From: Phormidium tenue FACHB-1052
GTDB lineage: Bacteria; Cyanobacteriota; Cyanobacteriia; Phormidesmidales; Phormidesmidaceae
Reading direction: 5' to 3'
Length of the DNA: 64,000 nt
Assembly: GCF_014696675.1 (NCBI RefSeq)
Contig: NZ_JACJQN010000005.1
Coordinates: forward strand, 186,001 to 250,000
Part shown: piece by piece, positions 1 through 64,000 of the stretch
How the letters are laid out: the number at the start of each line of letters is the position of its first letter
Numbering within the stretch: position 1 is the first letter of the stretch
The notes under the pieces: model-generated
Told to the model about the DNA's origin: nothing
What the model saw: the letters and a program-made list of their open reading frames with translations, nothing else
Databases searched by the model: none
Made by a program: the position numbers and the translations under genes

Positions 1-616
1 GCACCCCTGGTCGCTGCTGAATGACGGTTAGATCGAGGTCGGTGCTGTCTCCCTGAGCACCGAGAAAGGCGTAAATATCGATGCGGCGGCTCACGGCTCC
101 GGTGGTGACACCGCTGCCGCTGCGGGTGTTGACGCGCTGGGCCTCGGCTAAGGGACTGAGGGGGGTGTCAGCGGTAACGCCCAGCCCGGCCTGCCAGAGG
201 GCTTCATACTGCCGCAGGGTTTGGTCGGCGGCAACAACCGGGGTGCCACGGCCTATGCTGGAGTACACCCCTCGGTCAAAATCCAGGGGCCGACCGCTGT
301 AGCCGGGCAGACCAAACCCGGCGAGCACGGGTTCACAGCCATCAATAGGGCTCACCACCGTTTGGTTTTGGCGAAATAGCTGCATTTGACGGCGAAACGT
401 CGCTAGCTGAGCGAGGGTTTTAATGGGCAGATCAGGGATTTGTTCGAGCTGGCTGGTGTGGGCGATCGCGCTGTCCCAGTCATTCAAGCAGACTGCAAGT
501 CGCAAAGCATCCTGCAAAATGGCGGTGGATTGACCGTGGGCTGGAGCGGCAGCCAGCGTCGTCAGCAAGACAATGATCGATCGGCAGAACCAAGACCTAA
601 CTTTTGTTGCCTTCAT
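1..616 (-). CDS. secreted protein with PPC-like domain, C-terminus cut by window edge
   Basis: An open frame starts at the ATG complementary to 614-616 and runs off the left edge after about 205 codons. The N-terminus has basic residues and a hydrophobic stretch (IIVLLTTLAAAPAHG), so I read a Sec signal peptide with cleavage near residue 28. The middle carries two cysteines and a GLPGYSGRP segment. The last visible residues (DIYAFLGAQGDSTDLDLT) resemble the start of a bacterial pre-peptidase C-terminal (PPC) beta-sandwich domain, common in exported cyanobacterial proteins. The product is probably periplasmic or extracellular. Function is unknown and the domain call rests on a short visible stretch. 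It points away from the VanX-like gene's 3' end and shares its strand. Confidence 0.7.
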   Translation of the reverse strand, partial: MKATKVRSWFCRSIIVLLTTLAAAPAHGQSTAILQDALRLAVCLNDWDSAIAHTSQLEQIPDLPIKTLAQLATFRRQMQLFRQNQTVVSPIDGCEPVLAGFGLPGYSGRPLDFDRGVYSSIGRGTPVVAADQTLRQYEALWQAGLGVTADTPLSPLAEAQRVNTRSGSGVTTGAVSRRIDIYAFLGAQGDSTDLDLTVIQQRPGV

Positions 617-655
617 CGCCGCTGACTCCTCTAGATACTGCCCAATCCGCTGGTC

Positions 656-1381
656 TCACTGTACCCACAAGTCTACCGAGGCTCGCCCATAGTGAGCCAA
701 AAACTTGTCGCTGCCGGTTTCTTGTCGCCGCAGCCAGGCCCAAAGCTGATCGCCTAACGAAAAGTGCCACCACTCGTTGGGGTGGCGGCGAAACCCCGCC
801 GCCGTCATCACCTGGTTGAGCAGCGTGCGGTGAGCGTGAAAGGCTTGCTCAGCCGGGGTCGGGCTGGCAGCGAAGTGGTCAGGGTGCGATCGCAACGACA
901 CCTCATCGATGGGCGATCCCATATCAACCACGCTCCCGGTAGCATCGATCAGCGTCACATCTAGCGCGGCCCCGGTGCTATGGGGCGGCGGCGTGGCTGG
1001 GTCATCGCTGGGCATGGCCCAAAACTGCGTGACCACTGCCATCAGCTCATCGCGCTGGGCAGAGGTAAGCGCTTCGGCAACCCAGCCCCGCGCCCGTGCC
1101 TGCTCTGCGAGAGTGTGCTCCACCATAAACCGCTGCACCGCCACGGGACGAAAGGCGTCAAAAACTTGTAAGCGCCAGCCCGGTCGCTGCTGCTGAAGCT
1201 GATCCTGAGCTTCGATCAGGGCGGTGAGAACGCCTGATCTGAGAGAATAGGGCGACTGATTATCGTAGGGAGCACCTAGCGCTTGGTAGGGGTGGGGTTC
1301 CACCAGAGCAAAGCGATCGCCGGGGATGGGCACCAGCGGTTCACTGCGATCGCAGATTGGAATAGCCTGATAGGGCTTCAT
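656..1381 (-). CDS. vanX: D-alanyl-D-alanine dipeptidase (VanX/DdpX family)
   Basis: This 241-residue zinc peptidase of the M15D family hydrolyses D-Ala-D-Ala and so acts in peptidoglycan turnover. The family residues are visible: DAFRP with R78, the zinc-binding HSTGAALD block with H134 and D141, and EWWHF with catalytic E203 and zinc ligand H206. The frame is open back to 1597, but the extra 72 residues are unlike the family and would overlap the divergent chrA start, so I use the ATG at 1381 (MKPYQAIPI). No vanR/S, vanH or vanA genes lie nearby, so a role in glycopeptide resistance is not indicated; a housekeeping or D-Ala recycling function is likelier. No signal peptide is visible, so it is probably cytoplasmic. 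Confidence 0.9.
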   Translation of the reverse strand: MKPYQAIPICDRSEPLVPIPGDRFALVEPHPYQALGAPYDNQSPYSLRSGVLTALIEAQDQLQQQRPGWRLQVFDAFRPVAVQRFMVEHTLAEQARARGWVAEALTSAQRDELMAVVTQFWAMPSDDPATPPPHSTGAALDVTLIDATGSVVDMGSPIDEVSLRSHPDHFAASPTPAEQAFHAHRTLLNQVMTAAGFRRHPNEWWHFSLGDQLWAWLRRQETGSDKFLAHYGRASVDLWVQ

Positions 1382-1595
1382 AGTCCTTAATTTCCCCAGC
1401 TTGAAGAATTTTTGAATAGGTAGTCCAATGCCACGGCTAGGCGAGTGCTCAACCTCAAAAGCATCGAAGGATTTCGTCCCCCCTACGCCTCCGCTTCCTC
1501 GGCAGTAACCCACAGCCTCAGACCAATGTAGCGCCCGATATAGGAGTCCACGATCGAATTTCGATACAGTGGCGTCAGCATTATTGTGTTGCCCC

Positions 1596-2870
1596 ATGAG
1601 CCAGCCGCCAGAATTGGATTCCCCAGCCGTAGAGCTAGTTCAGGCAAGTTTATTGGCTCGTTTAACCGAGCTAGCCCGACTCTTTCTCAAGCTAGGAGCG
1701 ATTGGCTTTGGCGGTCCCCAGGCCCACATTGCCATGATTCACGATGAGGCGGTGGTGCGGCGCGGCTGGCTCAAAGAAGAGCAGTTTCTTGAGGGGGTAG
1801 CGATCTGCGAAATGCTACCCGGCCCCGCCTCAACCCAAACCGGCATTTACATTGGGTACTTGCGAGCGGGGCAGTTGGGGGCATTGGTGGCGGGTGTTTG
1901 CTTTATTTTACCGGCGTTTTTGATTGTGCTGGCGCTGTCGTGGGCCTACTTCAAGTTCCAGGGGGTGCCCCAAATTGAGGACTTGTTTTTGGGCATTTCG
2001 CCCGTGGTGATCGCCATTATTTTTGGCTTCTGCTGGAAGCTGGGGAAAAAGGCAATCAAAGACTGGCAGGGGGTGGCGATCGTTCTCACTGTTCTCTTCC
2101 TCTCCCTCATCTTCCGCGTCAACATCCTGCTGCTCTTTCTGCTGGCGGGTCTGGCCGGACTCGTCATCTATCGCCCCACCGCCCCGCCGCCCGCTGGGCC
2201 ATCTATCCGCACGAGTGCCTGGCTTGCCCCCCTGCTGCCCATCACCCAGGGTATTCCCAATCTGCTAGCGAACCTCCCCGCCGACCCCGTCGCAGTTTCT
2301 AGCTTCTGGGGCCTCGATCGCATTCAAGACTACGTTGTTCCCCTCTCAACCTTCTTTCTCAAGACCGGAGCCTTTATCTTTGGCGGCGGCCTGGTGATCA
2401 TTCCCTTACTCGAAACGGCAGTGGTGGATGACTTTGGTTGGATGACCCGCAACCAGTTCATCGACGGTGTCGCCCTGGGAGAACTCACCCCCGGCCCAGT
2501 GGTGATCACCGCGGCTTTTGTGGGCTATAAGGTTGCCGGGGCGCTGGGGGCGCTGGTCGCCACGATCGCAATCTTTACCCCGTCGTTTTTGTTCATTATG
2601 TTTGCCTCACCGTTTCTAGTATGGCTGCGGCAAAACCCCTGGGTCAAAAGCTTTCTAAAAGGAGTGATGCCAGCGGTGTTGGGGGCGATCGCCGCCGCCG
2701 CCGTCCCTCTCGCCGCCACCGCCCTCTTGCAAGACACCGTGCCCCGTTCGGTGGTTGCGAGCGCCGTGGGCTTTGCTGCTCTCATTGGCCTAGCAAAATT
2801 CAGCCGTCCAACCTGGCAACTGGTGCCTGTTGGGGCGTTAATCGGCTTAACCGCAGGGACTCTGATTTAA
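1596..2870 (+). CDS. chrA: chromate transporter ChrA family
   Basis: A 424-residue integral membrane protein of the CHR superfamily, which in characterised members exports chromate. It has the two-halves architecture of long-chain ChrA: an N-terminal repeat with FGGPQAHIAMI and EMLPGPASTQ, and a C-terminal repeat with FGGGLVIIPLL and GELTPGPVVIT, each followed by hydrophobic spans. The frame extends to 1569 but the ATG at 1596 gives a more typical short hydrophilic N-terminus. Its 3' end faces that of the response regulator gene, with only 21 bp between. Family membership is clear; the real substrate in this organism (chromate or sulfate-like anion) is not shown by sequence. Confidence 0.92.
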   Translation: MSQPPELDSPAVELVQASLLARLTELARLFLKLGAIGFGGPQAHIAMIHDEAVVRRGWLKEEQFLEGVAICEMLPGPASTQTGIYIGYLRAGQLGALVAGVCFILPAFLIVLALSWAYFKFQGVPQIEDLFLGISPVVIAIIFGFCWKLGKKAIKDWQGVAIVLTVLFLSLIFRVNILLLFLLAGLAGLVIYRPTAPPPAGPSIRTSAWLAPLLPITQGIPNLLANLPADPVAVSSFWGLDRIQDYVVPLSTFFLKTGAFIFGGGLVIIPLLETAVVDDFGWMTRNQFIDGVALGELTPGPVVITAAFVGYKVAGALGALVATIAIFTPSFLFIMFASPFLVWLRQNPWVKSFLKGVMPAVLGAIAAAAVPLAATALLQDTVPRSVVASAVGFAALIGLAKFSRPTWQLVPVGALIGLTAGTLI

Positions 2871-2891
2871 GGAAAACGCCTGCTCTCGCCC

Positions 2892-3590
2892 CTAAGTCGT
2901 CACCATGCCGTGTTCTAGGGCAAAGCGCACCAGTTCTGTGCGGCTGTTGGTGCCAGTTTTGCTAAACAGGCGGCTGACGTACTTTTCAACGTTGCGTACG
3001 CTGGTCTCTAGGCGGCTGGCAATTTCTTTGTTCATCAGCCCCTCAGCCACCAGATCGAGCACGCTTTGCTCACGAGGAGTAAGGTCGATGCGAATGTCTG
3101 AGGTCACTTTGGCGATGCCACCCTTTTGGGTCAGCATGGCTTTGATCTCTTCAATCTGACGAGCCATGACGGCAATATCTGGGATGTCGCCCGCGTCAAT
3201 GGTTTGAGCGGCACGGCGACCCATCAGGTTGCTAACCACGGCTACCAGTTCTTCAGGATCGAAGGGTTTAGAGAGATAGGCGTCGCAGCCCGCGTTATAG
3301 CCCTGAATGCGATCGGTGGTCATGCCCCGCGCCGTCAAAAACAGCACCGGCAGCCCTTTAAAGCGAATGTCGTCGCGCACCTGGGCCAAAAAGGCATAGC
3401 CATCGACCTGAGGCATCATAATGTCCGAAATTAGGACATCCGGCGTCTCCTGTTGCAGCAGATCCCAGCCTTCCTTGGCGTTGCTGGCGGCACGCACCGT
3501 AAAGCCGCTGTCTTCTAAATAGGCTTGCACCGCCTCACGCAGACCTGGCTCATCGTCTACCAGTAAGATATTCCCGGTTTGCTCAGACAT
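2892..3590 (-). CDS. rre1: NarL-type response regulator, Ycf29/Rre1-like
   Basis: This 232-residue two-component regulator has a receiver domain (residues 6-122) with acidic pocket D12/D13, phospho-acceptor D56 in LISDIMMP, T86 and K108. A linker is followed by a LuxR/NarL helix-turn-helix (about 165-228; LTPREQSVLDLVAEGLMNKE). The receiver wording (LTARGMTTDRIQGYNAGCDAYL) matches my memory of the conserved cyanobacterial Rre1 family, whose plastid version is Ycf29 and whose partner kinase is Hik2. That orthology is from memory, not a search. No kinase gene is adjacent, as is usual for orphan cyanobacterial regulators. It is divergent from the DUF6713-like gene. Confidence 0.85.
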   Translation of the reverse strand: MSEQTGNILLVDDEPGLREAVQAYLEDSGFTVRAASNAKEGWDLLQQETPDVLISDIMMPQVDGYAFLAQVRDDIRFKGLPVLFLTARGMTTDRIQGYNAGCDAYLSKPFDPEELVAVVSNLMGRRAAQTIDAGDIPDIAVMARQIEEIKAMLTQKGGIAKVTSDIRIDLTPREQSVLDLVAEGLMNKEIASRLETSVRNVEKYVSRLFSKTGTNSRTELVRFALEHGMVTT

Positions 3591-3700
3591 AACACCGCCC
3601 CAGATGACCTATTCATGCTCACTCTAACTCGGAATTGTCAGGGCGGAATCAGTTCACGCCCCCGAAGACAACGAGCCCCCAACCCCAAAGGTGCCGCAAA

Positions 3701-4108
3701 ATGGAAAATCGGCTGTTTTACCTGAGCTTTGCTACCCTCGTGGCCCACGAACTCGACGCCATGACCCAAGCCGAGTGGCGACTCCTGTTTATTCTCAACC
3801 GTCTGCCTGAGGCGATCGCCGAAATGGCCTTTGTGCTGGTTCACATTCCCCTAGTGGCCGGGCTGCTGTGGCTGACTCATAACGAAGCTCCCGCTGTGCG
3901 CCGCTGGTCGCGCACTGCTGTGGCGATCTTTCTCGTCATCCACGCCGGGTTGCACAAACGGCTCGATCACAGTCCTCTCTATACCTTCGATTCTAACCTG
4001 TCCCTGGGGTTGATCTATGGCGGCGGGGCGTTGGGGCTGCTGTACCTGTTGACTGTTTTGATGACCGCTCGACAAACGTTACAGGCAGACTCCCAAAATA
4101 CGAAATAG
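3701..4108 (+). CDS. small membrane protein, DUF6713/HXXEE-like
   Basis: A 135-residue protein with about four hydrophobic segments. The N-terminus LSFATLVAHELDAMTQAEWR carries the HELDA...EWR signature that I associate with DUF6713, a family of small bacterial membrane proteins of unknown function. A second histidine cluster (VIHAGLHKRLDH) lies in the central part. The frame is open from 3635, but the upstream residues are polar and unlike the family, so the ATG at 3701 is preferred. It is divergent from the response regulator. No function can be assigned. Confidence 0.7.
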   Translation: MENRLFYLSFATLVAHELDAMTQAEWRLLFILNRLPEAIAEMAFVLVHIPLVAGLLWLTHNEAPAVRRWSRTAVAIFLVIHAGLHKRLDHSPLYTFDSNLSLGLIYGGGALGLLYLLTVLMTARQTLQADSQNTK

Positions 4109-4242
4109 CGAGAGTCCTGTGCCTTCAAACCCTTGTTCGAGTTTCCAAGCGCAAATTTTGATCGATTACCATGGGCCTATAGACCCCATCCAGGCCAAAG
4201 ACGCGTTTGGGCTTGGGCTAGCGATCGTAGGAGTGCTGATTT

Positions 4243-5184
4243 ATGGACGGGTCATTTCCCCAGAGCATGCTGAAGAGCGAGTTGCTCCACCGCCTGGCTA
4301 TTAACCTCGACACCGCCGAAGAGTTTGGCCCCATTGCCGAAATTTGGGTCAACGGGCGCACTCACCAAGTCAAAGGCATTGGCTGTAGCGCTGGCGGCCT
4401 GTTGACCCGCCAAAGTCATCGGTTTCTGTGGCCCCAGATTGGCTCCATTGGGCGCGATGGGGTGGTGGTGAAAGCTGGGGCGCGGGCCGAGGCGATTGAC
4501 GAGCATCTGCAAGACTGCCTACCCCTGGGAGAGATCGAGCTGTGGTCAGACCACGGCGATCGCATTGGTCAGCTCACCGACTATCGCTTCGACCCCGCCA
4601 CCGGCAACATCCTGCAATACCTATTCGTCCCGGCAGAAACCAGCCCATTGCCTGCTGGCCTCTACGCCCTAGCCCCAGTGGCCGTGATTAGCACTGGTCG
4701 CCGTCGCATGATGGCAGAGGACACCGCCTTGAGCGCTCCGGTTCTAGTTCAGGCTGGGGTGCAGCCACCCCGACAGCCCGCTCCAGCCCAGTCACCCTTC
4801 GATCGCATTCCCCTAGACAAAATGCCCGACCCTCGCCGCAGTTGGGATGCTGCCGTTAAAGGCACCCAAACTATGCGCGATCAGGTAAATGAACAATTTC
4901 AGGAAGGTCGCCACAAGCTAGGAGCCAAGGCCCAAGACCGCCGCCAAAAGCTTCAGGCCGAGGCTCAGGATAAGCTCGGTGGCCTGCTGGGCAATGTGAA
5001 AAAGCGCACCCGCAGCCTACGCAACCAGCTGCGCGAAGCTGTCACCGACGCCACCGCCGGGCTGCCCTCTGGCCCCAATCTGCGCGACGACAAAACACCC
5101 ACCATCGATGTAGATGCCATGGAGCTGTGGCCTGAGGACGATTTTCCGCCAGAGCGGCCCGGTCATCGCCCCGACAGGCGTTGA
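4243..5184 (+). CDS. PRC-barrel domain protein
   Basis: A 313-residue soluble protein. Residues about 12-80 and 90-155 look like two PRC-barrel beta-domains (IAEIWVNGRTHQVKGIGC; GQLTDYRFDPATGNILQYLF), the fold found in photosynthetic reaction centre H subunits and in RimM. The C-terminal half (about 195-275) is charged and helical (KLGAKAQDRRQKLQAEAQDKL) and likely forms a coiled coil, ending in a proline-rich acidic tail. Such proteins are widespread in cyanobacteria and uncharacterised. It ends immediately before the convergent DUF3181 gene, with no spacer. The overlapping open frame from 4119 is not supported. Confidence 0.75.
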   Translation: MDGSFPQSMLKSELLHRLAINLDTAEEFGPIAEIWVNGRTHQVKGIGCSAGGLLTRQSHRFLWPQIGSIGRDGVVVKAGARAEAIDEHLQDCLPLGEIELWSDHGDRIGQLTDYRFDPATGNILQYLFVPAETSPLPAGLYALAPVAVISTGRRRMMAEDTALSAPVLVQAGVQPPRQPAPAQSPFDRIPLDKMPDPRRSWDAAVKGTQTMRDQVNEQFQEGRHKLGAKAQDRRQKLQAEAQDKLGGLLGNVKKRTRSLRNQLREAVTDATAGLPSGPNLRDDKTPTIDVDAMELWPEDDFPPERPGHRPDRR

Positions 5185-5493
5185 CTACAGATCGCGCTGG
5201 TAATCGGCGATCGCCTCTAGCAGATCGGCCTTACCCGCTGCTGGGATCAAGTCGGCCAGGGTGACGGTTTTTTGCCCACCGCCAATAGCCACCGACGTAC
5301 TGGTTAAGATATCGGCTACGGCAGATTCGGTTACCTTATCGCCAGCGACCAGGGGGTAGAGCTTTTCAGCCAGGGGCGTGTGCAGTTTGGCGTCGCCCAG
5401 ATATAAGTGCCACTTGGCCACATCGAGATACACTTTGTCGCCAATGGTGGCAGCTAGAGACTCAATGGCGCGGGCGGTAGAGGCATCAGACAT
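5185..5493 (-). CDS. DUF3181 family protein
   Basis: A 102-residue soluble protein matching the cyanobacterial DUF3181 family, with the conserved core VYLDVAKWHLYLGDAKLH near residue 21 and a C-terminal helix ending LLEAIADYQRDL. Function is unknown in all members I know of. It lies 16 bp downstream of the two-helix membrane protein gene on the same strand, so the two are probably cotranscribed. Its stop abuts the stop of the PRC-barrel gene on the other strand. Confidence 0.8.
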   Translation of the reverse strand: MSDASTARAIESLAATIGDKVYLDVAKWHLYLGDAKLHTPLAEKLYPLVAGDKVTESAVADILTSTSVAIGGGQKTVTLADLIPAAGKADLLEAIADYQRDL

Positions 5494-5509
5494 AGTTTGG
5501 GTTCTCCAT

Positions 5510-5794
5510 CTAAGGCTCTGGGTTGGGGTCAGGGTCAGCCGTGGACGCTAGGGGCGCAGGGGAGTAATCTGCGATCGCAAAAATATAGACAGCATTAGCG
5601 ACCAAAACCGGCAACCACGTCAGAGTTACCTTATTTGCCCAAGGCACCCACTCAGGGTTAAGGGTATTAAAAAACCACAGCCCAGAGTTAACGGCAGTAA
5701 ACGCCGCCACATGCACCGCAAAGTTAATACGGTCTTCTAACTTGCGGTAGGCAGGATCTTCTCGGGTGGGTTTACGGGGCCAACGGGGTGGCAT
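5510..5794 (-). CDS. two-transmembrane domain protein (2TM family)
   Basis: A 94-residue membrane protein. A short basic N-terminus (RWPRKPTREDPAYRKLEDR) leads to two hydrophobic helices around residues 27-48 and 60-80 (VHVAAFTAVNSGLWFFNT; LTWLPVLVANAVYIFAIA), the layout of the 2TM domain often found alone or fused to histidine kinases. The acidic proline-rich tail ends PDPNPEP. It is probably cotranscribed with the DUF3181 gene 16 bp downstream. No function is known. Confidence 0.75.
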   Translation of the reverse strand: MPPRWPRKPTREDPAYRKLEDRINFAVHVAAFTAVNSGLWFFNTLNPEWVPWANKVTLTWLPVLVANAVYIFAIADYSPAPLASTADPDPNPEP

Positions 5795-5998
5795 AGGCCA
5801 AACATCACAATTACGCTACACCCTTCATTCTAAAGGCGTGGGTGCTAAAGGCGGGGGAGGCATTTCCATTGGCCAGTGTAAGCCTAGATGGCTAAGGTCG
5901 CCGCTGTCTGAACCTTTTGGGCACTTTTGAGGTTTCGCTGTTCCGTTTTCGTTCTTTTGCCATAGATGACGGTGCGATCGCGCCCAGATAAGTAGAAA

Positions 5999-6024
5999 AC
6001 CCGTCCTGCCTAGGCAGGACGGGT
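5999..6024 (-). terminator. intrinsic terminator of the DUF3386 gene
   Basis: A perfect 26-bp palindrome with 13-bp arms (ACCCGTCCTGCCT and its complement) lies 34 bp past the stop of the DUF3386 gene. Read on the minus strand it is followed by TTTTC, the layout of a Rho-independent terminator. The arms can only form a hairpin if a few central bases open as the loop. Confidence 0.75.
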
Positions 6025-6057
6025 GAGGCGCCATCGTCAACTAGATGGGCAGAGCCC

Positions 6058-6726
6058 TTAGACCGCAATCAGAGCAATGTTAGAAAATACAAATTCCTGT
6101 CTATCGATGTCGTCGCCAACACTGGTTTCGATGGCGCGGCGAGAAAGAATATAGTAGCCGCCAACTTCGGTGTATTCGTCTTCAAAATCGCTGAGGCCGC
6201 CCTTTTGATCGCCGGTTTTGGGATCGTGGTAGACCGAGTCATAGCGATGCGACAGGTAGCCTGAGCCAGTGTCATGGCTGCTATAGGTGTGAATGGTCAC
6301 CACGACACCGTGAATATGGCGATGCACCATCGACACTTCGTTGTCTTTGAGCTGGTAGCGATCGCCCTCGGCCTTACCGCCCATCAAAATCTCCACTGAG
6401 CCGTCGGCGAGGGTATCGCCATAGCGAAAGGTGTTGTTGCTGTGGCTGTCTTCAAACTCGCGCCGCACCCGGTGAATCGAGACCTCAAACAGCTGACCAT
6501 GCACCATTTTTTGGGCCGCCTCATCGGCAATGCCGCTCACTTCAAGCTTGAGGTCGGCGCTAACCTTGACCTGGCCACTATGGGTCTGGCCGTTGTGGGT
6601 AAACGTCACATCGGCGGTGTAACCAGGGAAAGCTGCATCCCAGGTGTAGCGATTTTCATAGGCAGCGCGAAATAAGTCCCGTGCTGCAAGCTGAGTTCCA
6701 ACCATTAAATAAATCTCCCGGTTCAT
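6058..6726 (-). CDS. DUF3386 family protein
   Basis: A 222-residue protein of the cyanobacterial/plant DUF3386 family. The conserved opening AARDLFRAAYENRYTWD starts near residue 14 and is followed by beta-rich repeats (FPGYTADVTFTHNGQTHSG; MVHRHIHGVVVTIHTYSSHD). There is no signal peptide or membrane span, so it is probably cytoplasmic. Function is unknown. An internal ATG at residue 8 (MVGTQLAARD) is an alternative start. It is monocistronic: a strong hairpin terminator follows, and over 400 bp of gene-free DNA lies upstream. Confidence 0.82.
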   Translation of the reverse strand: MNREIYLMVGTQLAARDLFRAAYENRYTWDAAFPGYTADVTFTHNGQTHSGQVKVSADLKLEVSGIADEAAQKMVHGQLFEVSIHRVRREFEDSHSNNTFRYGDTLADGSVEILMGGKAEGDRYQLKDNEVSMVHRHIHGVVVTIHTYSSHDTGSGYLSHRYDSVYHDPKTGDQKGGLSDFEDEYTEVGGYYILSRRAIETSVGDDIDRQEFVFSNIALIAV

Positions 6727-7148
6727 GTTTGGTGCACAAACAGCGCCCTGCCGCTGTGCTGGAGCCTCTCTAGCATAGCGATTCTAGACTCCCCTGGGCT
6801 TGGCCTGGGCTGAAAATGGTGGGCAAGGTCAGCCGCGAATTGCAAAGAAATGTATTGTGATTTACAGTAATAACGGAGTCACCCCTTAGAATAAAAAGCC
6901 GATTAATTCGCTCAGTTTTTTTGGCCACAATTTTGCTGGGCAGATCGGTTCCTAGAAGCTGAATTCAGTTATAGTTTTCCACAGGTTACTTGTCAGCCTT
7001 AATTTTAAGGCATCTGCCAAAAAGCCTGCACAGTCAGGGCTTTTAGGATTATTCGTTGTTGTCAGATCGCAAAAGCTTTAGGTTATCCACAGTTTTTTAG
7101 CTGTCTGTGGATAACTTGCTTTTGGCAACAAGTAGACGATCGCACCCC
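6727..7148. other. AT-rich gene-free stretch with DnaA box cluster
   Basis: This 422-bp stretch has no credible gene. It holds TTTTCCACA at 6975-6983, TTATCCACA at 7083-7091 and its complement TGTGGATAA at 7106-7114, all matches to the DnaA box consensus TTWTNCACA; TTGGCCACA at 6921-6929 is a weaker fourth. The last two strong boxes lie in an inverted repeat with 11-bp arms (7082-7092 and 7105-7115). The flank at 6838-6925 is visibly AT-rich. This resembles a replication origin or a DnaA-controlled region, but dnaN and dnaA are not adjacent. An origin is only a hypothesis. Confidence 0.5.
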
Positions 7149-8603
7149 TCAACCAGCGTACTGATCAATCGCCTCAAATAGCTGGCTTACCTCAGCCGCC
7201 GTAGTAAACGGGTTGAGCAACACCGCCTTCAACCATCGCTGCCCCCGAAAGCACGGCACCGATAAAAAGATCTGGTGCTGCTTCAGCAGGTAGTTCTGCA
7301 AGCTGGCGTTCCAGGCATCCCGCTGGGCTGGCGGCAGCGCGGCGGGGCAGCCGCGAAAGCAGATTAGATTCATCTCAGGCTCGCTGGCCAGTTCTAGGTA
7401 GGGACGCTGGCGCACCTGAGTGACAAAGTGCTCGCTCAGGGCATAACTGGCCTCGATCAGTTCGGCGCAGCCCACTTGGCCTAGATGCTGGAGCGTGAGC
7501 CACAGTTTGAGCACATCGGCATGGCGAGTTCCCTGCACCGTCAGTTCCCCTAGATTTACCCAGTCGGGCTCAGTATTCATGTAGGGTGCTGACACTCGAA
7601 AGTGACTGTGCAGCAACCCCAGATCGCGAAACAGCACCGAGGCACAGGTCTTCGTGACATACAGCCATTTTTGGGGGTTGAACGTCACCGAATCGGCCTG
7701 TTCAATGCCCGTCAGCCGATGCCGGTGCCGGGGCGAAAAGGCGATCGCGCCACCATAGGCCGCATCCACGTGAAACCAGAGCTTATAGGTTTGGGCGATG
7801 CGGGCGATCTCAGGCAAGGGGTCAATGTTGCCGGTGACGGTGGTGCCCGCCGTACCCACCACCGCAAAGGGCCGCTGCCCTCGGGCGATCGCACTCTGAA
7901 TTTTCTCGTCTAGAGCAGTCGCATCCATCTGGGCATTGGCGTTTGCGGGTACCAGCACTACCCCCTCCAGCCCCAGTCCCAGCACCATTGCCGCCTTTTG
8001 AATCGAGGTGTGGGCCATCTCCGAAGCCAAGATCACCGGTGGTGGCCCTCCGGCCAATCCCTGCCGTAGACAGTCTAGTTTGACGTTGCGGGCAACGGTG
8101 AGCGCCTGCAAATTAGCCAGGCTGCCACCGCTGGCCAGCAGCCCCCCCGCCCGCTCCCCCAGCCCAAACATCTGGGCCAATTCGGCCAGCAGCAGCGGCT
8201 CTAACCGCGACAGCGCAGGCGACATCTCCACACTCAGCATGTTGTTGTTCAAGGCTGCCGCCGCCCAGTCGCCCACAATAGAAGCGGTGCTGGGTAAGGG
8301 ATCCATGTGGCCCATGTAACCGGGGTGGGCCGGGTTCATCGACTGGGCCATGAGGTCGCCCAGGGATGCCAACAGGGGGGCGATCGCCGTGGGCTGAACT
8401 GGAATACCGCTAAACTCAATCTCCTTGATTGAGGGCAGAGGGTCGTGGCTGCCCGCCCCTGTGGAGTAGTCAAGAATTTGCTCGACCACCGTCTGCAAAA
8501 TCGCTGCAATGGCCGCTCGGTTGTGGCCCTGGGGGTCGATAAACGCGGTAGCAGGCAAAACCGATGGAGCCAACGTACACCTCTTGAGGGAACTATGGCT
8601 CAA
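7149..8603 (-). CDS. group II PLP-dependent decarboxylase
   Basis: A 484-residue fold-type I pyridoxal-phosphate enzyme of the group II amino acid decarboxylase family (glutamate, 2,4-diaminobutyrate, tyrosine and aromatic amino acid decarboxylases). Visible are H198 (substrate/cofactor stacking, in MAHTS), FHVDAAYGG with D280 for the pyridine nitrogen, and the Schiff-base lysine K312 in NPQKW. The N-terminal HPGYMGHMDPLPS loop (93-105) is typical of the family. The substrate cannot be chosen from motifs alone; L-2,4-diaminobutyrate, aspartate or glutamate are possible. It is separated from the anti-sigma gene upstream by 45 bp on the same strand but is probably independent of it. Confidence 0.85.
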   Translation of the reverse strand: MSHSSLKRCTLAPSVLPATAFIDPQGHNRAAIAAILQTVVEQILDYSTGAGSHDPLPSIKEIEFSGIPVQPTAIAPLLASLGDLMAQSMNPAHPGYMGHMDPLPSTASIVGDWAAAALNNNMLSVEMSPALSRLEPLLLAELAQMFGLGERAGGLLASGGSLANLQALTVARNVKLDCLRQGLAGGPPPVILASEMAHTSIQKAAMVLGLGLEGVVLVPANANAQMDATALDEKIQSAIARGQRPFAVVGTAGTTVTGNIDPLPEIARIAQTYKLWFHVDAAYGGAIAFSPRHRHRLTGIEQADSVTFNPQKWLYVTKTCASVLFRDLGLLHSHFRVSAPYMNTEPDWVNLGELTVQGTRHADVLKLWLTLQHLGQVGCAELIEASYALSEHFVTQVRQRPYLELASEPEMNLICFRGCPAALPPAQRDAWNASLQNYLLKQHQIFLSVPCFRGQRWLKAVLLNPFTTAAEVSQLFEAIDQYAG

Positions 8604-8648
8604 TTATCTCGCCAATGCTCTACCCTATGCCAGAGAAACCCTGAGTTT

Positions 8649-9413
8649 CTACAAGGGCTGAATTAGCAGGGGAGGCGACAGGTGGGCCTGGGGCGCGGCG
8701 GCGCTTTCCTTGGTAATGGCCACGGCCCGCACAAGACCGCGATCGCGGCGGTACACGGGCGGCAGATCAATGGGTTGCGACACCTGGCCCTGCTCATTCA
8801 CCGTGAACACGGTGGTGAGAATAGCGTTTTTTTGGTCCACAGTGGCCGCAGCACTGGGGTCTACTACCGTCCACAGTACGTAAACAGTACCAGGCTCCAG
8901 GGGCGGCAGGTTCGCCACCGTGAGGGAGCCCGCCAGGGTATTGGGGTTAATCACCACCTGAGCCTGTCCCGACGACGCACCACCCTCAGGAGAACCCAGG
9001 GCAATGGTCAAGGTTTCGTTCGGCTGGCTGGCCCGCTCAAGCTGTAGCGATCGCCAAAGCATCAGGTTGCTCAAACTGAGGCCAGCAATCAGCACTGCTG
9101 CTGTTGCCCCCCAGATTCGTCCCCAACGCTGAGGCCGCCCCAGAGCCACAACCGAGGCACTCACCGCTTCAGCCCTATCAACCGACTGGGCAGCGGTCTG
9201 TAGTAGAGCCATCCTCAAATGGGCAGGTGGGCTGACAGAATCAGCATCGTAGGCTGTTTCCAGCGCCTGCTGGAGCTGGTCAATATCCTGCTGTAGATCG
9301 GGGTTGGCCGCCAGCAGGTCTGACAGGGTAGCTGACTCTTCGGGGCTAAGGTTGTAGAGAACATAGCCCGCCAGCAGCAGCTGCAATTGTTCTGATGAGA
9401 TCGACCCAGTCAT
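8649..9413 (-). CDS. anti-sigma factor, RskA-like, membrane-anchored
   Basis: A 254-residue protein. The N-terminal 55 residues (LQLLLAGYVLYNLSPEES) look like a zinc-less anti-sigma binding domain, followed by one transmembrane helix (about 100-120; WGATAAVLIAGLSLSNLMLW) and an extracytoplasmic beta-rich RskA-type domain (about 135-254; NTLAGSLTVANLPPLEPG). It lies 4 bp downstream of the ECF sigma gene, so translation is likely coupled and the product should hold that sigma factor at the membrane until released. The releasing signal and protease are unknown. Confidence 0.85.
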   Translation of the reverse strand: MTGSISSEQLQLLLAGYVLYNLSPEESATLSDLLAANPDLQQDIDQLQQALETAYDADSVSPPAHLRMALLQTAAQSVDRAEAVSASVVALGRPQRWGRIWGATAAVLIAGLSLSNLMLWRSLQLERASQPNETLTIALGSPEGGASSGQAQVVINPNTLAGSLTVANLPPLEPGTVYVLWTVVDPSAAATVDQKNAILTTVFTVNEQGQVSQPIDLPPVYRRDRGLVRAVAITKESAAAPQAHLSPPLLIQPL

Positions 9414-9417
9414 AGTG

Positions 9418-10005
9418 CTAGTTACCCCAACGCTCTTGGAGAATTTGTCGTAGCCTCAGCAGGCCTCGACGAGAATGAGTTTTGACGGTGCCCAGGGGGG
9501 TATCGAGCCGTTCGGCAATGGTGGTTTGGGATAGCCCTTCGTAGTAGGCCAGGCGCAAAATCTTTTGCTGACTCTCAGAAAGCTGATCTAGAGCCGTCTG
9601 GATGTCGTGGGCACGCTCAGCTTGGGCTAGAGCCTGCTCTGGGGTGCGGGTCGGGGGTATTACCTGGGCAGACTGAAGGCGTTCCACCGCAGCCCGAGCC
9701 ACTTGGCGCGATCGCAGGCGGTCAATGGCGCGCGATCGCGTCAGTATGGCCAGGAATGTGCGCAACGAGCCTCGTTGGGGGTCATAGGCCGCCAACGGTA
9801 GCTTGACAAAAATGTCTTGGGTCAGGTCTTCGGCGTCCTGGGTGTGGCTCAACACTTTAAGAGCAATGCCGTAGACCAGTCCACCGTGGCGATCGTACAG
9901 AGGGCCAAGGGCGTTAGTTTGCCCCGCCTTTAAAGCCAACCAAAGGTCTGCATCCGTGGGTGCTTCAGTGCCTGTCGAGGTCAGTCGATCAAAATCCATA
10001 TACAT
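9418..10005 (-). CDS. ECF-type RNA polymerase sigma factor
   Basis: A sigma-70 family group 4 factor of about 195 residues with region 2 (DAEDLTQDIFVKLPLAAYDP) and a region 4 helix-turn-helix (LSESQQKILRLAYYEGLSQT). Sigma-3 is absent, as expected for ECF factors. The frame is open to 10122, but the extra 39 residues look non-coding, so the ATG at 10005 (or 9999) is more likely. It sits between a CHRD-domain exported protein gene upstream and its putative anti-sigma gene 4 bp downstream, the arrangement I associate with cyanobacterial SigG-like systems. ECF factors usually activate their own operon, but I could not confirm a promoter. Confidence 0.87.
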   Translation of the reverse strand: MYMDFDRLTSTGTEAPTDADLWLALKAGQTNALGPLYDRHGGLVYGIALKVLSHTQDAEDLTQDIFVKLPLAAYDPQRGSLRTFLAILTRSRAIDRLRSRQVARAAVERLQSAQVIPPTRTPEQALAQAERAHDIQTALDQLSESQQKILRLAYYEGLSQTTIAERLDTPLGTVKTHSRRGLLRLRQILQERWGN

Positions 10006-10152
10006 TGGATGCTCAGACACCAGACCCGTCACGTGACTGGAGGATCGTACCGCAATCATTGCTTTATACAATGCCATGGTTCGGGTGTGCTGCCATCCCG
10101 TTGGGTGGTGACTGAGCGCCACCCAACGGGATATAGAGTATGTAGCGATCGC

Positions 10153-10809
10153 CTAAGCAGGCATTAAAATGCCTCGCAGTTCGCCAGCCCGGTAGCGACT
10201 GGTGTGGAAGTCGATGTACAGCATGCCATTTTGCAGCGCCTGAAGCTGTTCAGGCGTGAGGGTATAGTCGCCCATGGCGCTTCCCCCGCGACCGTTGGCA
10301 TTCATAGTTACCTCTAGGGCGTACTGAAATGGCCCATTTTCGCTAGCGCTACCGCGGTGGACGTGGAACGCCGAGGTGATGTTGGGGTTAGGCGGATCGA
10401 GCGGGTCGGTGGCATAGTCGCGCGGGGCACTGCTCAGCTCACGAAAACTGCCGCGCACCACTAGGCGATTGCCGGACAGGGCCGCCCCAACCACTCCACG
10501 GGCATCGGTCATGACCCCTTTGGGTACAATATTCTGACCGCTGAGCGTGGCTATATAGGTAACGATGGGCTCATTTAAGCCTTGAGCCAGCAGAGGAGCC
10601 GTCGCCGCCGCTAGGTTTGCATCAATCTGTTCTCCTAGGGCAAAGGTGTCGCTGGGGGCACCAGACCAGGGAGTTGCTGCCAGCGCGGGGGTTACCAGCG
10701 GTGCCTGAGCCATCACCCGGCCCAGCATCGGAGAGTACAGTAGCGTTACAAACAGACAGGTAGCTAAGGCAATTAAGCTATTGCGCAGATGCTTTCGTTC
10801 TCTCAACAT
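10153..10809 (-). CDS. exported CHRD-domain protein
   Basis: A 218-residue protein with an N-terminal signal peptide (basic start, hydrophobic residues about 12-30, likely cleavage after VMA near residue 34). The CHRD beta-domain covers about 83-216 (VTYIATLSGQNIVPKGVMTD, then AFHVHRGSASENG and YIDFHTSRYRAGELRGIL). CHRD domains were first seen in chordin, where they contribute to ligand binding; in bacteria they are exported and uncharacterised. It is the first gene of the CHRD/sigma/anti-sigma set, so it could be the main target or sensor partner of the ECF system. That role is inferred from position only. Confidence 0.85.
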   Translation of the reverse strand: MLRERKHLRNSLIALATCLFVTLLYSPMLGRVMAQAPLVTPALAATPWSGAPSDTFALGEQIDANLAAATAPLLAQGLNEPIVTYIATLSGQNIVPKGVMTDARGVVGAALSGNRLVVRGSFRELSSAPRDYATDPLDPPNPNITSAFHVHRGSASENGPFQYALEVTMNANGRGGSAMGDYTLTPEQLQALQNGMLYIDFHTSRYRAGELRGILMPA

Positions 10810-11037
10810 AATGCTTCATTCCACTCAACAAACGGCTAAAAGTCTCTTTGGTGAAGACTCATACCCAGTACGCAGCGCTCTGCCGATTGGATGCAGTAGC
10901 ATAGCGTAAAAACTTAGCTAGCCCGACCAGCAGTGGCGCGACTGCTGAGTTGAGAGCAGTGCCCTGAGCACATTGCCCTGCTTCAGCGTTGACCTACGGT
11001 GTTGCCAAGTACCGCCATTGAGCTAGCTACCACCTGC

Positions 11038-12093
11038 ATGGAAATTACCTGTCAGCCGTTTACTGTTCACAAACGTGTACCGCTCACTATCAGTCGCGGC
11101 ACCACAGCCCAATCGACTAATCTCTGGCTTAAGCTCAGCGCCGAGGGCATAGAAGGCTGGGGAGAAGCGGCTCCTTTTTCTATTGGCACCCACCGACAAA
11201 CATTGGACACATTGCAGGCCGCCATAGTTCACTTGCAGACAACCGTATCGCCCTTCCATCCGTTGGAACGCCAGGCGATTGAGGCCGCTGTTGCCGGGTC
11301 ATCTCTCCCCTCGGCTATCCGCGCCGCCCTCGACGTGGCGCTGTGGGACTGGTGCGGCAAGTTGGTTGGGCAGCCTATTTGGCGACTGCTGGGGCTGGAT
11401 TTAGGGCGCATTCAGCCGACGTCAGTTACCGTGGGCATTTCATCGCCCGAGGCCGCCCGGCAGCGATCGCAGGATTGGCTACAGCAAACCTCCGCTCGCG
11501 CCCTTAAGGTAAAGCTCGGTAGTCCCCAAGGCATTGAAGCCGATCAAGCTATGTTTCAGGCCGTCTATGACCAGATCCCCGCCGCCGTCAGCCTCAGCGT
11601 CGATGCCAATGGTGGCTGGGGCCTGGAGGAAGCCAAACAAATGGCGGATTGGTTAGGCGATCGCTGCGTTACCCACCTAGAGCAACCCCTACCCGTCAGC
11701 CAGGATGTTGATTTGGCCAAGCTCAAGCGAGACTCACCGCTGCCGATTTTTGTAGATGAGAGCTGCTTCAACAGTTCAGACATTCCTCGTCTAGCGAATT
11801 TGGTCGATGGCATTAACATTAAATTGATGAAAGCTGGGGGGCTGACCGAGGCCCTGCGGATGATTCACACCGCGCGGGCTTGCGGCCTTCAGGTGATGTT
11901 CGGCTGCTATTCCGACAGCAGCTTAGCGAATGGGGCTATGGCTCAGCTCTCGCCCTTAGCCGACTATCTCGACCTCGACAGCCACCTCAACCTGCGGGAC
12001 GACCCCTTCAGTGGCCTTACCCTAGCTGACGGACGCCTACTTCCCTCTGCTCACCCAGGACTTGGACTTAGCTATGTACCTCAAGCCCGATAG
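11038..12093 (+). CDS. enolase-superfamily dipeptide epimerase / DgcA-like racemase
   Basis: A 351-residue member of the muconate-lactonising subgroup of the enolase superfamily. Catalytic features are visible: the KxK pair K157/K159 in ALKVKLGS, metal ligands D189 (SVDANGG), E215 (HLEQPLP) and D240 (FVDESCF), and base K262 in INIKLMKAGG. This pattern fits L-Ala-D/L-Glu epimerases, which recycle murein peptides. The gene overlaps the following DUF1611 gene by 20 bp. Proteins of these two families occur together as DgcA/DgcN in a reported D-glutamate catabolic route, so an N-acetyl-D-glutamate racemase is an alternative. The frame extends to a GTG at 10999, but the ATG at 11038 matches the family N-terminus better. 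Confidence 0.85.
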   Translation: MEITCQPFTVHKRVPLTISRGTTAQSTNLWLKLSAEGIEGWGEAAPFSIGTHRQTLDTLQAAIVHLQTTVSPFHPLERQAIEAAVAGSSLPSAIRAALDVALWDWCGKLVGQPIWRLLGLDLGRIQPTSVTVGISSPEAARQRSQDWLQQTSARALKVKLGSPQGIEADQAMFQAVYDQIPAAVSLSVDANGGWGLEEAKQMADWLGDRCVTHLEQPLPVSQDVDLAKLKRDSPLPIFVDESCFNSSDIPRLANLVDGINIKLMKAGGLTEALRMIHTARACGLQVMFGCYSDSSLANGAMAQLSPLADYLDLDSHLNLRDDPFSGLTLADGRLLPSAHPGLGLSYVPQAR

Positions 12094-13117
12094 CCGCATT
12101 GCCCTACTCATGCACGAGGGCACTCAGAGCACCATGGGTAAGACGGGCCTGGCCCTGCTGCGCTTTAGCCAGTCGCCGATTGTGGCGGTGATTGATTATC
12201 AGGCGGCGGGGCGATCGCTCCATGACCTCACTGGCATCGACAAGCCTATCCCCGTAGTCGAATCGCTCACCGAGGCCCTGGCCTACACCCCAGATGTGCT
12301 GGCTATTGGCATTGCTCCCTCTGGTGGCAAGCTGCCCGATGCCTGGTTTCAAGAAATTGAGCAGGCGGTCAAAACAGGGCTGAGTATTGTAAACGGCCTG
12401 CATACACCCATGGCCACCCACCCAGCGCTTCAGCCCTGGCTGAGAGACCACCAGTGGATTTGGGACGTACGCCAGGAACCGGAAGGCCTGACTGTGGGGA
12501 GCGGGCAGGCCAGTCAGCTAAACTGCAAGCGCATTCTGACCGTAGGTACCGATATGTCCGTGGGCAAAATGTCGGCAACCCTAGAGCTGCACCGCGCCTG
12601 CCTCCAGCGCGGGTTGCGATCTAAAGTGATTGCCACGGGCCAAACCAACCTCATGCTGGGGGACGACGGCGTGCCGCTAGATGCCATTCGGGTTGATTAC
12701 GCGTCAGGAGCCGTCGAACAGCAGCTTATGCGCCATGGCCCTCATTACGACTTCGTCTTTGTGGAAGGGCAGGGATCGCTACTCAACCCGGCCTCGACCG
12801 CTACACTGCCTCTGCTGCGAGGCACCCAACCCACCCATCTGGTGCTGGTACACCGAGCTGGGCAGAGCCACATTCACAACTTTCCCCAAGTAAAAATTCC
12901 GGATTTACCCGGCGTAATCGCCCTCTATGAACAGGTCACAACAGCAGCAGGGGCATTTTACCCGGCTAAGGTAGTCGCGATCGCCCTCAACACGGGTCAC
13001 CTCGCCGCAGCTAATGCCGAGGAGGCCATTCAGTCGGTCGAGGCCCAAACACTACTTCCCTGTGCAGACATCTTCCGCACAGGGGCCGACAAACTATTGA
13101 CACCCATCTTGGCCTAA
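12074..13117 (+). CDS. DUF1611 / DgcN-like D-amino acid N-acetyltransferase family
   Basis: A 347-residue protein of the DUF1611 family (AppC-like/DgcN). It has an N-terminal Rossmann-like part and a P-loop-like GTDMSVGKMSATLEL motif (about 158-172), then FVEGQGSLLNPAS (about 230-242). DgcN members have been reported to N-acetylate D-glutamate before racemisation. The ATG at 12074 overlaps the upstream epimerase-type gene by 20 bp, so the two are a translationally coupled operon. An earlier TTG at 12062 is possible but less likely. The stop lies only 8 bp from the stop of infA on the opposite strand. Confidence 0.82.
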   Translation: MYLKPDSRIALLMHEGTQSTMGKTGLALLRFSQSPIVAVIDYQAAGRSLHDLTGIDKPIPVVESLTEALAYTPDVLAIGIAPSGGKLPDAWFQEIEQAVKTGLSIVNGLHTPMATHPALQPWLRDHQWIWDVRQEPEGLTVGSGQASQLNCKRILTVGTDMSVGKMSATLELHRACLQRGLRSKVIATGQTNLMLGDDGVPLDAIRVDYASGAVEQQLMRHGPHYDFVFVEGQGSLLNPASTATLPLLRGTQPTHLVLVHRAGQSHIHNFPQVKIPDLPGVIALYEQVTTAAGAFYPAKVVAIALNTGHLAAANAEEAIQSVEAQTLLPCADIFRTGADKLLTPILA

Positions 13118-13125
13118 TAGTCAGG

Positions 13126-13350
13126 CTACTTCTTGCGAAGACGGTAGGTAATGCGCCCCTTGGTGAGGTCGTAGGGGGTAAGCTCTACCTTGACGCGATC
13201 GCCCGGCAAAATCTTGATGTAATTACGACGAATCTTCCCAGAAATGTGGGCTAATACGTTAAATCCATTATCCAAATCGACCCGAAACATCGCGTTCGGC
13301 AACGATTCAGTAATGGTACCCTCCATTTCAATTAGGTCTTGCTTAGACAA
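13126..13350 (-). CDS. infA: translation initiation factor IF-1
   Basis: A 74-residue single OB-fold protein that binds the 30S A-site during initiation. The sequence after the start ([20 protein letters not shown]) is the standard cyanobacterial IF-1, with [11 protein letters not shown] and the [13 protein letters not shown] core. The frame is open to 13374, but IF-1 starts at SKQDL, so the start should be the TTG at 13350; GGGAGAG lies 8 bases upstream. It is the last gene of the minus-strand ribosomal block. In most cyanobacteria rpmJ follows directly; here rpmJ is 16 kb away on the other strand. Confidence 0.95.
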
Positions 13351-13407
13351 GCTGAACTCTCCCTCATTACACAATCAACAGGCTGAACTCTAGCATAACC
13401 CCAGTAA

Positions 13408-13962
13408 CTACTCGAGTACTAGGCGCTTTAGGTCAGCATGAACTACGTCCATGGTTTGATTACCATCTACCGATACCAACTGTTGGCGGTCACGATAAAA
13501 ATCAATTAACGGCTCCGTCTGCTGACGGTATACCTGAAGTCGGTTAAGAATCACTGACTCTTCATCGTCGTCACGTCCCCGCTGCAGCAGGCGGGCAACA
13601 ATCACATCATCCTCGACATCTAGGTTGACCACAAAGTCAACGGGCTGCTCAATCTGGTCAAGCAGTTTCTGCAAAAACTCAGCCTGGGGCACATTGCGAG
13701 GGAAACCATCCAACAGCCACCCTGCTTTAGTGTCATCCTGACCCAACCGCTCCTGGATTAGATCTAAGATAAGCTCATCAGGCACCAGTTCCCCGGCACT
13801 CATGTACTGCTCTGCTTTTTGGCCCAGTTCACTACCCGCCGCCACCGCCGACCGCAGAATATCCCCAGTCGAAATATGAGGAACCTCGCAGTCCTTAGCC
13901 AGTAGCAGAGCTTGAGTGCCCTTGCCCGCCCCCGGCGGACCTAGAAAAATAAGTCGAGTCAC
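13408..13962 (-). CDS. adk: adenylate kinase
   Basis: A 184-residue adenylate kinase (ATP + AMP to 2 ADP) with P-loop [10 protein letters not shown] at residues 8-17, the AMP-binding STGDILR segment, DGFPRN, and a short lid ([11 protein letters not shown]), the short-lid type normal for cyanobacteria. It starts with GTG, sharing one base with the secY stop (TAGTG), so translation is coupled to secY. Position between secY and infA is the ancestral operon order. Confidence 0.95.
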
Positions 13963-15275
13963 TACTGCTTCACCATCCCTTCGTAGCGTTGTGAGATTAC
14001 GTAGGTCTGAATCTGCTTGGCCGTATCAATGGCAACACCCACCAGGATAAGTAGAGAAGTAGCTCCAAAGCCCCTAAAAGTTTGTACCCGAGTCAAACTT
14101 TCCACTGCACTGGGCACGACCGCCACCATACCGAGAAAGACAGCACCAAGAAAAGTTAACCGATTGAGAATGCGGCTGATGTACTCAGTAGTCGCTTTAC
14201 CAGGGCGAATGCCAGGAATACTAGCCCCCATTTTCTTCAGGTTGCGCGATACATCATCTGGGTTCATTACCAGAGACGAATAGAAGTAGCTGAAAAAGAG
14301 GATAAGAACGAGGTACAGCGAAACATAGAAGAGAGAAGTTGGGTTCAGATAGTTATTCACAAACTGACTGAATCCAGGATTAGTGATGTACTGGGTTAAC
14401 GAAATCGGCAGCACCAGCACAGCAGAGGCGAAAATAATTGGCATGACGCCGCCCTGATTAAGTCGCAGGGGCAAGTAATTGCTCTGCTCTAAATAGAGCT
14501 TGCGGCCTACCTGACGACGAGCAGAAATAATGGGAATGCGGCGAGTCCCCTCCTGCACAAAGACAATGCCCACAATCATGGCCAGAAAGGCTAGCATCAA
14601 AATGATAATGCCGCCCACTAGGCCGCGATCGCCGCTCTGCGCCAACTCAATCGTTTGGCCTAACGACCGTGGCAGGGTCGAGACAATGTTGAGGAAAATC
14701 AGCAGCGAAGCACCGTTGCCGATACCACGCTCAGTGATTAACTCACCCACCCACATCACAAACATTGACCCGGCTGTCAGGGCAATTACCGTCTGGGCCA
14801 CAAACGCAGGGCCAGGAACTTCCGCAAATTGATAGAGCAAGAAGGACGCCAGCAAAGTGCTCTGCAAAATCGCCCAGCCCAGAGCTACGTAGCGAGTGAT
14901 TTGGGAGATCTTGCGACGACCAGCTTCCCCTTCATTCTTTTGCAGATCTTCCAGTTGAGGCAGAGCCGCCGTCAACAGTTGCATGATAATTGAAGCGTTG
15001 ATGAAAGGCAGGATCCCCAGGGCAAAGATACCTAGAGCGGACAGACCGCCCCCCACAAAGATATCTAAGAAGCCTACAAAGCCAGCCAAACTGCCCGACT
15101 GAATGGAAGCACCAAACGCTTGGCGATCAATACCTGGTACCGGAATAAAAATCCCTAGTCTAACTAATACCAGAAGCCCTAGGGTCACCAGCAAACGGCT
15201 TCGCAGGCCAGCGGCCTGGGCCATTTGCATAAATGTCTCCTGCGCGCTTGGATTTTTACCCCGACTTACGACCAT
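13962..15275 (-). CDS. secY: preprotein translocase subunit SecY
   Basis: A 437-residue ten-helix membrane protein, the channel of the Sec translocon in the plasma and thylakoid membranes. Recognisable are the plug region after [25 protein letters not shown] (helix 2), [13 protein letters not shown], and the cytoplasmic loop with GTRRIPI and the [20 protein letters not shown] stretch. The start ATG at 15275 gives the usual N-terminus. It lies between rplO (108 bp upstream) and adk (1-bp overlap). Confidence 0.97.
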
Positions 15276-15383
15276 GCATGTACCTCAGGCCTACGTTTAG
15301 CAATACATTGACGGCAATAAGTAACCGCAGAATCTACGGTTACAGTCCCTAACTTTAGTCTAAGGGATGAGCGAGCCATCCCG

Positions 15384-15830
15384 CTATGCGACAACTTCCC
15401 ATGTACCGCCAGCCTGCTCAATTTTCTCTTTAGCAGACTGGGTAAAAGCCGCCGCTCTAACGTTTAGGGCCACACCAATTTCACCATGACCCAGCACCTT
15501 CAAAGGCCCATCATTGGTGGTCAATATACCGGCTTCGAGCAGAGACTCAAGCGAGACGTCAGTCCCTGCTGCCAAGTCAGACAGCCCTTTAACGTTGATA
15601 ATGGTGTATTCCTTCTGATTGACCAGTGGGAAGTGCTTGAGCTTAGGAATGCGACGATAGAGGGGCATTTGGCCACCCTCAAAGCCAGGTCGAGTACCGC
15701 TACCCGAACGAGACTTTTGCCCTCGCATGCCAAAGCCACAGCTCGCGCCCTGGCCAGCAGAAATACCGCGACCGACGCGGCGACGGCGGCGCTTAGAGCC
15801 GACTTGTGGTTGTGCGTCGTTGATTCTCAT
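15384..15830 (-). CDS. rplO: 50S ribosomal protein L15
   Basis: A 148-residue large-subunit protein with the glycine/arginine-rich N-terminus of L15 ([20 protein letters not shown], then GQKSRSG) and the L15 signature region toward the C-terminus ([20 protein letters not shown]). It follows rpsE by 36 bp and precedes secY. rpmD (L30), which separates rpsE and rplO in many other bacteria, is absent, as usual in cyanobacteria. Confidence 0.97.
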
Positions 15831-15866
15831 GGCTGAGGAAAATAAAAACAGCGATACCGAAATGAA

Positions 15867-16388
15867 TTAAATGTACAGGCTTTCAACCGGGATATCCCGT
15901 TCTTCAGCCACGTCAGCAAAGGTGCGCAGAGACGCTAAAGCGTCCGCTGCAGCTCGAGCATTATTAAGGGGGTTGTTAGAGCCTAGCTGCTTGGCTAGGA
16001 CATTCCGTACCCCAGCCAATTCGAGCACCGTGCGTACGGCACCGCCAGCAATCACTCCAGTACCAGGAGCAGCAGGGCGCATAAACACCTTGGCACCACC
16101 GCCAATCCCATTGGAGGGATGAGGAATGGAATAAGAGCGAGTCAGAGGCACATCTACCAGATGTTTTTTGCCATCGGCTACACCCTTCTTCACAGCACCG
16201 ATGACATCGCCGGCCTTACCAACGCCAACGCCAACCTGGCCTTTCTCATTGCCGACAACCACGATGGCACGGAAGCTAAGTTTTTTACCTCCCTTCACCA
16301 CCTTAGTCACACGACGGATTTGGACAACGCGTTCCTGCCAGTCGGTCTTCTTTTCTTTAGTACGCGCTTCTTTGCGACGGTTTGCCAT
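15867..16388 (-). CDS. rpsE: 30S ribosomal protein S5
   Basis: A 173-residue small-subunit protein involved in decoding fidelity. The S5 dsRBD-like N-domain ([35 protein letters not shown]) and the C-domain ([20 protein letters not shown]) are intact. The N-terminus has a short lysine/arginine-rich extension. It lies between rplR and rplO on the minus strand, in standard spc-operon order. Confidence 0.97.
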
Positions 16389-16454
16389 GCCTTTCCCCAG
16401 CCTTGTTTACATCAAGCAAAATCAGGTGCTTTCTATCCAACAATCACGCTTGGC

Positions 16455-16814
16455 CTATAGGCTCAAGCCTGCTTCACGGGCTGCCTCAGCCAGAGCCGCT
16501 ACTCGTCCGTGATATAACTTGCCGCCTCGGTCAAAAACAACTTGAGTAATACCAGCCTTCAGCGCACGCTCAGCAATCAATTTGCCGACTACAGTGGCCG
16601 AGTCCTGAGTAGCTCCAGACTCATTCTTCAAAACATCGGGCTCAACCGTCGAGGCCGCAACTAGGGTGTGGTGAGCTGTATCGTCAATGATCTGGGCATA
16701 GATATGCTGATTTGAGCGAAACACGGCCAACCGAGGCCGTTCAGAGGTGCCAAACACGCGGCGGCGAATGCGGACGTGACGGCGACGGGTTAATTCTTTA
16801 CGACTTGCTTTCAT
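16455..16814 (-). CDS. rplR: 50S ribosomal protein L18
   Basis: A 119-residue 5S rRNA-binding protein. It has the basic N-terminus [20 protein letters not shown], the [13 protein letters not shown] strand region and the conserved C-terminus [20 protein letters not shown]. It starts 3 bp after the rplF stop, so coupling is likely. Confidence 0.97.
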
Positions 16815-16817
16815 GAC

Positions 16818-17357
16818 TTATTTCTTCCCTGACTTACCGGCCTTACGTCTGACCTGCTCACCGGCATAGCGCACGCCTTTGCCCTTGTAAGGCTCAGGGG
16901 GTCGGCTCGCCCGAATGCTAGCGGCAATGTTGCCTACTAATTCTTTGTCAATGCCACTGATGACAACATTAGTGTTATTTTCGACTACGAACTCAATACC
17001 AGCAGGGGGCTCAAATACGACAGGGTGGCTGTACCCCAAGCTGAGGTTCAAGTTGCGGCCCTGCAACTGTGCTCGGTAACCAATACCTTGAATCTCTAAG
17101 CGCTTTTGGTAGCCATTCGAAACACCCTCAACCATATTAGCTACTAGGGTACGGCAAAGGCCGTGACGCTCGCGGGCTAGGCGAGAATCGTCTTTGCGGT
17201 TGACCAGAACAGTTTCACCATCCTGAACCACCATTACTCCACTGGGCAGGGTGCGAGACAACTCGCCCTTTGGCCCTTTAACCTGAATGTCCTGACCGTC
17301 AATTACGATTGACACTTTAGCCGGGACTGGGATTGGCCGTTTGCCAATACGTGACAT
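16818..17357 (-). CDS. rplF: 50S ribosomal protein L6
   Basis: A 179-residue protein with the two L6 domains: N-terminal [16 protein letters not shown] and the C-terminal signature [20 protein letters not shown]. It binds near the factor-binding site of the 50S subunit. Genes on both sides (rpsH, rplR) are in standard order. rpsN (S14), found before rpsH in many bacteria, is absent from this cluster, as in other cyanobacteria. Confidence 0.97.
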
Positions 17358-17438
17358 GATGCAAAACTCCTAAATCCTTAGCACTCGATAACGCCCTTGA
17401 TGACTAGCCGTTAGCTAACAACATTGCTGTTCAGCTAC

Positions 17439-17840
17439 CTACCAGACATAGCAAAGCACTTCGCCACCAATACCCTGACGACGGGCATCGCGGTCAGTCA
17501 TGATTCCGCTAGAGGTAGAAACAATTGCAATGCCAATACCCCCCAGCACCCGAGGTAGCTCTTTTCGGTTGGAATACACGCGCAAACCGGGCTTGCTAAC
17601 GCGAGTAAGGTTGCGAATGATGGGCTGACGAGTCTTGCCCTTGTACTTGAGGGCGACCACCAGTTGAGGACGCTCTTCGACAGTAGTTTCAGAGAAATCC
17701 GTGATGAACCCTTCTTCCTTGAGCACCTTTGCAATACTCCGGGTCATCCGGGTAGAAGGAATACCTACAGTTTGGTGCCGCGCCAGATTCGCATTTCTGA
17801 TGCGAGTCAACATATCCGCAATTGTGTCGTTAGCAGCCAT
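17439..17840 (-). CDS. rpsH: 30S ribosomal protein S8
   Basis: A 133-residue 16S rRNA-binding protein that helps organise the central domain. The N-terminus [19 protein letters not shown] and C-terminal signature [20 protein letters not shown] are complete. S8 regulates the spc operon in E. coli; I see no matching target here. The gene lies 26 bp after rplE and 81 bp before rplF. Confidence 0.97.
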
Positions 17841-17866
17841 AGTTCTAGTACGCGTATAAACCTGTG

Positions 17867-18412
17867 TTAGTTGTCACGGAACGGCATACCCAATTCCTTG
17901 AGTAGCGCTCGGCCTTCTTCATCAGTGCTGGCGGTAGTCACGATGGTGATATCCATACCGCGAATTTGATCGATGCTGTCGTAGCTAATTTCAGGAAAAA
18001 TTAACTGCTCTCGCAGACCCAAGGTGTAGTTGCCACGTCCGTCGAAGCTCTTGGGGCTAATGCCGCGAAAGTCACGAATGCGGGGCAGGGTCAGGTTGAT
18101 GAGGCGATTTAGGAAGGCGTACATGCGGTCAGAACGTAGGGTGACCATCATCCCCACGGGCATGCCTTGACGAATTTTGAACCCTGCGATCGCCTTTTTG
18201 GCGCGGGTTACCACCGGACGCTGACCGGTGATTAAAGCCAGTTCGCTCAGAGAAGACTCCAGCGCTTTGGCATTCTGAGACGCTTCACCCAGGCCCCGGT
18301 TGACGGTCACCTTGACCACCTTGGGCACTTGATGGATGTTGTCGTACTTAAACTGTTCCATCAGTTTAGGTACAACGGTGTCTTTATATATGGTCTTTAA
18401 CTGGTCGGTCAT
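17867..18412 (-). CDS. rplE: 50S ribosomal protein L5
   Basis: A 181-residue protein that binds 5S rRNA. It has [20 protein letters not shown] near the N-terminus, the [20 protein letters not shown] signature, and the [21 protein letters not shown]-terminal part. It lies 64 bp downstream of rplX and 26 bp upstream of rpsH. Confidence 0.97.
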
Positions 18413-18476
18413 GGGTCGTTTCTATCGCTTTCCTGGGCTTGGTCAGGACTAGAGGATGGGCGTAAGACTAAAAACC

Positions 18477-18821
18477 TTAGTCAATGATTTCACCGGTCTT
18501 TTTCAGCATCCGCACCTTACGCCCGTCATCGGTAAAGGTGTAAGCAACTCGGCTCGCCACTTTCTCTTTTTCGGAGTAAAGCATGACGTTAGAGCTGTGG
18601 ATGGGGGCTTCCTGGGTCACGATCTGACCCGACTCGCCTTCTTGCTGAGGCTTAACGTGTTTGGTGCGAATATTTACGCCCTGTACAACCACTTGGCTGG
18701 TTTTGGGAATAACGGTCAGCACCTCGCCGACCTTGCCGCGATCGCGTCCAGCAATCACCTGAACGGTATCACCTTTACGCACATGCACCTTGTGGCGCAC
18801 AGGTTGCTTTGTTGTTGCCAT
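18477..18821 (-). CDS. rplX: 50S ribosomal protein L24
   Basis: A 114-residue assembly-initiator protein of the 50S subunit with the KOW motif ([20 protein letters not shown]) and [17 protein letters not shown]. Its start overlaps the rplN stop by one base (TAATG), so the two are translationally coupled. Confidence 0.97.
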
Positions 18822-19186
18822 TAGAGAACCTCCGGTGCCAGCGACACAATCTTGGTAAAGTTTTTGTCGCGCAGCTCACGGGCTACTGGCCCAAACACGC
18901 GAGTGCCTTTGGGGTTGCCGTCTTGGTTAATAATCACGGCAGCGTTGTCATCGAAACGAATACTCATACCGCTGCTGCGGCGCAAGCCTTTCTTAGTGCG
19001 CACCACTACAGCCCGGACGACATCTGACTTTTTCACGGCCATGTTTGGCAGCGCGTCTTTAACCACAGCGATGATTACATCGCCCACCCCGGCATAGCGG
19101 CGGTTACCACCGAGTACGCGAATGCACATGAGCTTTCGGGCACCGCTGTTGTCCGCCACGTTTAAGTACGATTCCTGCTGAATCAC
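18821..19186 (-). CDS. rplN: 50S ribosomal protein L14
   Basis: A 121-residue protein at the subunit interface. It carries [20 protein letters not shown] at the N-terminus and the [20 protein letters not shown] signature. The start codon is GTG, as in several genes of this block. It follows rpsQ by 9 bp. Confidence 0.97.
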
Positions 19187-19195
19187 AATTTCCCC

Positions 19196-19447
19196 CTATG
19201 CGTCTGCCGCACGATTAACAATGTCAGCTACCATCCAACGCTTGGTTCGGCTCAGGGGACGAGTTTCAAGAATTCGTACCTGATCACCTTCCTGGCACGC
19301 ATTCTCTTCGTCATGGGCTTTATAGCGCTTTGTCCGCACCACAATCTTGCCGTACTTAGGATGGGAGGTGCGACTTTCAACAGCAACCACGACGGTTTTA
19401 TCCATCTTGTTGCTAACGACCATTCCCACTCGTTCTTTAACCGCCAT
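19196..19447 (-). CDS. rpsQ: 30S ribosomal protein S17
   Basis: An 83-residue OB-fold protein binding 16S rRNA. The core [20 protein letters not shown] and [20 protein letters not shown] match S17. The frame continues to a GTG at 19456 (three more residues), but the ATG at 19447 with AGGTGA upstream gives the standard MAVKERVG start. It lies 16 bp after rpmC. Confidence 0.96.
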
Positions 19448-19463
19448 CTGATTCACCTATTCC

Positions 19464-19736
19464 CTACGCTGATACCGATTCTGTTGCGGCCGCTGCCACG
19501 GCGGTGTCCTGGGCCTCTGCCTCTGCCTCTAGGGCAATGAGCTGGCGCTCCCGCTGAACCGTCATCAGCTGAGCCAGACGATGACGGAGATGCTTAAACT
19601 GATGCACCTGCTTATCGAGCTGACGAGTAGCTTTCTGAAACCGCAGTTGAAACAGCTCGCGCTTGGTTTCAGCGATCGCATTCAGCAGTTCTTCATCGCT
19701 CAGGCTGCGCGCCTCTTGAATCTTGGTTAATGCCAT
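19464..19736 (-). CDS. rpmC: 50S ribosomal protein L29
   Basis: A 90-residue protein at the nascent chain exit site. The two-helix L29 core is clear ([31 protein letters not shown]). The last 25 residues form an alanine/glutamate-rich extension ([20 protein letters not shown]) beyond the usual ~70-residue length, a feature seen in some cyanobacterial L29s. It starts 4 bp after the rplP stop. Confidence 0.96.
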
Positions 19737-19740
19737 TAGC

Positions 19741-20160
19741 CTACGCCTCCTTGCTTTCGCGAGCGATGAACTTAGTCTTAAACGGCAGCTTGAAGGCAGC
19801 TAGCCGCATCGCTTCCCGAGCCGTAGCCTCAGGTACCCCAGCGATCTCAAAAACGATCCGACCGGGTTTTACCACAGCTACCCAAAACTCAGGGTTACCC
19901 TTACCAGAACCCATTCGAGTTTCTGCGGGACGCATGGTCACAGGCTTGTCAGGAAAGACGCGAATCCAGATCTTGCCGCCTCGCCGTACATAGCGGGTCA
20001 TGGCTCGACGGGCTGCCTCAATCTGACGAGCAGTTAGCCAGCAGGGCTCGGTTGCCTGAAGGGCAAAATCACCAAAGTTGATATCGCTGCCCCGCTGAGC
20101 CATGCCGCGCATGCGCCCACGGTGCTGCTTGCGAAATTTAGTTCGTTTTGGACTTAGCAT
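19741..20160 (-). CDS. rplP: 50S ribosomal protein L16
   Basis: A 139-residue protein near the peptidyl transferase centre and A-site tRNA. The N-terminus [20 protein letters not shown] and the signatures [20 protein letters not shown] and [16 protein letters not shown] are complete. It lies 55 bp downstream of rpsC. Confidence 0.97.
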
Positions 20161-20215
20161 GGATCGGCACTCTTGAAGTCACAGGTAAATTCAATCAAAG
20201 AAACGCGAGGTCAGC

Positions 20216-20950
20216 CTAATCTTCGTTAGAGCGATCTTCAAACTGCTGACGACGACGGGGTTGACGACGGCGGGGTTGAGCATTGGGAGCAGCAGCCGGA
20301 GCTTCCTCTTGGCCAGGAATAATCTCGCCCTTAAAGATCCAAACCTTGACACCCAAAATGCCATAGGTGGTTTGAGCAGTGGTGTAGGCGTAGTCAACAT
20401 CGGCCCGTAGAGTGTGGAGAGGTACCCGACCTTCCCGTGTCCACTCAGTACGAGCGATTTCTGCACCGTTCAAACGGCCGCTCACCTGAATTTTGATGCC
20501 CTCTACCCCAGCGCGCTGGGCACGCTGAATAGCCTGGCGCACCACCCGGCGAAAAGAAACGCGGCGCTCTAGTTGCTGAATAATGTATTCAGCAACTAGG
20601 GCAGCGTCAGCATCCACGCGGTTCACTTCAACCACGTTGACGCGGATTTGACGATTGGAATCCTTGAGGAGCTTCTGAACACCCATTCTCAGGGACTCAA
20701 TACCCGCCCCACCACGACCGACAACAACGCCAGGGCGAGCTGTTCGCAACTCAAGATCAATTTGGTCAGCCTTACGCTCAATGCGAATATCGGCAATGCC
20801 GGCATTGTTCAAAGTTTTTTGAACGTACTCGCGAATGCGATAGTCTTCCTGAAGCAAGTCAGGATAGCGAGTGCCCTCTGCAAACCAGCGAGAGCGGTGC
20901 TCTTGAACTATGCCAAGGCGAAACCCGGTTGGATGAATCTTGTGTCCCAC
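20216..20950 (-). CDS. rpsC: 30S ribosomal protein S3
   Basis: A 244-residue protein at the mRNA entry site. It has [20 protein letters not shown], the KH domain with [15 protein letters not shown], and the C-terminal signature [20 protein letters not shown]. The last 30 residues are an arginine/proline/glutamine-rich tail ([18 protein letters not shown]) longer than in many bacteria. The start codon is GTG. Confidence 0.97.
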
Positions 20951-21015
20951 GAACTAACCCTCTGGAAATTGGTTTTTGAACAACTAGTGTTTGGACAATG
21001 GAATCAATAAGAAAG

Positions 21016-21372
21016 CTATTCAGCAGCCGGAGCCACAGCAATAGTAATGTGGCAGGTCGGCTTGCGAATTTGGTAAGCCCGCCCCTGAGCCCGAGGGCGG
21101 AATCGCTTCAGAGCTGGCCCCGCATCAGCAAATGCCTCGCTTACCACCAAACCCGCTGGGTCAAGACCGTTGTTGTGTTCAGCGTTGGCCACGGCAGAAC
21201 GCAACACCTTAATAATGGGTTCGCACGCTTTGTAAGGCATGAACTCTAGGATGATCAACGCATCCCGGTAGCTCTTACCACGAATTTGGTCAAGCACCCG
21301 ACGCACCTTGCGGGGCGACATGCGTACATAGCGGGCTACCGCCTTAACCTGCTCTGAGGTATCCACAGCCAT
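21016..21372 (-). CDS. rplV: 50S ribosomal protein L22
   Basis: A 118-residue protein lining the exit tunnel. Conserved blocks [20 protein letters not shown] and the C-terminal signature [20 protein letters not shown] are present. It lies 24 bp after rpsS and 65 bp before rpsC. Confidence 0.97.
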
Positions 21373-21396
21373 TTCTCCAGTTCCTCTACCTAATAC

Positions 21397-21675
21397 CTAA
21401 CGACGAGCTTTTTTATCGGTCTTAGCGTGGCCACGAAAGGTTCGCGTGGGGGCAAATTCACCCAGCTTATGGCCCACCATCTGCTCAGTAACGTAGACGG
21501 GCACATGCTGACGACCGTTGTGCACTGCAATCGTGTGGCCAATCATCTGAGGCAAAATCGTCGATGCCCGTGACCAGGTTTTAATCACCTGCTTGTCACC
21601 CTTGGTGTTCAAGGCTTCGATTTTAGAGAGAAGGTGGTCGGCCACAAACGGCCCTTTTTTTAATGAGCGAGACAT
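21397..21675 (-). CDS. rpsS: 30S ribosomal protein S19
   Basis: A 92-residue protein of the 30S head. The N-terminus [20 protein letters not shown] and signature [20 protein letters not shown] are complete. It follows rplB by 48 bp. Confidence 0.97.
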
Positions 21676-21723
21676 GATGCTTCAGCCCTAACAACAATCA
21701 AGAAACAGTCGACAAATTGCTAA

Positions 21724-22587
21724 CTAGGCGTTACGACCGCCACGACCCCGCTTCGATACGCGACGACGACGACGTACCACGTACTTGTCACTATCTTTGT
21801 TCTTCTTGCGAGTCTTGTAACCCAAAGCCGGCTTACCCCAGGGGGTTACAGGGCCAGAGCGGCCAATGGGAGCGCGTCCCTCACCACCACCATGGGGGTG
21901 ATCAACCGGGTTCATCACGCTACCGCGCACTTCGGGACGACGACCCAACCAGCGTTTGCGACCAGCTTTACCAAGACTGACGTTACGAATATCAGCATTG
22001 CCGACTTGGCCAATGGTGGCATAGCACTCGCGACGCACCATACGAACTTCCGTGGAAGGAAGCTTCAGGGTGACGTAGTCACCCTCCTTAGCCACAACTT
22101 GGGCACCGGTACCGGCAGAGCGCACCATTTGCCCGCCCTTGCCAACCTGCATCTCAACGTTATGCACCGTTGTGCCAAGCGGAATCTTGTACAGCGGTAG
22201 AGCGTTGCCAACTTCAAGAGGCGCATCGGGGCCAGCAACTACCGTTGAACCTACCGTTAACCCTGCGGGGCAAAGAATATACCGCTTTTCCCCGTCTTCG
22301 TAATGAAGTAGGGAAATACGCGCATTGCGGTTGGGGTCATATTCGATGGATGCGACCTTGGCGGGGATGCCGAGTTTGTTGCGGTGAAAGTCAATCACGC
22401 GATACAAACGCTTGTGGCCGCCGCCCCGGTGGCGACAGGTGATTACCCCCCGGTTGTTGCGTCCCTTGGGACGGTGGGTGGAGCGAGTTAAAGACTTTTC
22501 AGGCTCGCTGCGGGTAATCTCGGCAAACTCGGAAACGGTTCGCTCACGAGTACCAGGGGTATAAGGTCGATAGGAACGGATGCCCAT
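21724..22587 (-). CDS. rplB: 50S ribosomal protein L2
   Basis: A 287-residue primary 23S rRNA-binding protein needed for subunit association and peptidyl transfer. The N-terminal [20 protein letters not shown] and the signature [20 protein letters not shown], including the functionally important histidine, are intact. It follows rplW by 53 bp. Confidence 0.97.
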
Positions 22588-22640
22588 GGGAGTACTTGCT
22601 GGCTACACGGCTAAAGGTTGGAACAGTGAAATCCTGAATT

Positions 22641-22946
22641 TTAGAGATCAGGGAAGAGGGGAATGGAGCTTCCGGGAGCCAGAGTGACCACCGAGCGCTT
22701 GTAGTGGGGGCGATGCCCAGCAAAACGCCCCATCCGGCGCTTTTTCTTGGGAGGGTTGTAGGTGTTGACCGATACAACCCTGACTTCGAATAATTCTTCG
22801 ATCGCGGCTTTGATCTGCAGCTTGTTAGCGCGAGGGTCAACTTCGAAGACGTATTGATTGTTCTCTAGCAGAAGGGTAGCCTTCTCGGTGATTAGGGGCC
22901 GACGGATGAGATCAGCCAAAGATGGAGTATTGGCGGCATTAATCAC
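22641..22946 (-). CDS. rplW: 50S ribosomal protein L23
   Basis: A 101-residue protein at the tunnel exit, docking site for trigger factor and SRP. It has [20 protein letters not shown] and the family signature [20 protein letters not shown]. The GTG start overlaps the rplD stop by 8 bases, so translation is coupled. Confidence 0.96.
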
Positions 22947-23571
22947 TGTAAACCTCCTGAATAGCCTCTAGGGCAGGGGATGTAATCACAAGATGGTCGG
23001 CGTTTAACAGATCGTGAATGTTGAGATTGACCGCAGTAATGAGCTTGACATTCTCAAGGTTACGAGCTGAGAGGTAGACCAGTTCTTGCCGCTCGGCAAT
23101 GACTAACAGGATTTTGGCGTTGGGATCAATGCCCCAGCGAGCGATCGCATCGAGCAGTTCGCGGGTCTTGGGCCGAGAAAACTTATCCTCAAACCCTTCA
23201 ACTACAACCAAATCATCGATCCGACCCTGGAGAGCGGTGCGTAGGGCCAGACGCCGCTCTTTGCGGTTCATCTTGACGCTGTAGTCACGAGGCTTGGGGC
23301 CGAAGATAACACCGCCGCCGCGCCAGAGAGGAGAACGGTTAGAACCAGCTCTGGCCCGACCGGTACCTTTTTGACGCCAGGGCTTGCGGCCACCACCTCT
23401 GACTTCAGCACGGGTTTTAGTAGAAACCGTGCCTTGACGGGCGTTGTTCATCTGACGCACTAGAGCGCGGTGAACAATGTGAGAGGCAGACTCTTCTTTG
23501 GCAACCTGAAGATCTAAGGATGCCGTACCCGCCTCTTGGCCCTCCCAGTTTTTTACGACGCACTCAACCAT
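22939..23571 (-). CDS. rplD: 50S ribosomal protein L4
   Basis: A 210-residue protein lining the exit tunnel; in E. coli it also represses its own operon. The tunnel loop [19 protein letters not shown] and [20 protein letters not shown] are clear. It overlaps rplW by 8 bases and lies 77 bp downstream of rplC. Confidence 0.97.
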
Positions 23572-23648
23572 TGTCTGAACCTATCTCTTAAAAAGCTTTG
23601 GATGCCCGAAAGTCGAAGACTTAAACCGCTTGCTGCAACCCTGAAGAA

Positions 23649-24284
23649 CTAGGCCTCAACCCATTGGGCTGGAGCAATACTCAGCAACCCACCGGGTTTA
23701 CCAGGAATCGCACCTTTAATCAACAGGAGGTTGCGGTCGCTGTCTACCCGCACTACTTCTAGCTTGCGAATAGTCACTCGGACATTGCCCATCTGACCGG
23801 CCATTCGCTTACCGGGATAAACACGACCTGGGGTCGTACCTGCACCAGTAGAACCGGGCAGCCGGTGGTTCTTAGAACCGTGGGCCATAGGGCCACGACG
23901 GAAGTTGTGACGCTTTTGATAGCCTGCAAAGCCACGGCCCATGCTCTTGCCAGTGACATCCACTAGCTGGCCTTGGCTAAACGTTTCAGCGGTTACGGTC
24001 TGCCCCAACTCAAAACCATCGGCAGCATCGACTCGATATTCTTTTAAGTGACGCAAAGGAGCACTGCCTGAGCGAGCTAGATGACCCAGCTCAGGTTTGT
24101 TGAGCTTCTTTTCGGTCACTTCATCAAAACCTAGCTGGATAGCCGCATAGCCATCGGTATCTGAGGTTTTAATCTGAGTAACAACACAAGGACCGGCCTG
24201 CACCACCGTTACGGGGATAGCATTGCCTGCCTCATCGAATACTTGGGTCATGCCCAGCTTTTTGCCGAGAATACCGACTGCCAC
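23649..24284 (-). CDS. rplC: 50S ribosomal protein L3
   Basis: A 211-residue protein near the peptidyl transferase centre and first gene of the minus-strand block. It has [20 protein letters not shown] and the central [20 protein letters not shown] signature. The start is GTG with GGGAG upstream. In cyanobacteria rpsJ (S10) is in the str operon, so rplC leads this cluster. A stem-loop lies 30-70 bases upstream in the leader, and ndhN is divergent. Confidence 0.97.
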
Positions 24285-24315
24285 AGTCCTGTCTCCCTAC
24301 TTAACACACTACGAA

Positions 24316-24351
24316 ATGCGCAGGACTCTCGAAAAAGAGAGCTTTGCGCAT
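24316..24351 (-). promoter_or_regulatory. stem-loop in the leader of the rplC operon
   Basis: Complementary arms ATGCGCA (24316-24322) and TGCGCAT (24345-24351), plus inner CTCTC (24326-24330) and GAGAG (24337-24341), can fold into a long interrupted stem with a six-base loop. On the minus strand it lies 32 to 67 bases before the rplC start, that is, in the probable 5' leader of the ribosomal operon. It could be a ribosomal protein autoregulatory site. I do not recognise it as a described leader family. Confidence 0.45.
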
Positions 24352-24691
24352 CAACGACATCAACTTTTGAACACCCCGGACTGAAAAGCTCACCGGGAGT
24401 AAGCGTTGCCGGCCTAAACCGGTCACTATTCAAAAGAAAGCTGACTGACTCTGATCACAGCTGGCTTTAGATCCAGAACCTCAAACACCTTGGTGCTAGG
24501 GCATCAGAACAGTCAAATGCCAGGACTTGGGTAACCCGCTGGACTACTCAGTATCCTTTTTTGTCGGCGATTTACCATAGTACAGTCCTTTTTGACGGAT
24601 GTCTATGCCCATTTCCAGAAAAGTTGAGAGTTTGCTGCTGTCACGCCTGCGCGCAGATGGTCAGACAAGGCAAACGCTTTAGCTAGCTGGG

Positions 24692-24719
24692 TTTACTCTC
24701 CGCTTGAACACAGTACAAT
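24692..24719 (+). promoter_or_regulatory. probable sigma70-type promoter of ndhN
   Basis: TTTACT (24692-24697) and TACAAT (24714-24719) are separated by 16 bases, about 37 bases before the ndhN ATG. The -10 box is a 5/6 match to TATAAT and the -35 is weaker. Confidence 0.4.
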
Positions 24720-24755
24720 GGCATCTGACAAATAGCTAATGGCCGAGGATTAAAT

Positions 24756-25223
24756 ATGGCGCTGCTGACAACGGGTAAGCCCTTTATTAAGGATCTGGAG
24801 AGCAATGGTGCGATCGCCGTACGCATGCCCTTAGAGGGAGGGTTTGAAGGTCGCTACGAGCGTCGGTTGAAGGCCACCGGCTACGAAACAATGAACCTTA
24901 CTGCCCGCGGCCTGGGAGATGTGTCGTCTTATCTCACTGCCATCCACGGCGTGCGCCCGCCCCACTTAGGTAAAAAAACCGTGGGCAGCGGTGCGGCGGT
25001 AGGCTACACCCATTTTGTTCCCCCGATGCTCACCTATCGTCTAGACACTATGTCGGCTAAGGCTAAGGGTATGGTGCTGTGGCTAATCGAGGGGCACATC
25101 TTATCGCGCCAGGAGCTGGCCTATTTAGTTAGCCTGCCGACCCTTGAGCCCCGGGTAAAGGTGGTGGTGGAAATGGGGGGCGATCGCGCCTTTAGCTGGA
25201 AGCCTTTGGCCAACCTAATTTAG
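24756..25223 (+). CDS. ndhN: NAD(P)H-quinone oxidoreductase subunit N
   Basis: A 155-residue subunit specific to the cyanobacterial/chloroplast NDH-1 complex, which takes part in cyclic electron flow, respiration and CO2 uptake at the thylakoid membrane. The sequence ALLTTGKPFIKDLESNGAIA at the N-terminus and the LEGGFEGRYERRLKATGYET block match NdhN. It is a peripheral hydrophilic subunit without membrane spans. GAGGA lies upstream of the ATG. It is divergent from rplC and lies 63 bp before ldpA. Confidence 0.95.
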   Translation: MALLTTGKPFIKDLESNGAIAVRMPLEGGFEGRYERRLKATGYETMNLTARGLGDVSSYLTAIHGVRPPHLGKKTVGSGAAVGYTHFVPPMLTYRLDTMSAKAKGMVLWLIEGHILSRQELAYLVSLPTLEPRVKVVVEMGGDRAFSWKPLANLI

Positions 25224-25286
25224 ACCCTGAGTCAGTCTGAAAGGCTAGCTGGCAAAAAGCAGGGTTTATCCCGCCGGAAGTTCCGC

Positions 25287-26615
25287 ATGAATATTGAAAT
25301 CGCCCCTGGGGCTGCATCCGGCAGCCGACATCGGGAAAGCTCGCTGCCGTTCCCCCACCAATCGCTACAGAGGGGGCAATGGGTGAAGCTAATTTGCGGT
25401 GCCAGCTACCAGGACATGCCAGCGGTGCGGCGATTGGTGATGCTCTATGCCCTAGCGGGAGTAGATTGCATCGACGTAGCCGCCGATGGAGCTGTGGTAG
25501 CCGCTGCCCGACAGGGGCTAGCGGATGCTGTGCGCTTGGCAAAGTATTTGGACAAAGGCGAAGCGTCTTCGGAGAATTACAACCACCTAATTCCCGGATT
25601 ACCTTGGCTTATGGTGAGCCTCAATGACAGCGAAGACCCTCACTTTCGTAAGGCGCACTTTGATGCGGCGCACTGTCCACCGGAGTGCGATCGCCCCTGT
25701 GAACCCATCTGTCCCACTGCCGCCATTCAGTTTCAAGCCCCAACTCAGGGGGGAGTGGCGGCGAACCTCTGCTACGGCTGCGGTCGCTGCATCACCGTTT
25801 GCCCAATTGGCAATATTGAGGCCCAATCTTATCTAGCCAGCCCAGAAACCTTCTCTAATGAGCAACTGGCCCAAATTGACGCCGTAGAAATTCACACCCA
25901 AACTGGGCATCAAGCTCAGTTTGCGCAGCTCTGGCAGCGGCTACAAGCTTGGGAACCTCACCTCAAGCTAATCTCCATTAGCTGCCCAGACCACGACCAG
26001 GTGGTGCCATATCTATGGCATCTCTATCACCTGATGGCACCGTTAGAGGTGCCCCTGATCTGGCAAACGGATGGTCGACCCATGAGCGGTGATCTAGGCA
26101 AAGGCACAACCCACGCCTCCATTCGTTTAGCCCAAAAGATTCTCGACGCGGGGCTACCGGGCCATGTGCAACCCGCTGGCGGTACCAATGGCTACACTGT
26201 AGATAAGTTGCTCAATCTCGGTTTGGTCAATACAGCATTTCCACATCAGCCTGATATCTCTCAACCCAATGCGCGGCCTTTTCGCCAGCAGGCTGGGATG
26301 GCTAGCCATGAAACCGCTTTAGTGCCCAAAACCATTGCGGGCATTGCCTACGGTAGCTACGGGCGATCGCAGGTGCTACCGCTGCTCGACGCCATTGACC
26401 AAGAACTTCAACCCTGGCTGGGGAATGACTCCCTTGACCAGCTCGCCGTGGATCAAAGCACTTCAGGCTCCAGCAGTGACCGCCTCACCAAGACAATCGT
26501 AGCCCCTTGGCAGCGGTTAGACAGTAGTGCCTTGGGCCAAGGGTTAACCCTGGCTCGGCAGTTGGTAGGCCCGCTCAAATCCCATAGACACTTTTTACCA
26601 ACACGTTATGGTTAG
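25287..26615 (+). CDS. ldpA: light-dependent period protein LdpA, Fe-S
   Basis: A 442-residue iron-sulfur protein. Two cysteine clusters are visible: C130/C134/C138/C142 and C162/C165/C168/C172, the latter a classic 4Fe-4S ferredoxin motif (CYGCGRCITVCP). LdpA in Synechococcus elongatus senses redox state and adjusts the circadian period to light. The C-terminal part (TIM-barrel-like, GHVQPAGGTNGYTVDKL) is conserved in the family. It follows ndhN and overlaps the R3H ATPase gene by 8 bases, so the three are a likely operon. Whether this organism has a full kai clock is not visible here. Confidence 0.92.
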   Translation: MNIEIAPGAASGSRHRESSLPFPHQSLQRGQWVKLICGASYQDMPAVRRLVMLYALAGVDCIDVAADGAVVAAARQGLADAVRLAKYLDKGEASSENYNHLIPGLPWLMVSLNDSEDPHFRKAHFDAAHCPPECDRPCEPICPTAAIQFQAPTQGGVAANLCYGCGRCITVCPIGNIEAQSYLASPETFSNEQLAQIDAVEIHTQTGHQAQFAQLWQRLQAWEPHLKLISISCPDHDQVVPYLWHLYHLMAPLEVPLIWQTDGRPMSGDLGKGTTHASIRLAQKILDAGLPGHVQPAGGTNGYTVDKLLNLGLVNTAFPHQPDISQPNARPFRQQAGMASHETALVPKTIAGIAYGSYGRSQVLPLLDAIDQELQPWLGNDSLDQLAVDQSTSGSSSDRLTKTIVAPWQRLDSSALGQGLTLARQLVGPLKSHRHFLPTRYG

Positions 26616-28482
26616 CTATAGCGACGACCGCTCGATGAGTGACGGATCGAGCAGCAGCGCCCCTGTCGACAACGTTCCTGCCACCAATAACCTCGCCGTG
26701 GACTTTTTACCCACTGAAACTGAAGGGATGGCCCCACACCAGTCTGCCCCTGCCCAAGACCAGCCCATTGATGACCTCGAGCAAATTCTCAGCATTCTGC
26801 CCCCATCTATTCGCGCTCAGCTTCTGCACCACCCCCAGCGCCAGAACCTAATTGAAGTTGTCTTAGACCTAGGTCGCCTGCCCGAAGCAAGATTTTTTGG
26901 CAGCGTCGAGTATCTGTCTGAAGAGCCCGTTACCCACGCCGATCTAGACCACTGCATCAAGCGAGTCGGAATTTTTGGCGGCGATAACCGAGCCGGCATC
27001 GAGAAAACCCTGCACCGCATCAGTGCCATTCGCAACCGGTCTGGGGAAGTGATTGGCCTCACCTGCCGCGTGGGGCGAGCCATTTTTGGCACCATCGGCA
27101 TGATTCGAGACTTGGTTGAAACAGGCCGATCCATTCTGATGCTAGGACGACCCGGCGTAGGGAAAACTACAGCCCTGCGCGAAATCGCCCGGGTGCTGGC
27201 CGACGACCTGCAAAAACGGGTGGTGATCATCGACACCTCCAATGAAATTGCGGGCGATGGCGACATTCCCCATCCTGCCATCGGTAGGGCCCGGCGCATG
27301 CAGGTAGCCCGCCCCGAAGAACAACACCGGGTAATGATCGAGGCGGTGGAAAACCACATGCCCGAAGTGATTGTCATCGATGAGATTGGCACCGAGCTGG
27401 AGGCCTTAGCGGCCCGCACCATCGCTGAGCGCGGGGTGCAGCTAGTGGGTACCGCCCACGGCAACCAGCTCGAAAATCTGATTAAAAACCCCACCCTTTC
27501 AGATCTGATTGGCGGCATCCAATCAGTCACGCTTGGGGATGAAGAAGCTCGCCGTCGAGGCAGCCAAAAAAGCGTGCTAGAGCGTAAGGCTCCTCCGACC
27601 TTTGACATCGCTGTGGAGATGCTAGAGCGGCAGCGCTGGGCTATCCATGAGGATGTGACGGTCACTATTGATAACCTACTGCGGGGGCGACAGCCAGGGC
27701 TACAGATTCGCACTGTAGACGAGAACCAGAAGGTGATCATTACCCACGAGCTGCCGGGTTCAGGGCGAGAGGTCGCTAAGCCATCGCGATCGGGCATGGG
27801 CTGGCGCGCGGCGGGGCAAATGGTGCCTCCGACCAATGCCGCGATCGCCCAGCGCCCGATAGGCAATGGCAACAACGTTCGGCCTCTAGGTCAGGTCTAC
27901 AGCCAAAAGCCGACCACTGATCCCATGTTTGCCCACTTGCTAGAGACGACTCCCGATGACGACATCATCGGCCCTAATGGGGAAGATGCCATGCGCCTCT
28001 ATCCCTACGGCCTCAGCCGTTACCAAATTGAGCGGGTGATTCAAACCCTGCATATGCCGGTAGTGATCACTAAAGATTTGGACAGCGCCGATGCGGTGAT
28101 AGCGCTGCGATCGCACGCCAAAGCCCAAGCCAAGCTCAAGCACATGGCTCAGGGGCGGCAGATTCCTGTCCACTTGGTCAAGTCCAACAGCATTCCCCAA
28201 ATTACCCGCGCCCTCCAGCGCCTGCTGGACATGGATGACAATCCAGCCGCCATTGACCTAGAACTGTTCAGTCACAGCGGCGGTGACGATGAGCTAGAAG
28301 CCTTAGAAGAAGCTCGTCTAGCAGTTGAGCAGATTGTGATTCCCAAAGGCCAGCCGGTGGAACTGCTGCCCCGCTCAGCCCACATCCGCAAGATGCAGCA
28401 TGAGCTAGCCGAACATTACCGGCTCAAATCCCTTAGCTGTGGCGAAGAACCTAACCGACGGCTGCGCATTTATCCGGCCTGA
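26608..28482 (+). CDS. Ycf45-like AAA ATPase with R3H domain
   Basis: A 624-residue P-loop ATPase similar to plastid Ycf45 and to bacterial SpoIIIAA-type proteins. The Walker A motif GRPGVGKTT is at 180-188, Walker B EVIVIDEIG near 254, and KRVVIIDTSNEIAGDGD between them. The C-terminal portion (about 590-624; HIRKMQHELAEHYRLKSLS) looks like an R3H single-strand nucleic acid binding domain. The first 50 residues are low complexity. Likely binds RNA or ssDNA, but no function is proven. Its start overlaps ldpA by 8 bases. Confidence 0.85.
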   Translation: MVSYSDDRSMSDGSSSSAPVDNVPATNNLAVDFLPTETEGMAPHQSAPAQDQPIDDLEQILSILPPSIRAQLLHHPQRQNLIEVVLDLGRLPEARFFGSVEYLSEEPVTHADLDHCIKRVGIFGGDNRAGIEKTLHRISAIRNRSGEVIGLTCRVGRAIFGTIGMIRDLVETGRSILMLGRPGVGKTTALREIARVLADDLQKRVVIIDTSNEIAGDGDIPHPAIGRARRMQVARPEEQHRVMIEAVENHMPEVIVIDEIGTELEALAARTIAERGVQLVGTAHGNQLENLIKNPTLSDLIGGIQSVTLGDEEARRRGSQKSVLERKAPPTFDIAVEMLERQRWAIHEDVTVTIDNLLRGRQPGLQIRTVDENQKVIITHELPGSGREVAKPSRSGMGWRAAGQMVPPTNAAIAQRPIGNGNNVRPLGQVYSQKPTTDPMFAHLLETTPDDDIIGPNGEDAMRLYPYGLSRYQIERVIQTLHMPVVITKDLDSADAVIALRSHAKAQAKLKHMAQGRQIPVHLVKSNSIPQITRALQRLLDMDDNPAAIDLELFSHSGGDDELEALEEARLAVEQIVIPKGQPVELLPRSAHIRKMQHELAEHYRLKSLSCGEEPNRRLRIYPA

Positions 28483-28633
28483 GGCAGAGCACCCATCAAC
28501 AACCCGAGAATACTATGACCACGGTGCGCTATAGAATAAAAGCACCGGAATGACGCCAGCGCAGCTTTAGCACGGAATCTAGTGCCTTTTTCCCCTGGCC
28601 TGTTGTTTGACTTGACCTCCTTCAAAGAATCCT

Positions 28634-29035
28634 ATGAAATCTTTAATTTCTCGTCTCTTGGCCCTAGTGCTAGTGGCCGTTGTTGGCCTCACGGGGTGCA
28701 GCGCAGGCACCAGCGGCATGCTCACCGGTGACTACCGTCAGGACACACTGATGCTGGTAGATAGCCTCAGAACCTCGATCAACCTGCCCGACGACGACCC
28801 AGCTAAGGTAGAAGCCCAGGCTGAAGCCAAATCCGTCATTAGTGACTTTGCCTCTCGCTATCGCCGGGATACCTCTGTGGCCAACCTCAGCTCATTTACT
28901 ACGATGCGCACGGCGCTAAACGCGATCGCAGGTCACTACAGCAGCTATCCCAACCGCCCCCTGCCTGAAAAACTCAAAACTCGCGTTGAGCAAGAACTAA
29001 AGCAGGTAGAATCCGCCCTCAAACGCGGAGCATAA
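28634..29035 (+). CDS. psb27: photosystem II assembly lipoprotein Psb27
   Basis: A 133-residue lumenal lipoprotein that binds CP43-containing PSII intermediates and delays manganese cluster assembly until processing is complete. The signal peptide ends in a lipobox (VVGLTGC, lipidated C22). The mature part has the Psb27 four-helix features GDYRQDTLMLVDSLRTSINL and ASRYRRDTSVANLSSFTTMR. It is followed by a hairpin terminator. It is the last gene of the block inferred to be inverted. Confidence 0.95.
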   Translation: MKSLISRLLALVLVAVVGLTGCSAGTSGMLTGDYRQDTLMLVDSLRTSINLPDDDPAKVEAQAEAKSVISDFASRYRRDTSVANLSSFTTMRTALNAIAGHYSSYPNRPLPEKLKTRVEQELKQVESALKRGA

Positions 29036-29080
29036 GCAAAAAGCTTTACGCTTTAGCCAGCTTTCTAATCAATTCAGAGT

Positions 29081-29107
29081 AAGAGGTCGTCCAGTGGACG
29101 ACCTCTT
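29081..29107 (+). terminator. hairpin terminator after psb27
   Basis: Perfect 12-bp arms AAGAGGTCGTCC and GGACGACCTCTT surround a 3-base loop. The arms end in a short T stretch (TCTTTG), so it is a plausible intrinsic terminator 46 bp after the psb27 stop. Confidence 0.65.
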
Positions 29108-29142
29108 TGTACGTCGGGCATGACTTCAATGAAAATTTTTAT

Positions 29143-29171
29143 TTGACGGGTTGGCGTCGGTTTGCTAGCAT
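29143..29171 (+). promoter_or_regulatory. sigma70-type promoter of rpmJ
   Basis: TTGACG (29143-29148) and TAGCAT (29166-29171) are separated by 17 bases, the optimal spacing. The predicted start lies about 22 bases before the rpmJ ATG. It stands between the psb27 terminator and rpmJ, giving the second ribosomal block its own promoter. Confidence 0.6.
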
Positions 29172-29201
29172 AGCAATTCTGTAGTAAAGTGCGAGTTGGA
29201 C

Positions 29202-29315
29202 ATGAAAGTCCGTGCGTCTGTGCGCAAGATGTGTGATAAGTGTCGTGTGATCCGCCGCCGTGGCCGGGTCATGGTGATCTGTTCTAACCCCAAGCATAAG
29301 CAACGACAGGGGTAA
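29202..29315 (+). CDS. rpmJ: 50S ribosomal protein L36
   Basis: A 37-residue protein, the smallest of the ribosome. [14 protein letters not shown] opens it; C11, C14, C27 and H32 form the zinc-binding set, so this is the zinc-containing form. In most cyanobacteria it follows infA directly; here it is the first gene of the plus-strand block and 16 kb from infA. rpsM lies 217 bp downstream, an unusually long gap. Confidence 0.95.
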
Positions 29316-29532
29316 CGTAAGGGCTGGCAAGGTATTCACAGCAATGTGGGTATCGCTTTTTACAGGCCAGATGGTGCTGAGTATACTGACTTAGATCAAC
29401 TGAATCTAAACGTTCTGTTTAGGTTTTTGATATAGGACTTTTGACGGTTCGGGCAGCGGCCCAATATAGCAGACCGAGTAGCCGTAGCTGGGCTGCATGG
29501 TTGAAACCACATACTGGGGGAGATAGTTAAAG

Positions 29533-29916
29533 GTGGCACGGATAGCAGGCGTGGATTTGCCACGCGACAAACGAGTTGAAATTGGCTTGACCTATATCTA
29601 CGGTATCGGCCTTACCCGTTCTAAGGAAATTCTCGCTAAAACCGGGGTCAATCCCGATGTGCGGGTCAAAGATTTAACCGACTCCGACGTAGCAAAGCTA
29701 CGTGATTCCGTCGAAAGCGACTATCAAGTAGAAGGCGATCTACGACGGTTGGAAAACATGAACATCAAGCGATTGATGGACATTGGCTCCTACCGTGGAC
29801 GGCGTCATCGCGCCGGTCTGCCGGTGCGTGGGCAGCGCACTCGAACCAACTCTCGCACTCGCCGGGGCGGTACCCGTCGTACGGTGGCTGGCAAGAAGAA
29901 AGCGCCTCGCAAGTAA
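29533..29916 (+). CDS. rpsM: 30S ribosomal protein S13
   Basis: A 127-residue protein of the 30S head that contacts the P-site tRNA and bridges to 50[21 protein letters not shown] and the C-terminal [20 protein letters not shown] are intact. The start is GTG. A hairpin with a T run follows the gene, before rpsK. Confidence 0.97.
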
Positions 29917-29962
29917 AACGGCTTCGCATTAGCCTCCAGCACCATGAGGGTTGAGCAGAGGG

Positions 29963-29988
29963 CTCGCTAAGCCTTATAGCGAGTTTTT
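29963..29988 (+). terminator. hairpin with T run between rpsM and rpsK
   Basis: Arms CTCGCTA (29963-29969) and TAGCGAG (29977-29983) flank a 7-base loop and are followed by TTTTT. This has the form of an intrinsic terminator or attenuator, placed inside a normally uninterrupted operon. Confidence 0.6.
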
Positions 29989-30078
29989 CTGACTGTTTAC
30001 AGGTGTTTGCTAGCGCTAGTAGCCCACCGACGATCGCATTGACTCAAGTTTCCTTGAATTGAATTTAGTGACAACGCT

Positions 30079-30471
30079 ATGGCCAAACCAACTCGAAAGA
30101 CTGGACCTCGTAAGAGTAAGAAGAACGTACCGAGCGGTGTCGCTCACATCCGTTCAACATTCAACAACACCATTGTGACTATTACTGACCAGTCAGGGGA
30201 AGCAATTTCCTGGGCTTCAGCAGGCTCTAGTGGATTCAAGGGAGCAAAGAAAGGTACCCCCTTTGCGGCGCAAACAGCAGCCGATAGCGCTGCCCGACGA
30301 GCAATGGATCAAGGCATGCGGCAGATTGAGGTTATGGTAAGCGGTCCTGGAGCTGGTCGCGAAACCGCTATCCGAGCCTTACAGGGAGCAGGTTTAGAAA
30401 TTACTCTCATCAGAGACGTTACTCCTATCCCCCACAACGGTTGTCGACCACCCAAGCGTCGTCGGGTTTAG
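30079..30471 (+). CDS. rpsK: 30S ribosomal protein S11
   Basis: A 130-residue platform protein of the 30S subunit. Conserved are [20 protein letters not shown] and the C-terminal signature [20 protein letters not shown]. It is separated from rpsM by 162 bp containing a terminator-like hairpin; a TTGACT at 30049-30054 could mark a promoter, but no convincing -10 follows. Confidence 0.97.
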
Positions 30472-30539
30472 GTACTGACCAAAGAATCAGTGGCGCAGTT
30501 GGCGGGCAGGGTATCGCGAGGTTTAAGGGAGGCAGGATT

Positions 30540-31487
30540 GTGGCACAGTTTCATGTTGATTGCGTAGAGTCTGTCGTTGAAAACGACCAAAGTCAGTACG
30601 GTCGATTTGTTATCGAGCCTCTAGAACGTAGTCAGGGTACTACCGTAGGCAATGCACTACGGCGGGTATTGCTATCTAACTTAGAAGGCATTGCCATTAC
30701 AGCCGTAAGAATTGCTGGGGCGACCCATGAGTTCTCAACCATTGTTGGGGTGCGAGAAGATGTTCTCGACATTCTTCTCAACATGAAGGAGATCGTCTTA
30801 AGGAGCTATACCAGCCAGCCTCAAATCGGTCGGCTTCTAGTTCAAGGGCCGGCTCGGGTGACTGCGGGTCACTTTGAGCTGCCGTCTGAAGTAGAAGTGG
30901 TCAACCCTGAGCAGTATGTGGCAACAGTAGCCGATGGCCATACGCTTGAGATGGAGTTTAGGGTTGAGCGAGGTCAGGGCTATCGAGCCGTATCACGGAG
31001 CAAGGACGATGCTACGGCACTGGACTTTATCCAGATCGACTCTGTGTTTATGCCCGTGAAAAAGGTCAATTACACTGTCGAAGAGGTCATAGTTTCCGGC
31101 TCCATGCAGCGTGACCAGCTAATCATGGACATCTGGACGAATGGAAGCATCACGCCTCAGCAAGCAATGAGTCAGGCTGCCGATATCCTAGTGGGTCTGT
31201 TTATGCCCCTAAAGGATGTCACCTTAGAACCTAAGTTTGACGAAGAGGTCAAGGAAGAAGACCCCAACAATCAAATTCCCATCGAGGAACTAAGGCTTTC
31301 GGTGCGAGCCTATAACTGCTTAAAGCGGGCCCAAATTAATTCTGTGGCCGACCTACTGGACTTCAGTCAAGAAGATCTCTTAGAGATCAAAAACTTTGGT
31401 CAGAAATCTGCCGAAGAGGTGATTGAGGCGCTTCAAGAGCGCTTGGATATCACCCTCCCCCTTGAGAAGGCCTCTAAGACAGCCTAA
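30540..31487 (+). CDS. rpoA: RNA polymerase subunit alpha
   Basis: A 315-residue alpha subunit. The N-terminal domain dimerises and nucleates RNA polymerase assembly (GRFVIEPLERSQGTTVGNAL); the C-terminal domain (about 245-310; LRLSVRAYNCLKRAQINSVA) binds UP elements and activators. The frame is open to 30441, inside rpsK, but the GTG at 30540 (VAQFHVDCVE) with GGGAGG eight bases upstream is the start matching other cyanobacteria. Confidence 0.97.
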   Translation: MAQFHVDCVESVVENDQSQYGRFVIEPLERSQGTTVGNALRRVLLSNLEGIAITAVRIAGATHEFSTIVGVREDVLDILLNMKEIVLRSYTSQPQIGRLLVQGPARVTAGHFELPSEVEVVNPEQYVATVADGHTLEMEFRVERGQGYRAVSRSKDDATALDFIQIDSVFMPVKKVNYTVEEVIVSGSMQRDQLIMDIWTNGSITPQQAMSQAADILVGLFMPLKDVTLEPKFDEEVKEEDPNNQIPIEELRLSVRAYNCLKRAQINSVADLLDFSQEDLLEIKNFGQKSAEEVIEALQERLDITLPLEKASKTA

Positions 31488-31501
31488 TCCCAGGGTTTGC
31501 T

Positions 31502-31542
31502 TAGAACTAAATAGCCTAATACGCTGAGCTGTTCTATTTTTT
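31502..31542 (+). terminator. possible weak terminator or attenuator after rpoA
   Basis: TAGAAC (31502-31507) and GTTCTA (31531-31536) can pair and are followed by TTTTTT. The stem is only six pairs with a large loop, so this is weak evidence; rplQ follows 49 bp later. Confidence 0.3.
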
Positions 31543-31590
31543 CCTTGGTTACTTGTTCTTTAATTTTGTTGTTCATCTGGGTTCAGCACC

Positions 31591-31941
31591 ATGCGTCACC
31601 AGTGCCGCGTTCATCAACTTGGGAAGCCAGCAGACCAGCGTAAAGCTCTGTTGCGTTCCCTGACCACAGAGCTAATTCGCCACGGTCGAATTACCACGAC
31701 TAAAGCTCGGGCTAGAGCCGTGCGTGAAGAAGCCGATCGCATGATTACCCTAGCCAAAGATGGTTCTCTACCGGCCCGTCGGCAGGCTATGGGTTACATC
31801 TACGATAAACAGTTAGTACATGCTCTGTTTAGCCAAGCAAGCGAGCGCTACGGCAGTCGCAATGGTGGTTACACCCGCGTCGTCAAAACAGTTCGTCGCC
31901 GGGGCGATAACTCTGAGATGGCCATCATCGAGTTGACCTAA
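31591..31941 (+). CDS. rplQ: 50S ribosomal protein L17
   Basis: A 116-residue protein at the polypeptide exit region. [20 protein letters not shown] and the C-terminal [20 protein letters not shown] are typical. It lies between rpoA and truA in normal cyanobacterial order. Confidence 0.97.
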
Positions 31942-31986
31942 TCCTTCTAGCGTAGCGTTCCTGTTGATAGCCCTTAGCCCGCATTG

Positions 31987-32859
31987 ATGGATAAGTTGTC
32001 CCCCATACAGCGCAGTCTGGAAAACCAGCCCGCAGAGTTTGCTCAGTCAACTCAGCGGGTGGCTCTGGTGGTGCAGTATGTGGGCACACATCTCCACGGC
32101 TGGCAATGGCAGCCCAACGCCCGTACGGTGCAGGGCGAAATTGAAGCAGCCGTGCGTTCAGTTTTGGGCTATGAGGTGCGTCTCAGTGGTGCAGGACGAA
32201 CCGATACAGGTGTCCATGCGGCGGCTCAGGTGGCTCATTTTGTTGCACCTAGCTTTATCCCAGCACACCGCTGGGCCGATGTGCTCAATGCTCGACTGCC
32301 AGAGGATATTCTAATTCGGGCTTCGGCGGCGGTGGCTGACACTTGGCATGCTCAATTTTCAGCTTGCTGGCGGCGCTACCGCTATACCCTATACACTGGA
32401 CAGCGGCCAAATTTGTTTGTGCGTCCTTTTGTCTGGCACTATTACCATCAATATTTGGACCAGGGAAAAATTCAGGTGGCTCTCGACGCCATGGTGGGCC
32501 ATCATGATATGACGGCCTTTCACCGGGCGCGCTCAGGCAAAAGCCATTCCTGGGTAGACCTACAAGTAGCTGAGTGTCACCGCCAAGACACTTTCCTCAC
32601 CGTTGAGCTTCAGGCCAAGGGTTTTTTGTACGGCATGGTGCGGCTAATTATGGGCCTGGTGGTGAAGGTAGGTAGTGGCGAACTGACACCGACACAGTTT
32701 GGTGAGCTGTGGCAGCAACGCCAGCGTCAGCAGGTCAAATATGCGGCCCCTGCCCAAGGGTTGTGTCTGCTTCGGGTTGGCTACGACGACCATCCCTTCG
32801 CTCAGGAGGTGTGGTTTGATACTCAGCCCCACTTTTTCTGGGGTTCGGCGGTAGCCTAA
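31987..32859 (+). CDS. truA: tRNA pseudouridine(38-40) synthase TruA
   Basis: A 290-residue enzyme that isomerises uridines 38-40 in tRNA anticodon stems. The catalytic aspartate is in GAGRTDTGVHA, and FLYGMVRLIMGLVVKVGSGE is conserved in the C-terminal half. The frame starts at a TTG (31984), one codon before the ATG at 31987, which I prefer. It lies between rplQ and rplM, the usual place. Confidence 0.95.
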   Translation: MDKLSPIQRSLENQPAEFAQSTQRVALVVQYVGTHLHGWQWQPNARTVQGEIEAAVRSVLGYEVRLSGAGRTDTGVHAAAQVAHFVAPSFIPAHRWADVLNARLPEDILIRASAAVADTWHAQFSACWRRYRYTLYTGQRPNLFVRPFVWHYYHQYLDQGKIQVALDAMVGHHDMTAFHRARSGKSHSWVDLQVAECHRQDTFLTVELQAKGFLYGMVRLIMGLVVKVGSGELTPTQFGELWQQRQRQQVKYAAPAQGLCLLRVGYDDHPFAQEVWFDTQPHFFWGSAVA

Positions 32860-32931
32860 AGTTTGTCCAGTTTTGTTCGGCTCGTTTGTTTTATTTAGTG
32901 TGGTTTACTCAAGAAAGGCAGCTCAAGCGCT

Positions 32932-33390
32932 ATGACTACTAAGACCTACATTCCCCCCACCGATTCTATTCAGAGGCAGTGGCACGTAATCGACGCTGAA
33001 GGTCAGCGCCTGGGACGGTTGGCAACCGAAATCGCCACAATTCTGCGCGGCAAAAACAAGCCGACCTTCACGCCTCACATGGACACTGGCGATTTTGTTG
33101 TCGTGGTGAACGCTGAAAAAGTGGTAGTCACGGGTCGTAAGTCCAGCATGAAGCTCTATCGGCGCCACTCAGGACGTCCTGGGGGCATGAAGGTTGAGAC
33201 CTTTGACAAGCTCCAAGCTCGTATTCCTGCGCGAATTCTTGAGCAGGCTGTGAAGGGTATGCTGCCGAAGAATTCTTTGGGTCGCAAGCAGTTCACTAAG
33301 CTTAAGGTGTATGCCGGGCCAGAGCATCCTCATCAGGCTCAAAATCCTGTAATTCACGCTGTAAATACTATTCCTGGAGAAGCTAAATAA
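32932..33390 (+). CDS. rplM: 50S ribosomal protein L13
   Basis: A 152-residue early-assembly protein. [20 protein letters not shown] and [20 protein letters not shown] are characteristic. The stop overlaps the rpsI start (TAATG), so the two are translationally coupled. Confidence 0.97.
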
Positions 33391-33803
33391 TGCAGGCTAC
33401 CGATCAATCTGAACGGGCTGTGTACTGGGGTACCGGTCGCCGCAAGACCTCCATCGCGCGAGTACGTCTAGTGCCTGGAAGTGGTCAGCTGGTAATCAAC
33501 AAGCGCCCTGGTGACGATTACCTACAGTTCAACCCAGCTTATCTCAACGCTACCAAGGCGCCTCTCGAGGTGCTGGGTTTGGAGAACGCCTATGATGTTT
33601 TAGTTAACGTCAAGGGTGGTGGCCTAACAGGTCAGGCTGATGCAATTCGGCTCGGTGTGGCCCGAGCACTGTGTGAGCTTGACCCCGAAAACCGCAAGCC
33701 TCTCAAAGTAGAAGGGTATTTAACTCGCGATCCCCGTGCTAAGGAGCGCCGCAAGTACGGTCTGAAGAAAGCCCGTAAGGCGCCTCAGTTCTCCAAGCGC
33801 TAG
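33390..33803 (+). CDS. rpsI: 30S ribosomal protein S9
   Basis: A 137-residue protein whose C-terminal tail reaches the P-site t[23 protein letters not shown] at the start and the ending [17 protein letters not shown], with the terminal KR, are complete. It overlaps rplM by one base. Confidence 0.97.
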
Positions 33804-33830
33804 ATTGAAGTTAGTGATTTGGACATGGTT

Positions 33831-33859
33831 TGGCAAAGCTCAATTTTGAGCTTTTGCCA
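33831..33859 (+). other. stem-loop between rpsI and rpmE
   Basis: TGGCAAAGCTC (33831-33841) pairs with GAGCTTTTGCCA (33848-33859) with one bulged T and a six-base loop, an 11-pair stem. No T run follows, so it may be an mRNA processing or regulatory hairpin rather than a terminator. It lies 28 bp after rpsI. Confidence 0.45.
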
Positions 33860-33930
33860 TTACCACTAAATCCTTGCTCCTATCTCTGCTAAGTCTGTCT
33901 CACTCTATTGACGTTGTTTTAAACCCTGTC

Positions 33931-34179
33931 ATGGCAAAGTCTGATATTCATCCCACTTGGTATCCCGAGGCCAAGGTCTTCTGCGACGGTAAAGAGATTA
34001 TGACCGTGGGCTCTACTAAGCCTGAGCTGCACGTAGACGTATGGTCTGGGAATCACCCTTTCTATACCGGTACCCAGAAAATTATTGACACTGAAGGCCG
34101 CGTTGAGCGCTTTCTGCGTAAGTATGGTATGGCCGACACATCGGCTACTACCACCGACGACGCTGCCGACAAAGCTTAG
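33931..34179 (+). CDS. rpmE: 50S ribosomal protein L31
   Basis: An 82-residue protein bridging the two subunits. MAKSDIHPTWYPEAKVFCDG and WSGNHPFYTGTQKIIDTEGR match cyanobacterial L31. Only one cysteine (C18) is left where zinc-type L31 has four, so this is the zinc-independent form. The frame extends upstream to 33874, but the ATG at 33931 is the family start. The last 12 residues are a threonine/aspartate-rich tail. Confidence 0.95.
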   Translation: MAKSDIHPTWYPEAKVFCDGKEIMTVGSTKPELHVDVWSGNHPFYTGTQKIIDTEGRVERFLRKYGMADTSATTTDDAADKA

Positions 34180-34239
34180 TCTGCTGTGCTGTAGTAATAG
34201 GGCAAAGCATTCTGGCTAGACGGCGGACAAAAGGGGACT

Positions 34240-35340
34240 ATGGCTGAGGCGTACTTAATCGAAAAACTCAACTCTGTGGAACAGACGTTTCAAGAGCTGA
34301 CGCGGAGAATGGCTGACCCAGATGTAGCCAAGGACCCGGATGAGTTTCAGCGTATTGCCAAGTCTAGATCTTCCTTGGAGGAAACGGTTGCAACCTACGC
34401 TGAGTGGAAATCCACCGGCGAGGAATTGGCTGATGCGCGCGAAATCTACAAGGAAGCTAACAGCGACCCTGAGATGAAAGCGATGGCAGGTCTAGAGGTT
34501 GAGGCTCTAGATGCGAAGCTAGCGGAGCTAGAAGCTCGACTCAAGGTGCTACTGCTGCCACGCGATCCCAACGATGACAAGAACATTATGTTGGAGATTC
34601 GTGCGGGTACCGGCGGCGATGAGGCTAGTATCTGGGCCGGCGATTTGGTGCGCCTCTATTCTCGCTATGCCGAAACGCAGGGCTGGCGTGTGAAGCTGCT
34701 CAGCGAGTCGGCCGCCGATATGGGCGGGTTTAAGGAAGCAATTTTAGAGATTGCGGGCGATCGCGTCTACAGCCAGCTCAAGTTTGAGGCGGGGGTTCAC
34801 CGCGTTCAGCGGGTGCCGGTCACCGAGGCGGGCGGGCGGGTGCACACGTCTACGGCCACTGTGGCAATTATGCCTGAGGTGGACGAGGTAGAAGTGCAGA
34901 TTGATCCCAAGGATATTGAGCTCACCACGGCGCGATCGGGCGGGGCTGGCGGTCAGAACGTCAACAAAGTAGAAACGGCGGTCGATCTGATTCACAAGCC
35001 TACGGGCATTCGAGTGTTTTGCACCGAAGAGCGCTCACAGCTCAAAAACCGTGAGCGAGCCATGCAGATTCTGCGGGCTAAGCTCTTTGACATAAAGATG
35101 CGAGAGCAGCAGGAGGCCGTATCTTCGATGCGAAAGTCGCAGGTAGGCAGCGGAGCGCGATCGGAGAAAATTCGCACCTACAACTACAAAGACAATCGGG
35201 TGACCGACCATCGCCTCAACCAAAACTTTACCCTCACCCCGGTTTTAGAAGGGGATATTGAAGATTTGATTCAGTCATGCGTTAGCCGAGACCAGCAGGA
35301 ACGATTAGAGGAACTGGCGGCTGAGTCATCCGCAGTCTAG
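34240..35340 (+). CDS. prfA: peptide chain release factor 1
   Basis: A 366-residue class I release factor that recognises UAA and UAG and triggers peptide release. The catalytic GGQ is in [37 protein letters not shown] is also diagnostic. The codon-recognition tripeptide region is consistent with RF1 ([20 protein letters not shown]). It closes the plus-strand ribosomal cluster, 60 bp after rpmE. Confidence 0.96.
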
Positions 35341-35344
35341 GGAT

Positions 35345-35386
35345 TTGTTAGGTTACGGACAGCCAGATTGCTAACAAAAGTTTTTT
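35345..35386 (+). terminator. probable terminator of the plus-strand ribosomal cluster
   Basis: TTGTTAG (35345-35351) pairs with CTAACAA (35371-35377) over a 19-base loop and is followed by AAG and six T. The loop is long, so the call is moderate. It lies just after prfA. Confidence 0.45.
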
Positions 35387-35454
35387 GGCCGAAATCAAAC
35401 TTTCAAAATCGAAAATCGGGACTAGGCTGAGGAAGTAGCGCTGCGGGCCGCCTA

Positions 35455-36756
35455 ATGGCTAAGTTTCTCCATATTGCCGATATCCACCTGGGATTTGACC
35501 GCTACGACACCCCGGAGCGCACCAAGGACTTTTTTCGGGCATTGCAAACGGTATTAGAGCGCTATGCCGTTGAGGAGGAGGTGGATTTTGTGGCGATCGC
35601 GGGCGATCTCTTCGAGCACCGCAACATTAAGCCTGCTACCCTCAACCAGGCCCAGGTTTGCCTCCAAACGCTGAAGGATGCCAACATTCCAGTGGTGGCT
35701 ATTGAGGGCAACCACGACAACCGCCCCTATGGCACTCGCACTAGCTGGCTTAAGTATCTCTCTGAGTGGAATCTGCTCAAGCTGCTGGAGCCCAACGACG
35801 GGGCGAATGTCAAAGAGCGGCTCCCCCCGTGGGACGACAGTACCCGCTCCGGCGGCTATATTGACCTACCCTGCGGCGTGCGGGTGATCGGATCGAACTG
35901 GTATGGGGCCACTGCCTCCCGAGCCATTGAGTTATTAGCTGACGCTATCAAAAGCCTGCCCGCCGGGCCTGATCATACAGTGTTGCTGTTTCACCACGGC
36001 CTAGAAGGGCAAATCTCTCGCTATGCTGGAGCACTGCGCTACAGCGAACTGCTGCCGCTCAAGGAGGCTGGAGTAGATTATTTGGCCTTAGGACATATCC
36101 ACAAAAATTACACCGCTGAGGGCTGGGTGTTTAATCCTGGCTCCCTGGAGGCTAACAATGTCGAGGAAAGCCGCTATCCCCGAGGTGCTTATTTAGTAGA
36201 ACTGTTGCCCGATCGCATCGACGCGCAGCTCAAGACGGATTACTTTCAGCGCCCCATTGAACGCGTAGAGCTAGTAGCCAAGGGACAGGAAAGCCTAGAC
36301 GAGCTGAACCAGATGGCCCTAGATTGCGCGATCGCCGCCGCTGCTAAACATCAGAGCAGCATCGCCCCCATTCTGGAGTTGAAAATCACTGGCCAGGTGA
36401 GTTTTGATCGGCTTGAGCTCGACACGCGCCGCTTACAGGAAGCCATTAAAGCCGCCAGTAATGCGTTGGTAGTGCTAGTTAAGTATGACGTGGAGGATGT
36501 GGCCTATCAAACTCCCCTCAACGACGGTCAAAATCGGGTTGAAATTGAGCAATCTATTTTTGAGGATATGCTCACGGCCCACCGCGACTACAAGAGCAGA
36601 GCCCCCGAACTTGCCCAAGGACTTACCGATCTCAAAGATCGCCAACTTTCTGGAGCAGACGAAATCTCACTTTACGGACTCGTCGAAACGTTGCTGGGGT
36701 TAGACCGCCAGATAGAGTGCTCCGAAGAACCGCTAGACACCACGCAAGATGCCTGA
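35455..36756 (+). CDS. SbcD/Mre11-like metallophosphoesterase nuclease
   Basis: A 433-residue calcineurin-fold phosphoesterase of the SbcD/Mre11 exonuclease type. Metal-binding motifs are D9 and H11 in IADIHLG, D51 in AGDLFEH, N86-H87 in GNHDN, a later FHHG near residue 182 and GHIH near residue 220. SbcD acts with the SMC-like SbcC at DNA ends; no sbcC gene is adjacent. The C-terminal 190 residues match the capping-domain region. Likely a DNA repair exonuclease, with the partner encoded elsewhere. Confidence 0.85.
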   Translation: MAKFLHIADIHLGFDRYDTPERTKDFFRALQTVLERYAVEEEVDFVAIAGDLFEHRNIKPATLNQAQVCLQTLKDANIPVVAIEGNHDNRPYGTRTSWLKYLSEWNLLKLLEPNDGANVKERLPPWDDSTRSGGYIDLPCGVRVIGSNWYGATASRAIELLADAIKSLPAGPDHTVLLFHHGLEGQISRYAGALRYSELLPLKEAGVDYLALGHIHKNYTAEGWVFNPGSLEANNVEESRYPRGAYLVELLPDRIDAQLKTDYFQRPIERVELVAKGQESLDELNQMALDCAIAAAAKHQSSIAPILELKITGQVSFDRLELDTRRLQEAIKAASNALVVLVKYDVEDVAYQTPLNDGQNRVEIEQSIFEDMLTAHRDYKSRAPELAQGLTDLKDRQLSGADEISLYGLVETLLGLDRQIECSEEPLDTTQDA

Positions 36757-36908
36757 GGAGATCTACAAATTGATGGTCAGCTACCCGTTGTCAGGGTCTA
36801 TCTGGCCAACTGTTAACCAACGGTCATTCACAGGAGGAAAAAACAGAATGGGAATAGTTGGTTATCCTTGAACTTCTCCTTTGCTTTTCTATCCTTAACT
36901 AGCGGCGT

Positions 36909-39425
36909 ATGGCGCAGCCCATAGACCCCAAATCTCCAGATTCTAAGCCTGGCAATCGTTCTGGTGCCTCAGCCAAGCAGGTGTACCAGCAGGCGGTGAC
37001 TGCCTTTAAGGCTCAAAGCTATGACCAAGCTCTAGCGCTGTTTCAGCGTTTGGGGCGATTGCCGCCGGGTTCTCCCTATTATCTCAAAGCTGTAATGGGT
37101 CAGGTAAGAGCACACCAGCGACTGAAGCAGGTTGACCAGGCCCGACTGAGTTGCCAAGCCCTGATCGACAGTTCTTCATCCGAAGCTCGGCAGTGGGCGC
37201 AACAAATTTTGAGCCAGCTGCCCGACAGTAGCAAGGTTGAGGCCCCTTCAGCACCCCAACAAACCGCCCCTGCTAAAGCCAATTTAAGCGGCTTTGTGCC
37301 GTTAGCAGCCCCTGCGAGTCAGAGCCCACCGTCTTCACCACCAAAATCCGCTGCTCAGACACCCATCTCCCTCCCTGCACCAGAAGAACTTGAGCAGCTA
37401 AGGTCGGAAAACGCTGATTTAGAGGTTGCTGAAGCGAGGGAAGCAGAGTCAACCTACCAATCGCTCTTTCACTTTAAGCAGCTTAACCAGCGCTCGGGTA
37501 TTGATCAAAACAACAGCGATCGCCCTCCAGATGCCCCCGTCGATGCAGCAATTCCGGCGTCTGAATCGAGGGCTAAGCCAATCTCACGCTCAACGGTTAC
37601 CCCACGACAGCAGCAGCTCCAAGCTCCTTTGCCGAAGTACCCACTGGAGCTGTGGTTACAGCAGGGGCTTACGGCGATCGCCCTGCTCTGGGTGATAAAC
37701 TGGGCCATCCATTTTGCCCTTAGAACGGTGGATAGGCTGCTGCGATGGCACTGGTGGCCGGTACAGCTCAGCCTGCCGGGGGCCAATCAAACCTACACCG
37801 TTTGGATCATCGGTGGGCTAGTGGTACTAGCCCTGACCAGCCCGTGGATGATGGATTTTGCCCTGGCTTTTTGGCATGGCCAAAAGCCCCTATCAACGCG
37901 TCAGCTCCAAGGGTATAGCCCAGGAGCCCTGCGCCTGTTGCGCCAGGTTTGCCGCCAGCACGGTTGGCAACTACCCGAGCTGCGGGTTATTCCCGATCAG
38001 GCTCCCCTGTGCTTTAGCTATGGCTGGTTGGCGCGCAATACCCGTATCGTTGTCAGCCAAGGAATTTTAGACCGGGGGCCTGACGAAGCCATAGCGGCCC
38101 TGTACGGGTATGAGCTGGCTCGAATGGTGAATGGTAGCGGAGCAGTTCTGCCAGTGGTAGGGCTGCTACTGCTGCTGTTGCACACCGCCTACCATCGTCT
38201 AGCCCAGCTTGGAAATAGGTTAACCCAGCCTCTCCTACGCAATATCTTAGGAGTACTCTCCAGCCTCTTTTTCGGCCTGTTTTGGCTGCTACGGCAGTTG
38301 GTGCTATGGCTGTCACGGCTGTGCTGTAGCTGGGGCGATCGCCGCGCCATTGCCCTGACACAGCACCCCGACCACCTAGCGGATGGACTGCTACAGTTTA
38401 CTGAGGCGATCGCAACCGACCTTGAACGGCGGGGCAGTCTCCATCCTTTGCTCACTAGCCTAGAGATTTTAATGCCCGTCAGCGGTCGCCAGGCGATTAC
38501 CCCAGGCAGCCTGCTGGCAAAGGTGAGGGGTGATGGTCAAAACCTGGAGAAAGAAGATGATTCTTGTGGCGATCGCTTCGGGAATCGCGCTACCACCATC
38601 GCTAACCTGATTGCGGTCGATAGCCTCAACCCCTACCGTCAGTGGCTGCGCGTCAGTGCTTCTCACCTTCCCTTAGGGGAGCGGTTACTCGGTCTCAGCC
38701 AGCAGGCCATCCTTCGACAGCAGCCCACTATCGCTTTACCTCTGCCGTCCTCAACCTCAACCAACTTTTCCCTCCCACTGCTGCTGCTGCAAAAAGGCCC
38801 ACTAGCTGGCCTCCTAATGGGAGGCGGCATAGCCATGGGGCTGTGGTTTTTAGGGGGCATCGTCAATCGGCTGAGATGGCAATGGTTAAGCTGGCTCTAC
38901 CAAGACCCCAGCGTACTCATGGGAGGGCTATGGTTGGGCCTGGGCCTAGGCCTGCTGCTGCGCATCAACGCTCTGTTTCCCGATCTGGGTAGCTCGCCTC
39001 CCGCCGAACAAACCAGCACCACCGCCCCAGACACTATTGCGGATCTGCTCCACAGCAGCTCAGTCCTACCTGTGCAGGGAAAACCTGTAATCCTCCAGGG
39101 CCAGCTACGGGGTTCCGTCGGGTTAGAAAACTGGGGCTGCCAAAATTTGTACCTTGACGACGCCTCAGGGCTAGTCAAACTGGCTAACCCGATCCCCTTG
39201 GGCAGTCTTCAAGGGTTATTGAAGCAACACCCCGAGCAATGGATTGGTCAAGCTGTCACGGTTAGCGGCTGGAGTCGCTATGGCGGCGGTCTGTTGTGGG
39301 TCGACATTCATCAAGTGCAGCTCGACCCCCGGCACCGCTTTCAAGCCTATGGGCCGATTTGGGCTACGCTCTTGAGCTTAGCCATCAGCTTGATTGGAGT
39401 TTGGACGATTTTTCGAGGGGGCTAA
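36909..39425 (+). CDS. large membrane protein with TPR-like, degenerate M48 and OB-like parts
   Basis: An 838-residue protein. Residues about 22-105 look like TPR repeats (AVTAFKAQSYDQALALFQRL). A proline/serine/alanine-rich linker follows to about 230, then two membrane spans (255-275, 295-325). About 335-490 resembles an M48/HtpX peptidase domain (RIVVSQGILDRGPDEAIAAL), but the HEXXH position reads Y401-E-L-A-R405, so both zinc histidines are lost and the domain should be inactive. More spans follow near 635-655 and 670-690. The tail (about 720-815; GKPVILQGQLRGSVGLENWG) looks OB-like, as in GIDE-type domains. It probably serves as a membrane scaffold, but this is inference. Confidence 0.7.
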   Translation: MAQPIDPKSPDSKPGNRSGASAKQVYQQAVTAFKAQSYDQALALFQRLGRLPPGSPYYLKAVMGQVRAHQRLKQVDQARLSCQALIDSSSSEARQWAQQILSQLPDSSKVEAPSAPQQTAPAKANLSGFVPLAAPASQSPPSSPPKSAAQTPISLPAPEELEQLRSENADLEVAEAREAESTYQSLFHFKQLNQRSGIDQNNSDRPPDAPVDAAIPASESRAKPISRSTVTPRQQQLQAPLPKYPLELWLQQGLTAIALLWVINWAIHFALRTVDRLLRWHWWPVQLSLPGANQTYTVWIIGGLVVLALTSPWMMDFALAFWHGQKPLSTRQLQGYSPGALRLLRQVCRQHGWQLPELRVIPDQAPLCFSYGWLARNTRIVVSQGILDRGPDEAIAALYGYELARMVNGSGAVLPVVGLLLLLLHTAYHRLAQLGNRLTQPLLRNILGVLSSLFFGLFWLLRQLVLWLSRLCCSWGDRRAIALTQHPDHLADGLLQFTEAIATDLERRGSLHPLLTSLEILMPVSGRQAITPGSLLAKVRGDGQNLEKEDDSCGDRFGNRATTIANLIAVDSLNPYRQWLRVSASHLPLGERLLGLSQQAILRQQPTIALPLPSSTSTNFSLPLLLLQKGPLAGLLMGGGIAMGLWFLGGIVNRLRWQWLSWLYQDPSVLMGGLWLGLGLGLLLRINALFPDLGSSPPAEQTSTTAPDTIADLLHSSSVLPVQGKPVILQGQLRGSVGLENWGCQNLYLDDASGLVKLANPIPLGSLQGLLKQHPEQWIGQAVTVSGWSRYGGGLLWVDIHQVQLDPRHRFQAYGPIWATLLSLAISLIGVWTIFRGG

Positions 39426-40111
39426 TCGCGACACGTAAAGTTGTGTTGCGAAGACGGGGCATTTAATGTTAAGTTAGTTTACAGAAACACATGCCTAGGT
39501 TCCTGGGTTGCCCATTTAGGGCTGGCTTTGGGGTTATTGGGTAATGGGTTCTCCTACTCTCAACACAGCAAATGAACCAGCCCTCGACGGCTGGTTTTTA
39601 TTTAGGGACTCATTTTGGTTCACGGTTGCGCCCATCGCAAGTCAACTAACGTGTTACCGTAATAGAGAATTGTCTAGAGGGATGGAGTGCTGGCCTCTCA
39701 TTACCCAAGGTATTTAGCTGACGACCTGCGCAAGTTAGGTCTTTCCTTGGGAAGATGATTAAGATAGGCATCTTTTGAGAAACTCAGGAAGTTTGATGAG
39801 TCATTTCTTTCCAGGGCGACAGTTAACATTATTCGCCTGAGGTTTAGGACTTTAGAATCATTCCCAACAGTAGATTAGAACCTAGGGGCGATCGCACTGA
39901 GGAAGAATTCGCAAAGTTGATACAGGATTTAGATTTGACGTTTTAACGCGGCTTTATTGAGCTTTTTGGAGCAGAATCTGTAATCCTGATAGAAATTGAC
40001 TGCGTGAATAGGGTTGTCAAAGGCAATGGTTGACTTGCTATTCAAACTTCACGTCGCAAGTCATCGATTTCGATTTTGGCCCTTTGTTTTAGAACACCAG
40101 AGGTATCTCAA
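39426..40111. other. long intergenic region upstream of the RRM gene
   Basis: This 686-bp stretch has no supported gene. It holds one clear terminator hairpin (39575-39599, listed separately) and, closer to the RRM gene, AT-richer sequence that probably includes a long 5' leader, as is common for cold-responsive cyanobacterial rbp genes. A 32-codon stop-free stretch at 39848-39946 without a start may be a gene remnant but is not supported. Confidence 0.5.
39575..39599 (+). terminator. intrinsic terminator
   Basis: AACCAGCC (39575-39582) and GGCTGGTT (39589-39596) flank a six-base loop and run into a T-rich stretch (TTTTTATTT). It is 150 bp after the membrane protein gene, far enough that a small RNA could end here; otherwise it ends that gene's mRNA. 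Confidence 0.7.
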
Positions 40112-40561
40112 ATGTCAATTCGCCTTTACGTTGGTAACCTTTCCAAAGATCTAGAGCGGCAAGAATTTGAAAATGTCTTTGCTGGCTTTACCGACGACCT
40201 AGTTTCTGTCAAGTTAATCGCCGACAAAAAAACCGGAAAATGCCGGGGCTTCGGCTTCGTAACCGTAAAAACCGACGAAAAAGCCGATGAGATTGTCGAG
40301 CAACTGAACGGCCAGATGCTAGCCGAGCTGCCGATTAAGATAGAAAAAGCGCTGCCTCGCACCAAGCCCGAGGGTGAGGGCGAGTCTCGTCCCAGTGGCG
40401 AGCCCGCCAGCAAGCGGGCAGCTAAGGGAAGCACCCGCAAGGCTGCTACTCCAGCAGCCACAGCCACGGGCAGCAGTGCGTCAGTTCAGCCAGATCCTCG
40501 CTGGGCTGGTGAACTAGAGAAGCTTAAGCAGATGCTGGCAGCTCAAACAACTTCTAGCTAA
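40112..40561 (+). CDS. RNA-binding protein with RRM domain (Rbp family)
   Basis: A 149-residue protein with one RRM: RNP2 LYVGNL at 5-10 and RNP1 CRGFGFV at 44-50. The C-terminal 55 residues are low complexity and rich in Ala, Thr, Ser and Lys, whereas classic cyanobacterial Rbps have glycine-rich tails. Members bind mRNA; some are cold induced or localise photosystem mRNAs. The ATG at 40112 (MSIRLYVGNL) is the family start. A strong terminator follows and a long gene-free leader precedes. Confidence 0.9.
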   Translation: MSIRLYVGNLSKDLERQEFENVFAGFTDDLVSVKLIADKKTGKCRGFGFVTVKTDEKADEIVEQLNGQMLAELPIKIEKALPRTKPEGEGESRPSGEPASKRAAKGSTRKAATPAATATGSSASVQPDPRWAGELEKLKQMLAAQTTSS

Positions 40562-40596
40562 ACGTTTTCAGGGAGTCACTCCCAAGCGTTATAACT

Positions 40597-40630
40597 AGGC
40601 CGTAGAGACGATGCTCTCTACGGCCTTTTT
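40597..40630 (+). terminator. intrinsic terminator of the RRM gene
   Basis: Perfect 12-bp arms AGGCCGTAGAGA (40597-40608) and TCTCTACGGCCT (40615-40626), six-base loop, then TTTTT. A textbook Rho-independent terminator 36 bp after the stop. Confidence 0.9.
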
Positions 40631-40655
40631 CCATGGGCAGTGCCCATGCTCACGC

Positions 40656-41111
40656 TCAGCATTGATTGATTTGAGTTTCAGCGACCTGTTTTAGGCGGCG
40701 CAGCTGGGCAGCCATGTCTCGCTGAGTTAAGCTGGCGGCAAACCATTTAAACCCAGCCTGGACAACGGGGTTAGGAATCTCAAACTCAAACTGATTTAGC
40801 AGCCGCGTTCCTGCCGGTTCGGGAGTACATTCCCAGCGATCGCGACCGTTAAAAAAGCCAGCGAACGCCCACACAATCAGCCCTGGCTGACGCTCAACCA
40901 CCGTACTCACCAGCGCAGGCTGCCACAGCGGCACCTGAATCACAAACCGGCTTTTAGCCCCCAGCTCGGTGCTCCAGTCGCCGATCGGGTCGCAGCGCAG
41001 GGCCGGGTTGAGCCAGCGGTGCATCAGGTCTTGGCGGGTCAAACACTGCTCTACCTGGCTGGCGCTAGCGCTGATGGAAATGCTGTGTTCAAAGCTATAG
41101 CGAGTAGACAT
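40656..41111 (-). CDS. SRPBCC family protein
   Basis: A 151-residue START/polyketide-cyclase-like protein with the helix-grip pattern: RYSFEHSISISASASQVEQC at the N-terminus, central strands GAKSRFVIQVPLWQPALV and a long C-terminal helix (SLTQRDMAAQLRRLKQVAE). Such proteins bind hydrophobic ligands in a cavity; the ligand is unknown. It is monocistronic and convergent with the RRM gene. Confidence 0.8.
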   Translation of the reverse strand: MSTRYSFEHSISISASASQVEQCLTRQDLMHRWLNPALRCDPIGDWSTELGAKSRFVIQVPLWQPALVSTVVERQPGLIVWAFAGFFNGRDRWECTPEPAGTRLLNQFEFEIPNPVVQAGFKWFAASLTQRDMAAQLRRLKQVAETQINQC

Positions 41112-41280
41112 CTTGACGGAGTCCTGAGAGAATCAGCCCGAGTGTAGGTACCAAAATCCTCAAAAACTTGTATTTTTGGGGAGTTTCTATCGTACCTGCC
41201 CTGGGCGGTCTCGTTTTTACGCTGAAGCGCTGGTTCATGGGATGACATGATCAAGTGATCAGTTTATCTGCCTGTAGTGA

Positions 41281-43008
41281 ATGCCAACAGTCGAGATCGC
41301 GCAATGGCCCCCTGCACGGTGCTCTCTCAGGATGCTCCCAACTACAAGGATCATGATTGATTTTTTATCGTTAACGCTGCTCCAGGTAACTGAGTCTGGA
41401 GCCCAATCTGCCAACTCTGAACAACTGACTGTGGATTCTCCCAGCCGCTTTGTGCAGGAGGCTTCTGCGCAATTGGGACGATTTTTGCCCAGTTTAATTG
41501 GGGCGATCGCGTTGCTGCTGTTGGGCTGGCTTGTGGCCACGGTGGTGGCTTGGTTGGTGCGCAATTTACTGCAGCGCACCAACCTAGATGACCGCATCGC
41601 CAACTGGGCGCTGGGTCGCCCGTCAGATCAGCCCATACCCGTTGAGAAGTGGGTATCGACCCTGGTGTACTGGGTCATTTTTCTGTTCGCCATTGTGGCG
41701 TCGCTCAATGCCCTCAACCTGGCTGGAGTATCGGCTCCGCTCAACAACTTTCTCGACCAGATCTTTCTCTACCTGCCCCGCATCGGCGGCGCGCTGCTGC
41801 TAGGGGCGGTGGCCTGGCTGGTGGCGACTCTGGTGCGATCGCTCGTTGTCAACGGCCTGGGTCGCTTTAACCTCGATGATCGCCTGGCCCAGCAGACCGG
41901 CCTAGACCAGGGCAGTTCCCCGGTCGTGCTGAATGAAACCATCGGCAACGTGCTGTACTGGTTCATTCTGCTGCTGTTTATTCCGTTGATTTTGAGCGCC
42001 CTGCAGCTGCCTGGGCTGCTGGCTCCGGTAGAAGGGCTAATTAATTCTTTCCTCCAGGCCATTCCCCGCATTGTCACCGCCGGAATTGTTCTAGCCATTG
42101 GCTGGGTGATTGCTCGGATTGTGCGCGGTGTGGTGACCAATCTGCTCATGGCCACCGGGGTCGACCAGCTCGGTCGCCGTCTGGGTCTGCAAAGCGGCAC
42201 GTCGGGAAGCGTTTCCCTCTCCAGTCTGGCTGGCACCTTAGCCTACGTGCTGGTGCTCATCCCCGCTGTGGTAGCCGCCCTCAACGAGCTTGATATCGAG
42301 GCCATTTCGGCTCCCGCCATTGGGATGCTAGAGCAGATTTTGACCGCAATTCCCCAAGTCATTATGGCGGGGGTTGTGATCGCTGCGGCCTACTTTGTCG
42401 GGCGCTTTGTGGGCGACCTGGTTACGAGCTTGCTCCGGGGAGCTGGCTTTGACAACATTTTGGGCGTTTTGGGGCTGCCAGACTTAAACCTGGCCACAGG
42501 GGCCACGGTACAACCTGGGCTTGATGCCGAAGGCCGTCCCATGACTACGGTGCAGACTCCAAGCCGTACCCCCTCAGAGATCGTTGGCATTATCACCCTG
42601 GTAGCGATCGTACTGTTTGGGGCCGTGACCGCCACCGAAATTCTCAATTTCGCCGGTCTAACCGAGATTGTGCGGGCGATTCTGCGCATTGGGGCAAAGG
42701 TGCTCAGTGGCGTAGTGGTGTTTGCGGTAGGCCTCTACCTGGCCAATCTGGCCTTTCGCCTGGTCAACGCCATGGGCACCGGACAGGCCAGGGTACTGGC
42801 CCAAGCGGCTCGCATCGCCATCTTAATCTTTGTGGGAGCCATGGCCCTACAACAGATGGGCGTGGCTCCCGACATTGTCAACCTGGCCTTTGGACTCTTG
42901 CTGGGGGCGATCGCAGTAGCGATCGCGATCGCCTTTGGGCTAGGGGGGCGCGACGTTGCCGCCGACCAACTGCGGGAGTGGCTATCCGCCTTTAAACAAC
43001 GCCAATAA
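41281..43008 (+). CDS. MscS-related membrane protein with TM-helix repeats
   Basis: A protein of up to 575 residues built from repeated hydrophobic segments of the mechanosensitive-channel TM-helix family (FLPSLIGAIALLLLGWLVAT; YLPRIGGALLLGAVAWLVAT; AIPRIVTAGIVLAIGWVIAR; AIPQVIMAGVVIAAAYFVGR), four to five copies. The beta and C-terminal domains of true MscS are not evident; the end is short (GGRDVAADQLREWLSAF). Family members are presumed channels or osmotic-stress proteins. Starts at 41281, 41332 or 41353 are possible. Three overlapping HIP1 octamers lie near the 3' end. Confidence 0.8.
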   Translation: MPTVEIAQWPPARCSLRMLPTTRIMIDFLSLTLLQVTESGAQSANSEQLTVDSPSRFVQEASAQLGRFLPSLIGAIALLLLGWLVATVVAWLVRNLLQRTNLDDRIANWALGRPSDQPIPVEKWVSTLVYWVIFLFAIVASLNALNLAGVSAPLNNFLDQIFLYLPRIGGALLLGAVAWLVATLVRSLVVNGLGRFNLDDRLAQQTGLDQGSSPVVLNETIGNVLYWFILLLFIPLILSALQLPGLLAPVEGLINSFLQAIPRIVTAGIVLAIGWVIARIVRGVVTNLLMATGVDQLGRRLGLQSGTSGSVSLSSLAGTLAYVLVLIPAVVAALNELDIEAISAPAIGMLEQILTAIPQVIMAGVVIAAAYFVGRFVGDLVTSLLRGAGFDNILGVLGLPDLNLATGATVQPGLDAEGRPMTTVQTPSRTPSEIVGIITLVAIVLFGAVTATEILNFAGLTEIVRAILRIGAKVLSGVVVFAVGLYLANLAFRLVNAMGTGQARVLAQAARIAILIFVGAMALQQMGVAPDIVNLAFGLLLGAIAVAIAIAFGLGGRDVAADQLREWLSAFKQRQ

Positions 43009-43041
43009 TTTTCATACCGGCCACCACCAATACCGCCAGTT

Positions 43042-43070
43042 TAGGCCGAGGGGTTGACCTCCCCGGCCTA
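43042..43070 (+). terminator. hairpin after the MscS-related gene
   Basis: TAGGCC (43042-43047) pairs with GGCCTA (43065-43070) and GGGG (43050-43053) with CCCC (43061-43064), with a two-base bulge. GC-rich and 34 bp after the stop, but without a T run. Confidence 0.45.
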
Positions 43071-43252
43071 TTGGCACGTTAGTATGATCAACTCAGCCTT
43101 AACAAACCCGCCTGGGGGACTGTAACCTAGAGCCAGCGGCCTCTATAAACAGTAAAGACCTAGCTCAATGCCTAAGTCTAAAGGACAGATAGCAGAGCCA
43201 GGAAAACCCAAAATTGGGTAACCGGGAGTCACTTTCAGGGGAGTCTTAAACC

Positions 43253-45421
43253 ATGGCCACGGCAGAGCGTCGCAGTGGGAAACCAGCTGCCAATCTCAGC
43301 GACCCTCAGTACTACATTAGCCGTGAGCTGAGCTGGATAGAGTTTAATCGGCGGGTGCTCCACGAAGCCCTAGACGAGCGCACGCCGCTGCTAGAAGCGC
43401 TGAAATTTTTAGCGATTTTTAGCAACAACCTAGACGAATACTTTATGGTGCGGGTGGCGGCGCTCAAGCAGCGGATCGAGGCCCAAGTTACCCGGCGATC
43501 GCCCGATGGGCGATCGCCCCAGGCACACCTCGACGATGTCAGCGCCGCCCTGCGCCCTATTGTCGAGCAGCAGCACCAGATCTTCAGCACTGACCTCAGA
43601 CAGCAGATGGCCGACCAGGGCATCTGGCTGCTCACCTACGACGAAATGACAGCGGCTCAGCAAACCTACTGCCGCAACTACTTTGAAGAGCAAATTTTTC
43701 CAGTCTTAACACCCCTAGCCGTCGATCCAGGCCATCCCTTCCCCTACATTTCAAATCTCAGCTTGAACCTAGCAGTCGTGGTGCAAGACCCCCATACCCA
43801 GCAGCCCCACTTTGCCCGGGTTAAAGTTCCTCGGGTGCTCCCTCGGTTCATTTCTCTAACAGAAACCCAGGGAGAAGTACCAGATAGCCAAACCTATCGC
43901 TGGCTAGGGGTGCCCCTCGAACAGGTGATTGCCGCTAATCTGTCCGCGCTTTTCCCGGGCATGGTAGTGCAGGGACACTACTGCTTTCGCATTACCCGCG
44001 ACGCCGATCTGGCCGTCGAAGAAGACGAAGCCGACGACCTGATGCTGGCGATCGAGCAAGAGCTGCGTAAGCGTCGCGTGGGCGGGTCAGCGGTACGCAT
44101 GGAAATTCAGCGGGCCACCCCAGGCCCAGTGCGAGCCATGCTGATAGAAGAACTGGGCCTGGCCGAAACCGATGTGTACGACATTGACGGGTTACTCGGG
44201 CTAGGAGACCTAATGACCTTCATGGCCCTCCCCCTACCTGACCTCAAAGCCCCTAGATGGTCAGCCGCCGTGCCTCCTGCTCTAAAACGCCTTAGCCCGC
44301 CGGGGGTAGAGGACGACGACACGACCCTAGAGACCGCCGAAGATCTGTTCTCGCTGCTGCGGCAACAGGAGCAGCTGTTGCACCACCCATACCACTCGTT
44401 CTCAGCGACAGTGCAGCGATTTATTACGCAGGCAGCCCACGATCCCCAGGTGCTGGCCATCAAAATGACGCTGTACCGAACTTCTGGCGACTCGCCCATT
44501 GTCAGCTCCCTGATCTCAGCCGCCGAAAACGGCAAACAGGTAACGGTTTTAGTCGAGATCAAGGCCCGCTTTGATGAAGAAAACAACATCAACTGGGCCC
44601 GCAAGCTTGAACAGTCAGGGGTACATGTCGTCTATGGCCTAGTCGGCCTTAAGACCCATTGCAAAGTCACGCTAGTGGTGCGCCGTGAGGGTCAGCACAT
44701 CCGTCGGTATTATCACATCGGCACAGGTAACTACAATCCCAAAACCGCCAGAGTCTACACTGACCTCGGCTTACTCAGTGCCCGAGACGATGTCGGAGCC
44801 GATATTTCTGATCTATTCAACTATCTGACCGGCTACTCTCGTCAGCAGGTCTACCGGCAGCTGCTCGTTGCCCCCCTGACCCTGCGCCAGCGACTGGTGA
44901 GCCTGATCGAGCATGAAATAGCCTGCCAAAAAAAGGGAAAGGGGGGGCGCATCATCATCAAGCTCAATTCTTTGGTAGACCCAGATTTAATTGCGCTACT
45001 CTATCGAGCGTCCCAAGCGGGCGTCTCCATCGATTTAATTGTGCGGGGCATCTGCTGCCTGCGCCCTGGGGTGCCGGGGGTAAGCGACAAAATTCGCGTC
45101 ATTAGCATTGTGGGGCAGTTCCTAGAGCACTCCCGGGTTGTGTATTTTCAGCAGGGGGGAGAGGAGGTTGTGCTCCTGGGCAGCGCTGACTGGATGCCGC
45201 GCAACCTCAATCGCCGAGTGGAAGTGATGGTGCCCGTGATCGACCCAGCGTTGCAAGCAGAACTCAAGGCTATGCTCAACCTATGCCTAGAAGACAACCG
45301 GCAAGCTTGGGACTTGGCCACCGACGGCAGCTACCGCCAGCGCCGCCCTGAAGAAGGCGAGGAGATTTGCAGTGTTCAGGAGCAGCTAATGGCCAGCGCT
45401 GGCAAACTCCTAGCGGGGTGA
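43253..45421 (+). CDS. ppk1: polyphosphate kinase 1
   Basis: A 722-residue enzyme that makes polyphosphate from ATP. The N-domain starts at YISRELSWIEFNRRVLHEAL; the catalytic histidine is H488 in YYHIGTGNYN, and ATP-contacting blocks such as VEIKARFDEENNINWARKLE and IVRGICCLRPGVPG are present. Length and domain order (N, H, C1, C2) match PPK1. It is monocistronic; the last 12 bases overlap the convergent CPBP gene. Cyanobacteria store polyphosphate as granules, but no pho-box was identified. Confidence 0.95.
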   Translation: MATAERRSGKPAANLSDPQYYISRELSWIEFNRRVLHEALDERTPLLEALKFLAIFSNNLDEYFMVRVAALKQRIEAQVTRRSPDGRSPQAHLDDVSAALRPIVEQQHQIFSTDLRQQMADQGIWLLTYDEMTAAQQTYCRNYFEEQIFPVLTPLAVDPGHPFPYISNLSLNLAVVVQDPHTQQPHFARVKVPRVLPRFISLTETQGEVPDSQTYRWLGVPLEQVIAANLSALFPGMVVQGHYCFRITRDADLAVEEDEADDLMLAIEQELRKRRVGGSAVRMEIQRATPGPVRAMLIEELGLAETDVYDIDGLLGLGDLMTFMALPLPDLKAPRWSAAVPPALKRLSPPGVEDDDTTLETAEDLFSLLRQQEQLLHHPYHSFSATVQRFITQAAHDPQVLAIKMTLYRTSGDSPIVSSLISAAENGKQVTVLVEIKARFDEENNINWARKLEQSGVHVVYGLVGLKTHCKVTLVVRREGQHIRRYYHIGTGNYNPKTARVYTDLGLLSARDDVGADISDLFNYLTGYSRQQVYRQLLVAPLTLRQRLVSLIEHEIACQKKGKGGRIIIKLNSLVDPDLIALLYRASQAGVSIDLIVRGICCLRPGVPGVSDKIRVISIVGQFLEHSRVVYFQQGGEEVVLLGSADWMPRNLNRRVEVMVPVIDPALQAELKAMLNLCLEDNRQAWDLATDGSYRQRRPEEGEEICSVQEQLMASAGKLLAG

Positions 45422-46282
45422 ACGGCTCCAGCGAAACATGAGCACCCCCAACCCTGACAACAGCGTGAGCCCCAGCAGCCCGGCCAGGGGATTACCGCCT
45501 AGGCCAGTCACCCACGCAGGGACAACTTCCGTGGGCTGAAGCAGGTTGCCCACCTCAAGCATGTAATAGCCCCACACCAGCCCAGCGTGGAGGCCGACCG
45601 GATGGCCCAGCCCGGTTTTGTTGAGCCCTACTGGTATCCGGCGAGCCCAGCCCAGCACGAGACCTAGCAGCAATAGCCCTGCGAACTGAGGCAGCAGGGC
45701 CAGAATCGCATCGAGGGGCTTGATAAAATGGGCGATCGCAAAAATTAGGCTAGTTGCCCCTAAAGCCGCCTCTGGCGACCAACCCTGCCCCAGCTCTCGC
45801 AGCAGCCAGCCCCGAAACAACACCTCCTCTGAGCAGCCAACAGCAGTAGCTGCCAGCGCCCCAACCAAAGCCGTTTGCAGCAAACTGATACCTCGCGCAC
45901 CGCCCAAGTCCAGCACGGCCCAGCCTAATGTTAGCTGCGCGATCGCCAGCACCACCAGACTCACAGCACCAATCAGAGCACCGATTGCCATACCCCGGCT
46001 CAATTCCCGGCGGCCAGAAAATCCGATCTGGGCCCAAGGCTGCGTTTCAGCCCGCACTTCTCGTTCCCAGCGGGGCAGCACCAGCAAAAAGACAACGTAC
46101 AGCAGTGCCGTTGGCAACAAATCGCCCCCGGGCAGCAACCCACGTCCAGCCAAGCCATACAGCGGCAGAGCAAAGGGCAACCAAAGCACCACCACAATGA
46201 GCAAAAAGACGACCACCCGTACCAGCGGTGGACAGCTAGCTAGCTTAGCCCAAGGAAACTTAACCCCAGATGATTTATTCAT
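45410..46282 (-). CDS. CPBP family intramembrane metalloprotease
   Basis: A 290-residue protein with about eight hydrophobic spans and the CPBP/ABI motifs: E152-E153 and R157 in CSEEVLFRGWLLREL, and H185 in FAIAHF; these are the proposed metal and catalytic residues of the Rce1-like fold. Members process membrane or prenylated proteins or act in bacteriocin self-protection. The start overlaps the clpS stop region by 8 bases, so translation is coupled to clpS. Substrate unknown. Confidence 0.85.
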   Translation of the reverse strand: MNKSSGVKFPWAKLASCPPLVRVVVFLLIVVVLWLPFALPLYGLAGRGLLPGGDLLPTALLYVVFLLVLPRWEREVRAETQPWAQIGFSGRRELSRGMAIGALIGAVSLVVLAIAQLTLGWAVLDLGGARGISLLQTALVGALAATAVGCSEEVLFRGWLLRELGQGWSPEAALGATSLIFAIAHFIKPLDAILALLPQFAGLLLLGLVLGWARRIPVGLNKTGLGHPVGLHAGLVWGYYMLEVGNLLQPTEVVPAWVTGLGGNPLAGLLGLTLLSGLGVLMFRWSRSPR

Positions 46283-46562
46283 CTGGCTCGATAGTGCTAG
46301 TCAACCCCAGATTGCACAGACCCTCACTGTAAAACTCAGCAGGTTCAAGGGCACAGGTAATCACTAGGGCTACCCCAGCGGTGTGGGCCTGCATCATAAT
46401 GTCAACCGCCTGAGGCATCGTCAGACTAGGTACCACCTTTAACAGTGATTCCACCACGTGCTCCATTGAGTTGAAGGCATCGTTGTGAAGTAGCACTCGG
46501 TAGCGGGGCGCAGGCTTGCGCACTGTAGATGTCGTAGTCCGCTCGATGGTTTCAACTGACAC
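46275..46562 (-). CDS. clpS: ATP-dependent Clp protease adaptor ClpS
   Basis: A 95-residue adaptor that delivers N-degron substrates to ClpC/ClpP. The core PAPRYRVLLHNDAFNSMEHV carries the NDD/NDA-type N-degron pocket and MMQAHTAGVALVITCALEPA the second helix region. The frame is open to 46646, but the GTG at 46562 with AGGAGG seven bases upstream gives the standard length. Here the second pocket residue reads A (HNDAFN) instead of the common D. It is followed, with 8-base overlap, by the CPBP gene. Confidence 0.9.
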   Translation of the reverse strand: MSVETIERTTTSTVRKPAPRYRVLLHNDAFNSMEHVVESLLKVVPSLTMPQAVDIMMQAHTAGVALVITCALEPAEFYSEGLCNLGLTSTIEPDE

Positions 46563-46988
46563 AGCAATACCTCCTAACGAAGCTCCAAGGCAAAGATTTC
46601 CAAGAACCTCTAGGCCCAGGTCAACGTTCCCATCATAAAACTTCACGATGGTTTTAGCATGACACTAGGGATAGGCTTGAAAAATCTCGACCCGATCTGA
46701 CCCATTTCAGAGCCTTTAGGACTTGATGCAGCCGTTATCTGACCATTTAGACTAGTAATAGGGGATCAGGTCACTAGCTCGACCATCCAGCCTGTTTATA
46801 GAGTCCAGCCAGGCCAGTGAGTCTAGGTGAGGACGACCCCCAAATACCAGGATTCAAGCCTATCAAGTGGTTTTCTGATTTTCGCGCTTCTATTTTTTGG
46901 CTTTGTGCTGTTTCAGGCGAATACGGTAGCTACCATAAGAAATATCTGACAAGCTGACTGTCCCGTTCGTTTCTCTGCTGTATTGTCC
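46563..46988. other. gene-free region between clpS and an unknown gene
   Basis: About 426 bp upstream of both divergent genes. It presumably holds promoters for each, but I see no strong -35/-10 pairs, hairpins or repeats in it. Confidence 0.5.
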
Positions 46989-47396
46989 ATGACCTCTCTG
47001 GTTACAGGTCAAATCGTATTTTTAGAGTGTCGCCAAGTCCGGCTTTATGCCGAAATAATTCAGGTGTTAACCCCTCGCCCCACGGGCTGGCTTAGGCCTC
47101 TAGCACTGGTCAGCGAAACTGAGGCGATCGCCCTAGGAGCAGATTTCGACACCACCAGCCTGATGACGACTAAAACAGCAGTACCCGATATGTTATGGCC
47201 CTTAGATCAGCTACAACCGGCTTTAGACACCGAGGTCATACCGCTGCTGGCCAGCTTATCAGCCAAGGCTGCGGCCTCAACCTTCGCACTCCCCTCAGAC
47301 TCTGACCCCAGGCATTTGACTGTCAATGAGTTTGTGCAGTGGCTATGGACCGATCGCCAAACCTCAGATTCAAACAGTCCCAGGCTTAGGCAATAA
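46989..47396 (+). CDS. conserved cyanobacterial protein of unknown function
   Basis: A 135-residue protein that I do not recognise by name. The first 60 residues look beta-rich (VTGQIVFLECRQVRLYAEII; GWLRPLALVSETEAIALG) and the rest helical. No signal peptide or membrane span is seen. The frame has an earlier TTG (46983); the ATG at 46989 is preferred. Coding character is supported by codon use with HIP1 and by good length. Confidence 0.6.
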   Translation: MTSLVTGQIVFLECRQVRLYAEIIQVLTPRPTGWLRPLALVSETEAIALGADFDTTSLMTTKTAVPDMLWPLDQLQPALDTEVIPLLASLSAKAAASTFALPSDSDPRHLTVNEFVQWLWTDRQTSDSNSPRLRQ

Positions 47397-47527
47397 TCCG
47401 GACAGTTTCTGTAAAGCTTTCATGAAGATACCAAGGCCACTCTGGGGAAAATACTGGGGTGACCGGACAGTGCTGGGCATCTGGGCGGTGGTCTAGGCCT
47501 TGGTTACGATCGATCAAAAGCCTTTAG

Positions 47528-47761
47528 TTAGCCATATACTGGCTGCGGCTGCGGCTCATCGCGGGGTCCGCCTCCTGGAACCAGTCGAATACGACCCTCG
47601 TCCATTTCGTACATGAGCAGCTCTAAGACCTCGGAGTCGCCAATGGGCAAATACCCTAGGCGAGACAGTTCAGCGTTAATGCCCTGCTCAATATCAGGGG
47701 TCAGCAGCCCGCTATGGAGTGCTTTTTCTACCAGTCGACGAATGGAAAATGTGGGGGCCAT
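47528..47761 (-). CDS. small conserved cyanobacterial protein
   Basis: A 77-residue acidic protein without membrane span. The pattern APTFSIRRLVEKALHSGLLT, then ELSRLGYLPIGDSEVLELLM, suggests a small helical protein; I recall similar short hypotheticals in many cyanobacteria but cannot name a family. The tail is proline/glutamine-rich. A CRP-like site lies about 105 bp upstream, but it could equally serve the divergent STAS gene. Confidence 0.6.
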   Translation of the reverse strand: MAPTFSIRRLVEKALHSGLLTPDIEQGINAELSRLGYLPIGDSEVLELLMYEMDEGRIRLVPGGGPRDEPQPQPVYG

Positions 47762-48078
47762 GAACCATTACCTGAGTGTGATTGCGTTACTGACTATTGT
47801 CGAGCTTGGCTGCGCTGTAGCCAGTGATGGCACCCCAAAGAAGTTGTGCGTTTTGCCACGGTAATTCGTGATCCAAATCACAAAATGATTCAATCGTTGG
47901 AGATATGTTCGGTAGATTCACGGAGGCGTTGAATTAATGAGGTCTGAATCTATATCAAGTTATGACCAACTATGCCCCTAGACATAGTCAAGTCGGCCTG
48001 ATTCCGACTATCGTCGTGATGTAGCAGACTGGCTTTAATAGTTTTTAACATTATCCATAATCTTGGAGTGTACCGAGT
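47762..48078. other. divergent gene-free region before the STAS gene
   Basis: 317 bp without a supported gene. Apart from the CRP-like palindrome, it is AT-rich at 47880-48070. Weak open frames on either strand lack coding character. Confidence 0.5.
47867..47882. promoter_or_regulatory. CRP-type binding site
   Basis: CGTGA-TCCAAA-TCACA matches the cAMP receptor protein consensus TGTGA-N6-TCACA at 9 of 10 positions. SyCRP1 of Synechocystis uses this consensus. It lies in the 317-bp divergent gene-free region, 106 bp upstream of the 77-residue protein gene and 196 bp upstream of the STAS gene. Confidence 0.5.
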
Positions 48079-48396
48079 ATGCAGACTATGACTAAGGAAA
48101 TGGCTATTTTTCAAGCTCAGGGCTCTCTCAATGCGTCTAATGCCCACGATTTTCAATCGTCCCTGATGCAAAAAATCCAGTCTGAGCGGGCCGATGGCCT
48201 GTTTGTAGACATGAGCCAGGTCGAGTCGCTCGACAGCGCTGGGCTGATCTCTCTGGTGTCGGCGCTAAAGCACGCTCGCCAGCTTCAAAAGCGCCTCTGC
48301 CTTTGCTCTGTACCACCGGCTATTCGCATCGTGTTTGAGCTTACTCAGCTCGATCGCGCCTTTGAAATGGTAGATGAGCTGCCTGCCGCTGCTTAA
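48079..48396 (+). CDS. STAS-domain anti-sigma factor antagonist
   Basis: A 105-residue single STAS-domain protein like SpoIIAA/RsbV. The phosphorylatable serine S53 sits in the conserved ESLDSAGLISL motif. In partner-switching, a kinase phosphorylates this serine and a PP2C phosphatase removes the phosphate; neither is adjacent, though a PP2C gene lies at 59.8-61.6 kb in the window. Likely controls a sigma factor or another output in the cytoplasm; target unknown. Confidence 0.88.
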   Translation: MQTMTKEMAIFQAQGSLNASNAHDFQSSLMQKIQSERADGLFVDMSQVESLDSAGLISLVSALKHARQLQKRLCLCSVPPAIRIVFELTQLDRAFEMVDELPAAA

Positions 48397-48474
48397 TTCT
48401 AAGCTCGGCCAAGCCCATCCCCACCTCGCTATAGTATGGTGGTCATGCTCGCGAGCGTTTGGGGCAGCTAGGTC

Positions 48475-51129
48475 GTGTCTGTATCAGTTAATACATTGGT
48501 GAATGCCGAGATTTCTCGGCCAGGTCGTTATCTGGGTAACGAACTGGGTGCGGCTCACAAGCCCTGGGATGGGGCCAGCGTGCGATGGGTGCTAACTTAC
48601 CCTGAGGTCTATGAGGTTGGGGCTTCTAACCTGGGCCACATCATTCTTTACAGCATATTGAATGCTCAACCTCGGCAGCTATGCGATCGCGCCTACCTAC
48701 CGGCCCCCGATCTAGCCGCCAAGCTCAAAGCAACCCAAACGCCCCTATTTGCGGTCGAGTCGCAGCGATCGCTGGCCGACTTTGACATTCTGGGGTTTAG
48801 CCTTAGCTACGAGCTAGGGGCCACCAACATTCTCGAAATGCTGTCGCTGTCAGGCATTCCGCTCACCTGGCAGGAGCGCGATCAGGCCAGAGCCTTTGCC
48901 CCCGAGGCCGGTGCCTGGCCCTTAATTTTTGCCGGTGGCCAAACGGCCACCTCTAACCCCGAACCCTACGCCGACTTCTTTGACTTCGTGGCCCTGGGCG
49001 ACGGCGAAGAGCTATTGCCTGAAATCGCCCTAGTGATGGAAGAGGGCAAGGCCGCAGGTCTCAGCCACGAAGCGCTACTGCTCGATCTGGCTCAGGTGCC
49101 AGGGGTCTACGTGCCTCGGTTTTACGACATGGCTGACGATGGCTCGGTACATCCCAATCGGCCCGACGTGCCCGCTCGGGTGCTGCGCCGGGTGGCCACC
49201 CCCATTCCCGCCTATGCCATGGGCCTGGTGCCCTACGTCGAAACCGTCCACGATCGCTTGACCGTAGAAATTCGGCGGGGCTGCACTCGGGGCTGCCGCT
49301 TTTGCCAACCCGGCATGCTAACCCGCCCGGCGCGGGATGTGGAGCCAGAGGCTGTCATCGACGCCATTGAAACCGGCATGCGCAAGACTGGCTACGACGA
49401 GTTTTCGCTGCTATCGCTGAGCTGCTCTGACTATTTGGCCCTGCCAGCGGTGGGAGTCGAGGTCAAAAATCGCCTCAAGGATGAAAACATTTCACTGTCG
49501 CTACCCAGCCAGCGGGTCGACCGCTTCGACGAAAACATCGCCAATATCATTGGCGGCACCCGCCTTACCGGGCTCACCTTTGCCCCCGAGGCGGGCACCC
49601 AGCGCATGCGCGACATCATCAATAAAGGGCTGACCAACGAAGAGCTGCTGCGCGGCATCAAAACCGCCCATGAGCAGGGCTGGGGCCGGGTCAAGCTCTA
49701 CTTTATGATCGGCCTGCCCGGCGAAACCGATACTGATGTGCTGGGCATTGCTGAGACCGTTCGCTGGCTGCGCCAGGCCTGCACTCAGTCGGGACGGCGA
49801 CCCCTGGCCTTTAACATCACCATTTCTAACTTCACCCCAAAACCCCACACCCCGTTTCAGTGGCACTCGGTCTCGACGGAGGAGTTTCGTCGCAAGCAGC
49901 GGCTGCTGCGGGAAGAATTTCGGGTTCTGCGCTGGGCCAAGGTTAACTTTACCGACGTGCGCATCTCGGCGATGGAAGACTTTGTGGGGCGGGGCGATCG
50001 CCGCCTGGCCGCCGTGGTGCGCCGCGCCTGGGAACTGGGGGCCGGCATGGACAGCTGGTGGGAGAACCTGGAGAACGCCTTCAAAGCCTGGACCCAGGCC
50101 ATTGACGAAGCTGATCTCACCTGGAAGTACCGCAAGGTCGATCAGGGCGAATGGAACGTGATGGACACCGATGTGACCGACGTCGGGGTCGACTGCCCCA
50201 GCCTTGACGCTCCGCTGCCCTGGGATCACCTAGATACTGGCATCGACAAAGCCTGGCTCAAAGACGACCTGCTCCGCGCCCTAGAGGCGGCCACCGTGCC
50301 GGACTGCTCCTTTGAAGGCTGTAGCCACTGTGGCGTCTGCGGCCCTGACTTTGGCCACAACGTGGTGGTGCCACCCCCCCCGATTCCCGCCTTTCTCGGC
50401 CACAGCCAGCCTAGCTCTGAGCGGGTGCAGCGCCTGCGGGTGACCCTGGGCAAGCTGGGGTCGATGGCTCTGCTAGGTCACCTAGATATGGTGCGCCTGT
50501 TCGATCGCGCCCTGCGGCGGGCCGGACTGCCCATTGCCTTTACCGGCGGTTTCCATCCGGGGCCGCGCCTGTCGCCCGCCAATGCATTACCGCTGGGGGC
50601 CACCAGCAGCGGCGAAGTGGTGGACTTTGAACTGATGCGGGCGATCGCCCCTGCCGACTTTCTGCAGCGGCTCGCAGCCCAGCTGCCACCCGAAATTCCG
50701 CTATACGACATTGTCGAAGTGCCCTTAGACGAGCCCTCGGCGACTAAGCTCCTCGACCAGGCCGAATACTACCTGCACATGAGTTTAGAAGACGTCAGCG
50801 CAGCATCTCCAGCCTGGGAAGATTGGATTGAGAGCGTCTTGGCCCTCGATGAAGTGCCTTGGGAAAAGACAACTAAGTCTGGAAAGATACAACTCATTAA
50901 CCTGCGAGAGCGCCTACACGAGCTGGCGGTGGTTAGCCCAGAACACCCTCTACCCGTGGGTCTGGAGTATCCTAAAGACAGTCATGGAGTCTGGCTCAGA
51001 GCGGTGGGCCACTGTCGCAACGACGGGAACCTGCTGCGCCCGGAGCACGTCGTCTCCATGGTAGAGAAGGTAGCTAACCAGCCGCTAGCCCTACAGCACG
51101 TGCATCGCAGCCGACTCATTTTTCTTTAG
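48475..51129 (+). CDS. B12-binding-type radical SAM protein fused to DUF2344
   Basis: An 884-residue protein of the TIGR03960-type family. Residues about 20-215 look like a B12-binding-type Rossmann domain, although no HxxxDG-like cobalamin motif was identified. The radical SAM domain contains the 4Fe-4S motif C270xxxC274xxC277 (GCTRGCRFCQPG). About 650-860 is a DUF2344 domain (GHLDMVRLFDRALRRAGLPI). CSHCGVCG near 620 may bind another metal. DUF2344 and radical SAM are often neighbouring or fused, near RNase E/G genes. RNA modification is commonly suspected but unproven. The start is GTG. Confidence 0.85.
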   Translation: MSVSVNTLVNAEISRPGRYLGNELGAAHKPWDGASVRWVLTYPEVYEVGASNLGHIILYSILNAQPRQLCDRAYLPAPDLAAKLKATQTPLFAVESQRSLADFDILGFSLSYELGATNILEMLSLSGIPLTWQERDQARAFAPEAGAWPLIFAGGQTATSNPEPYADFFDFVALGDGEELLPEIALVMEEGKAAGLSHEALLLDLAQVPGVYVPRFYDMADDGSVHPNRPDVPARVLRRVATPIPAYAMGLVPYVETVHDRLTVEIRRGCTRGCRFCQPGMLTRPARDVEPEAVIDAIETGMRKTGYDEFSLLSLSCSDYLALPAVGVEVKNRLKDENISLSLPSQRVDRFDENIANIIGGTRLTGLTFAPEAGTQRMRDIINKGLTNEELLRGIKTAHEQGWGRVKLYFMIGLPGETDTDVLGIAETVRWLRQACTQSGRRPLAFNITISNFTPKPHTPFQWHSVSTEEFRRKQRLLREEFRVLRWAKVNFTDVRISAMEDFVGRGDRRLAAVVRRAWELGAGMDSWWENLENAFKAWTQAIDEADLTWKYRKVDQGEWNVMDTDVTDVGVDCPSLDAPLPWDHLDTGIDKAWLKDDLLRALEAATVPDCSFEGCSHCGVCGPDFGHNVVVPPPPIPAFLGHSQPSSERVQRLRVTLGKLGSMALLGHLDMVRLFDRALRRAGLPIAFTGGFHPGPRLSPANALPLGATSSGEVVDFELMRAIAPADFLQRLAAQLPPEIPLYDIVEVPLDEPSATKLLDQAEYYLHMSLEDVSAASPAWEDWIESVLALDEVPWEKTTKSGKIQLINLRERLHELAVVSPEHPLPVGLEYPKDSHGVWLRAVGHCRNDGNLLRPEHVVSMVEKVANQPLALQHVHRSRLIFL

Positions 51130-51152
51130 AAAAACCCCAAGGGGACACCACC

Positions 51153-51983
51153 ATGGACGGAGCACCAGGCCACTCACCACGGGTATCAGTGAAGGGGCAA
51201 AGCTGTGACTCTAGGGCCCAGGGCGAGAGGGCGCGGCAGCTCGGGCTGGCGATCGCGGGCGCAGTCCTGCTGATGGTCGGGGGTGCCAACCGTTCCCCAG
51301 CCCAGTCGTCGTCGGCCTGCGCCGTTCAAGACGGTGAAGAAGTGGCCATTCTAGATGCAGCCTGCTGCCCCGACGAGCTGCTCACTGCCTACTGGCCAGG
51401 GCGATCGACAACACTCAACCAAACCTTTTGTCAACTATTGGTGTTTCCCACTGCGACCTTGGCCAATGGCGACGACTTCACCGATCGCATTGTCGATGGT
51501 TCGCTGTCTAGCGATAGCCGCCGCGCCTCCCCTACTAGCATGACCCTGCCCAGCCTGTGGTGGAATCGCGACTCGCTGACGTCGCACCTGGGCGGACGCC
51601 GCCTGGTGGAATCGTGGATTTCCTACCAGATTGAAGACTCGGGCACGACGGTGGTCGATGTGATGGTGAACCCCCAGATGTGGGCAGTGCTGACCTACAA
51701 CGAGCGCTATGCCGTGCTCAACCAGTTCGGCACAGCGGCCCGAGACTTTGGCCACAACCTCCGCTTCTTCCAAGGCAATTCGCGCACCTCCCGGATGGTA
51801 GGGCTCTACGCCTGTGATTTTGTCGAGCAGCCGGGGCTGCCCTTAGACTCTGAGAATAGCGTGTATGCCTGCTCGGCCAACCTAGACTCGTCATTGATTG
51901 TGCAGCTTCAGCGCAACCTACTGGCCGAGGGGGCGCGCCGCTACCAGCCCACCGCCCAAGCCATACCCAGTCAGACCCCGTAG
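51153..51983 (+). CDS. exported cyanobacterial protein of unknown function
   Basis: A 276-residue protein with a hydrophobic segment at about 30-45 (LGLAIAGAVLLMVGGANRSP) that looks like a signal peptide, probably cleaved near AQS. The start could be a downstream in-frame site, since the first 25 residues are polar. Cysteines around 56, 71, 72, 92 and later may form disulfides. A central stretch (LVESWISYQIEDSGTTVVDV; NERYAVLNQFGTAARDFGHN) appears globular and conserved in cyanobacteria by my recollection. No family name or function assigned. Confidence 0.65.
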   Translation: MDGAPGHSPRVSVKGQSCDSRAQGERARQLGLAIAGAVLLMVGGANRSPAQSSSACAVQDGEEVAILDAACCPDELLTAYWPGRSTTLNQTFCQLLVFPTATLANGDDFTDRIVDGSLSSDSRRASPTSMTLPSLWWNRDSLTSHLGGRRLVESWISYQIEDSGTTVVDVMVNPQMWAVLTYNERYAVLNQFGTAARDFGHNLRFFQGNSRTSRMVGLYACDFVEQPGLPLDSENSVYACSANLDSSLIVQLQRNLLAEGARRYQPTAQAIPSQTP

Positions 51984-52049
51984 GTTCAAGCTAGTTACGC
52001 TCAGGACAGAGCCTACGACAATACTCATCGTTGGATTCAACCGGCGGAG

Positions 52050-53159
52050 CTAGGCGCGTAAGCTTTTCCACAGACAACTATAGCGATCTTCAGCTTCGGC
52101 ATTGAGGGGCAAAAGAAACTCGCTCTGGTCGGCGATCGCCGGAGTCAGCACAATCTCCGGCGGCGTTTGCAGGGGCTCGGGCCGTTGCTGCGGGTCACTC
52201 CCCCACAGCAGCGGCGAAGCAGTATGGCCAAAGATGGCGAGCTGGGTAGCGAAGTCATCCCCCAGACAAAAATTGAGCCAGTCGGTAGCGATCGAGGCCG
52301 CTTTGGGCACCGCCTGGGGCCGTACCCAGAGTTGGGCACTCAGCAGCGTGCCCTCGGGGGGCACCGCGACGGCTAAATGGCGATACTGTCGCAGCAGCGG
52401 CAGTACGTCGTCTGACCAGCCCACCACAGCAGTCGCGTCGCCAACAATCAAACTCTCAAGATAGTAGTCAGAGTCGTAGGTTCGTACCTGCTGGTGCAGG
52501 TTGGCCAAAAAGGTGTCTAGGTCTGAAACAGCCGCCGGATCTGCGCTGTTGGCCGAGGCTCCCAAGGCCTTTTGGGCCAGCCCCAGCACCAGACGAGGAT
52601 GGTCGGGCAGCACCAGGCGGCGCGTCAGTTCAGGTCGTAGCAAGTCAGCCCAGGTTTTGAGCTGAGTCGACTGACGGGGCAAACGAGCAGGGTCGTAGAG
52701 CACCACCAGGTGACTCCAACGGTAGGGAACAGCCCAGATGCTGCCCTCAGGGCTAGGGATACCGCTGCGATCGCGGCGCACCAGCTCTGGCCAAATCCGA
52801 TCCAGGTCTTCCCAGCGAGAAATTGCCGCCACTTCGATCGGCTGCACCAGCTCCTGGCGAATGGCGGGGGCCAGCCAGTAATCGGCCAAACTCACCCAGT
52901 CGGCCATCGGTGCCGATTCATTCCCCTTGCCGTGCCAGTCTTGCAGCAGGCCATACAGCCCTAGCAGTGATTCTTGCGGCGTCACCGCCACGCGGCTGCC
53001 TCGCTCCGGCAATTGCTGAAACGCCTTGAGTAACTGAGCGGGCACCGAGTTGACTACCATGGCCAGCCGCAGGTTGGCAGCACTAGACCGCTGACACCCG
53101 GCCAGCAGCGTAGCCAGGGTAGCCCCGCTGGCCCCCGCCAAAAAGCTGCGACGATTCAT
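52050..53159 (-). CDS. ABC-type extracellular solute-binding protein, Tat/lipoprotein
   Basis: A 369-residue periplasmic binding protein (polyamine/spermidine PotD-like, type 2 fold). The N-terminus carries a twin-arginine motif (NRRSFLAGASGATLATL) followed by a lipobox LLAGC, so it is probably Tat-exported and lipidated. The body has the SBP features WADLLRPELTRRLVLPDHPR and AVVGWSDDVLPLLRQYRHLA. No permease or ATPase gene is adjacent, so it may act with a transporter encoded elsewhere. The ATG at 53159 gives the shortest n-region; an ATG at 53165 is also possible. Confidence 0.82.
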   Translation of the reverse strand: MNRRSFLAGASGATLATLLAGCQRSSAANLRLAMVVNSVPAQLLKAFQQLPERGSRVAVTPQESLLGLYGLLQDWHGKGNESAPMADWVSLADYWLAPAIRQELVQPIEVAAISRWEDLDRIWPELVRRDRSGIPSPEGSIWAVPYRWSHLVVLYDPARLPRQSTQLKTWADLLRPELTRRLVLPDHPRLVLGLAQKALGASANSADPAAVSDLDTFLANLHQQVRTYDSDYYLESLIVGDATAVVGWSDDVLPLLRQYRHLAVAVPPEGTLLSAQLWVRPQAVPKAASIATDWLNFCLGDDFATQLAIFGHTASPLLWGSDPQQRPEPLQTPPEIVLTPAIADQSEFLLPLNAEAEDRYSCLWKSLRA

Positions 53160-53231
53160 GAGCATTTGGCCCTCGCACCCCCTTGCCAGGGGAGAATACT
53201 GATTTAAACCATAGCGCTTTAGTCTACGCCC

Positions 53232-53348
53232 ATGAAAGCCGTCCGTGACATTGTCAGTGTCTCGATCACCATTATTTTGGTGTCATTTATTGGTCTCAGC
53301 CTGGCCCGGCTAGTGTACTTTTTTCTCCACAGCCAGCAGATTATTTAG
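53232..53348 (+). CDS. 38-residue single-span membrane microprotein
   Basis: An ATG-started frame of 39 codons including the stop: basic start MKAVRD, one hydrophobic helix (about 7-32; VSVSITIILVSFIGLSLARL), then a short tail YFFLHSQQII. This is the size and shape of small photosynthetic subunits (Psb, Pet, Psa and Ndh small proteins), but it matches none of the ones I can recall. It is divergent from the solute-binding protein gene and has its own upstream space. Coding status is plausible, not proven. Confidence 0.5.
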   Translation: MKAVRDIVSVSITIILVSFIGLSLARLVYFFLHSQQII

Positions 53349-53532
53349 AGCAATGCTGTGCTCCTTGATTCACCCATTGACGCTTAAGGACATGGCGACG
53401 GCGTGCGACTTCAGGACAAATTGCATCGCTTCCGACATCAGACACCTATCTCTGGTGGCCGCGATCGCACTCAAAGCATCAATCTCTAGCAGCCCCGACC
53501 TGTAGGTCAAGGGTTGTTGGTCTCTATGGGAA

Positions 53533-53826
53533 TTAAGCGATCGCCGGGCCGAGGGTAGAAGAAATTCGCATCGCCAGCTCAGTCAGGTTGTCGCCGTTGG
53601 TGCAGAATTGCTCGGCTTTGGGGCGGGGCACCCCGGTATTCACCAAATATTCCACCAGCAGGTTAAACAGCATGTCTTCGGCCAGCTCGCGCTGGTCGGC
53701 CCAGCCCCGCTGCTGGTAGTGCAGATATTCTTGGCAGCGCAGAGCTAGGTCGTGATAGGCGGCGTTGCTGGTTAAAAACTGAAGGCTGCTGACAATCATG
53801 GCGACCTCAGAACGCAGGTTAGCCAC
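53533..53826 (-). CDS. small conserved cyanobacterial protein
   Basis: A 97-residue soluble helical protein (VAMIVSSLQFLTSNAAYHDL; LAEDMLFNLLVEYLVNTGVP). I recognise it as a type of short hypothetical in cyanobacteria but know no function. It follows the DUF938 gene by 37 bp on the same strand, so it may be cotranscribed with it. Confidence 0.65.
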   Translation of the reverse strand: MANLRSEVAMIVSSLQFLTSNAAYHDLALRCQEYLHYQQRGWADQRELAEDMLFNLLVEYLVNTGVPRPKAEQFCTNGDNLTELAMRISSTLGPAIA

Positions 53827-53863
53827 AGTCTAACGAAACCGCCTTAGCGAAGCGGCCATTAGG

Positions 53864-54526
53864 CTAACCGATTGCCCTAAACACCACCGAAAGATTGTTG
53901 GCAGGCATAGCGATGGTTTCGACTAGCGCCAGCCCGTGGACTTTGGCGGCAGCCACCACCGCCTCTAAATCGCGCACGCCCCACTCAGGATTTTGGGCCT
54001 GCAAGCTGTCGTCAAACGCGGCGTTGCTGGGGGCGGTATGCTGCCCGTTCTGCTTGTAAGGCCCATAGAGATACAGAATACCGCCGGGCGGCAAAATTCG
54101 CCCCGCTGCCGCCAGCAGCCCTAAGCAGGCGGCCCAGGGAGCGATGTGAATCATGTTGATATTGACCAGGGCGGTGATCGGGTGCTGCTGCAAGTTGAGT
54201 TCTGAGAGCAAATCGCTAAAGTTTTCAGACCCAACCGGCCATAGGGGGGCAGCCGCATCTAACGCGATAGGCGCGTGCAGGTTTTCGGCAGGCGCGGCCT
54301 CTCGCCAGGCGGCGACACTGGCTCGGGCACCGGGGTCGAGGTCAGAGGGCAACCACTGCCGAGGCGCGAGGTGGGGCGCAAAGAACACGGCGTGCTCTCC
54401 GGTGCCGCTCGACACTTCGAGCACGGTACCGGTGGGGGGCAGCACCCGCTGGAGCACGGCTAAGATCGGCTCGCGGTTGCGCTCGGTGGCAGGGGCATAG
54501 CGACGGGCATCGGGCGAGGTGAACAT
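53864..54526 (-). CDS. DUF938 methyltransferase-like protein
   Basis: A 220-residue Rossmann-fold protein of the DUF938 family. TSPDARRYAPATERNREPIL opens it and the SAM-binding motif I appears as VLEVSSGTGEHAVFFA. Later NINMIHIAPWAACLGLLAAA and YGPYKQNGQHTAPSNAAFDD are family hallmarks. Probably a SAM-dependent methyltransferase; substrate unknown. The frame goes to 54574, but the ATG at 54526 matches homologues. Confidence 0.85.
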   Translation of the reverse strand: MFTSPDARRYAPATERNREPILAVLQRVLPPTGTVLEVSSGTGEHAVFFAPHLAPRQWLPSDLDPGARASVAAWREAAPAENLHAPIALDAAAPLWPVGSENFSDLLSELNLQQHPITALVNINMIHIAPWAACLGLLAAAGRILPPGGILYLYGPYKQNGQHTAPSNAAFDDSLQAQNPEWGVRDLEAVVAAAKVHGLALVETIAMPANNLSVVFRAIG

Positions 54527-54634
54527 GGCAATGCCTGGGGCGAGGTGAGAGCAATCAGTGTCTGGTGAGAGCAAGCTTTGCCCATGCTACAGAGATACTG
54601 CATTGCTCAAAGTTTACCTGTTCTTGCCCCAAGG

Positions 54635-55015
54635 CTACTGAGATAGGTCTTCGCCTGTTGCCAAAGTTTTTTTGCGGGACGATCGCTTGCGCATAGACGT
54701 TCTTGTGTAGCCAATGGCCTGAATCTCGTCACTGTTTGGCCCAAACTGACCGACAACTGACTGCTTCATGGCCAAAACGGCGTTGTGAAATTCCCACTCG
54801 GCCGCGCGGGCGCGATCGCGGGTAGCCTTAAATCTTGCTTCCATCACAACTTCGTCTTGCTGGCTCTGCCGCATGGCCCGGTAGGCTTGCTGCAAGGTTT
54901 GATGCGATGCCTCTGGCCGCATGGGCACATAGTTGGCGATCACTTTCAGACTGTCTAAGGCTTGAATATCTTGGGCAATGCGCTTGGGCGCAAGGCGACG
55001 AGTCGTATCGGTCAT
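54635..55015 (-). CDS. helical protein of unknown function
   Basis: A 126-residue basic, strongly helical protein (YRAMRQSQQDEVVMEARFKA), probably coiled-coil in the middle, ending in a lysine/arginine-rich stretch (RTSMRKRSSRKK). No membrane span. I do not recognise a family; similar short proteins of this kind are seen in cyanobacteria. Monocistronic by position. Confidence 0.55.
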   Translation of the reverse strand: MTDTTRRLAPKRIAQDIQALDSLKVIANYVPMRPEASHQTLQQAYRAMRQSQQDEVVMEARFKATRDRARAAEWEFHNAVLAMKQSVVGQFGPNSDEIQAIGYTRTSMRKRSSRKKTLATGEDLSQ

Positions 55016-55684
55016 GGCGACTGAGGTGGATTAGTGAAAATGGGGTAAAACGCACCAGGTAGCCTCGCGCTGTCTTGCCTTAGATTCACAATGCCCAGTT
55101 GGTAGGGAATTTGCTCAGAGAGAAAGCCAATTGTGGCGGTGAAAAACGGCTCTGGAGGCGATCGCAACGCTATTGCAGCTAAAAACAACGGCGTTGTGAC
55201 CGGTGACAATAGCGTTGCAGGAGACAACAATTTAGTTGCGGCGAAGGCAATAGGGTTGTGAGGCGATCGCGTTGAGTTTGCGATCGCGACAATGCTGTTG
55301 CGAAGCTCAGCAATGGCCCTACCGTTGAAGCCATCACTCTACAGATATCGCTGGTGCTCGGTTAACCTACAAAAGCGCTAGGGCCTTATAACCCCTCGTC
55401 TGCGGGTTATGACGCTGATATATTCGCCAATGCGGCCAGTGGGGATGGGTGGTGACCAGGCGATTTGGTCGCAGTAGCCCAGCGAAAACAGGGGATTGAT
55501 CTATCTATTAAGGGCACCATAGTTGCCAAGCCGAGTGTGGCGTAGAGTCTATTACCGATAGGTCGATAAAGTAAAAGTGTCGAGGCAGTTACCCTCGAGG
55601 GCAAAGACCACCTATAGCCACTTTAGGCATTTTTCTCTGTTGTAATCACGCCTCGATCGAGAGGTTTACATAAGGTTGGGAATT
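55016..55684. other. gene-poor stretch with possible gene remnant
   Basis: 669 bp without a confident gene. At 55133-55261 lies a short repeat-like frame (listed separately). Weak inverted repeat ATAACCC (55388-55394) and GGGTTAT (55404-55410) is also present. Several HIP1 octamers occur (55159, 55262, 55280 area). It may be decayed DNA at the edge of an accessory patch. Confidence 0.5.
55133..55261 (+). pseudogene. remnant of a GDN/NG-repeat protein gene
   Basis: A GTG-started frame of 42 codons reads as short imperfect repeats (NGSGGDRNAIAAKNNGVV, TGDNSVAGDNNLVAA), typical of repetitive beta-roll regions of surface proteins. It has no proper length, and a stop lies shortly upstream. I read it as a decayed fragment, though a short coding gene is possible. 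Confidence 0.35.
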
Positions 55685-56185
55685 ATGATTCCATTCCGCT
55701 GTAGCGTGTGCGGTCAGTATCACGACAATCTTTTAATGGATTTGGCCTATCAGCACCCCGCTGATGTCTTTAAGGTTCCTGCCAATGAACGTCATCAGCG
55801 AATCCGTATGAATGAGGATTTGTGTATTATCGATGATACCGAGTTCTATATTCGCGGTGTGCTCATGCTTCCTGTCCATGAGCTTGTTGACTCGTTTCGA
55901 TGGGGCGTTTGGGCTCAAGTTGATAAGGAAGCATTTGACTACTATCGCACGCAATGGAATGTCCCATCCACAGATAACTTCAGGTCTCTATCTGGTGTGT
56001 TGTCTGGAGGCATTGGTGCATATCCAAACAGTGATCAACTGATGATTGCTATTCATTTGCAAGCAAACAATCAGCGCCCACTGTTTGTTGTCTTAGATCA
56101 GAAGCATCCCCTTGGAGAGGCCCAACAACAAGGTATTTCACTACATGATATCGAAAGATTTGTCGCACCAGTTGTCACCCGCTAA
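55685..56185 (+). CDS. DUF2199 family protein
   Basis: A 166-residue soluble protein of the DUF2199 family. FRCSVCGQYHDN (C6, C9) at the start suggests a small metal site, and MNEDLCIIDDTEFYIRGVLM is the family core. DUF2199 proteins occur in polymorphic toxin immunity contexts but also alone; no toxin gene is adjacent. The frame begins at a TTG (55676); the ATG at 55685 is preferred. Its codon use is visibly AT-richer than the neighbours, hinting at transfer. Confidence 0.8.
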   Translation: MIPFRCSVCGQYHDNLLMDLAYQHPADVFKVPANERHQRIRMNEDLCIIDDTEFYIRGVLMLPVHELVDSFRWGVWAQVDKEAFDYYRTQWNVPSTDNFRSLSGVLSGGIGAYPNSDQLMIAIHLQANNQRPLFVVLDQKHPLGEAQQQGISLHDIERFVAPVVTR

Positions 56186-56218
56186 GGCATATAGAACTGC
56201 ACCAGTAAAATGTAGCCC

Positions 56219-56248
56219 GTAGGTTGGGTTTCCTTCATCAACCCAACA
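56219..56248. repeat. palindromic cyanobacterial repeat element
   Basis: GTAGGTTGGGTT followed by a nine-base spacer and AACCCAACAA; arms TTGGGTT (56224-56230) and AACCCAA (56240-56246). Very similar GTAGGTTGGGTT...AACCCAAC elements are, from memory, scattered through many filamentous cyanobacterial genomes. It stands between the DUF2199 gene and the next one. Confidence 0.6.
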
Positions 56249-56393
56249 ACTCCTTAATCACCCACCTCACGCACTTTACCAATCGCCAGCCACCTCTTAC
56301 GCGCTTTGAAGTCTTTTTAATTAAGGATGCCATCTGGGCATCTTTGAAGAAGCTACAGCTATCTATACTTCTTCATCTCACGATCCAGGTGCT

Positions 56394-56951
56394 ATGAAAA
56401 CAGTTCGCCCTGACTCCCTAACGGCCCAGTTCTACAACGATGGCCTCGTCGTTTTTCTGTATGACGATCAAAGTCAGGCAGCCATAAAAGCCATCAACCC
56501 CTCCATTCTCGAAGGGTATGGTAACAGCGACATTAACTCTGAGCTTTTTGAGGTCACAGAGAAAGGTCTTCTAGTCGCTTATGAACTGCGTCAAGACGAC
56601 GAGATGGCCCTTGAAGTGGCCATAGGAGACCCTTTGAACGATCAAGAGCGTGAGGCTGTGGATATCTACCCCCACGTACAACGTGCCTATCTCAATCTAC
56701 CCTCTGGAAAACTGGCGATCGAAGGCTATGGTAATCTCCGGCCTTCCCCTGACTTCGACCCTAACGAGGAACCAGGAGCGCTGCTCGATGTTCCCCCCGG
56801 CGAATACATAGTGAGTATTTACAGCCTTGTTGGATGTACTGAAGAAGAGCTTGAAGAGTCGACTAAACCTAACTACCTGTTTGTGCTAACTCCCCTCAGT
56901 CAGGCTGAACCACTCTCAGAGCGAAAGCCACTGCTGCATGGGCATAGTTGA
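56394..56951 (+). CDS. protein of unknown function
   Basis: A 185-residue acidic soluble protein, beta-rich (LTAQFYNDGLVVFLYDDQSQ; GKLAIEGYGNLRPSPDFDPN; PGEYIVSIYSLVGCTEEELE). Not recognised. It resembles small immunity-type proteins in size and acidity, and sits next to a DUF2199 gene, but no toxin gene is seen. Codon use is AT-richer than the core region. ATG 56394 has no obvious Shine-Dalgarno. Confidence 0.6.
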   Translation: MKTVRPDSLTAQFYNDGLVVFLYDDQSQAAIKAINPSILEGYGNSDINSELFEVTEKGLLVAYELRQDDEMALEVAIGDPLNDQEREAVDIYPHVQRAYLNLPSGKLAIEGYGNLRPSPDFDPNEEPGALLDVPPGEYIVSIYSLVGCTEEELEESTKPNYLFVLTPLSQAEPLSERKPLLHGHS

Positions 56952-56998
56952 AATCCATGCACGGTTTTCAAGCTATCAATATGAGCGTACGGCCAGAG

Positions 56999-57328
56999 CT
57001 AGCTCACACTGCGATCGTGCGCACAGGAGTTATTAACGGCAGCACCGGCCATTGCACCAGCACCGGCACCGTCTTGAGCCCGCTCAGGCTTGGTCTTATC
57101 AGGGTCGAAGTCTCTATCAGGGGTTAGAACGCTCAACCCTTCTCCAGATTTGGCCACCGCTGAAACGCGGCCCACGTGAAAGCCTGAATCACGTAGTTGA
57201 TGCAGAGCTTGCTCAGCCTCCTGCCGAGTCGAAAACAAGGCCAACGGCACGGCTGTGTCGAGTAGATTGACTATCAGTCGTTCCCATAAAAATTTCTTCC
57301 GGTGAGGATTGCAACCGGCAAAGTCCAT
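56999..57328 (-). pseudogene. truncated YflT/general-stress-type protein
   Basis: A frame of 109 codons from the ATG at 57328. VPLALFSTRQEAEQALHQLR and SGFHVGRVSAVAK match the start of the cyanobacterial general stress protein family with a glycine-rich hydrophobic region (DGAGAGAMAGAA), but the sequence then turns into unrelated residues (VNNSCAHDRSVS) and stops. Full-length relatives are longer and continue with the glycine-zipper part, so the gene appears truncated or frameshifted at about 57045. It lies in the accessory patch. Confidence 0.6.
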
Positions 57329-57455
57329 GGCACCTACCACAGCTTAGCTACTCCATCGTTGCTAACCAAACGCTTGGTCACCTCGCTCGGTGACTAGAGA
57401 TAAGAGATACCCAAGGGCTAGACTTTAGCCCTTGCGGTAGAACAGGGAAATGCAT

Positions 57456-58352
57456 CTAGCCATACTGCTGAAACGCTAGGCGAGCCGCTCCGGCCATACC
57501 CGCCTGATTGCCCAACTCCGCCACCAACACCTGCATCCCCTCGCGAGAGCTGAGCAACACGCGAGTCTCTAGCTCCGCTAGGGTCATTGGCAAAAATAGC
57601 GCCGCCGCCGCGCTAATGCCGCCGCCAAGAATCACCGCTTCTGGGGTCAGCACGTAGACCAGGCTGGCGATGCCCGCGCCTAGCCAGCGACCGTAGGTTT
57701 GCCAAAAGGCGATCGCATCCTCATCCCCCGCCTTGGCCCGGTCAAACAGCGACGCTGGGGTCAATCCCGTCTCTCGCCGAATTGCTTGCACCGAGCAGTG
57801 CTGCTCCAGCGATCCTCGGTTGCCGCTGTTGCAGGGTGGTCCCTCAGGGTTGAGGGTAATTAGCCCCAGTTCCCCAGCAGTGCCGTTGCGGCCCACAAAC
57901 AGCTTGCCGTCGAGAATGATCGCGCCACCGACCCCCGTGCCCAGGGTAAGGGTCAGCACATCCTTAAAGTTGCGCCCGGCCCCCAGCCAGGCTTCCCCCA
58001 GACCGGCACAGTTGGCATCGTTGGCCACCGTGACCGATCGCCCCGTCTTTGCTTCCAGCACATCGGCGATCGGCACATCGTGCCATCCAGCTAAATTGAT
58101 GGCGACGCGGGCAATCCGGCCAGCGGCATCGGCGGGGCCGGGGGTGCCCACGCCAATGGCGACTGCTTCGCGGTTGGGGTCGAGGGATGCGATCGCATCG
58201 GCGATTGCCGCAATCACCAACTCTGGTGTCGAGGGCTGAGGCGTGGGCACAGCAAATTCGGCCAGACACTGCCCCAACTGGGTAAAGCGCCCCAGCTTGA
58301 TTGCAGATCCGCCCAAATCAACGCCGATCATCTGCCGCTCTGTCGTGCCCAT
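57456..58352 (-). CDS. ROK family sugar kinase
   Basis: A 298-residue ROK protein (glucokinase/N-acetylhexosamine kinase/allose kinase type). The ATP motif is MIGVDLGGSAIKLG at about 7-20; catalytic D in VANDANCAGLGEAWLGAG; ROK zinc segment is GPPCNSGNRGSLEQHC, where one of the usual CxCGxxGC cysteines is replaced, so zinc binding may be altered. Cyanobacterial members are often annotated as glucokinases. The frame starts at a TTG at 58364; the ATG at 58352 is preferred. Confidence 0.87.
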   Translation of the reverse strand: MGTTERQMIGVDLGGSAIKLGRFTQLGQCLAEFAVPTPQPSTPELVIAAIADAIASLDPNREAVAIGVGTPGPADAAGRIARVAINLAGWHDVPIADVLEAKTGRSVTVANDANCAGLGEAWLGAGRNFKDVLTLTLGTGVGGAIILDGKLFVGRNGTAGELGLITLNPEGPPCNSGNRGSLEQHCSVQAIRRETGLTPASLFDRAKAGDEDAIAFWQTYGRWLGAGIASLVYVLTPEAVILGGGISAAAALFLPMTLAELETRVLLSSREGMQVLVAELGNQAGMAGAARLAFQQYG

Positions 58353-58421
58353 GACTAACCCCAACCTTGCAAAATCATGCCAGGGTCATTGTCCCAGATT
58401 GTCTGAGGTTTATTTTTGCGC

Positions 58422-59216
58422 CTAAAGCCAGCCCTTAAGCCGATAGATGGCCATGCCAATGTATTCCTTAAGGGCGCGGGTGAGGTAGTGTAGGTTATCA
58501 GTTTGGGGCACCAGACTGAGGGTGCGGCCCTGCCAAGTAGTTAGCCCTGGGTCAGCGGGGTCTTGAGCTACGTGAAAATCGGTCGGTGCTGGTATGGCCT
58601 CAAACCCCTGCTTTTTGAAAATCGCCAGGGAACGCGGCATGTGCATCGCTGAGGTCACCAGCAAAATGCGCTCAATGCCAAGATTAGCCAGCAATACCTG
58701 AGTGTAAGCCGCATTCTCAAAGGTGTTGAGCGAGTCGGGTTCAATCAGCATGGCGCTGGGGGGCACCCCTAACGCCTCGGCTAGCTCCGCCATATCGGCA
58801 GCCTCAGAACGACTCTGCCCCTGGCTCCAGGTAATGCGCCCGCCGCTGAACACCAGCAGCGGTGCTTTGCCCTCTAGATAAAGCCGCGCCCCGTGCAGCA
58901 CGCGATCGCCCTCTTCAGCCACATCAATCCAGGGTCGAGGCGGAAACTTGGGCTTAATCGCGCCCCCCAGCACCACGATCGCCTCTGCCTCGGGCAAGTT
59001 TACCGTGTCCTGGTAGCGCCACTCCAGCGAGCGGATTATCGCCGTCGATACCCAGCTATTGCTGCTGATTAGCAGTAGGGCGAGGGCGAGGGCGATCGCC
59101 CCCGCTGCCCACTTGGGCCGTCGCTGGATACAGATCAGCGCCACCACCAGCAGCACACAGGCCAATCCCAGCGGATAGATCAGCAGCGGCAGCAGCTTCG
59201 ACAAAAACAAAAACAT
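58422..59216 (-). CDS. YdcF/ElyC/SanA-type DUF218 membrane protein
   Basis: A 264-residue protein with two hydrophobic helices at the N-terminus (LPLLIYPLGLACVLLVVALI; AAGAIALALALLLISSNSWV) followed by a periplasmic/cytoplasmic DUF218 domain (AEAIVVLGGAIKPKFPPRPW; LVFSGGRITWSQGQSRSEAA; ERILLVTSAMHMPRSLAIFK). The family (SanA, YdcF, ElyC) is linked to envelope and peptidoglycan integrity; ElyC affects lipid carrier metabolism in E. coli. It stands alone between the ROK kinase gene and the hypothetical at 59.3 kb. Confidence 0.85.
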   Translation of the reverse strand: MFLFLSKLLPLLIYPLGLACVLLVVALICIQRRPKWAAGAIALALALLLISSNSWVSTAIIRSLEWRYQDTVNLPEAEAIVVLGGAIKPKFPPRPWIDVAEEGDRVLHGARLYLEGKAPLLVFSGGRITWSQGQSRSEAADMAELAEALGVPPSAMLIEPDSLNTFENAAYTQVLLANLGIERILLVTSAMHMPRSLAIFKKQGFEAIPAPTDFHVAQDPADPGLTTWQGRTLSLVPQTDNLHYLTRALKEYIGMAIYRLKGWL

Positions 59217-59286
59217 TCCCGCCCTATTCCCTCACGCCCACCTAAATCTTCGAGCCCTATCGGGCAAACCAGGATAGCTCCTCGTG

Positions 59287-59709
59287 CTACCCTTCACTCC
59301 GCTTCCCCAACAGCTCCCGCAGCTCTTCTAATAGCTGCTCCTGCTCCGTTTGCAGAGTTTCTAACCGGCCCATAATCTCACTCAACCGCTCGTCCCCAGC
59401 GGCTAGCTTCGGCGGCTTGGCCCACTGCCGCACCAATAGCCCAGACACCGCCCCAACTATCCAGCCGCCAAGCCGAAACGGCAGCTTGACGAGGGATAGC
59501 CAAAAGCCTTCGGTGAGGCGGGCGATCGCACTCCACAACCCCGCAAACAACAGCAGACCCACCACAACCAGCACCAGCGCCACCAGCGGGTGCCCCACCA
59601 ACCAGCCCATCAACGGATGCTCCACCAACCAGCCCTGCACCGGCCTCAGCAGTGCCGACTGAGCCGCATCTCCCCAAGCATTCGTCCAGGTATCCGTCAA
59701 ACTCCCCAT
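59287..59709 (-). CDS. membrane protein of unknown function
   Basis: A 140-residue protein with hydrophobic segments near 40-65 (LMGWLVGHPLVALVLVVVGL) and 78-100, then a C-terminal coiled coil (ERLSEIMGRLETLQTEQEQL). The frame is open back to 59838, but that part encodes repeat-derived DGWMGRWVRGWVGR, so the ATG at 59709 is more likely. It follows the PP2C gene by a tandem-repeat tract. Not recognised. Confidence 0.6.
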   Translation of the reverse strand: MGSLTDTWTNAWGDAAQSALLRPVQGWLVEHPLMGWLVGHPLVALVLVVVGLLLFAGLWSAIARLTEGFWLSLVKLPFRLGGWIVGAVSGLLVRQWAKPPKLAAGDERLSEIMGRLETLQTEQEQLLEELRELLGKRSEG

Positions 59710-59710
59710 A

Positions 59711-59766
59711 GCCCGCCTACCCACCCACCCCCTAACCCATCTGCCCATCCACCCATCCACCCCCCC
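59711..59766. repeat. short tandem repeat tract (CCCATCCA-like)
   Basis: The spacer between the PP2C gene and the following membrane protein gene is built of degenerate repeats (CCTACCCACCCACCCCC, then ACCCATCTGCCCATCCACCC). Heptanucleotide-type STRR tracts like this are known from filamentous cyanobacteria. Confidence 0.6.
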
Positions 59767-61556
59767 TAAGGCGCTGGAGCCACAGGCGGCGTCCTCTGCG
59801 GCTCCGGCGGCTCCGGCGATCGACTGGCCACCAGCCACCAGCCCAGCAGCCCCAGCAGCAGGGCAGAACCCGACACCGCCAGCACCCAGCGGGGCACCCC
59901 TCGCGGCGGTTTGCGTTCCGCCGGGGTGGATACAAACTCGTCCTGGGACAGGTTTTCACCGTAGAGCTTGGCCCCAGCGGGGATAGCTGAATCCCGTTGG
60001 GCATCGGCTCCAATCGGAATGTTTTGCCCCGCTTGGGTAGGAACCAGAAGCTTATGCTGCATCAGCACAACGGCGGTGTTGTCGTGGCCATTTTTTTGGT
60101 TAGCCAGCTCAATCCAGGAGGCCACCGCCGAGTCGAGGGTGACAATATCTTTAATGATCAGGCCGATGTAGTTGGCCCAGGCATCTTCGATGCGGTAGTT
60201 GTCGCTGAGACCATCCGAGCAGAGCAGCAGAATTCCCGTTTCGTCGAACACAAACCGCTGAATGTGGGGCTGGAGATGGTCGCCACTGCGGGTGCCGAGG
60301 GCCTGGGTGAGCGCTCCGGCATCGCTGCGCTCTAGGGCGTGGGGCCAGGTCTGGCGACAGGCGATCACCTCGCGTCCGGCAATGTCATCGTCAACCGTGA
60401 GCGGGTGGCAGTAGTCGGGAGTAATCCAGTAGGCGCGGCTGTCGCCGACATGGGCCAGGTACACTTCATTCACCCGTCCCCAGCCATCGTCGGTCTGCAC
60501 CCGCTGGGGAATGACCACCGCCATCACCAGGGTGGTGCCCATGCGCTGACGACCGGCCCAGCCGTGGTTGTCGTTTTGAAAACTGATCAGCTCGTTGACG
60601 ATGCGAATCACCGCTTCAAGCTGCTGAACGACGACCTGGGGCGGCAGACCCCGCAGCTCATTTTGGGCTTCGGCCAGCAGTGCTTGCAGCTGAATTTGCA
60701 GCGCCTGCACCGCTAGCTGGCTGGCCACTTCACCGCCGTCGTGGCCGCCCACCCCGTCGCACACCATCGCCACCTGCATGGGGGCAGCTTCGCTCTGGGT
60801 GCCCAGGGGCCAGCAGGCATCTTCGTTGCGGGGCTGCGTTGGCCCCTGGGCTGTGGCTCCAGACAGGGCAATCCGGGTGGGCACTAGAGCCGCCTGGCTC
60901 AGCAAAATTTGGTTGAGTTCAAGCGCTACGGTATCGAGGTCAAGGAGATCGGCGTCGAGGCGATTGACGAGCGATCGCAGCGGCTCAGACACAGATAGGT
61001 GTAGGGGCGACAGGAGCGATCGCCACAGCTCCACCAAATCCGATAGAGTCGGCGGCTCTCCATCGGGCCACAGTTCTACCAGACGCAACCGCCAGCCATC
61101 TACCCGCAGGTTACCGGGTTCTAGCAAACTCCTGGCCAAGCCCAGCTCGCCCAGCGTGCCCCACAGCTCCCACAGCTGCCACAGCCAGTTGGCCTGGCGC
61201 AGGGGCAGCGCGCTAAACAACCCCACCGCCAGCTCCGGCAGCAGCTCCCCCGCCTGGGGATGGATTGGGGCATTCTCCAACAGCAAAATCGGCGGTGCCC
61301 CAGTACGCTCTAGCACACCATAGAGCCCTGGCACATGCAGCCGACGGGGGTGCGACTTAAGGTAAGGCAGTGCTTCTCCAGGAAAGGTATCGGGGGCACT
61401 AGGTCGCTGGTCAGGCTGGGTATCGAGCCAAATGCGCGGGCCCACTATTCGATAGCGCTGGCCCACTAGCTCATCAACCGGCAAGGTTTCAATATCAGTG
61501 CCGATCACCCAGAGATAAGGTTTATAGCGGGAGGGGCGGCGCTCAACACGGTTCAT
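59766..61556 (-). CDS. PP2C protein phosphatase with kinase-like N-domain and TM tail
   Basis: A 596-residue protein. Residues 60-200 look like a degenerate eukaryotic-type kinase C-lobe (LARSLLEPGNLRVDGWRLRL), lacking the standard catalytic HRD and DFG sequences. The PP2C domain follows (about 230-500) with the metal motifs RNEDA (243-247), DGVGGHDGG (267-275), LLLCSDGLSDNY and the final HDNTAV. A single C-terminal membrane helix (about 557-577) anchors it, ahead of a proline-rich end. It dephosphorylates Ser/Thr proteins, perhaps including the STAS protein in this window; that link is inference. Confidence 0.85.
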   Translation of the reverse strand: MNRVERRPSRYKPYLWVIGTDIETLPVDELVGQRYRIVGPRIWLDTQPDQRPSAPDTFPGEALPYLKSHPRRLHVPGLYGVLERTGAPPILLLENAPIHPQAGELLPELAVGLFSALPLRQANWLWQLWELWGTLGELGLARSLLEPGNLRVDGWRLRLVELWPDGEPPTLSDLVELWRSLLSPLHLSVSEPLRSLVNRLDADLLDLDTVALELNQILLSQAALVPTRIALSGATAQGPTQPRNEDACWPLGTQSEAAPMQVAMVCDGVGGHDGGEVASQLAVQALQIQLQALLAEAQNELRGLPPQVVVQQLEAVIRIVNELISFQNDNHGWAGRQRMGTTLVMAVVIPQRVQTDDGWGRVNEVYLAHVGDSRAYWITPDYCHPLTVDDDIAGREVIACRQTWPHALERSDAGALTQALGTRSGDHLQPHIQRFVFDETGILLLCSDGLSDNYRIEDAWANYIGLIIKDIVTLDSAVASWIELANQKNGHDNTAVVLMQHKLLVPTQAGQNIPIGADAQRDSAIPAGAKLYGENLSQDEFVSTPAERKPPRGVPRWVLAVSGSALLLGLLGWWLVASRSPEPPEPQRTPPVAPAP

Positions 61557-61769
61557 AGCGTTTACGGGCGGATACAGGCACGCGGCAGAGAGTCTATTAA
61601 AACAACGTAATTAAGCCCCAAAAGGCCTGAGGCTAAAGATAGATTAATCCTAGAGGATAGCGAGACATTCAGAAGGGTAACCTGGGTTGGGTTTCGTGGA
61701 TCAGTAATCTCGACGGAGGCCTAAATTGGGATCATTTTCTTTTAGCCTTAACGTTTCTTGTGGGCTGCT

Positions 61770-62195
61770 ATGAACTACCCTCTGTTTTGGGCCATTCTGG
61801 GGGCCGTTTTCTGCCTCATGGAGTTATTTCTGCCCACGGGCTTTGTGGAGTCCACCCTGGGTTTGAGCGCTTTTATCGTGGCCTTTATAGCTCTGGGTGT
61901 GCCCTCCCTCAGCGTTCAAATTGTGGCTTGGGTAACGCTGTCTCTATTGTTTGTCTTCCTGCTGCTGCGGTTTGTGCCCAAGCGCACCCCCTACAGTCTG
62001 CAAGAGTCAACCGAAGCCCGAACGTTAACCGCGATCGCCCCCGGCCAAACCGGACGGGTGATCTACGAGGGCAACTCCTGGCAAGCTCGCTGCGACGACG
62101 AAACTATCACCATTGGGGCCGATCAGCCGGTGGTGGTAGTTAGGCGCAAGGGCAATACTCTCTATGTCATCCCGGAAAGCGCGCTGAGAGCTTAG
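61770..62195 (+). CDS. NfeD-family membrane protein
   Basis: A 141-residue NfeD-like protein of the short form: two or three transmembrane spans (NYPLFWAILGAVFCLMELFL; VQIVAWVTLSLLFVFLLLRF) and a C-terminal OB-fold domain (LTAIAPGQTGRVIYEGNSWQ; QPVVVVRRKGNTLYVIPESA). Partner of SPFH proteins in membrane microdomains; its gene is immediately upstream of the SPFH gene, as in many bacteria. The ATG at 61770 is preferred over the TTG at 61758. Confidence 0.9.
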   Translation: MNYPLFWAILGAVFCLMELFLPTGFVESTLGLSAFIVAFIALGVPSLSVQIVAWVTLSLLFVFLLLRFVPKRTPYSLQESTEARTLTAIAPGQTGRVIYEGNSWQARCDDETITIGADQPVVVVRRKGNTLYVIPESALRA

Positions 62196-62254
62196 GTGGG
62201 CGAGCCCCAAAGGGTTGACAACCGCTACCGCAAACTAGTTGAGGAATTATATCT

Positions 62255-63211
62255 ATGGGCGGCTTTTTTAGTTTTCTGATTGTGCTGATTTTTGGTGGGT
62301 CGATCGCCGCCAGCTCTGTCAAAATTATCAACCAAAGCGACGAGGCCCTGGTCGAAACCCTGGGCAAATACAACGGCAAAAAGCTCACCCCTGGCCTCAA
62401 CTTTTTAATTCCATTTCTCGACAAGGTGGTATTCAGGCAGACCATCCGCGAGCGCGTACTCGATATTCCGCCCCAGCAGTGCATCACCCGCGACAACGTT
62501 TCGATCACGGTAGATGCGGTGGTGTACTGGCGCATCGTGGATATGGAGAAGGCCTACTACAAGGTCGAAAACCTGCAATCGGCGATGGTCAACCTGGTGC
62601 TCACCCAAATTCGCGCTGAAATGGGCCAGCTCGAACTCGATCAAACCTTTACCGCCCGCTCCGAAATCAACGAAATTCTGCTGCGCGAGCTGGACATTTC
62701 CACCGATCCCTGGGGCGTAAAGGTGACGCGGGTCGAACTGCGCGATATTGTGCCCTCTAAGGCGGTGCAGGAATCGATGGAGCTACAGATGGCCGCTGAG
62801 CGCAAAAAGCGGGCCGCCGTGCTGACCTCCGAAGGGGAGCGCGAAGCGGCGGTCAACTCGGCTAAAGGCCGGGCCGAGTCGTCGGTGTTAGATGCCGAAG
62901 CTCGCCAAAAGGCCGCCCTTTTAGATGCCGAAGCCCAGCAAAAAACCATTGTGTTGCGAGCCGAGGCGCTGCGCCAAGAGCAGCTACTCCAAGCCAAGGG
63001 CACAGCTGAAGCCATGCAGGTAATCGCCAAAACCCTTGCCATCGACCCCGGCACTCGCGAAGCGCTGCAATTTATCATTGCCCAGCATTACATGGAGATG
63101 GGATTAAAGATTGGCAGCAGCGACAGCAGCAAGGTGATGTTTATGGATCCCCGCAGCATTCCGGCAACGCTAGAGAGCATGCGGGCGATCGTCGGCGAAG
63201 GGCAGTCTTAG
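62255..63211 (+). CDS. SPFH/Band 7 (stomatin-like) protein
   Basis: A 318-residue protein with one N-terminal membrane anchor ([20 protein letters not shown]), the SPFH domain (about 25-200; [40 protein letters not shown]) and a coiled-coil region with alanine/glutamate repeats (about 200-260). It forms oligomeric membrane platforms. It follows the NfeD gene by 59 bp; such pairs are thought to stabilise membranes or regulate FtsH-type proteases. Length is typical for QmcA/slipin-type members. Confidence 0.92.
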
Positions 63212-63376
63212 GCAAGCTGAGCTGCACGGATCTAAATACGGCGACACTCGAAGGTGCTGTGAGCAATCCAATCACATCTCAGCCCTGCGAAGTGGTAGAG
63301 CGTTACCCCCTTCGAAAGCCGGCAGAACCTAGATGTTCTACGCTAGCCAAAAGCCAAGCCTTAGCGATGCATGTTA

Positions 63377-63421
63377 ATTTGAGCTGCATTAACGAAGTAC
63401 TATCGCTGATGCAGCTTAAAT
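63377..63421. repeat. inverted repeat 3' of the kinase gene
   Basis: ATTTGAGCTGCAT (63377-63389) and ATGCAGCTTAAAT (63409-63421) match as inverted arms at 12 of 13 positions, with a 19-base spacer. They lie just past the stop of the sensor kinase gene on the minus strand; a terminator or mRNA-stabilising hairpin is possible, though no T run is seen. Confidence 0.5.
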
Positions 63422-63467
63422 CATCAACGACACCCTAGAGATTTTGTTTTGTTCTGAACTAGGTTTA

Positions 63468-64000
63468 CTACAGATCCTCGGTATCGCAGGGTAATGTGAT
63501 GATGAATGTTGTTCCCTTGCCAATCTCGCTTTCCACAGAAATGGTGCCCTGATGAGCCTGAACGCCCTGCTTCACAATGGCTAAGCCCAAGCCAGTTCCG
63601 GCAATATAATCAACATTTTTCGCTCGATAAAAAGGCTCAAATATGTCCTCCTGGTTCTCTTTTGGAATCCCAATACCCTGATCCTGAATTTTCAGCATTA
63701 GGCTACTTTCTTGATGACGGCATGAAACTCTTACATCCCCTCCATCGAGAGAATATTTAACTGCATTAAAGATTAAATTAGTCAAAATTTGTCGGGCAAT
63801 CATTTCGTCCAAAACAACATTAATCTTTTCTGGATAAGCATCAAAAGAGATGTTGCACCGAGTTTGAGAAATAAGCTTTATTTGATCGATTACATCTTGA
63901 ATTAGATACGAGAAATCAAGTAAAGTAGGCTTAAATGATTGTTTAGCTTCCTCAACCTGACCAACAGCTAAAACTCCATCCATGAGTTCGGTCATGGTTT
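63468..64000 (-). CDS. sensor histidine kinase, C-terminal part
   Basis: The window edge cuts this gene; 177 codons are visible. The HATPase domain has the N box (ARQILTNLIFNAVKYSLDGG), G1 (IQDQGIGIPKENQEDIFEPF) and G2 (IAGTGLGLAIVKQGVQAHQG) motifs. The visible start of the segment (MTELMDGVLAVGQVEEAKQS) is the end of a HisKA dimerisation helix, so this is internal, not a true N-terminus. Input domains and the cognate regulator are not visible. Confidence 0.9.
   Translation of the reverse strand, partial: TMTELMDGVLAVGQVEEAKQSFKPTLLDFSYLIQDVIDQIKLISQTRCNISFDAYPEKINVVLDEMIARQILTNLIFNAVKYSLDGGDVRVSCRHQESSLMLKIQDQGIGIPKENQEDIFEPFYRAKNVDYIAGTGLGLAIVKQGVQAHQGTISVESEIGKGTTFIITLPCDTEDL

What the first reader, a model, noticed from the sequence alone, without database searches (positions are those of the whole stretch)
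6900..7120. Cluster of DnaA boxes in an AT-rich intergenic region
Three strong matches to TTWTNCACA occur within 140 bp, two as an inverted repeat, next to an AT-rich run. In many bacteria such clusters mark oriC or DnaA-regulated or titrating sites. Against oriC: neither dnaA nor dnaN is near, and the large ribosomal block 6-17 kb to the right would be transcribed against a fork leaving this point.
Basis: partly seen in the sequence, partly recalled or inferred. Interest (0 to 1): 0.55.

Follow-up and report, generated by a model that had tools for sequence, protein, structure and literature searches.

The report
Conserved three-box DnaA control site
A 150-base stretch with three predicted binding sites for the replication starter protein DnaA is kept once per genome throughout one cyanobacterial genus, although its neighbouring genes have changed several times; it does not look like the normal replication origin, so it is probably a control site for DNA replication.

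Summary
The three boxes are real: TTTTCCACA 6975-6983(+), TTATCCACA 7083-7091(+), TTATCCACA 7106-7114(-). The arrangement (box1-N97..101-box2-N13..15-inverted box3, about 150 bp) occurs in all 26 held genomes of the window's genus (Nodosilinea-type cyanobacteria): 25 of 26 by pattern, one copy each, the 26th by a profile built without it. Among 37 other family genomes nothing scores comparably. Sequence just outside the element is not conserved across the genus, and it sits in at least five gene neighbourhoods, so it is not tied to one flanking gene. The two natural box variants keep TTWTNCACA but break the palindrome, favouring DnaA over an RNA hairpin. It is very probably not the main origin: an array of near-consensus boxes lies upstream of dnaN in 24 of 24 dnaN loci examined. 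Best explanation: a non-origin DnaA-control site working like E. coli DARS/datA but with different geometry; membership is not supported and DnaA binding is untested. It lies 0.24-0.26 of the contig from dnaN in three genomes, but 95 kb away in a fourth, so a fixed position is only a lead.

The parts
6971..7118 (+). Whole conserved module (box 1 - spacer - box 2 - loop - inverted box 3 - CTT)
   Evidence: Column conservation falls to background a few bases upstream of box 1 and about 3 bases after box 3 (alignment); profile match G000:C32:192971-193118, E 2.9e-25 (G000 is one of the 25 rows of the profile, so this score is by construction)
6975..6983 (+). DnaA box 1, TTTTCCACA
   Evidence: invariant in the 25 aligned genomes and the same in G024
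6984..7082 (+). Spacer, 99 bp here, 97-101 bp in the other genomes; weakly conserved inside
7019..7028 (+). Recurring inner motif AAAAAGCCTG (loosely AARSCYTG) about 35-45 bp after box 1
   Evidence: Read by eye from the column counts and the spacer list; spacers from other gene contexts score above their own shuffles (7 rows, z 1.3 to 2.3; combined z 5.4, rows related by descent)
7083..7091 (+). DnaA box 2, TTATCCACA
   Evidence: TTTTCCACA in G018 only
7092..7105 (+). 14-bp loop between boxes 2 and 3 (13-15 bp elsewhere)
7106..7114 (-). DnaA box 3, TTATCCACA, inverted relative to box 2
   Evidence: TTATTCACA in G024 only

Best explanation
The module is a chromosomal, non-origin DnaA-binding control site. 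Inferred mechanism: DnaA binds the inverted boxes 2 and 3 as a face-to-face pair. The roughly 98-bp spacer, perhaps bent by a nucleoid protein such as HU, brings the DnaA on box 1 to that pair. This geometry-dependent complex changes DnaA activity (nucleotide exchange or hydrolysis, as at E. coli DARS and datA) or holds DnaA back, and so helps to set when the origin at dnaN fires. Shown here: the three boxes, their nearly fixed spacing, one copy per genome across the genus, independence from any one flanking gene, and a separate box array at dnaN. Inferred: that DnaA binds, and every step after binding.
For: Relaxed pattern in 25 of 26 genus genomes, 20 of 20 of the high-quality ones, one copy each, reversed-pattern controls zero. 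The 26th, G024, found at E 1.3e-12 by a profile built from the other 25. Spacings 97-101 and 13-15 bp while spacer and flanks diverge. The only two box changes among the 26 genomes fall on degenerate positions of TTWTNCACA: G018 box 2, G024 box 3; only two events, but no genome is left out of the census. dnaA present in 26 of 26. At least five gene neighbourhoods, flanking genes tandem or divergent. Exactly three TTWTCCACA within 500 bp in 19 of 19 cyanobacterial records (some records end sooner). Box array upstream of dnaN in 24 of 24 loci. Three boxes among about 85 are few for simple titration, and the fixed geometry argues for a geometry-dependent function (inference). E. coli DARS cores also carry an opposing box pair (measured; PMC8682772, passages read).
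Against: No binding or functional data. Box geometry differs from DARS and datA. The distance from dnaN is 0.261, 0.262 and 0.235 in G008, G011 and G014, but 95 kb in G018; G014 also has a second dnaN-like gene 216 kb from the module, and in G011 the skew turns negative again 0.25-0.5 Mb beyond the module, which suggests unequal arms. Some cyanobacteria replicate independently of DnaA (PMC7198777, passages read), in which case DnaA here might serve only transcription. Restricted to one genus. In one search the filters for over 40 genomes lose some weak matches, so a diverged relative in other genera is not excluded. In G018 an open frame overlaps the first 32 bp of the module.
Confidence: 0.58

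Rival explanations
1. Simple DnaA sink: the boxes only hold DnaA molecules and nothing depends on their geometry.
For: The boxes fit the consensus better than most of those at the dnaN array, which mostly carry one mismatch; titration of DnaA by the chromosome is described for E. coli (PMC12371093, abstract and outline seen).
Against: Only three sites among about 85 TTWTCCACA in the genome; nearly fixed spacing and weak spacer conservation are not needed for a sink.
Confidence: 0.12
2. DnaA-controlled switch for neighbouring genes (DUF3386, decarboxylase).
For: 18 of 26 genomes have it beside DUF3386, and these group together in a DnaA tree; DnaA regulates genes in other bacteria (PMC7198777, passages read).
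Against: Eight genomes have it beside other genes. In seven of these eight DUF3386 was found elsewhere, with no TTWTCCACA within about 1.5 kb (three loci, in G001, G013 and G024, hold one TTTTGCACA; the two G024 loci are cut by contig ends); G021 had no DUF3386 hit. A conserved promoter-like block of DUF3386 lies about 190 bp or more from the module (my reading).
Confidence: 0.1
3. Second or backup replication origin.
For: DnaA boxes in an intergenic region, moderately AT-rich in the window; some cyanobacteria fire from multiple origins (PMC7198777, passages read).
Against: A box array lies at dnaN. Sampled GC skew changes sign near dnaN in G011 and roughly in G008, not at the module; it is noisy in G008 and uninformative in G014. 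No consistently AT-rich flank, though no search for an unwinding element was run.
Confidence: 0.1
4. RNA hairpin or transcription terminator, or the site of another dimeric DNA-binding protein.
For: 11-bp perfect palindrome with a 12-nt gap.
Against: Terminator scan of 6700-7200 found none. Rfam gave one match over the palindrome far below its cut-off, E 0.74. The box changes in G018 and G024 break the pairing but keep the DnaA consensus. Box 1, about 98 bp away, is just as invariant. In G002 the module lies between divergent genes.
Confidence: 0.1

Closest known systems
E. coli DARS1/DARS2 core
   Same: Three DnaA boxes in a short non-coding element outside oriC, two of them facing each other; E. 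coli keeps the relative distance to oriC constant (PMC4585315 and PMC8682772, passages read).
   Different: Measured in MG1655, one mismatch allowed: +, N5, -, N3, - at both cores (the loci were picked by recalled gene neighbours). Here: +, N98, +, N14, -. No IHF/Fis sites tested; no sequence relation shown.
E. coli datA
   Same: In the glyV-X-Y/queG region I measured one + box, then 162 bp further a convergent pair, a layout that recalls the module; the minimal datA needs boxes 2, 3 and 7 and an IHF site (PMC10950094, passages read). I did not match the measured boxes to the numbered ones.
   Different: The convergent pair is 3 bp apart there and 14 bp here; the long spacing differs; an IHF site was not tested.
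Cyanobacterial dnaN-linked oriC
   Same: Same box type; the profile finds weak partial resemblance upstream of dnaN in G014, G018, G021 and G002 (E 2.6e-5 to 0.04).
   Different: More boxes, mostly with a mismatch, in another arrangement, linked to dnaN.
DnaA-bound regulatory sites of E. coli
   Same: DnaA box pairs outside oriC.
   Different: E. coli DnaA prefers box pairs 2-3 bp apart (PMC11317965, abstract and passages read); here the pair is 14 bp apart and inverted.

Membership tests
oriC | Linked to dnaN or dnaA, or the main box array of the genome | tested here: not met
   dnaN on contig C34, dnaA on C33, module on C32; array upstream of dnaN in 24 of 24 loci examined
oriC | At the GC-skew switch point | tested here: inconclusive
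   Switch near dnaN in G011, roughly in G008, none at the module; noisy, G014 uninformative
oriC | AT-rich unwinding region beside the boxes | tested here: inconclusive
   G+C of spacer 0.34-0.57 and of upstream 200 bp 0.41-0.61 in 25 genomes; no search for an unwinding element was run
DARS | Three DnaA boxes, two in opposing orientation | tested here: met
   definition from PMC8682772 passages
DARS | Core spacing N5 and N3 | tested here: not met
   N98 and N14 here against N5 and N3 measured in MG1655
DARS | Promotes ADP release from DnaA | not testable with these tools
   Biochemical
DARS | Fixed relative distance from oriC | tested here: inconclusive
   0.261, 0.262, 0.235 in G008, G011, G014; 95 kb in G018
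datA | IHF site in the element | not tested
   No IHF-site scan was run
datA | Promotes ATP hydrolysis on DnaA | not testable with these tools
   Biochemical
DnaA-regulated promoter | Stays with the regulated gene | tested here: not met
   At least five neighbourhoods among 26 genomes
Intrinsic terminator | GC-rich hairpin followed by a T run | tested here: not met
   0 found in 6700-7200

The most novel reading that the evidence does not exclude
A new class of DnaA-activity locus in cyanobacteria, functionally like DARS or datA but with its own geometry (box, about 98 bp, inverted pair): a discrete 150-bp unit that has changed gene neighbourhood several times while staying single-copy, and that in most species may lie about a quarter of the chromosome from the origin.
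Probability: 0.35. Interest if true: 0.85.

Novelty: new variant of a known kind. Interest (0 to 1): 0.62.

Why it matters
What DnaA does in cyanobacteria is open: some species need it and others replicate without it (PMC7198777, passages read). In the listings and in the passages I read, I saw no DARS- or datA-like site reported in cyanobacteria; (Nodosilinea with replication origin) gave no paper, and the 10 of 12 papers listed (Leptolyngbya with DnaA) show none in title or abstract start. These are listings of an open-access library, some capped, and most papers were not opened. A single-copy, sharply bounded site with natural variants in 26 genomes makes the question testable by one deletion and one in vitro assay.

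Tried and rejected
Relocated-oriC idea: exact boxes upstream of dnaN seemed missing in many genomes, and a box array between a sigma factor and priA seemed a replacement origin. Allowing one mismatch showed boxes upstream of dnaN in 24 of 24 loci examined, so I dropped it.

oriC at the module: disfavoured for the same reason; GC skew was too noisy to decide alone.

The strict pattern gave 24 of 25 same-genus genomes; the miss, G018, has a box-2 variant and appears with the relaxed pattern. G024 was not in the samples, failed the relaxed pattern and was found by profile.

Mid-replichore rule: three genomes lie near a quarter of the contig from dnaN, G018 does not, and the skew of G011 suggests unequal arms; kept as a lead only. 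For G014 I used the dnaN with boxes upstream; the second dnaN-like gene lies 216 kb from the module. G025 was not usable, because dnaN and module lie on different contigs.

dnaN loci: one search scored one dnaN per genome (24 genomes); second copies in G002, G008, G014 and G018 were left out (none had an exact box within 1 kb upstream); no dnaN was found in G003 and G013.

Matches elsewhere: 50 of 69 records are not titled as cyanobacteria; 46 of the 50 lie in arrays of four or more boxes. I did not study them further. Two viral-contig matches (L353 and L354) and the one cyanobacterial match outside the genus, G224, were not examined.

Mechanism of relocation: not resolved; no systematic search for mobile elements was made.

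Full report
WHAT IS THERE. Three DnaA boxes lie at 6975-6983(+), 7083-7091(+) and 7106-7114(-), the last two as an 11-bp perfect inverted repeat. They sit between DUF3386 (6058-6726 -) and a PLP-dependent decarboxylase (7149-8603 -). The box number in the window is unremarkable (6 against 3.1 expected). A triple within 140 bp is not expected at random (0.00018 per genome), but if the palindrome is one event the expectation for a box beside it is about 0.14.

CONSERVATION. A BLAST of the intergenic stretch over 57 genomes showed short conserved islands in same-genus genomes, one of them the palindrome. In 17 of 17 loci fetched there in which DUF3386 could be located, all three boxes are present with spacers of 97-101 and 13-15 bp. 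A strict pattern hit 24 of 388 genomes of the class, all among the 25 same-genus genomes in that sample. A relaxed pattern hit 26 of 388: 25 of 25 same-genus genomes plus G224 of another genus. Over all 26 held genus genomes the relaxed pattern finds 25, one copy each, including 20 of 20 high-quality ones. A profile from those 25 finds the 26th, G024, at E 1.3e-12, 49.7 bits. Of the family's 37 other genomes, 14 have weak matches, best E 0.002 and about 20 bits, against 50-99 bits in the genus (filters there lose some weak matches).

NAMES. Of 69 matching records in the species-level collection, 19 have cyanobacterial titles and 50 do not (one of the 50 is titled only 'bacterium'). Within 500 bp the 19 hold exactly three TTWTCCACA each; 46 of the 50 others lie in larger arrays. 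Seventeen of the 19 match contigs of held genus genomes by length; the other two, L098 and L160, have the module beside DUF3386 and the decarboxylase.

BOUNDARIES. Anchored column counts over 18 representatives fall to background a few bases upstream of box 1 and about 3 bases after box 3. Inside the spacer some columns are conserved, notably a T about 20 bp after box 1 and a motif near AARSCYTG at 35-45 bp (read by eye). A weight matrix from DUF3386-linked spacers scores seven spacers from other contexts above their shuffles, z 1.3 to 2.3 each, combined 5.4 (rows share ancestry, so this is indicative). The 150-bp unit therefore looks inherited as a whole.

CONTEXT. Eighteen genomes have it beside DUF3386, 17 of them with the decarboxylase found on the other side (not in G015). 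The others: G001 and G013 between a DUF1400 alpha/beta hydrolase and a NUDIX gene; G002 and G024 between DUF4230 and a short-chain dehydrogenase; G005 beside the same dehydrogenase (left side cut by the contig end); G014 between DUF4230 and a mannosyltransferase; G021 between uvrB and a TrkA-type channel; G018 beside a GGDEF gene, with an open frame on the other side that overlaps the first 32 bp (the dehydrogenase name is my reading of the sequence). In seven of these eight DUF3386 was found elsewhere, without TTWTCCACA and without the decarboxylase within about 1.5 kb; three of these loci hold one TTTTGCACA, the two G024 loci are short, and G021 gave no DUF3386 hit. A DnaA tree puts the 18 DUF3386-linked genomes on one side of a branch, support 100/99 (midpoint root, G024 and G018 weakly placed).

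DnaA OR SOMETHING ELSE. Two box variants exist among 26 genomes: G018 box 2 is TTTTCCACA and G024 box 3 is TTATTCACA. Both keep TTWTNCACA and both break the perfect palindrome. The patterns allowed only W changes, but as all 26 genomes are accounted for, no other variant was lost. Two events are few; still, an RNA stem or a reader of the palindrome would not predict them. No terminator was found, and Rfam gave one match far below its cut-off. dnaA is present in 26 of 26 genomes, and a GGKDHTT motif was read in all 26 (that this is the DNA-binding signature is recalled).

ORIGIN. dnaN lies on another contig. Exact boxes upstream of dnaN are few or absent in many genomes. With one mismatch allowed, 24 of 24 dnaN loci, one per genome, have 3 to 12 boxes in up to 700 bp, against a mean of 0.24 and a 99th percentile of 2 in 1680 sampled windows; positions near -505, -411, -382 and -329 recur. 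No dnaN was found in G003 and G013. Sampled skew changes sign near dnaN in G011 and roughly in G008; finer sampling was noisy and G014 uninformative.

POSITION. The shortest distance from dnaN is 0.261 (G008), 0.262 (G011) and 0.235 (G014) of the contig taken as a circle; G008 and G011 share gene context and G014 does not.

HOW IT MAY WORK. Three boxes among about 85 are few for titration, while the nearly fixed geometry suggests an assembled complex. In E. coli, boxes I and II of DARS oppose each other and support head-to-head DnaA contacts that release ADP (PMC8682772, passages read). datA needs boxes 2, 3 and 7 and an IHF site (PMC10950094, passages read). I measured MG1655 (which loci are DARS1, DARS2 and datA is partly recalled; one mismatch allowed): both DARS cores are +,N5,-,N3,- and the datA region has a + box, then 162 bp on a +,N3,- pair. 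The module is +,N98,+,N14,-. So it may work like them, but it is not a member by geometry.

LITERATURE. Searches: (listings seen). Passages were read from PMC4585315, PMC7198777, PMC6478999, PMC8682772, PMC5010248, PMC10950094 and PMC11317965, and the abstract and outline of PMC12371093. Nothing that I saw describes such a site in cyanobacteria; PMC4674748 (Cyanothece origins) was seen only in the listing, and most subscription papers are not in the library.

Noticed in passing
G000 contig C34:194052-194123 (L065, L292): Tandem plus inverted TTTTCCACA array between a sigma-70 factor and priA; paired boxes at the same place in 15 genomes (G000 included), all among the 18 DUF3386-linked ones; 21-40 kb from dnaN in the seven measured. 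Some matches had no locus and were not checked.
   Followed up: partly
window 6765-6786: Block near TTCTCTAGCATA.CGATTCT upstream of DUF3386, strongly conserved in the 17 aligned loci; on the minus strand it resembles a promoter -10 element (reading by eye).
   Followed up: no
window 8649-10809: RskA-like anti-sigma gene, sigma-70-family factor and CHRD-domain gene in a row.
   Followed up: no
G014, G018, G002, G008: A second dnaN-like gene in each.
   Followed up: no
L088 (G021): Here the module follows uvrB; the E. coli DARS1 core measured lies just upstream of uvrB. Probably coincidence.
   Followed up: no
Upstream of dnaN in G014, G018, G021, G002: The module profile gives weak partial matches there (E 2.6e-5 to 0.04), which could mean descent from an origin fragment or just two boxes at a similar spacing.
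   Followed up: no
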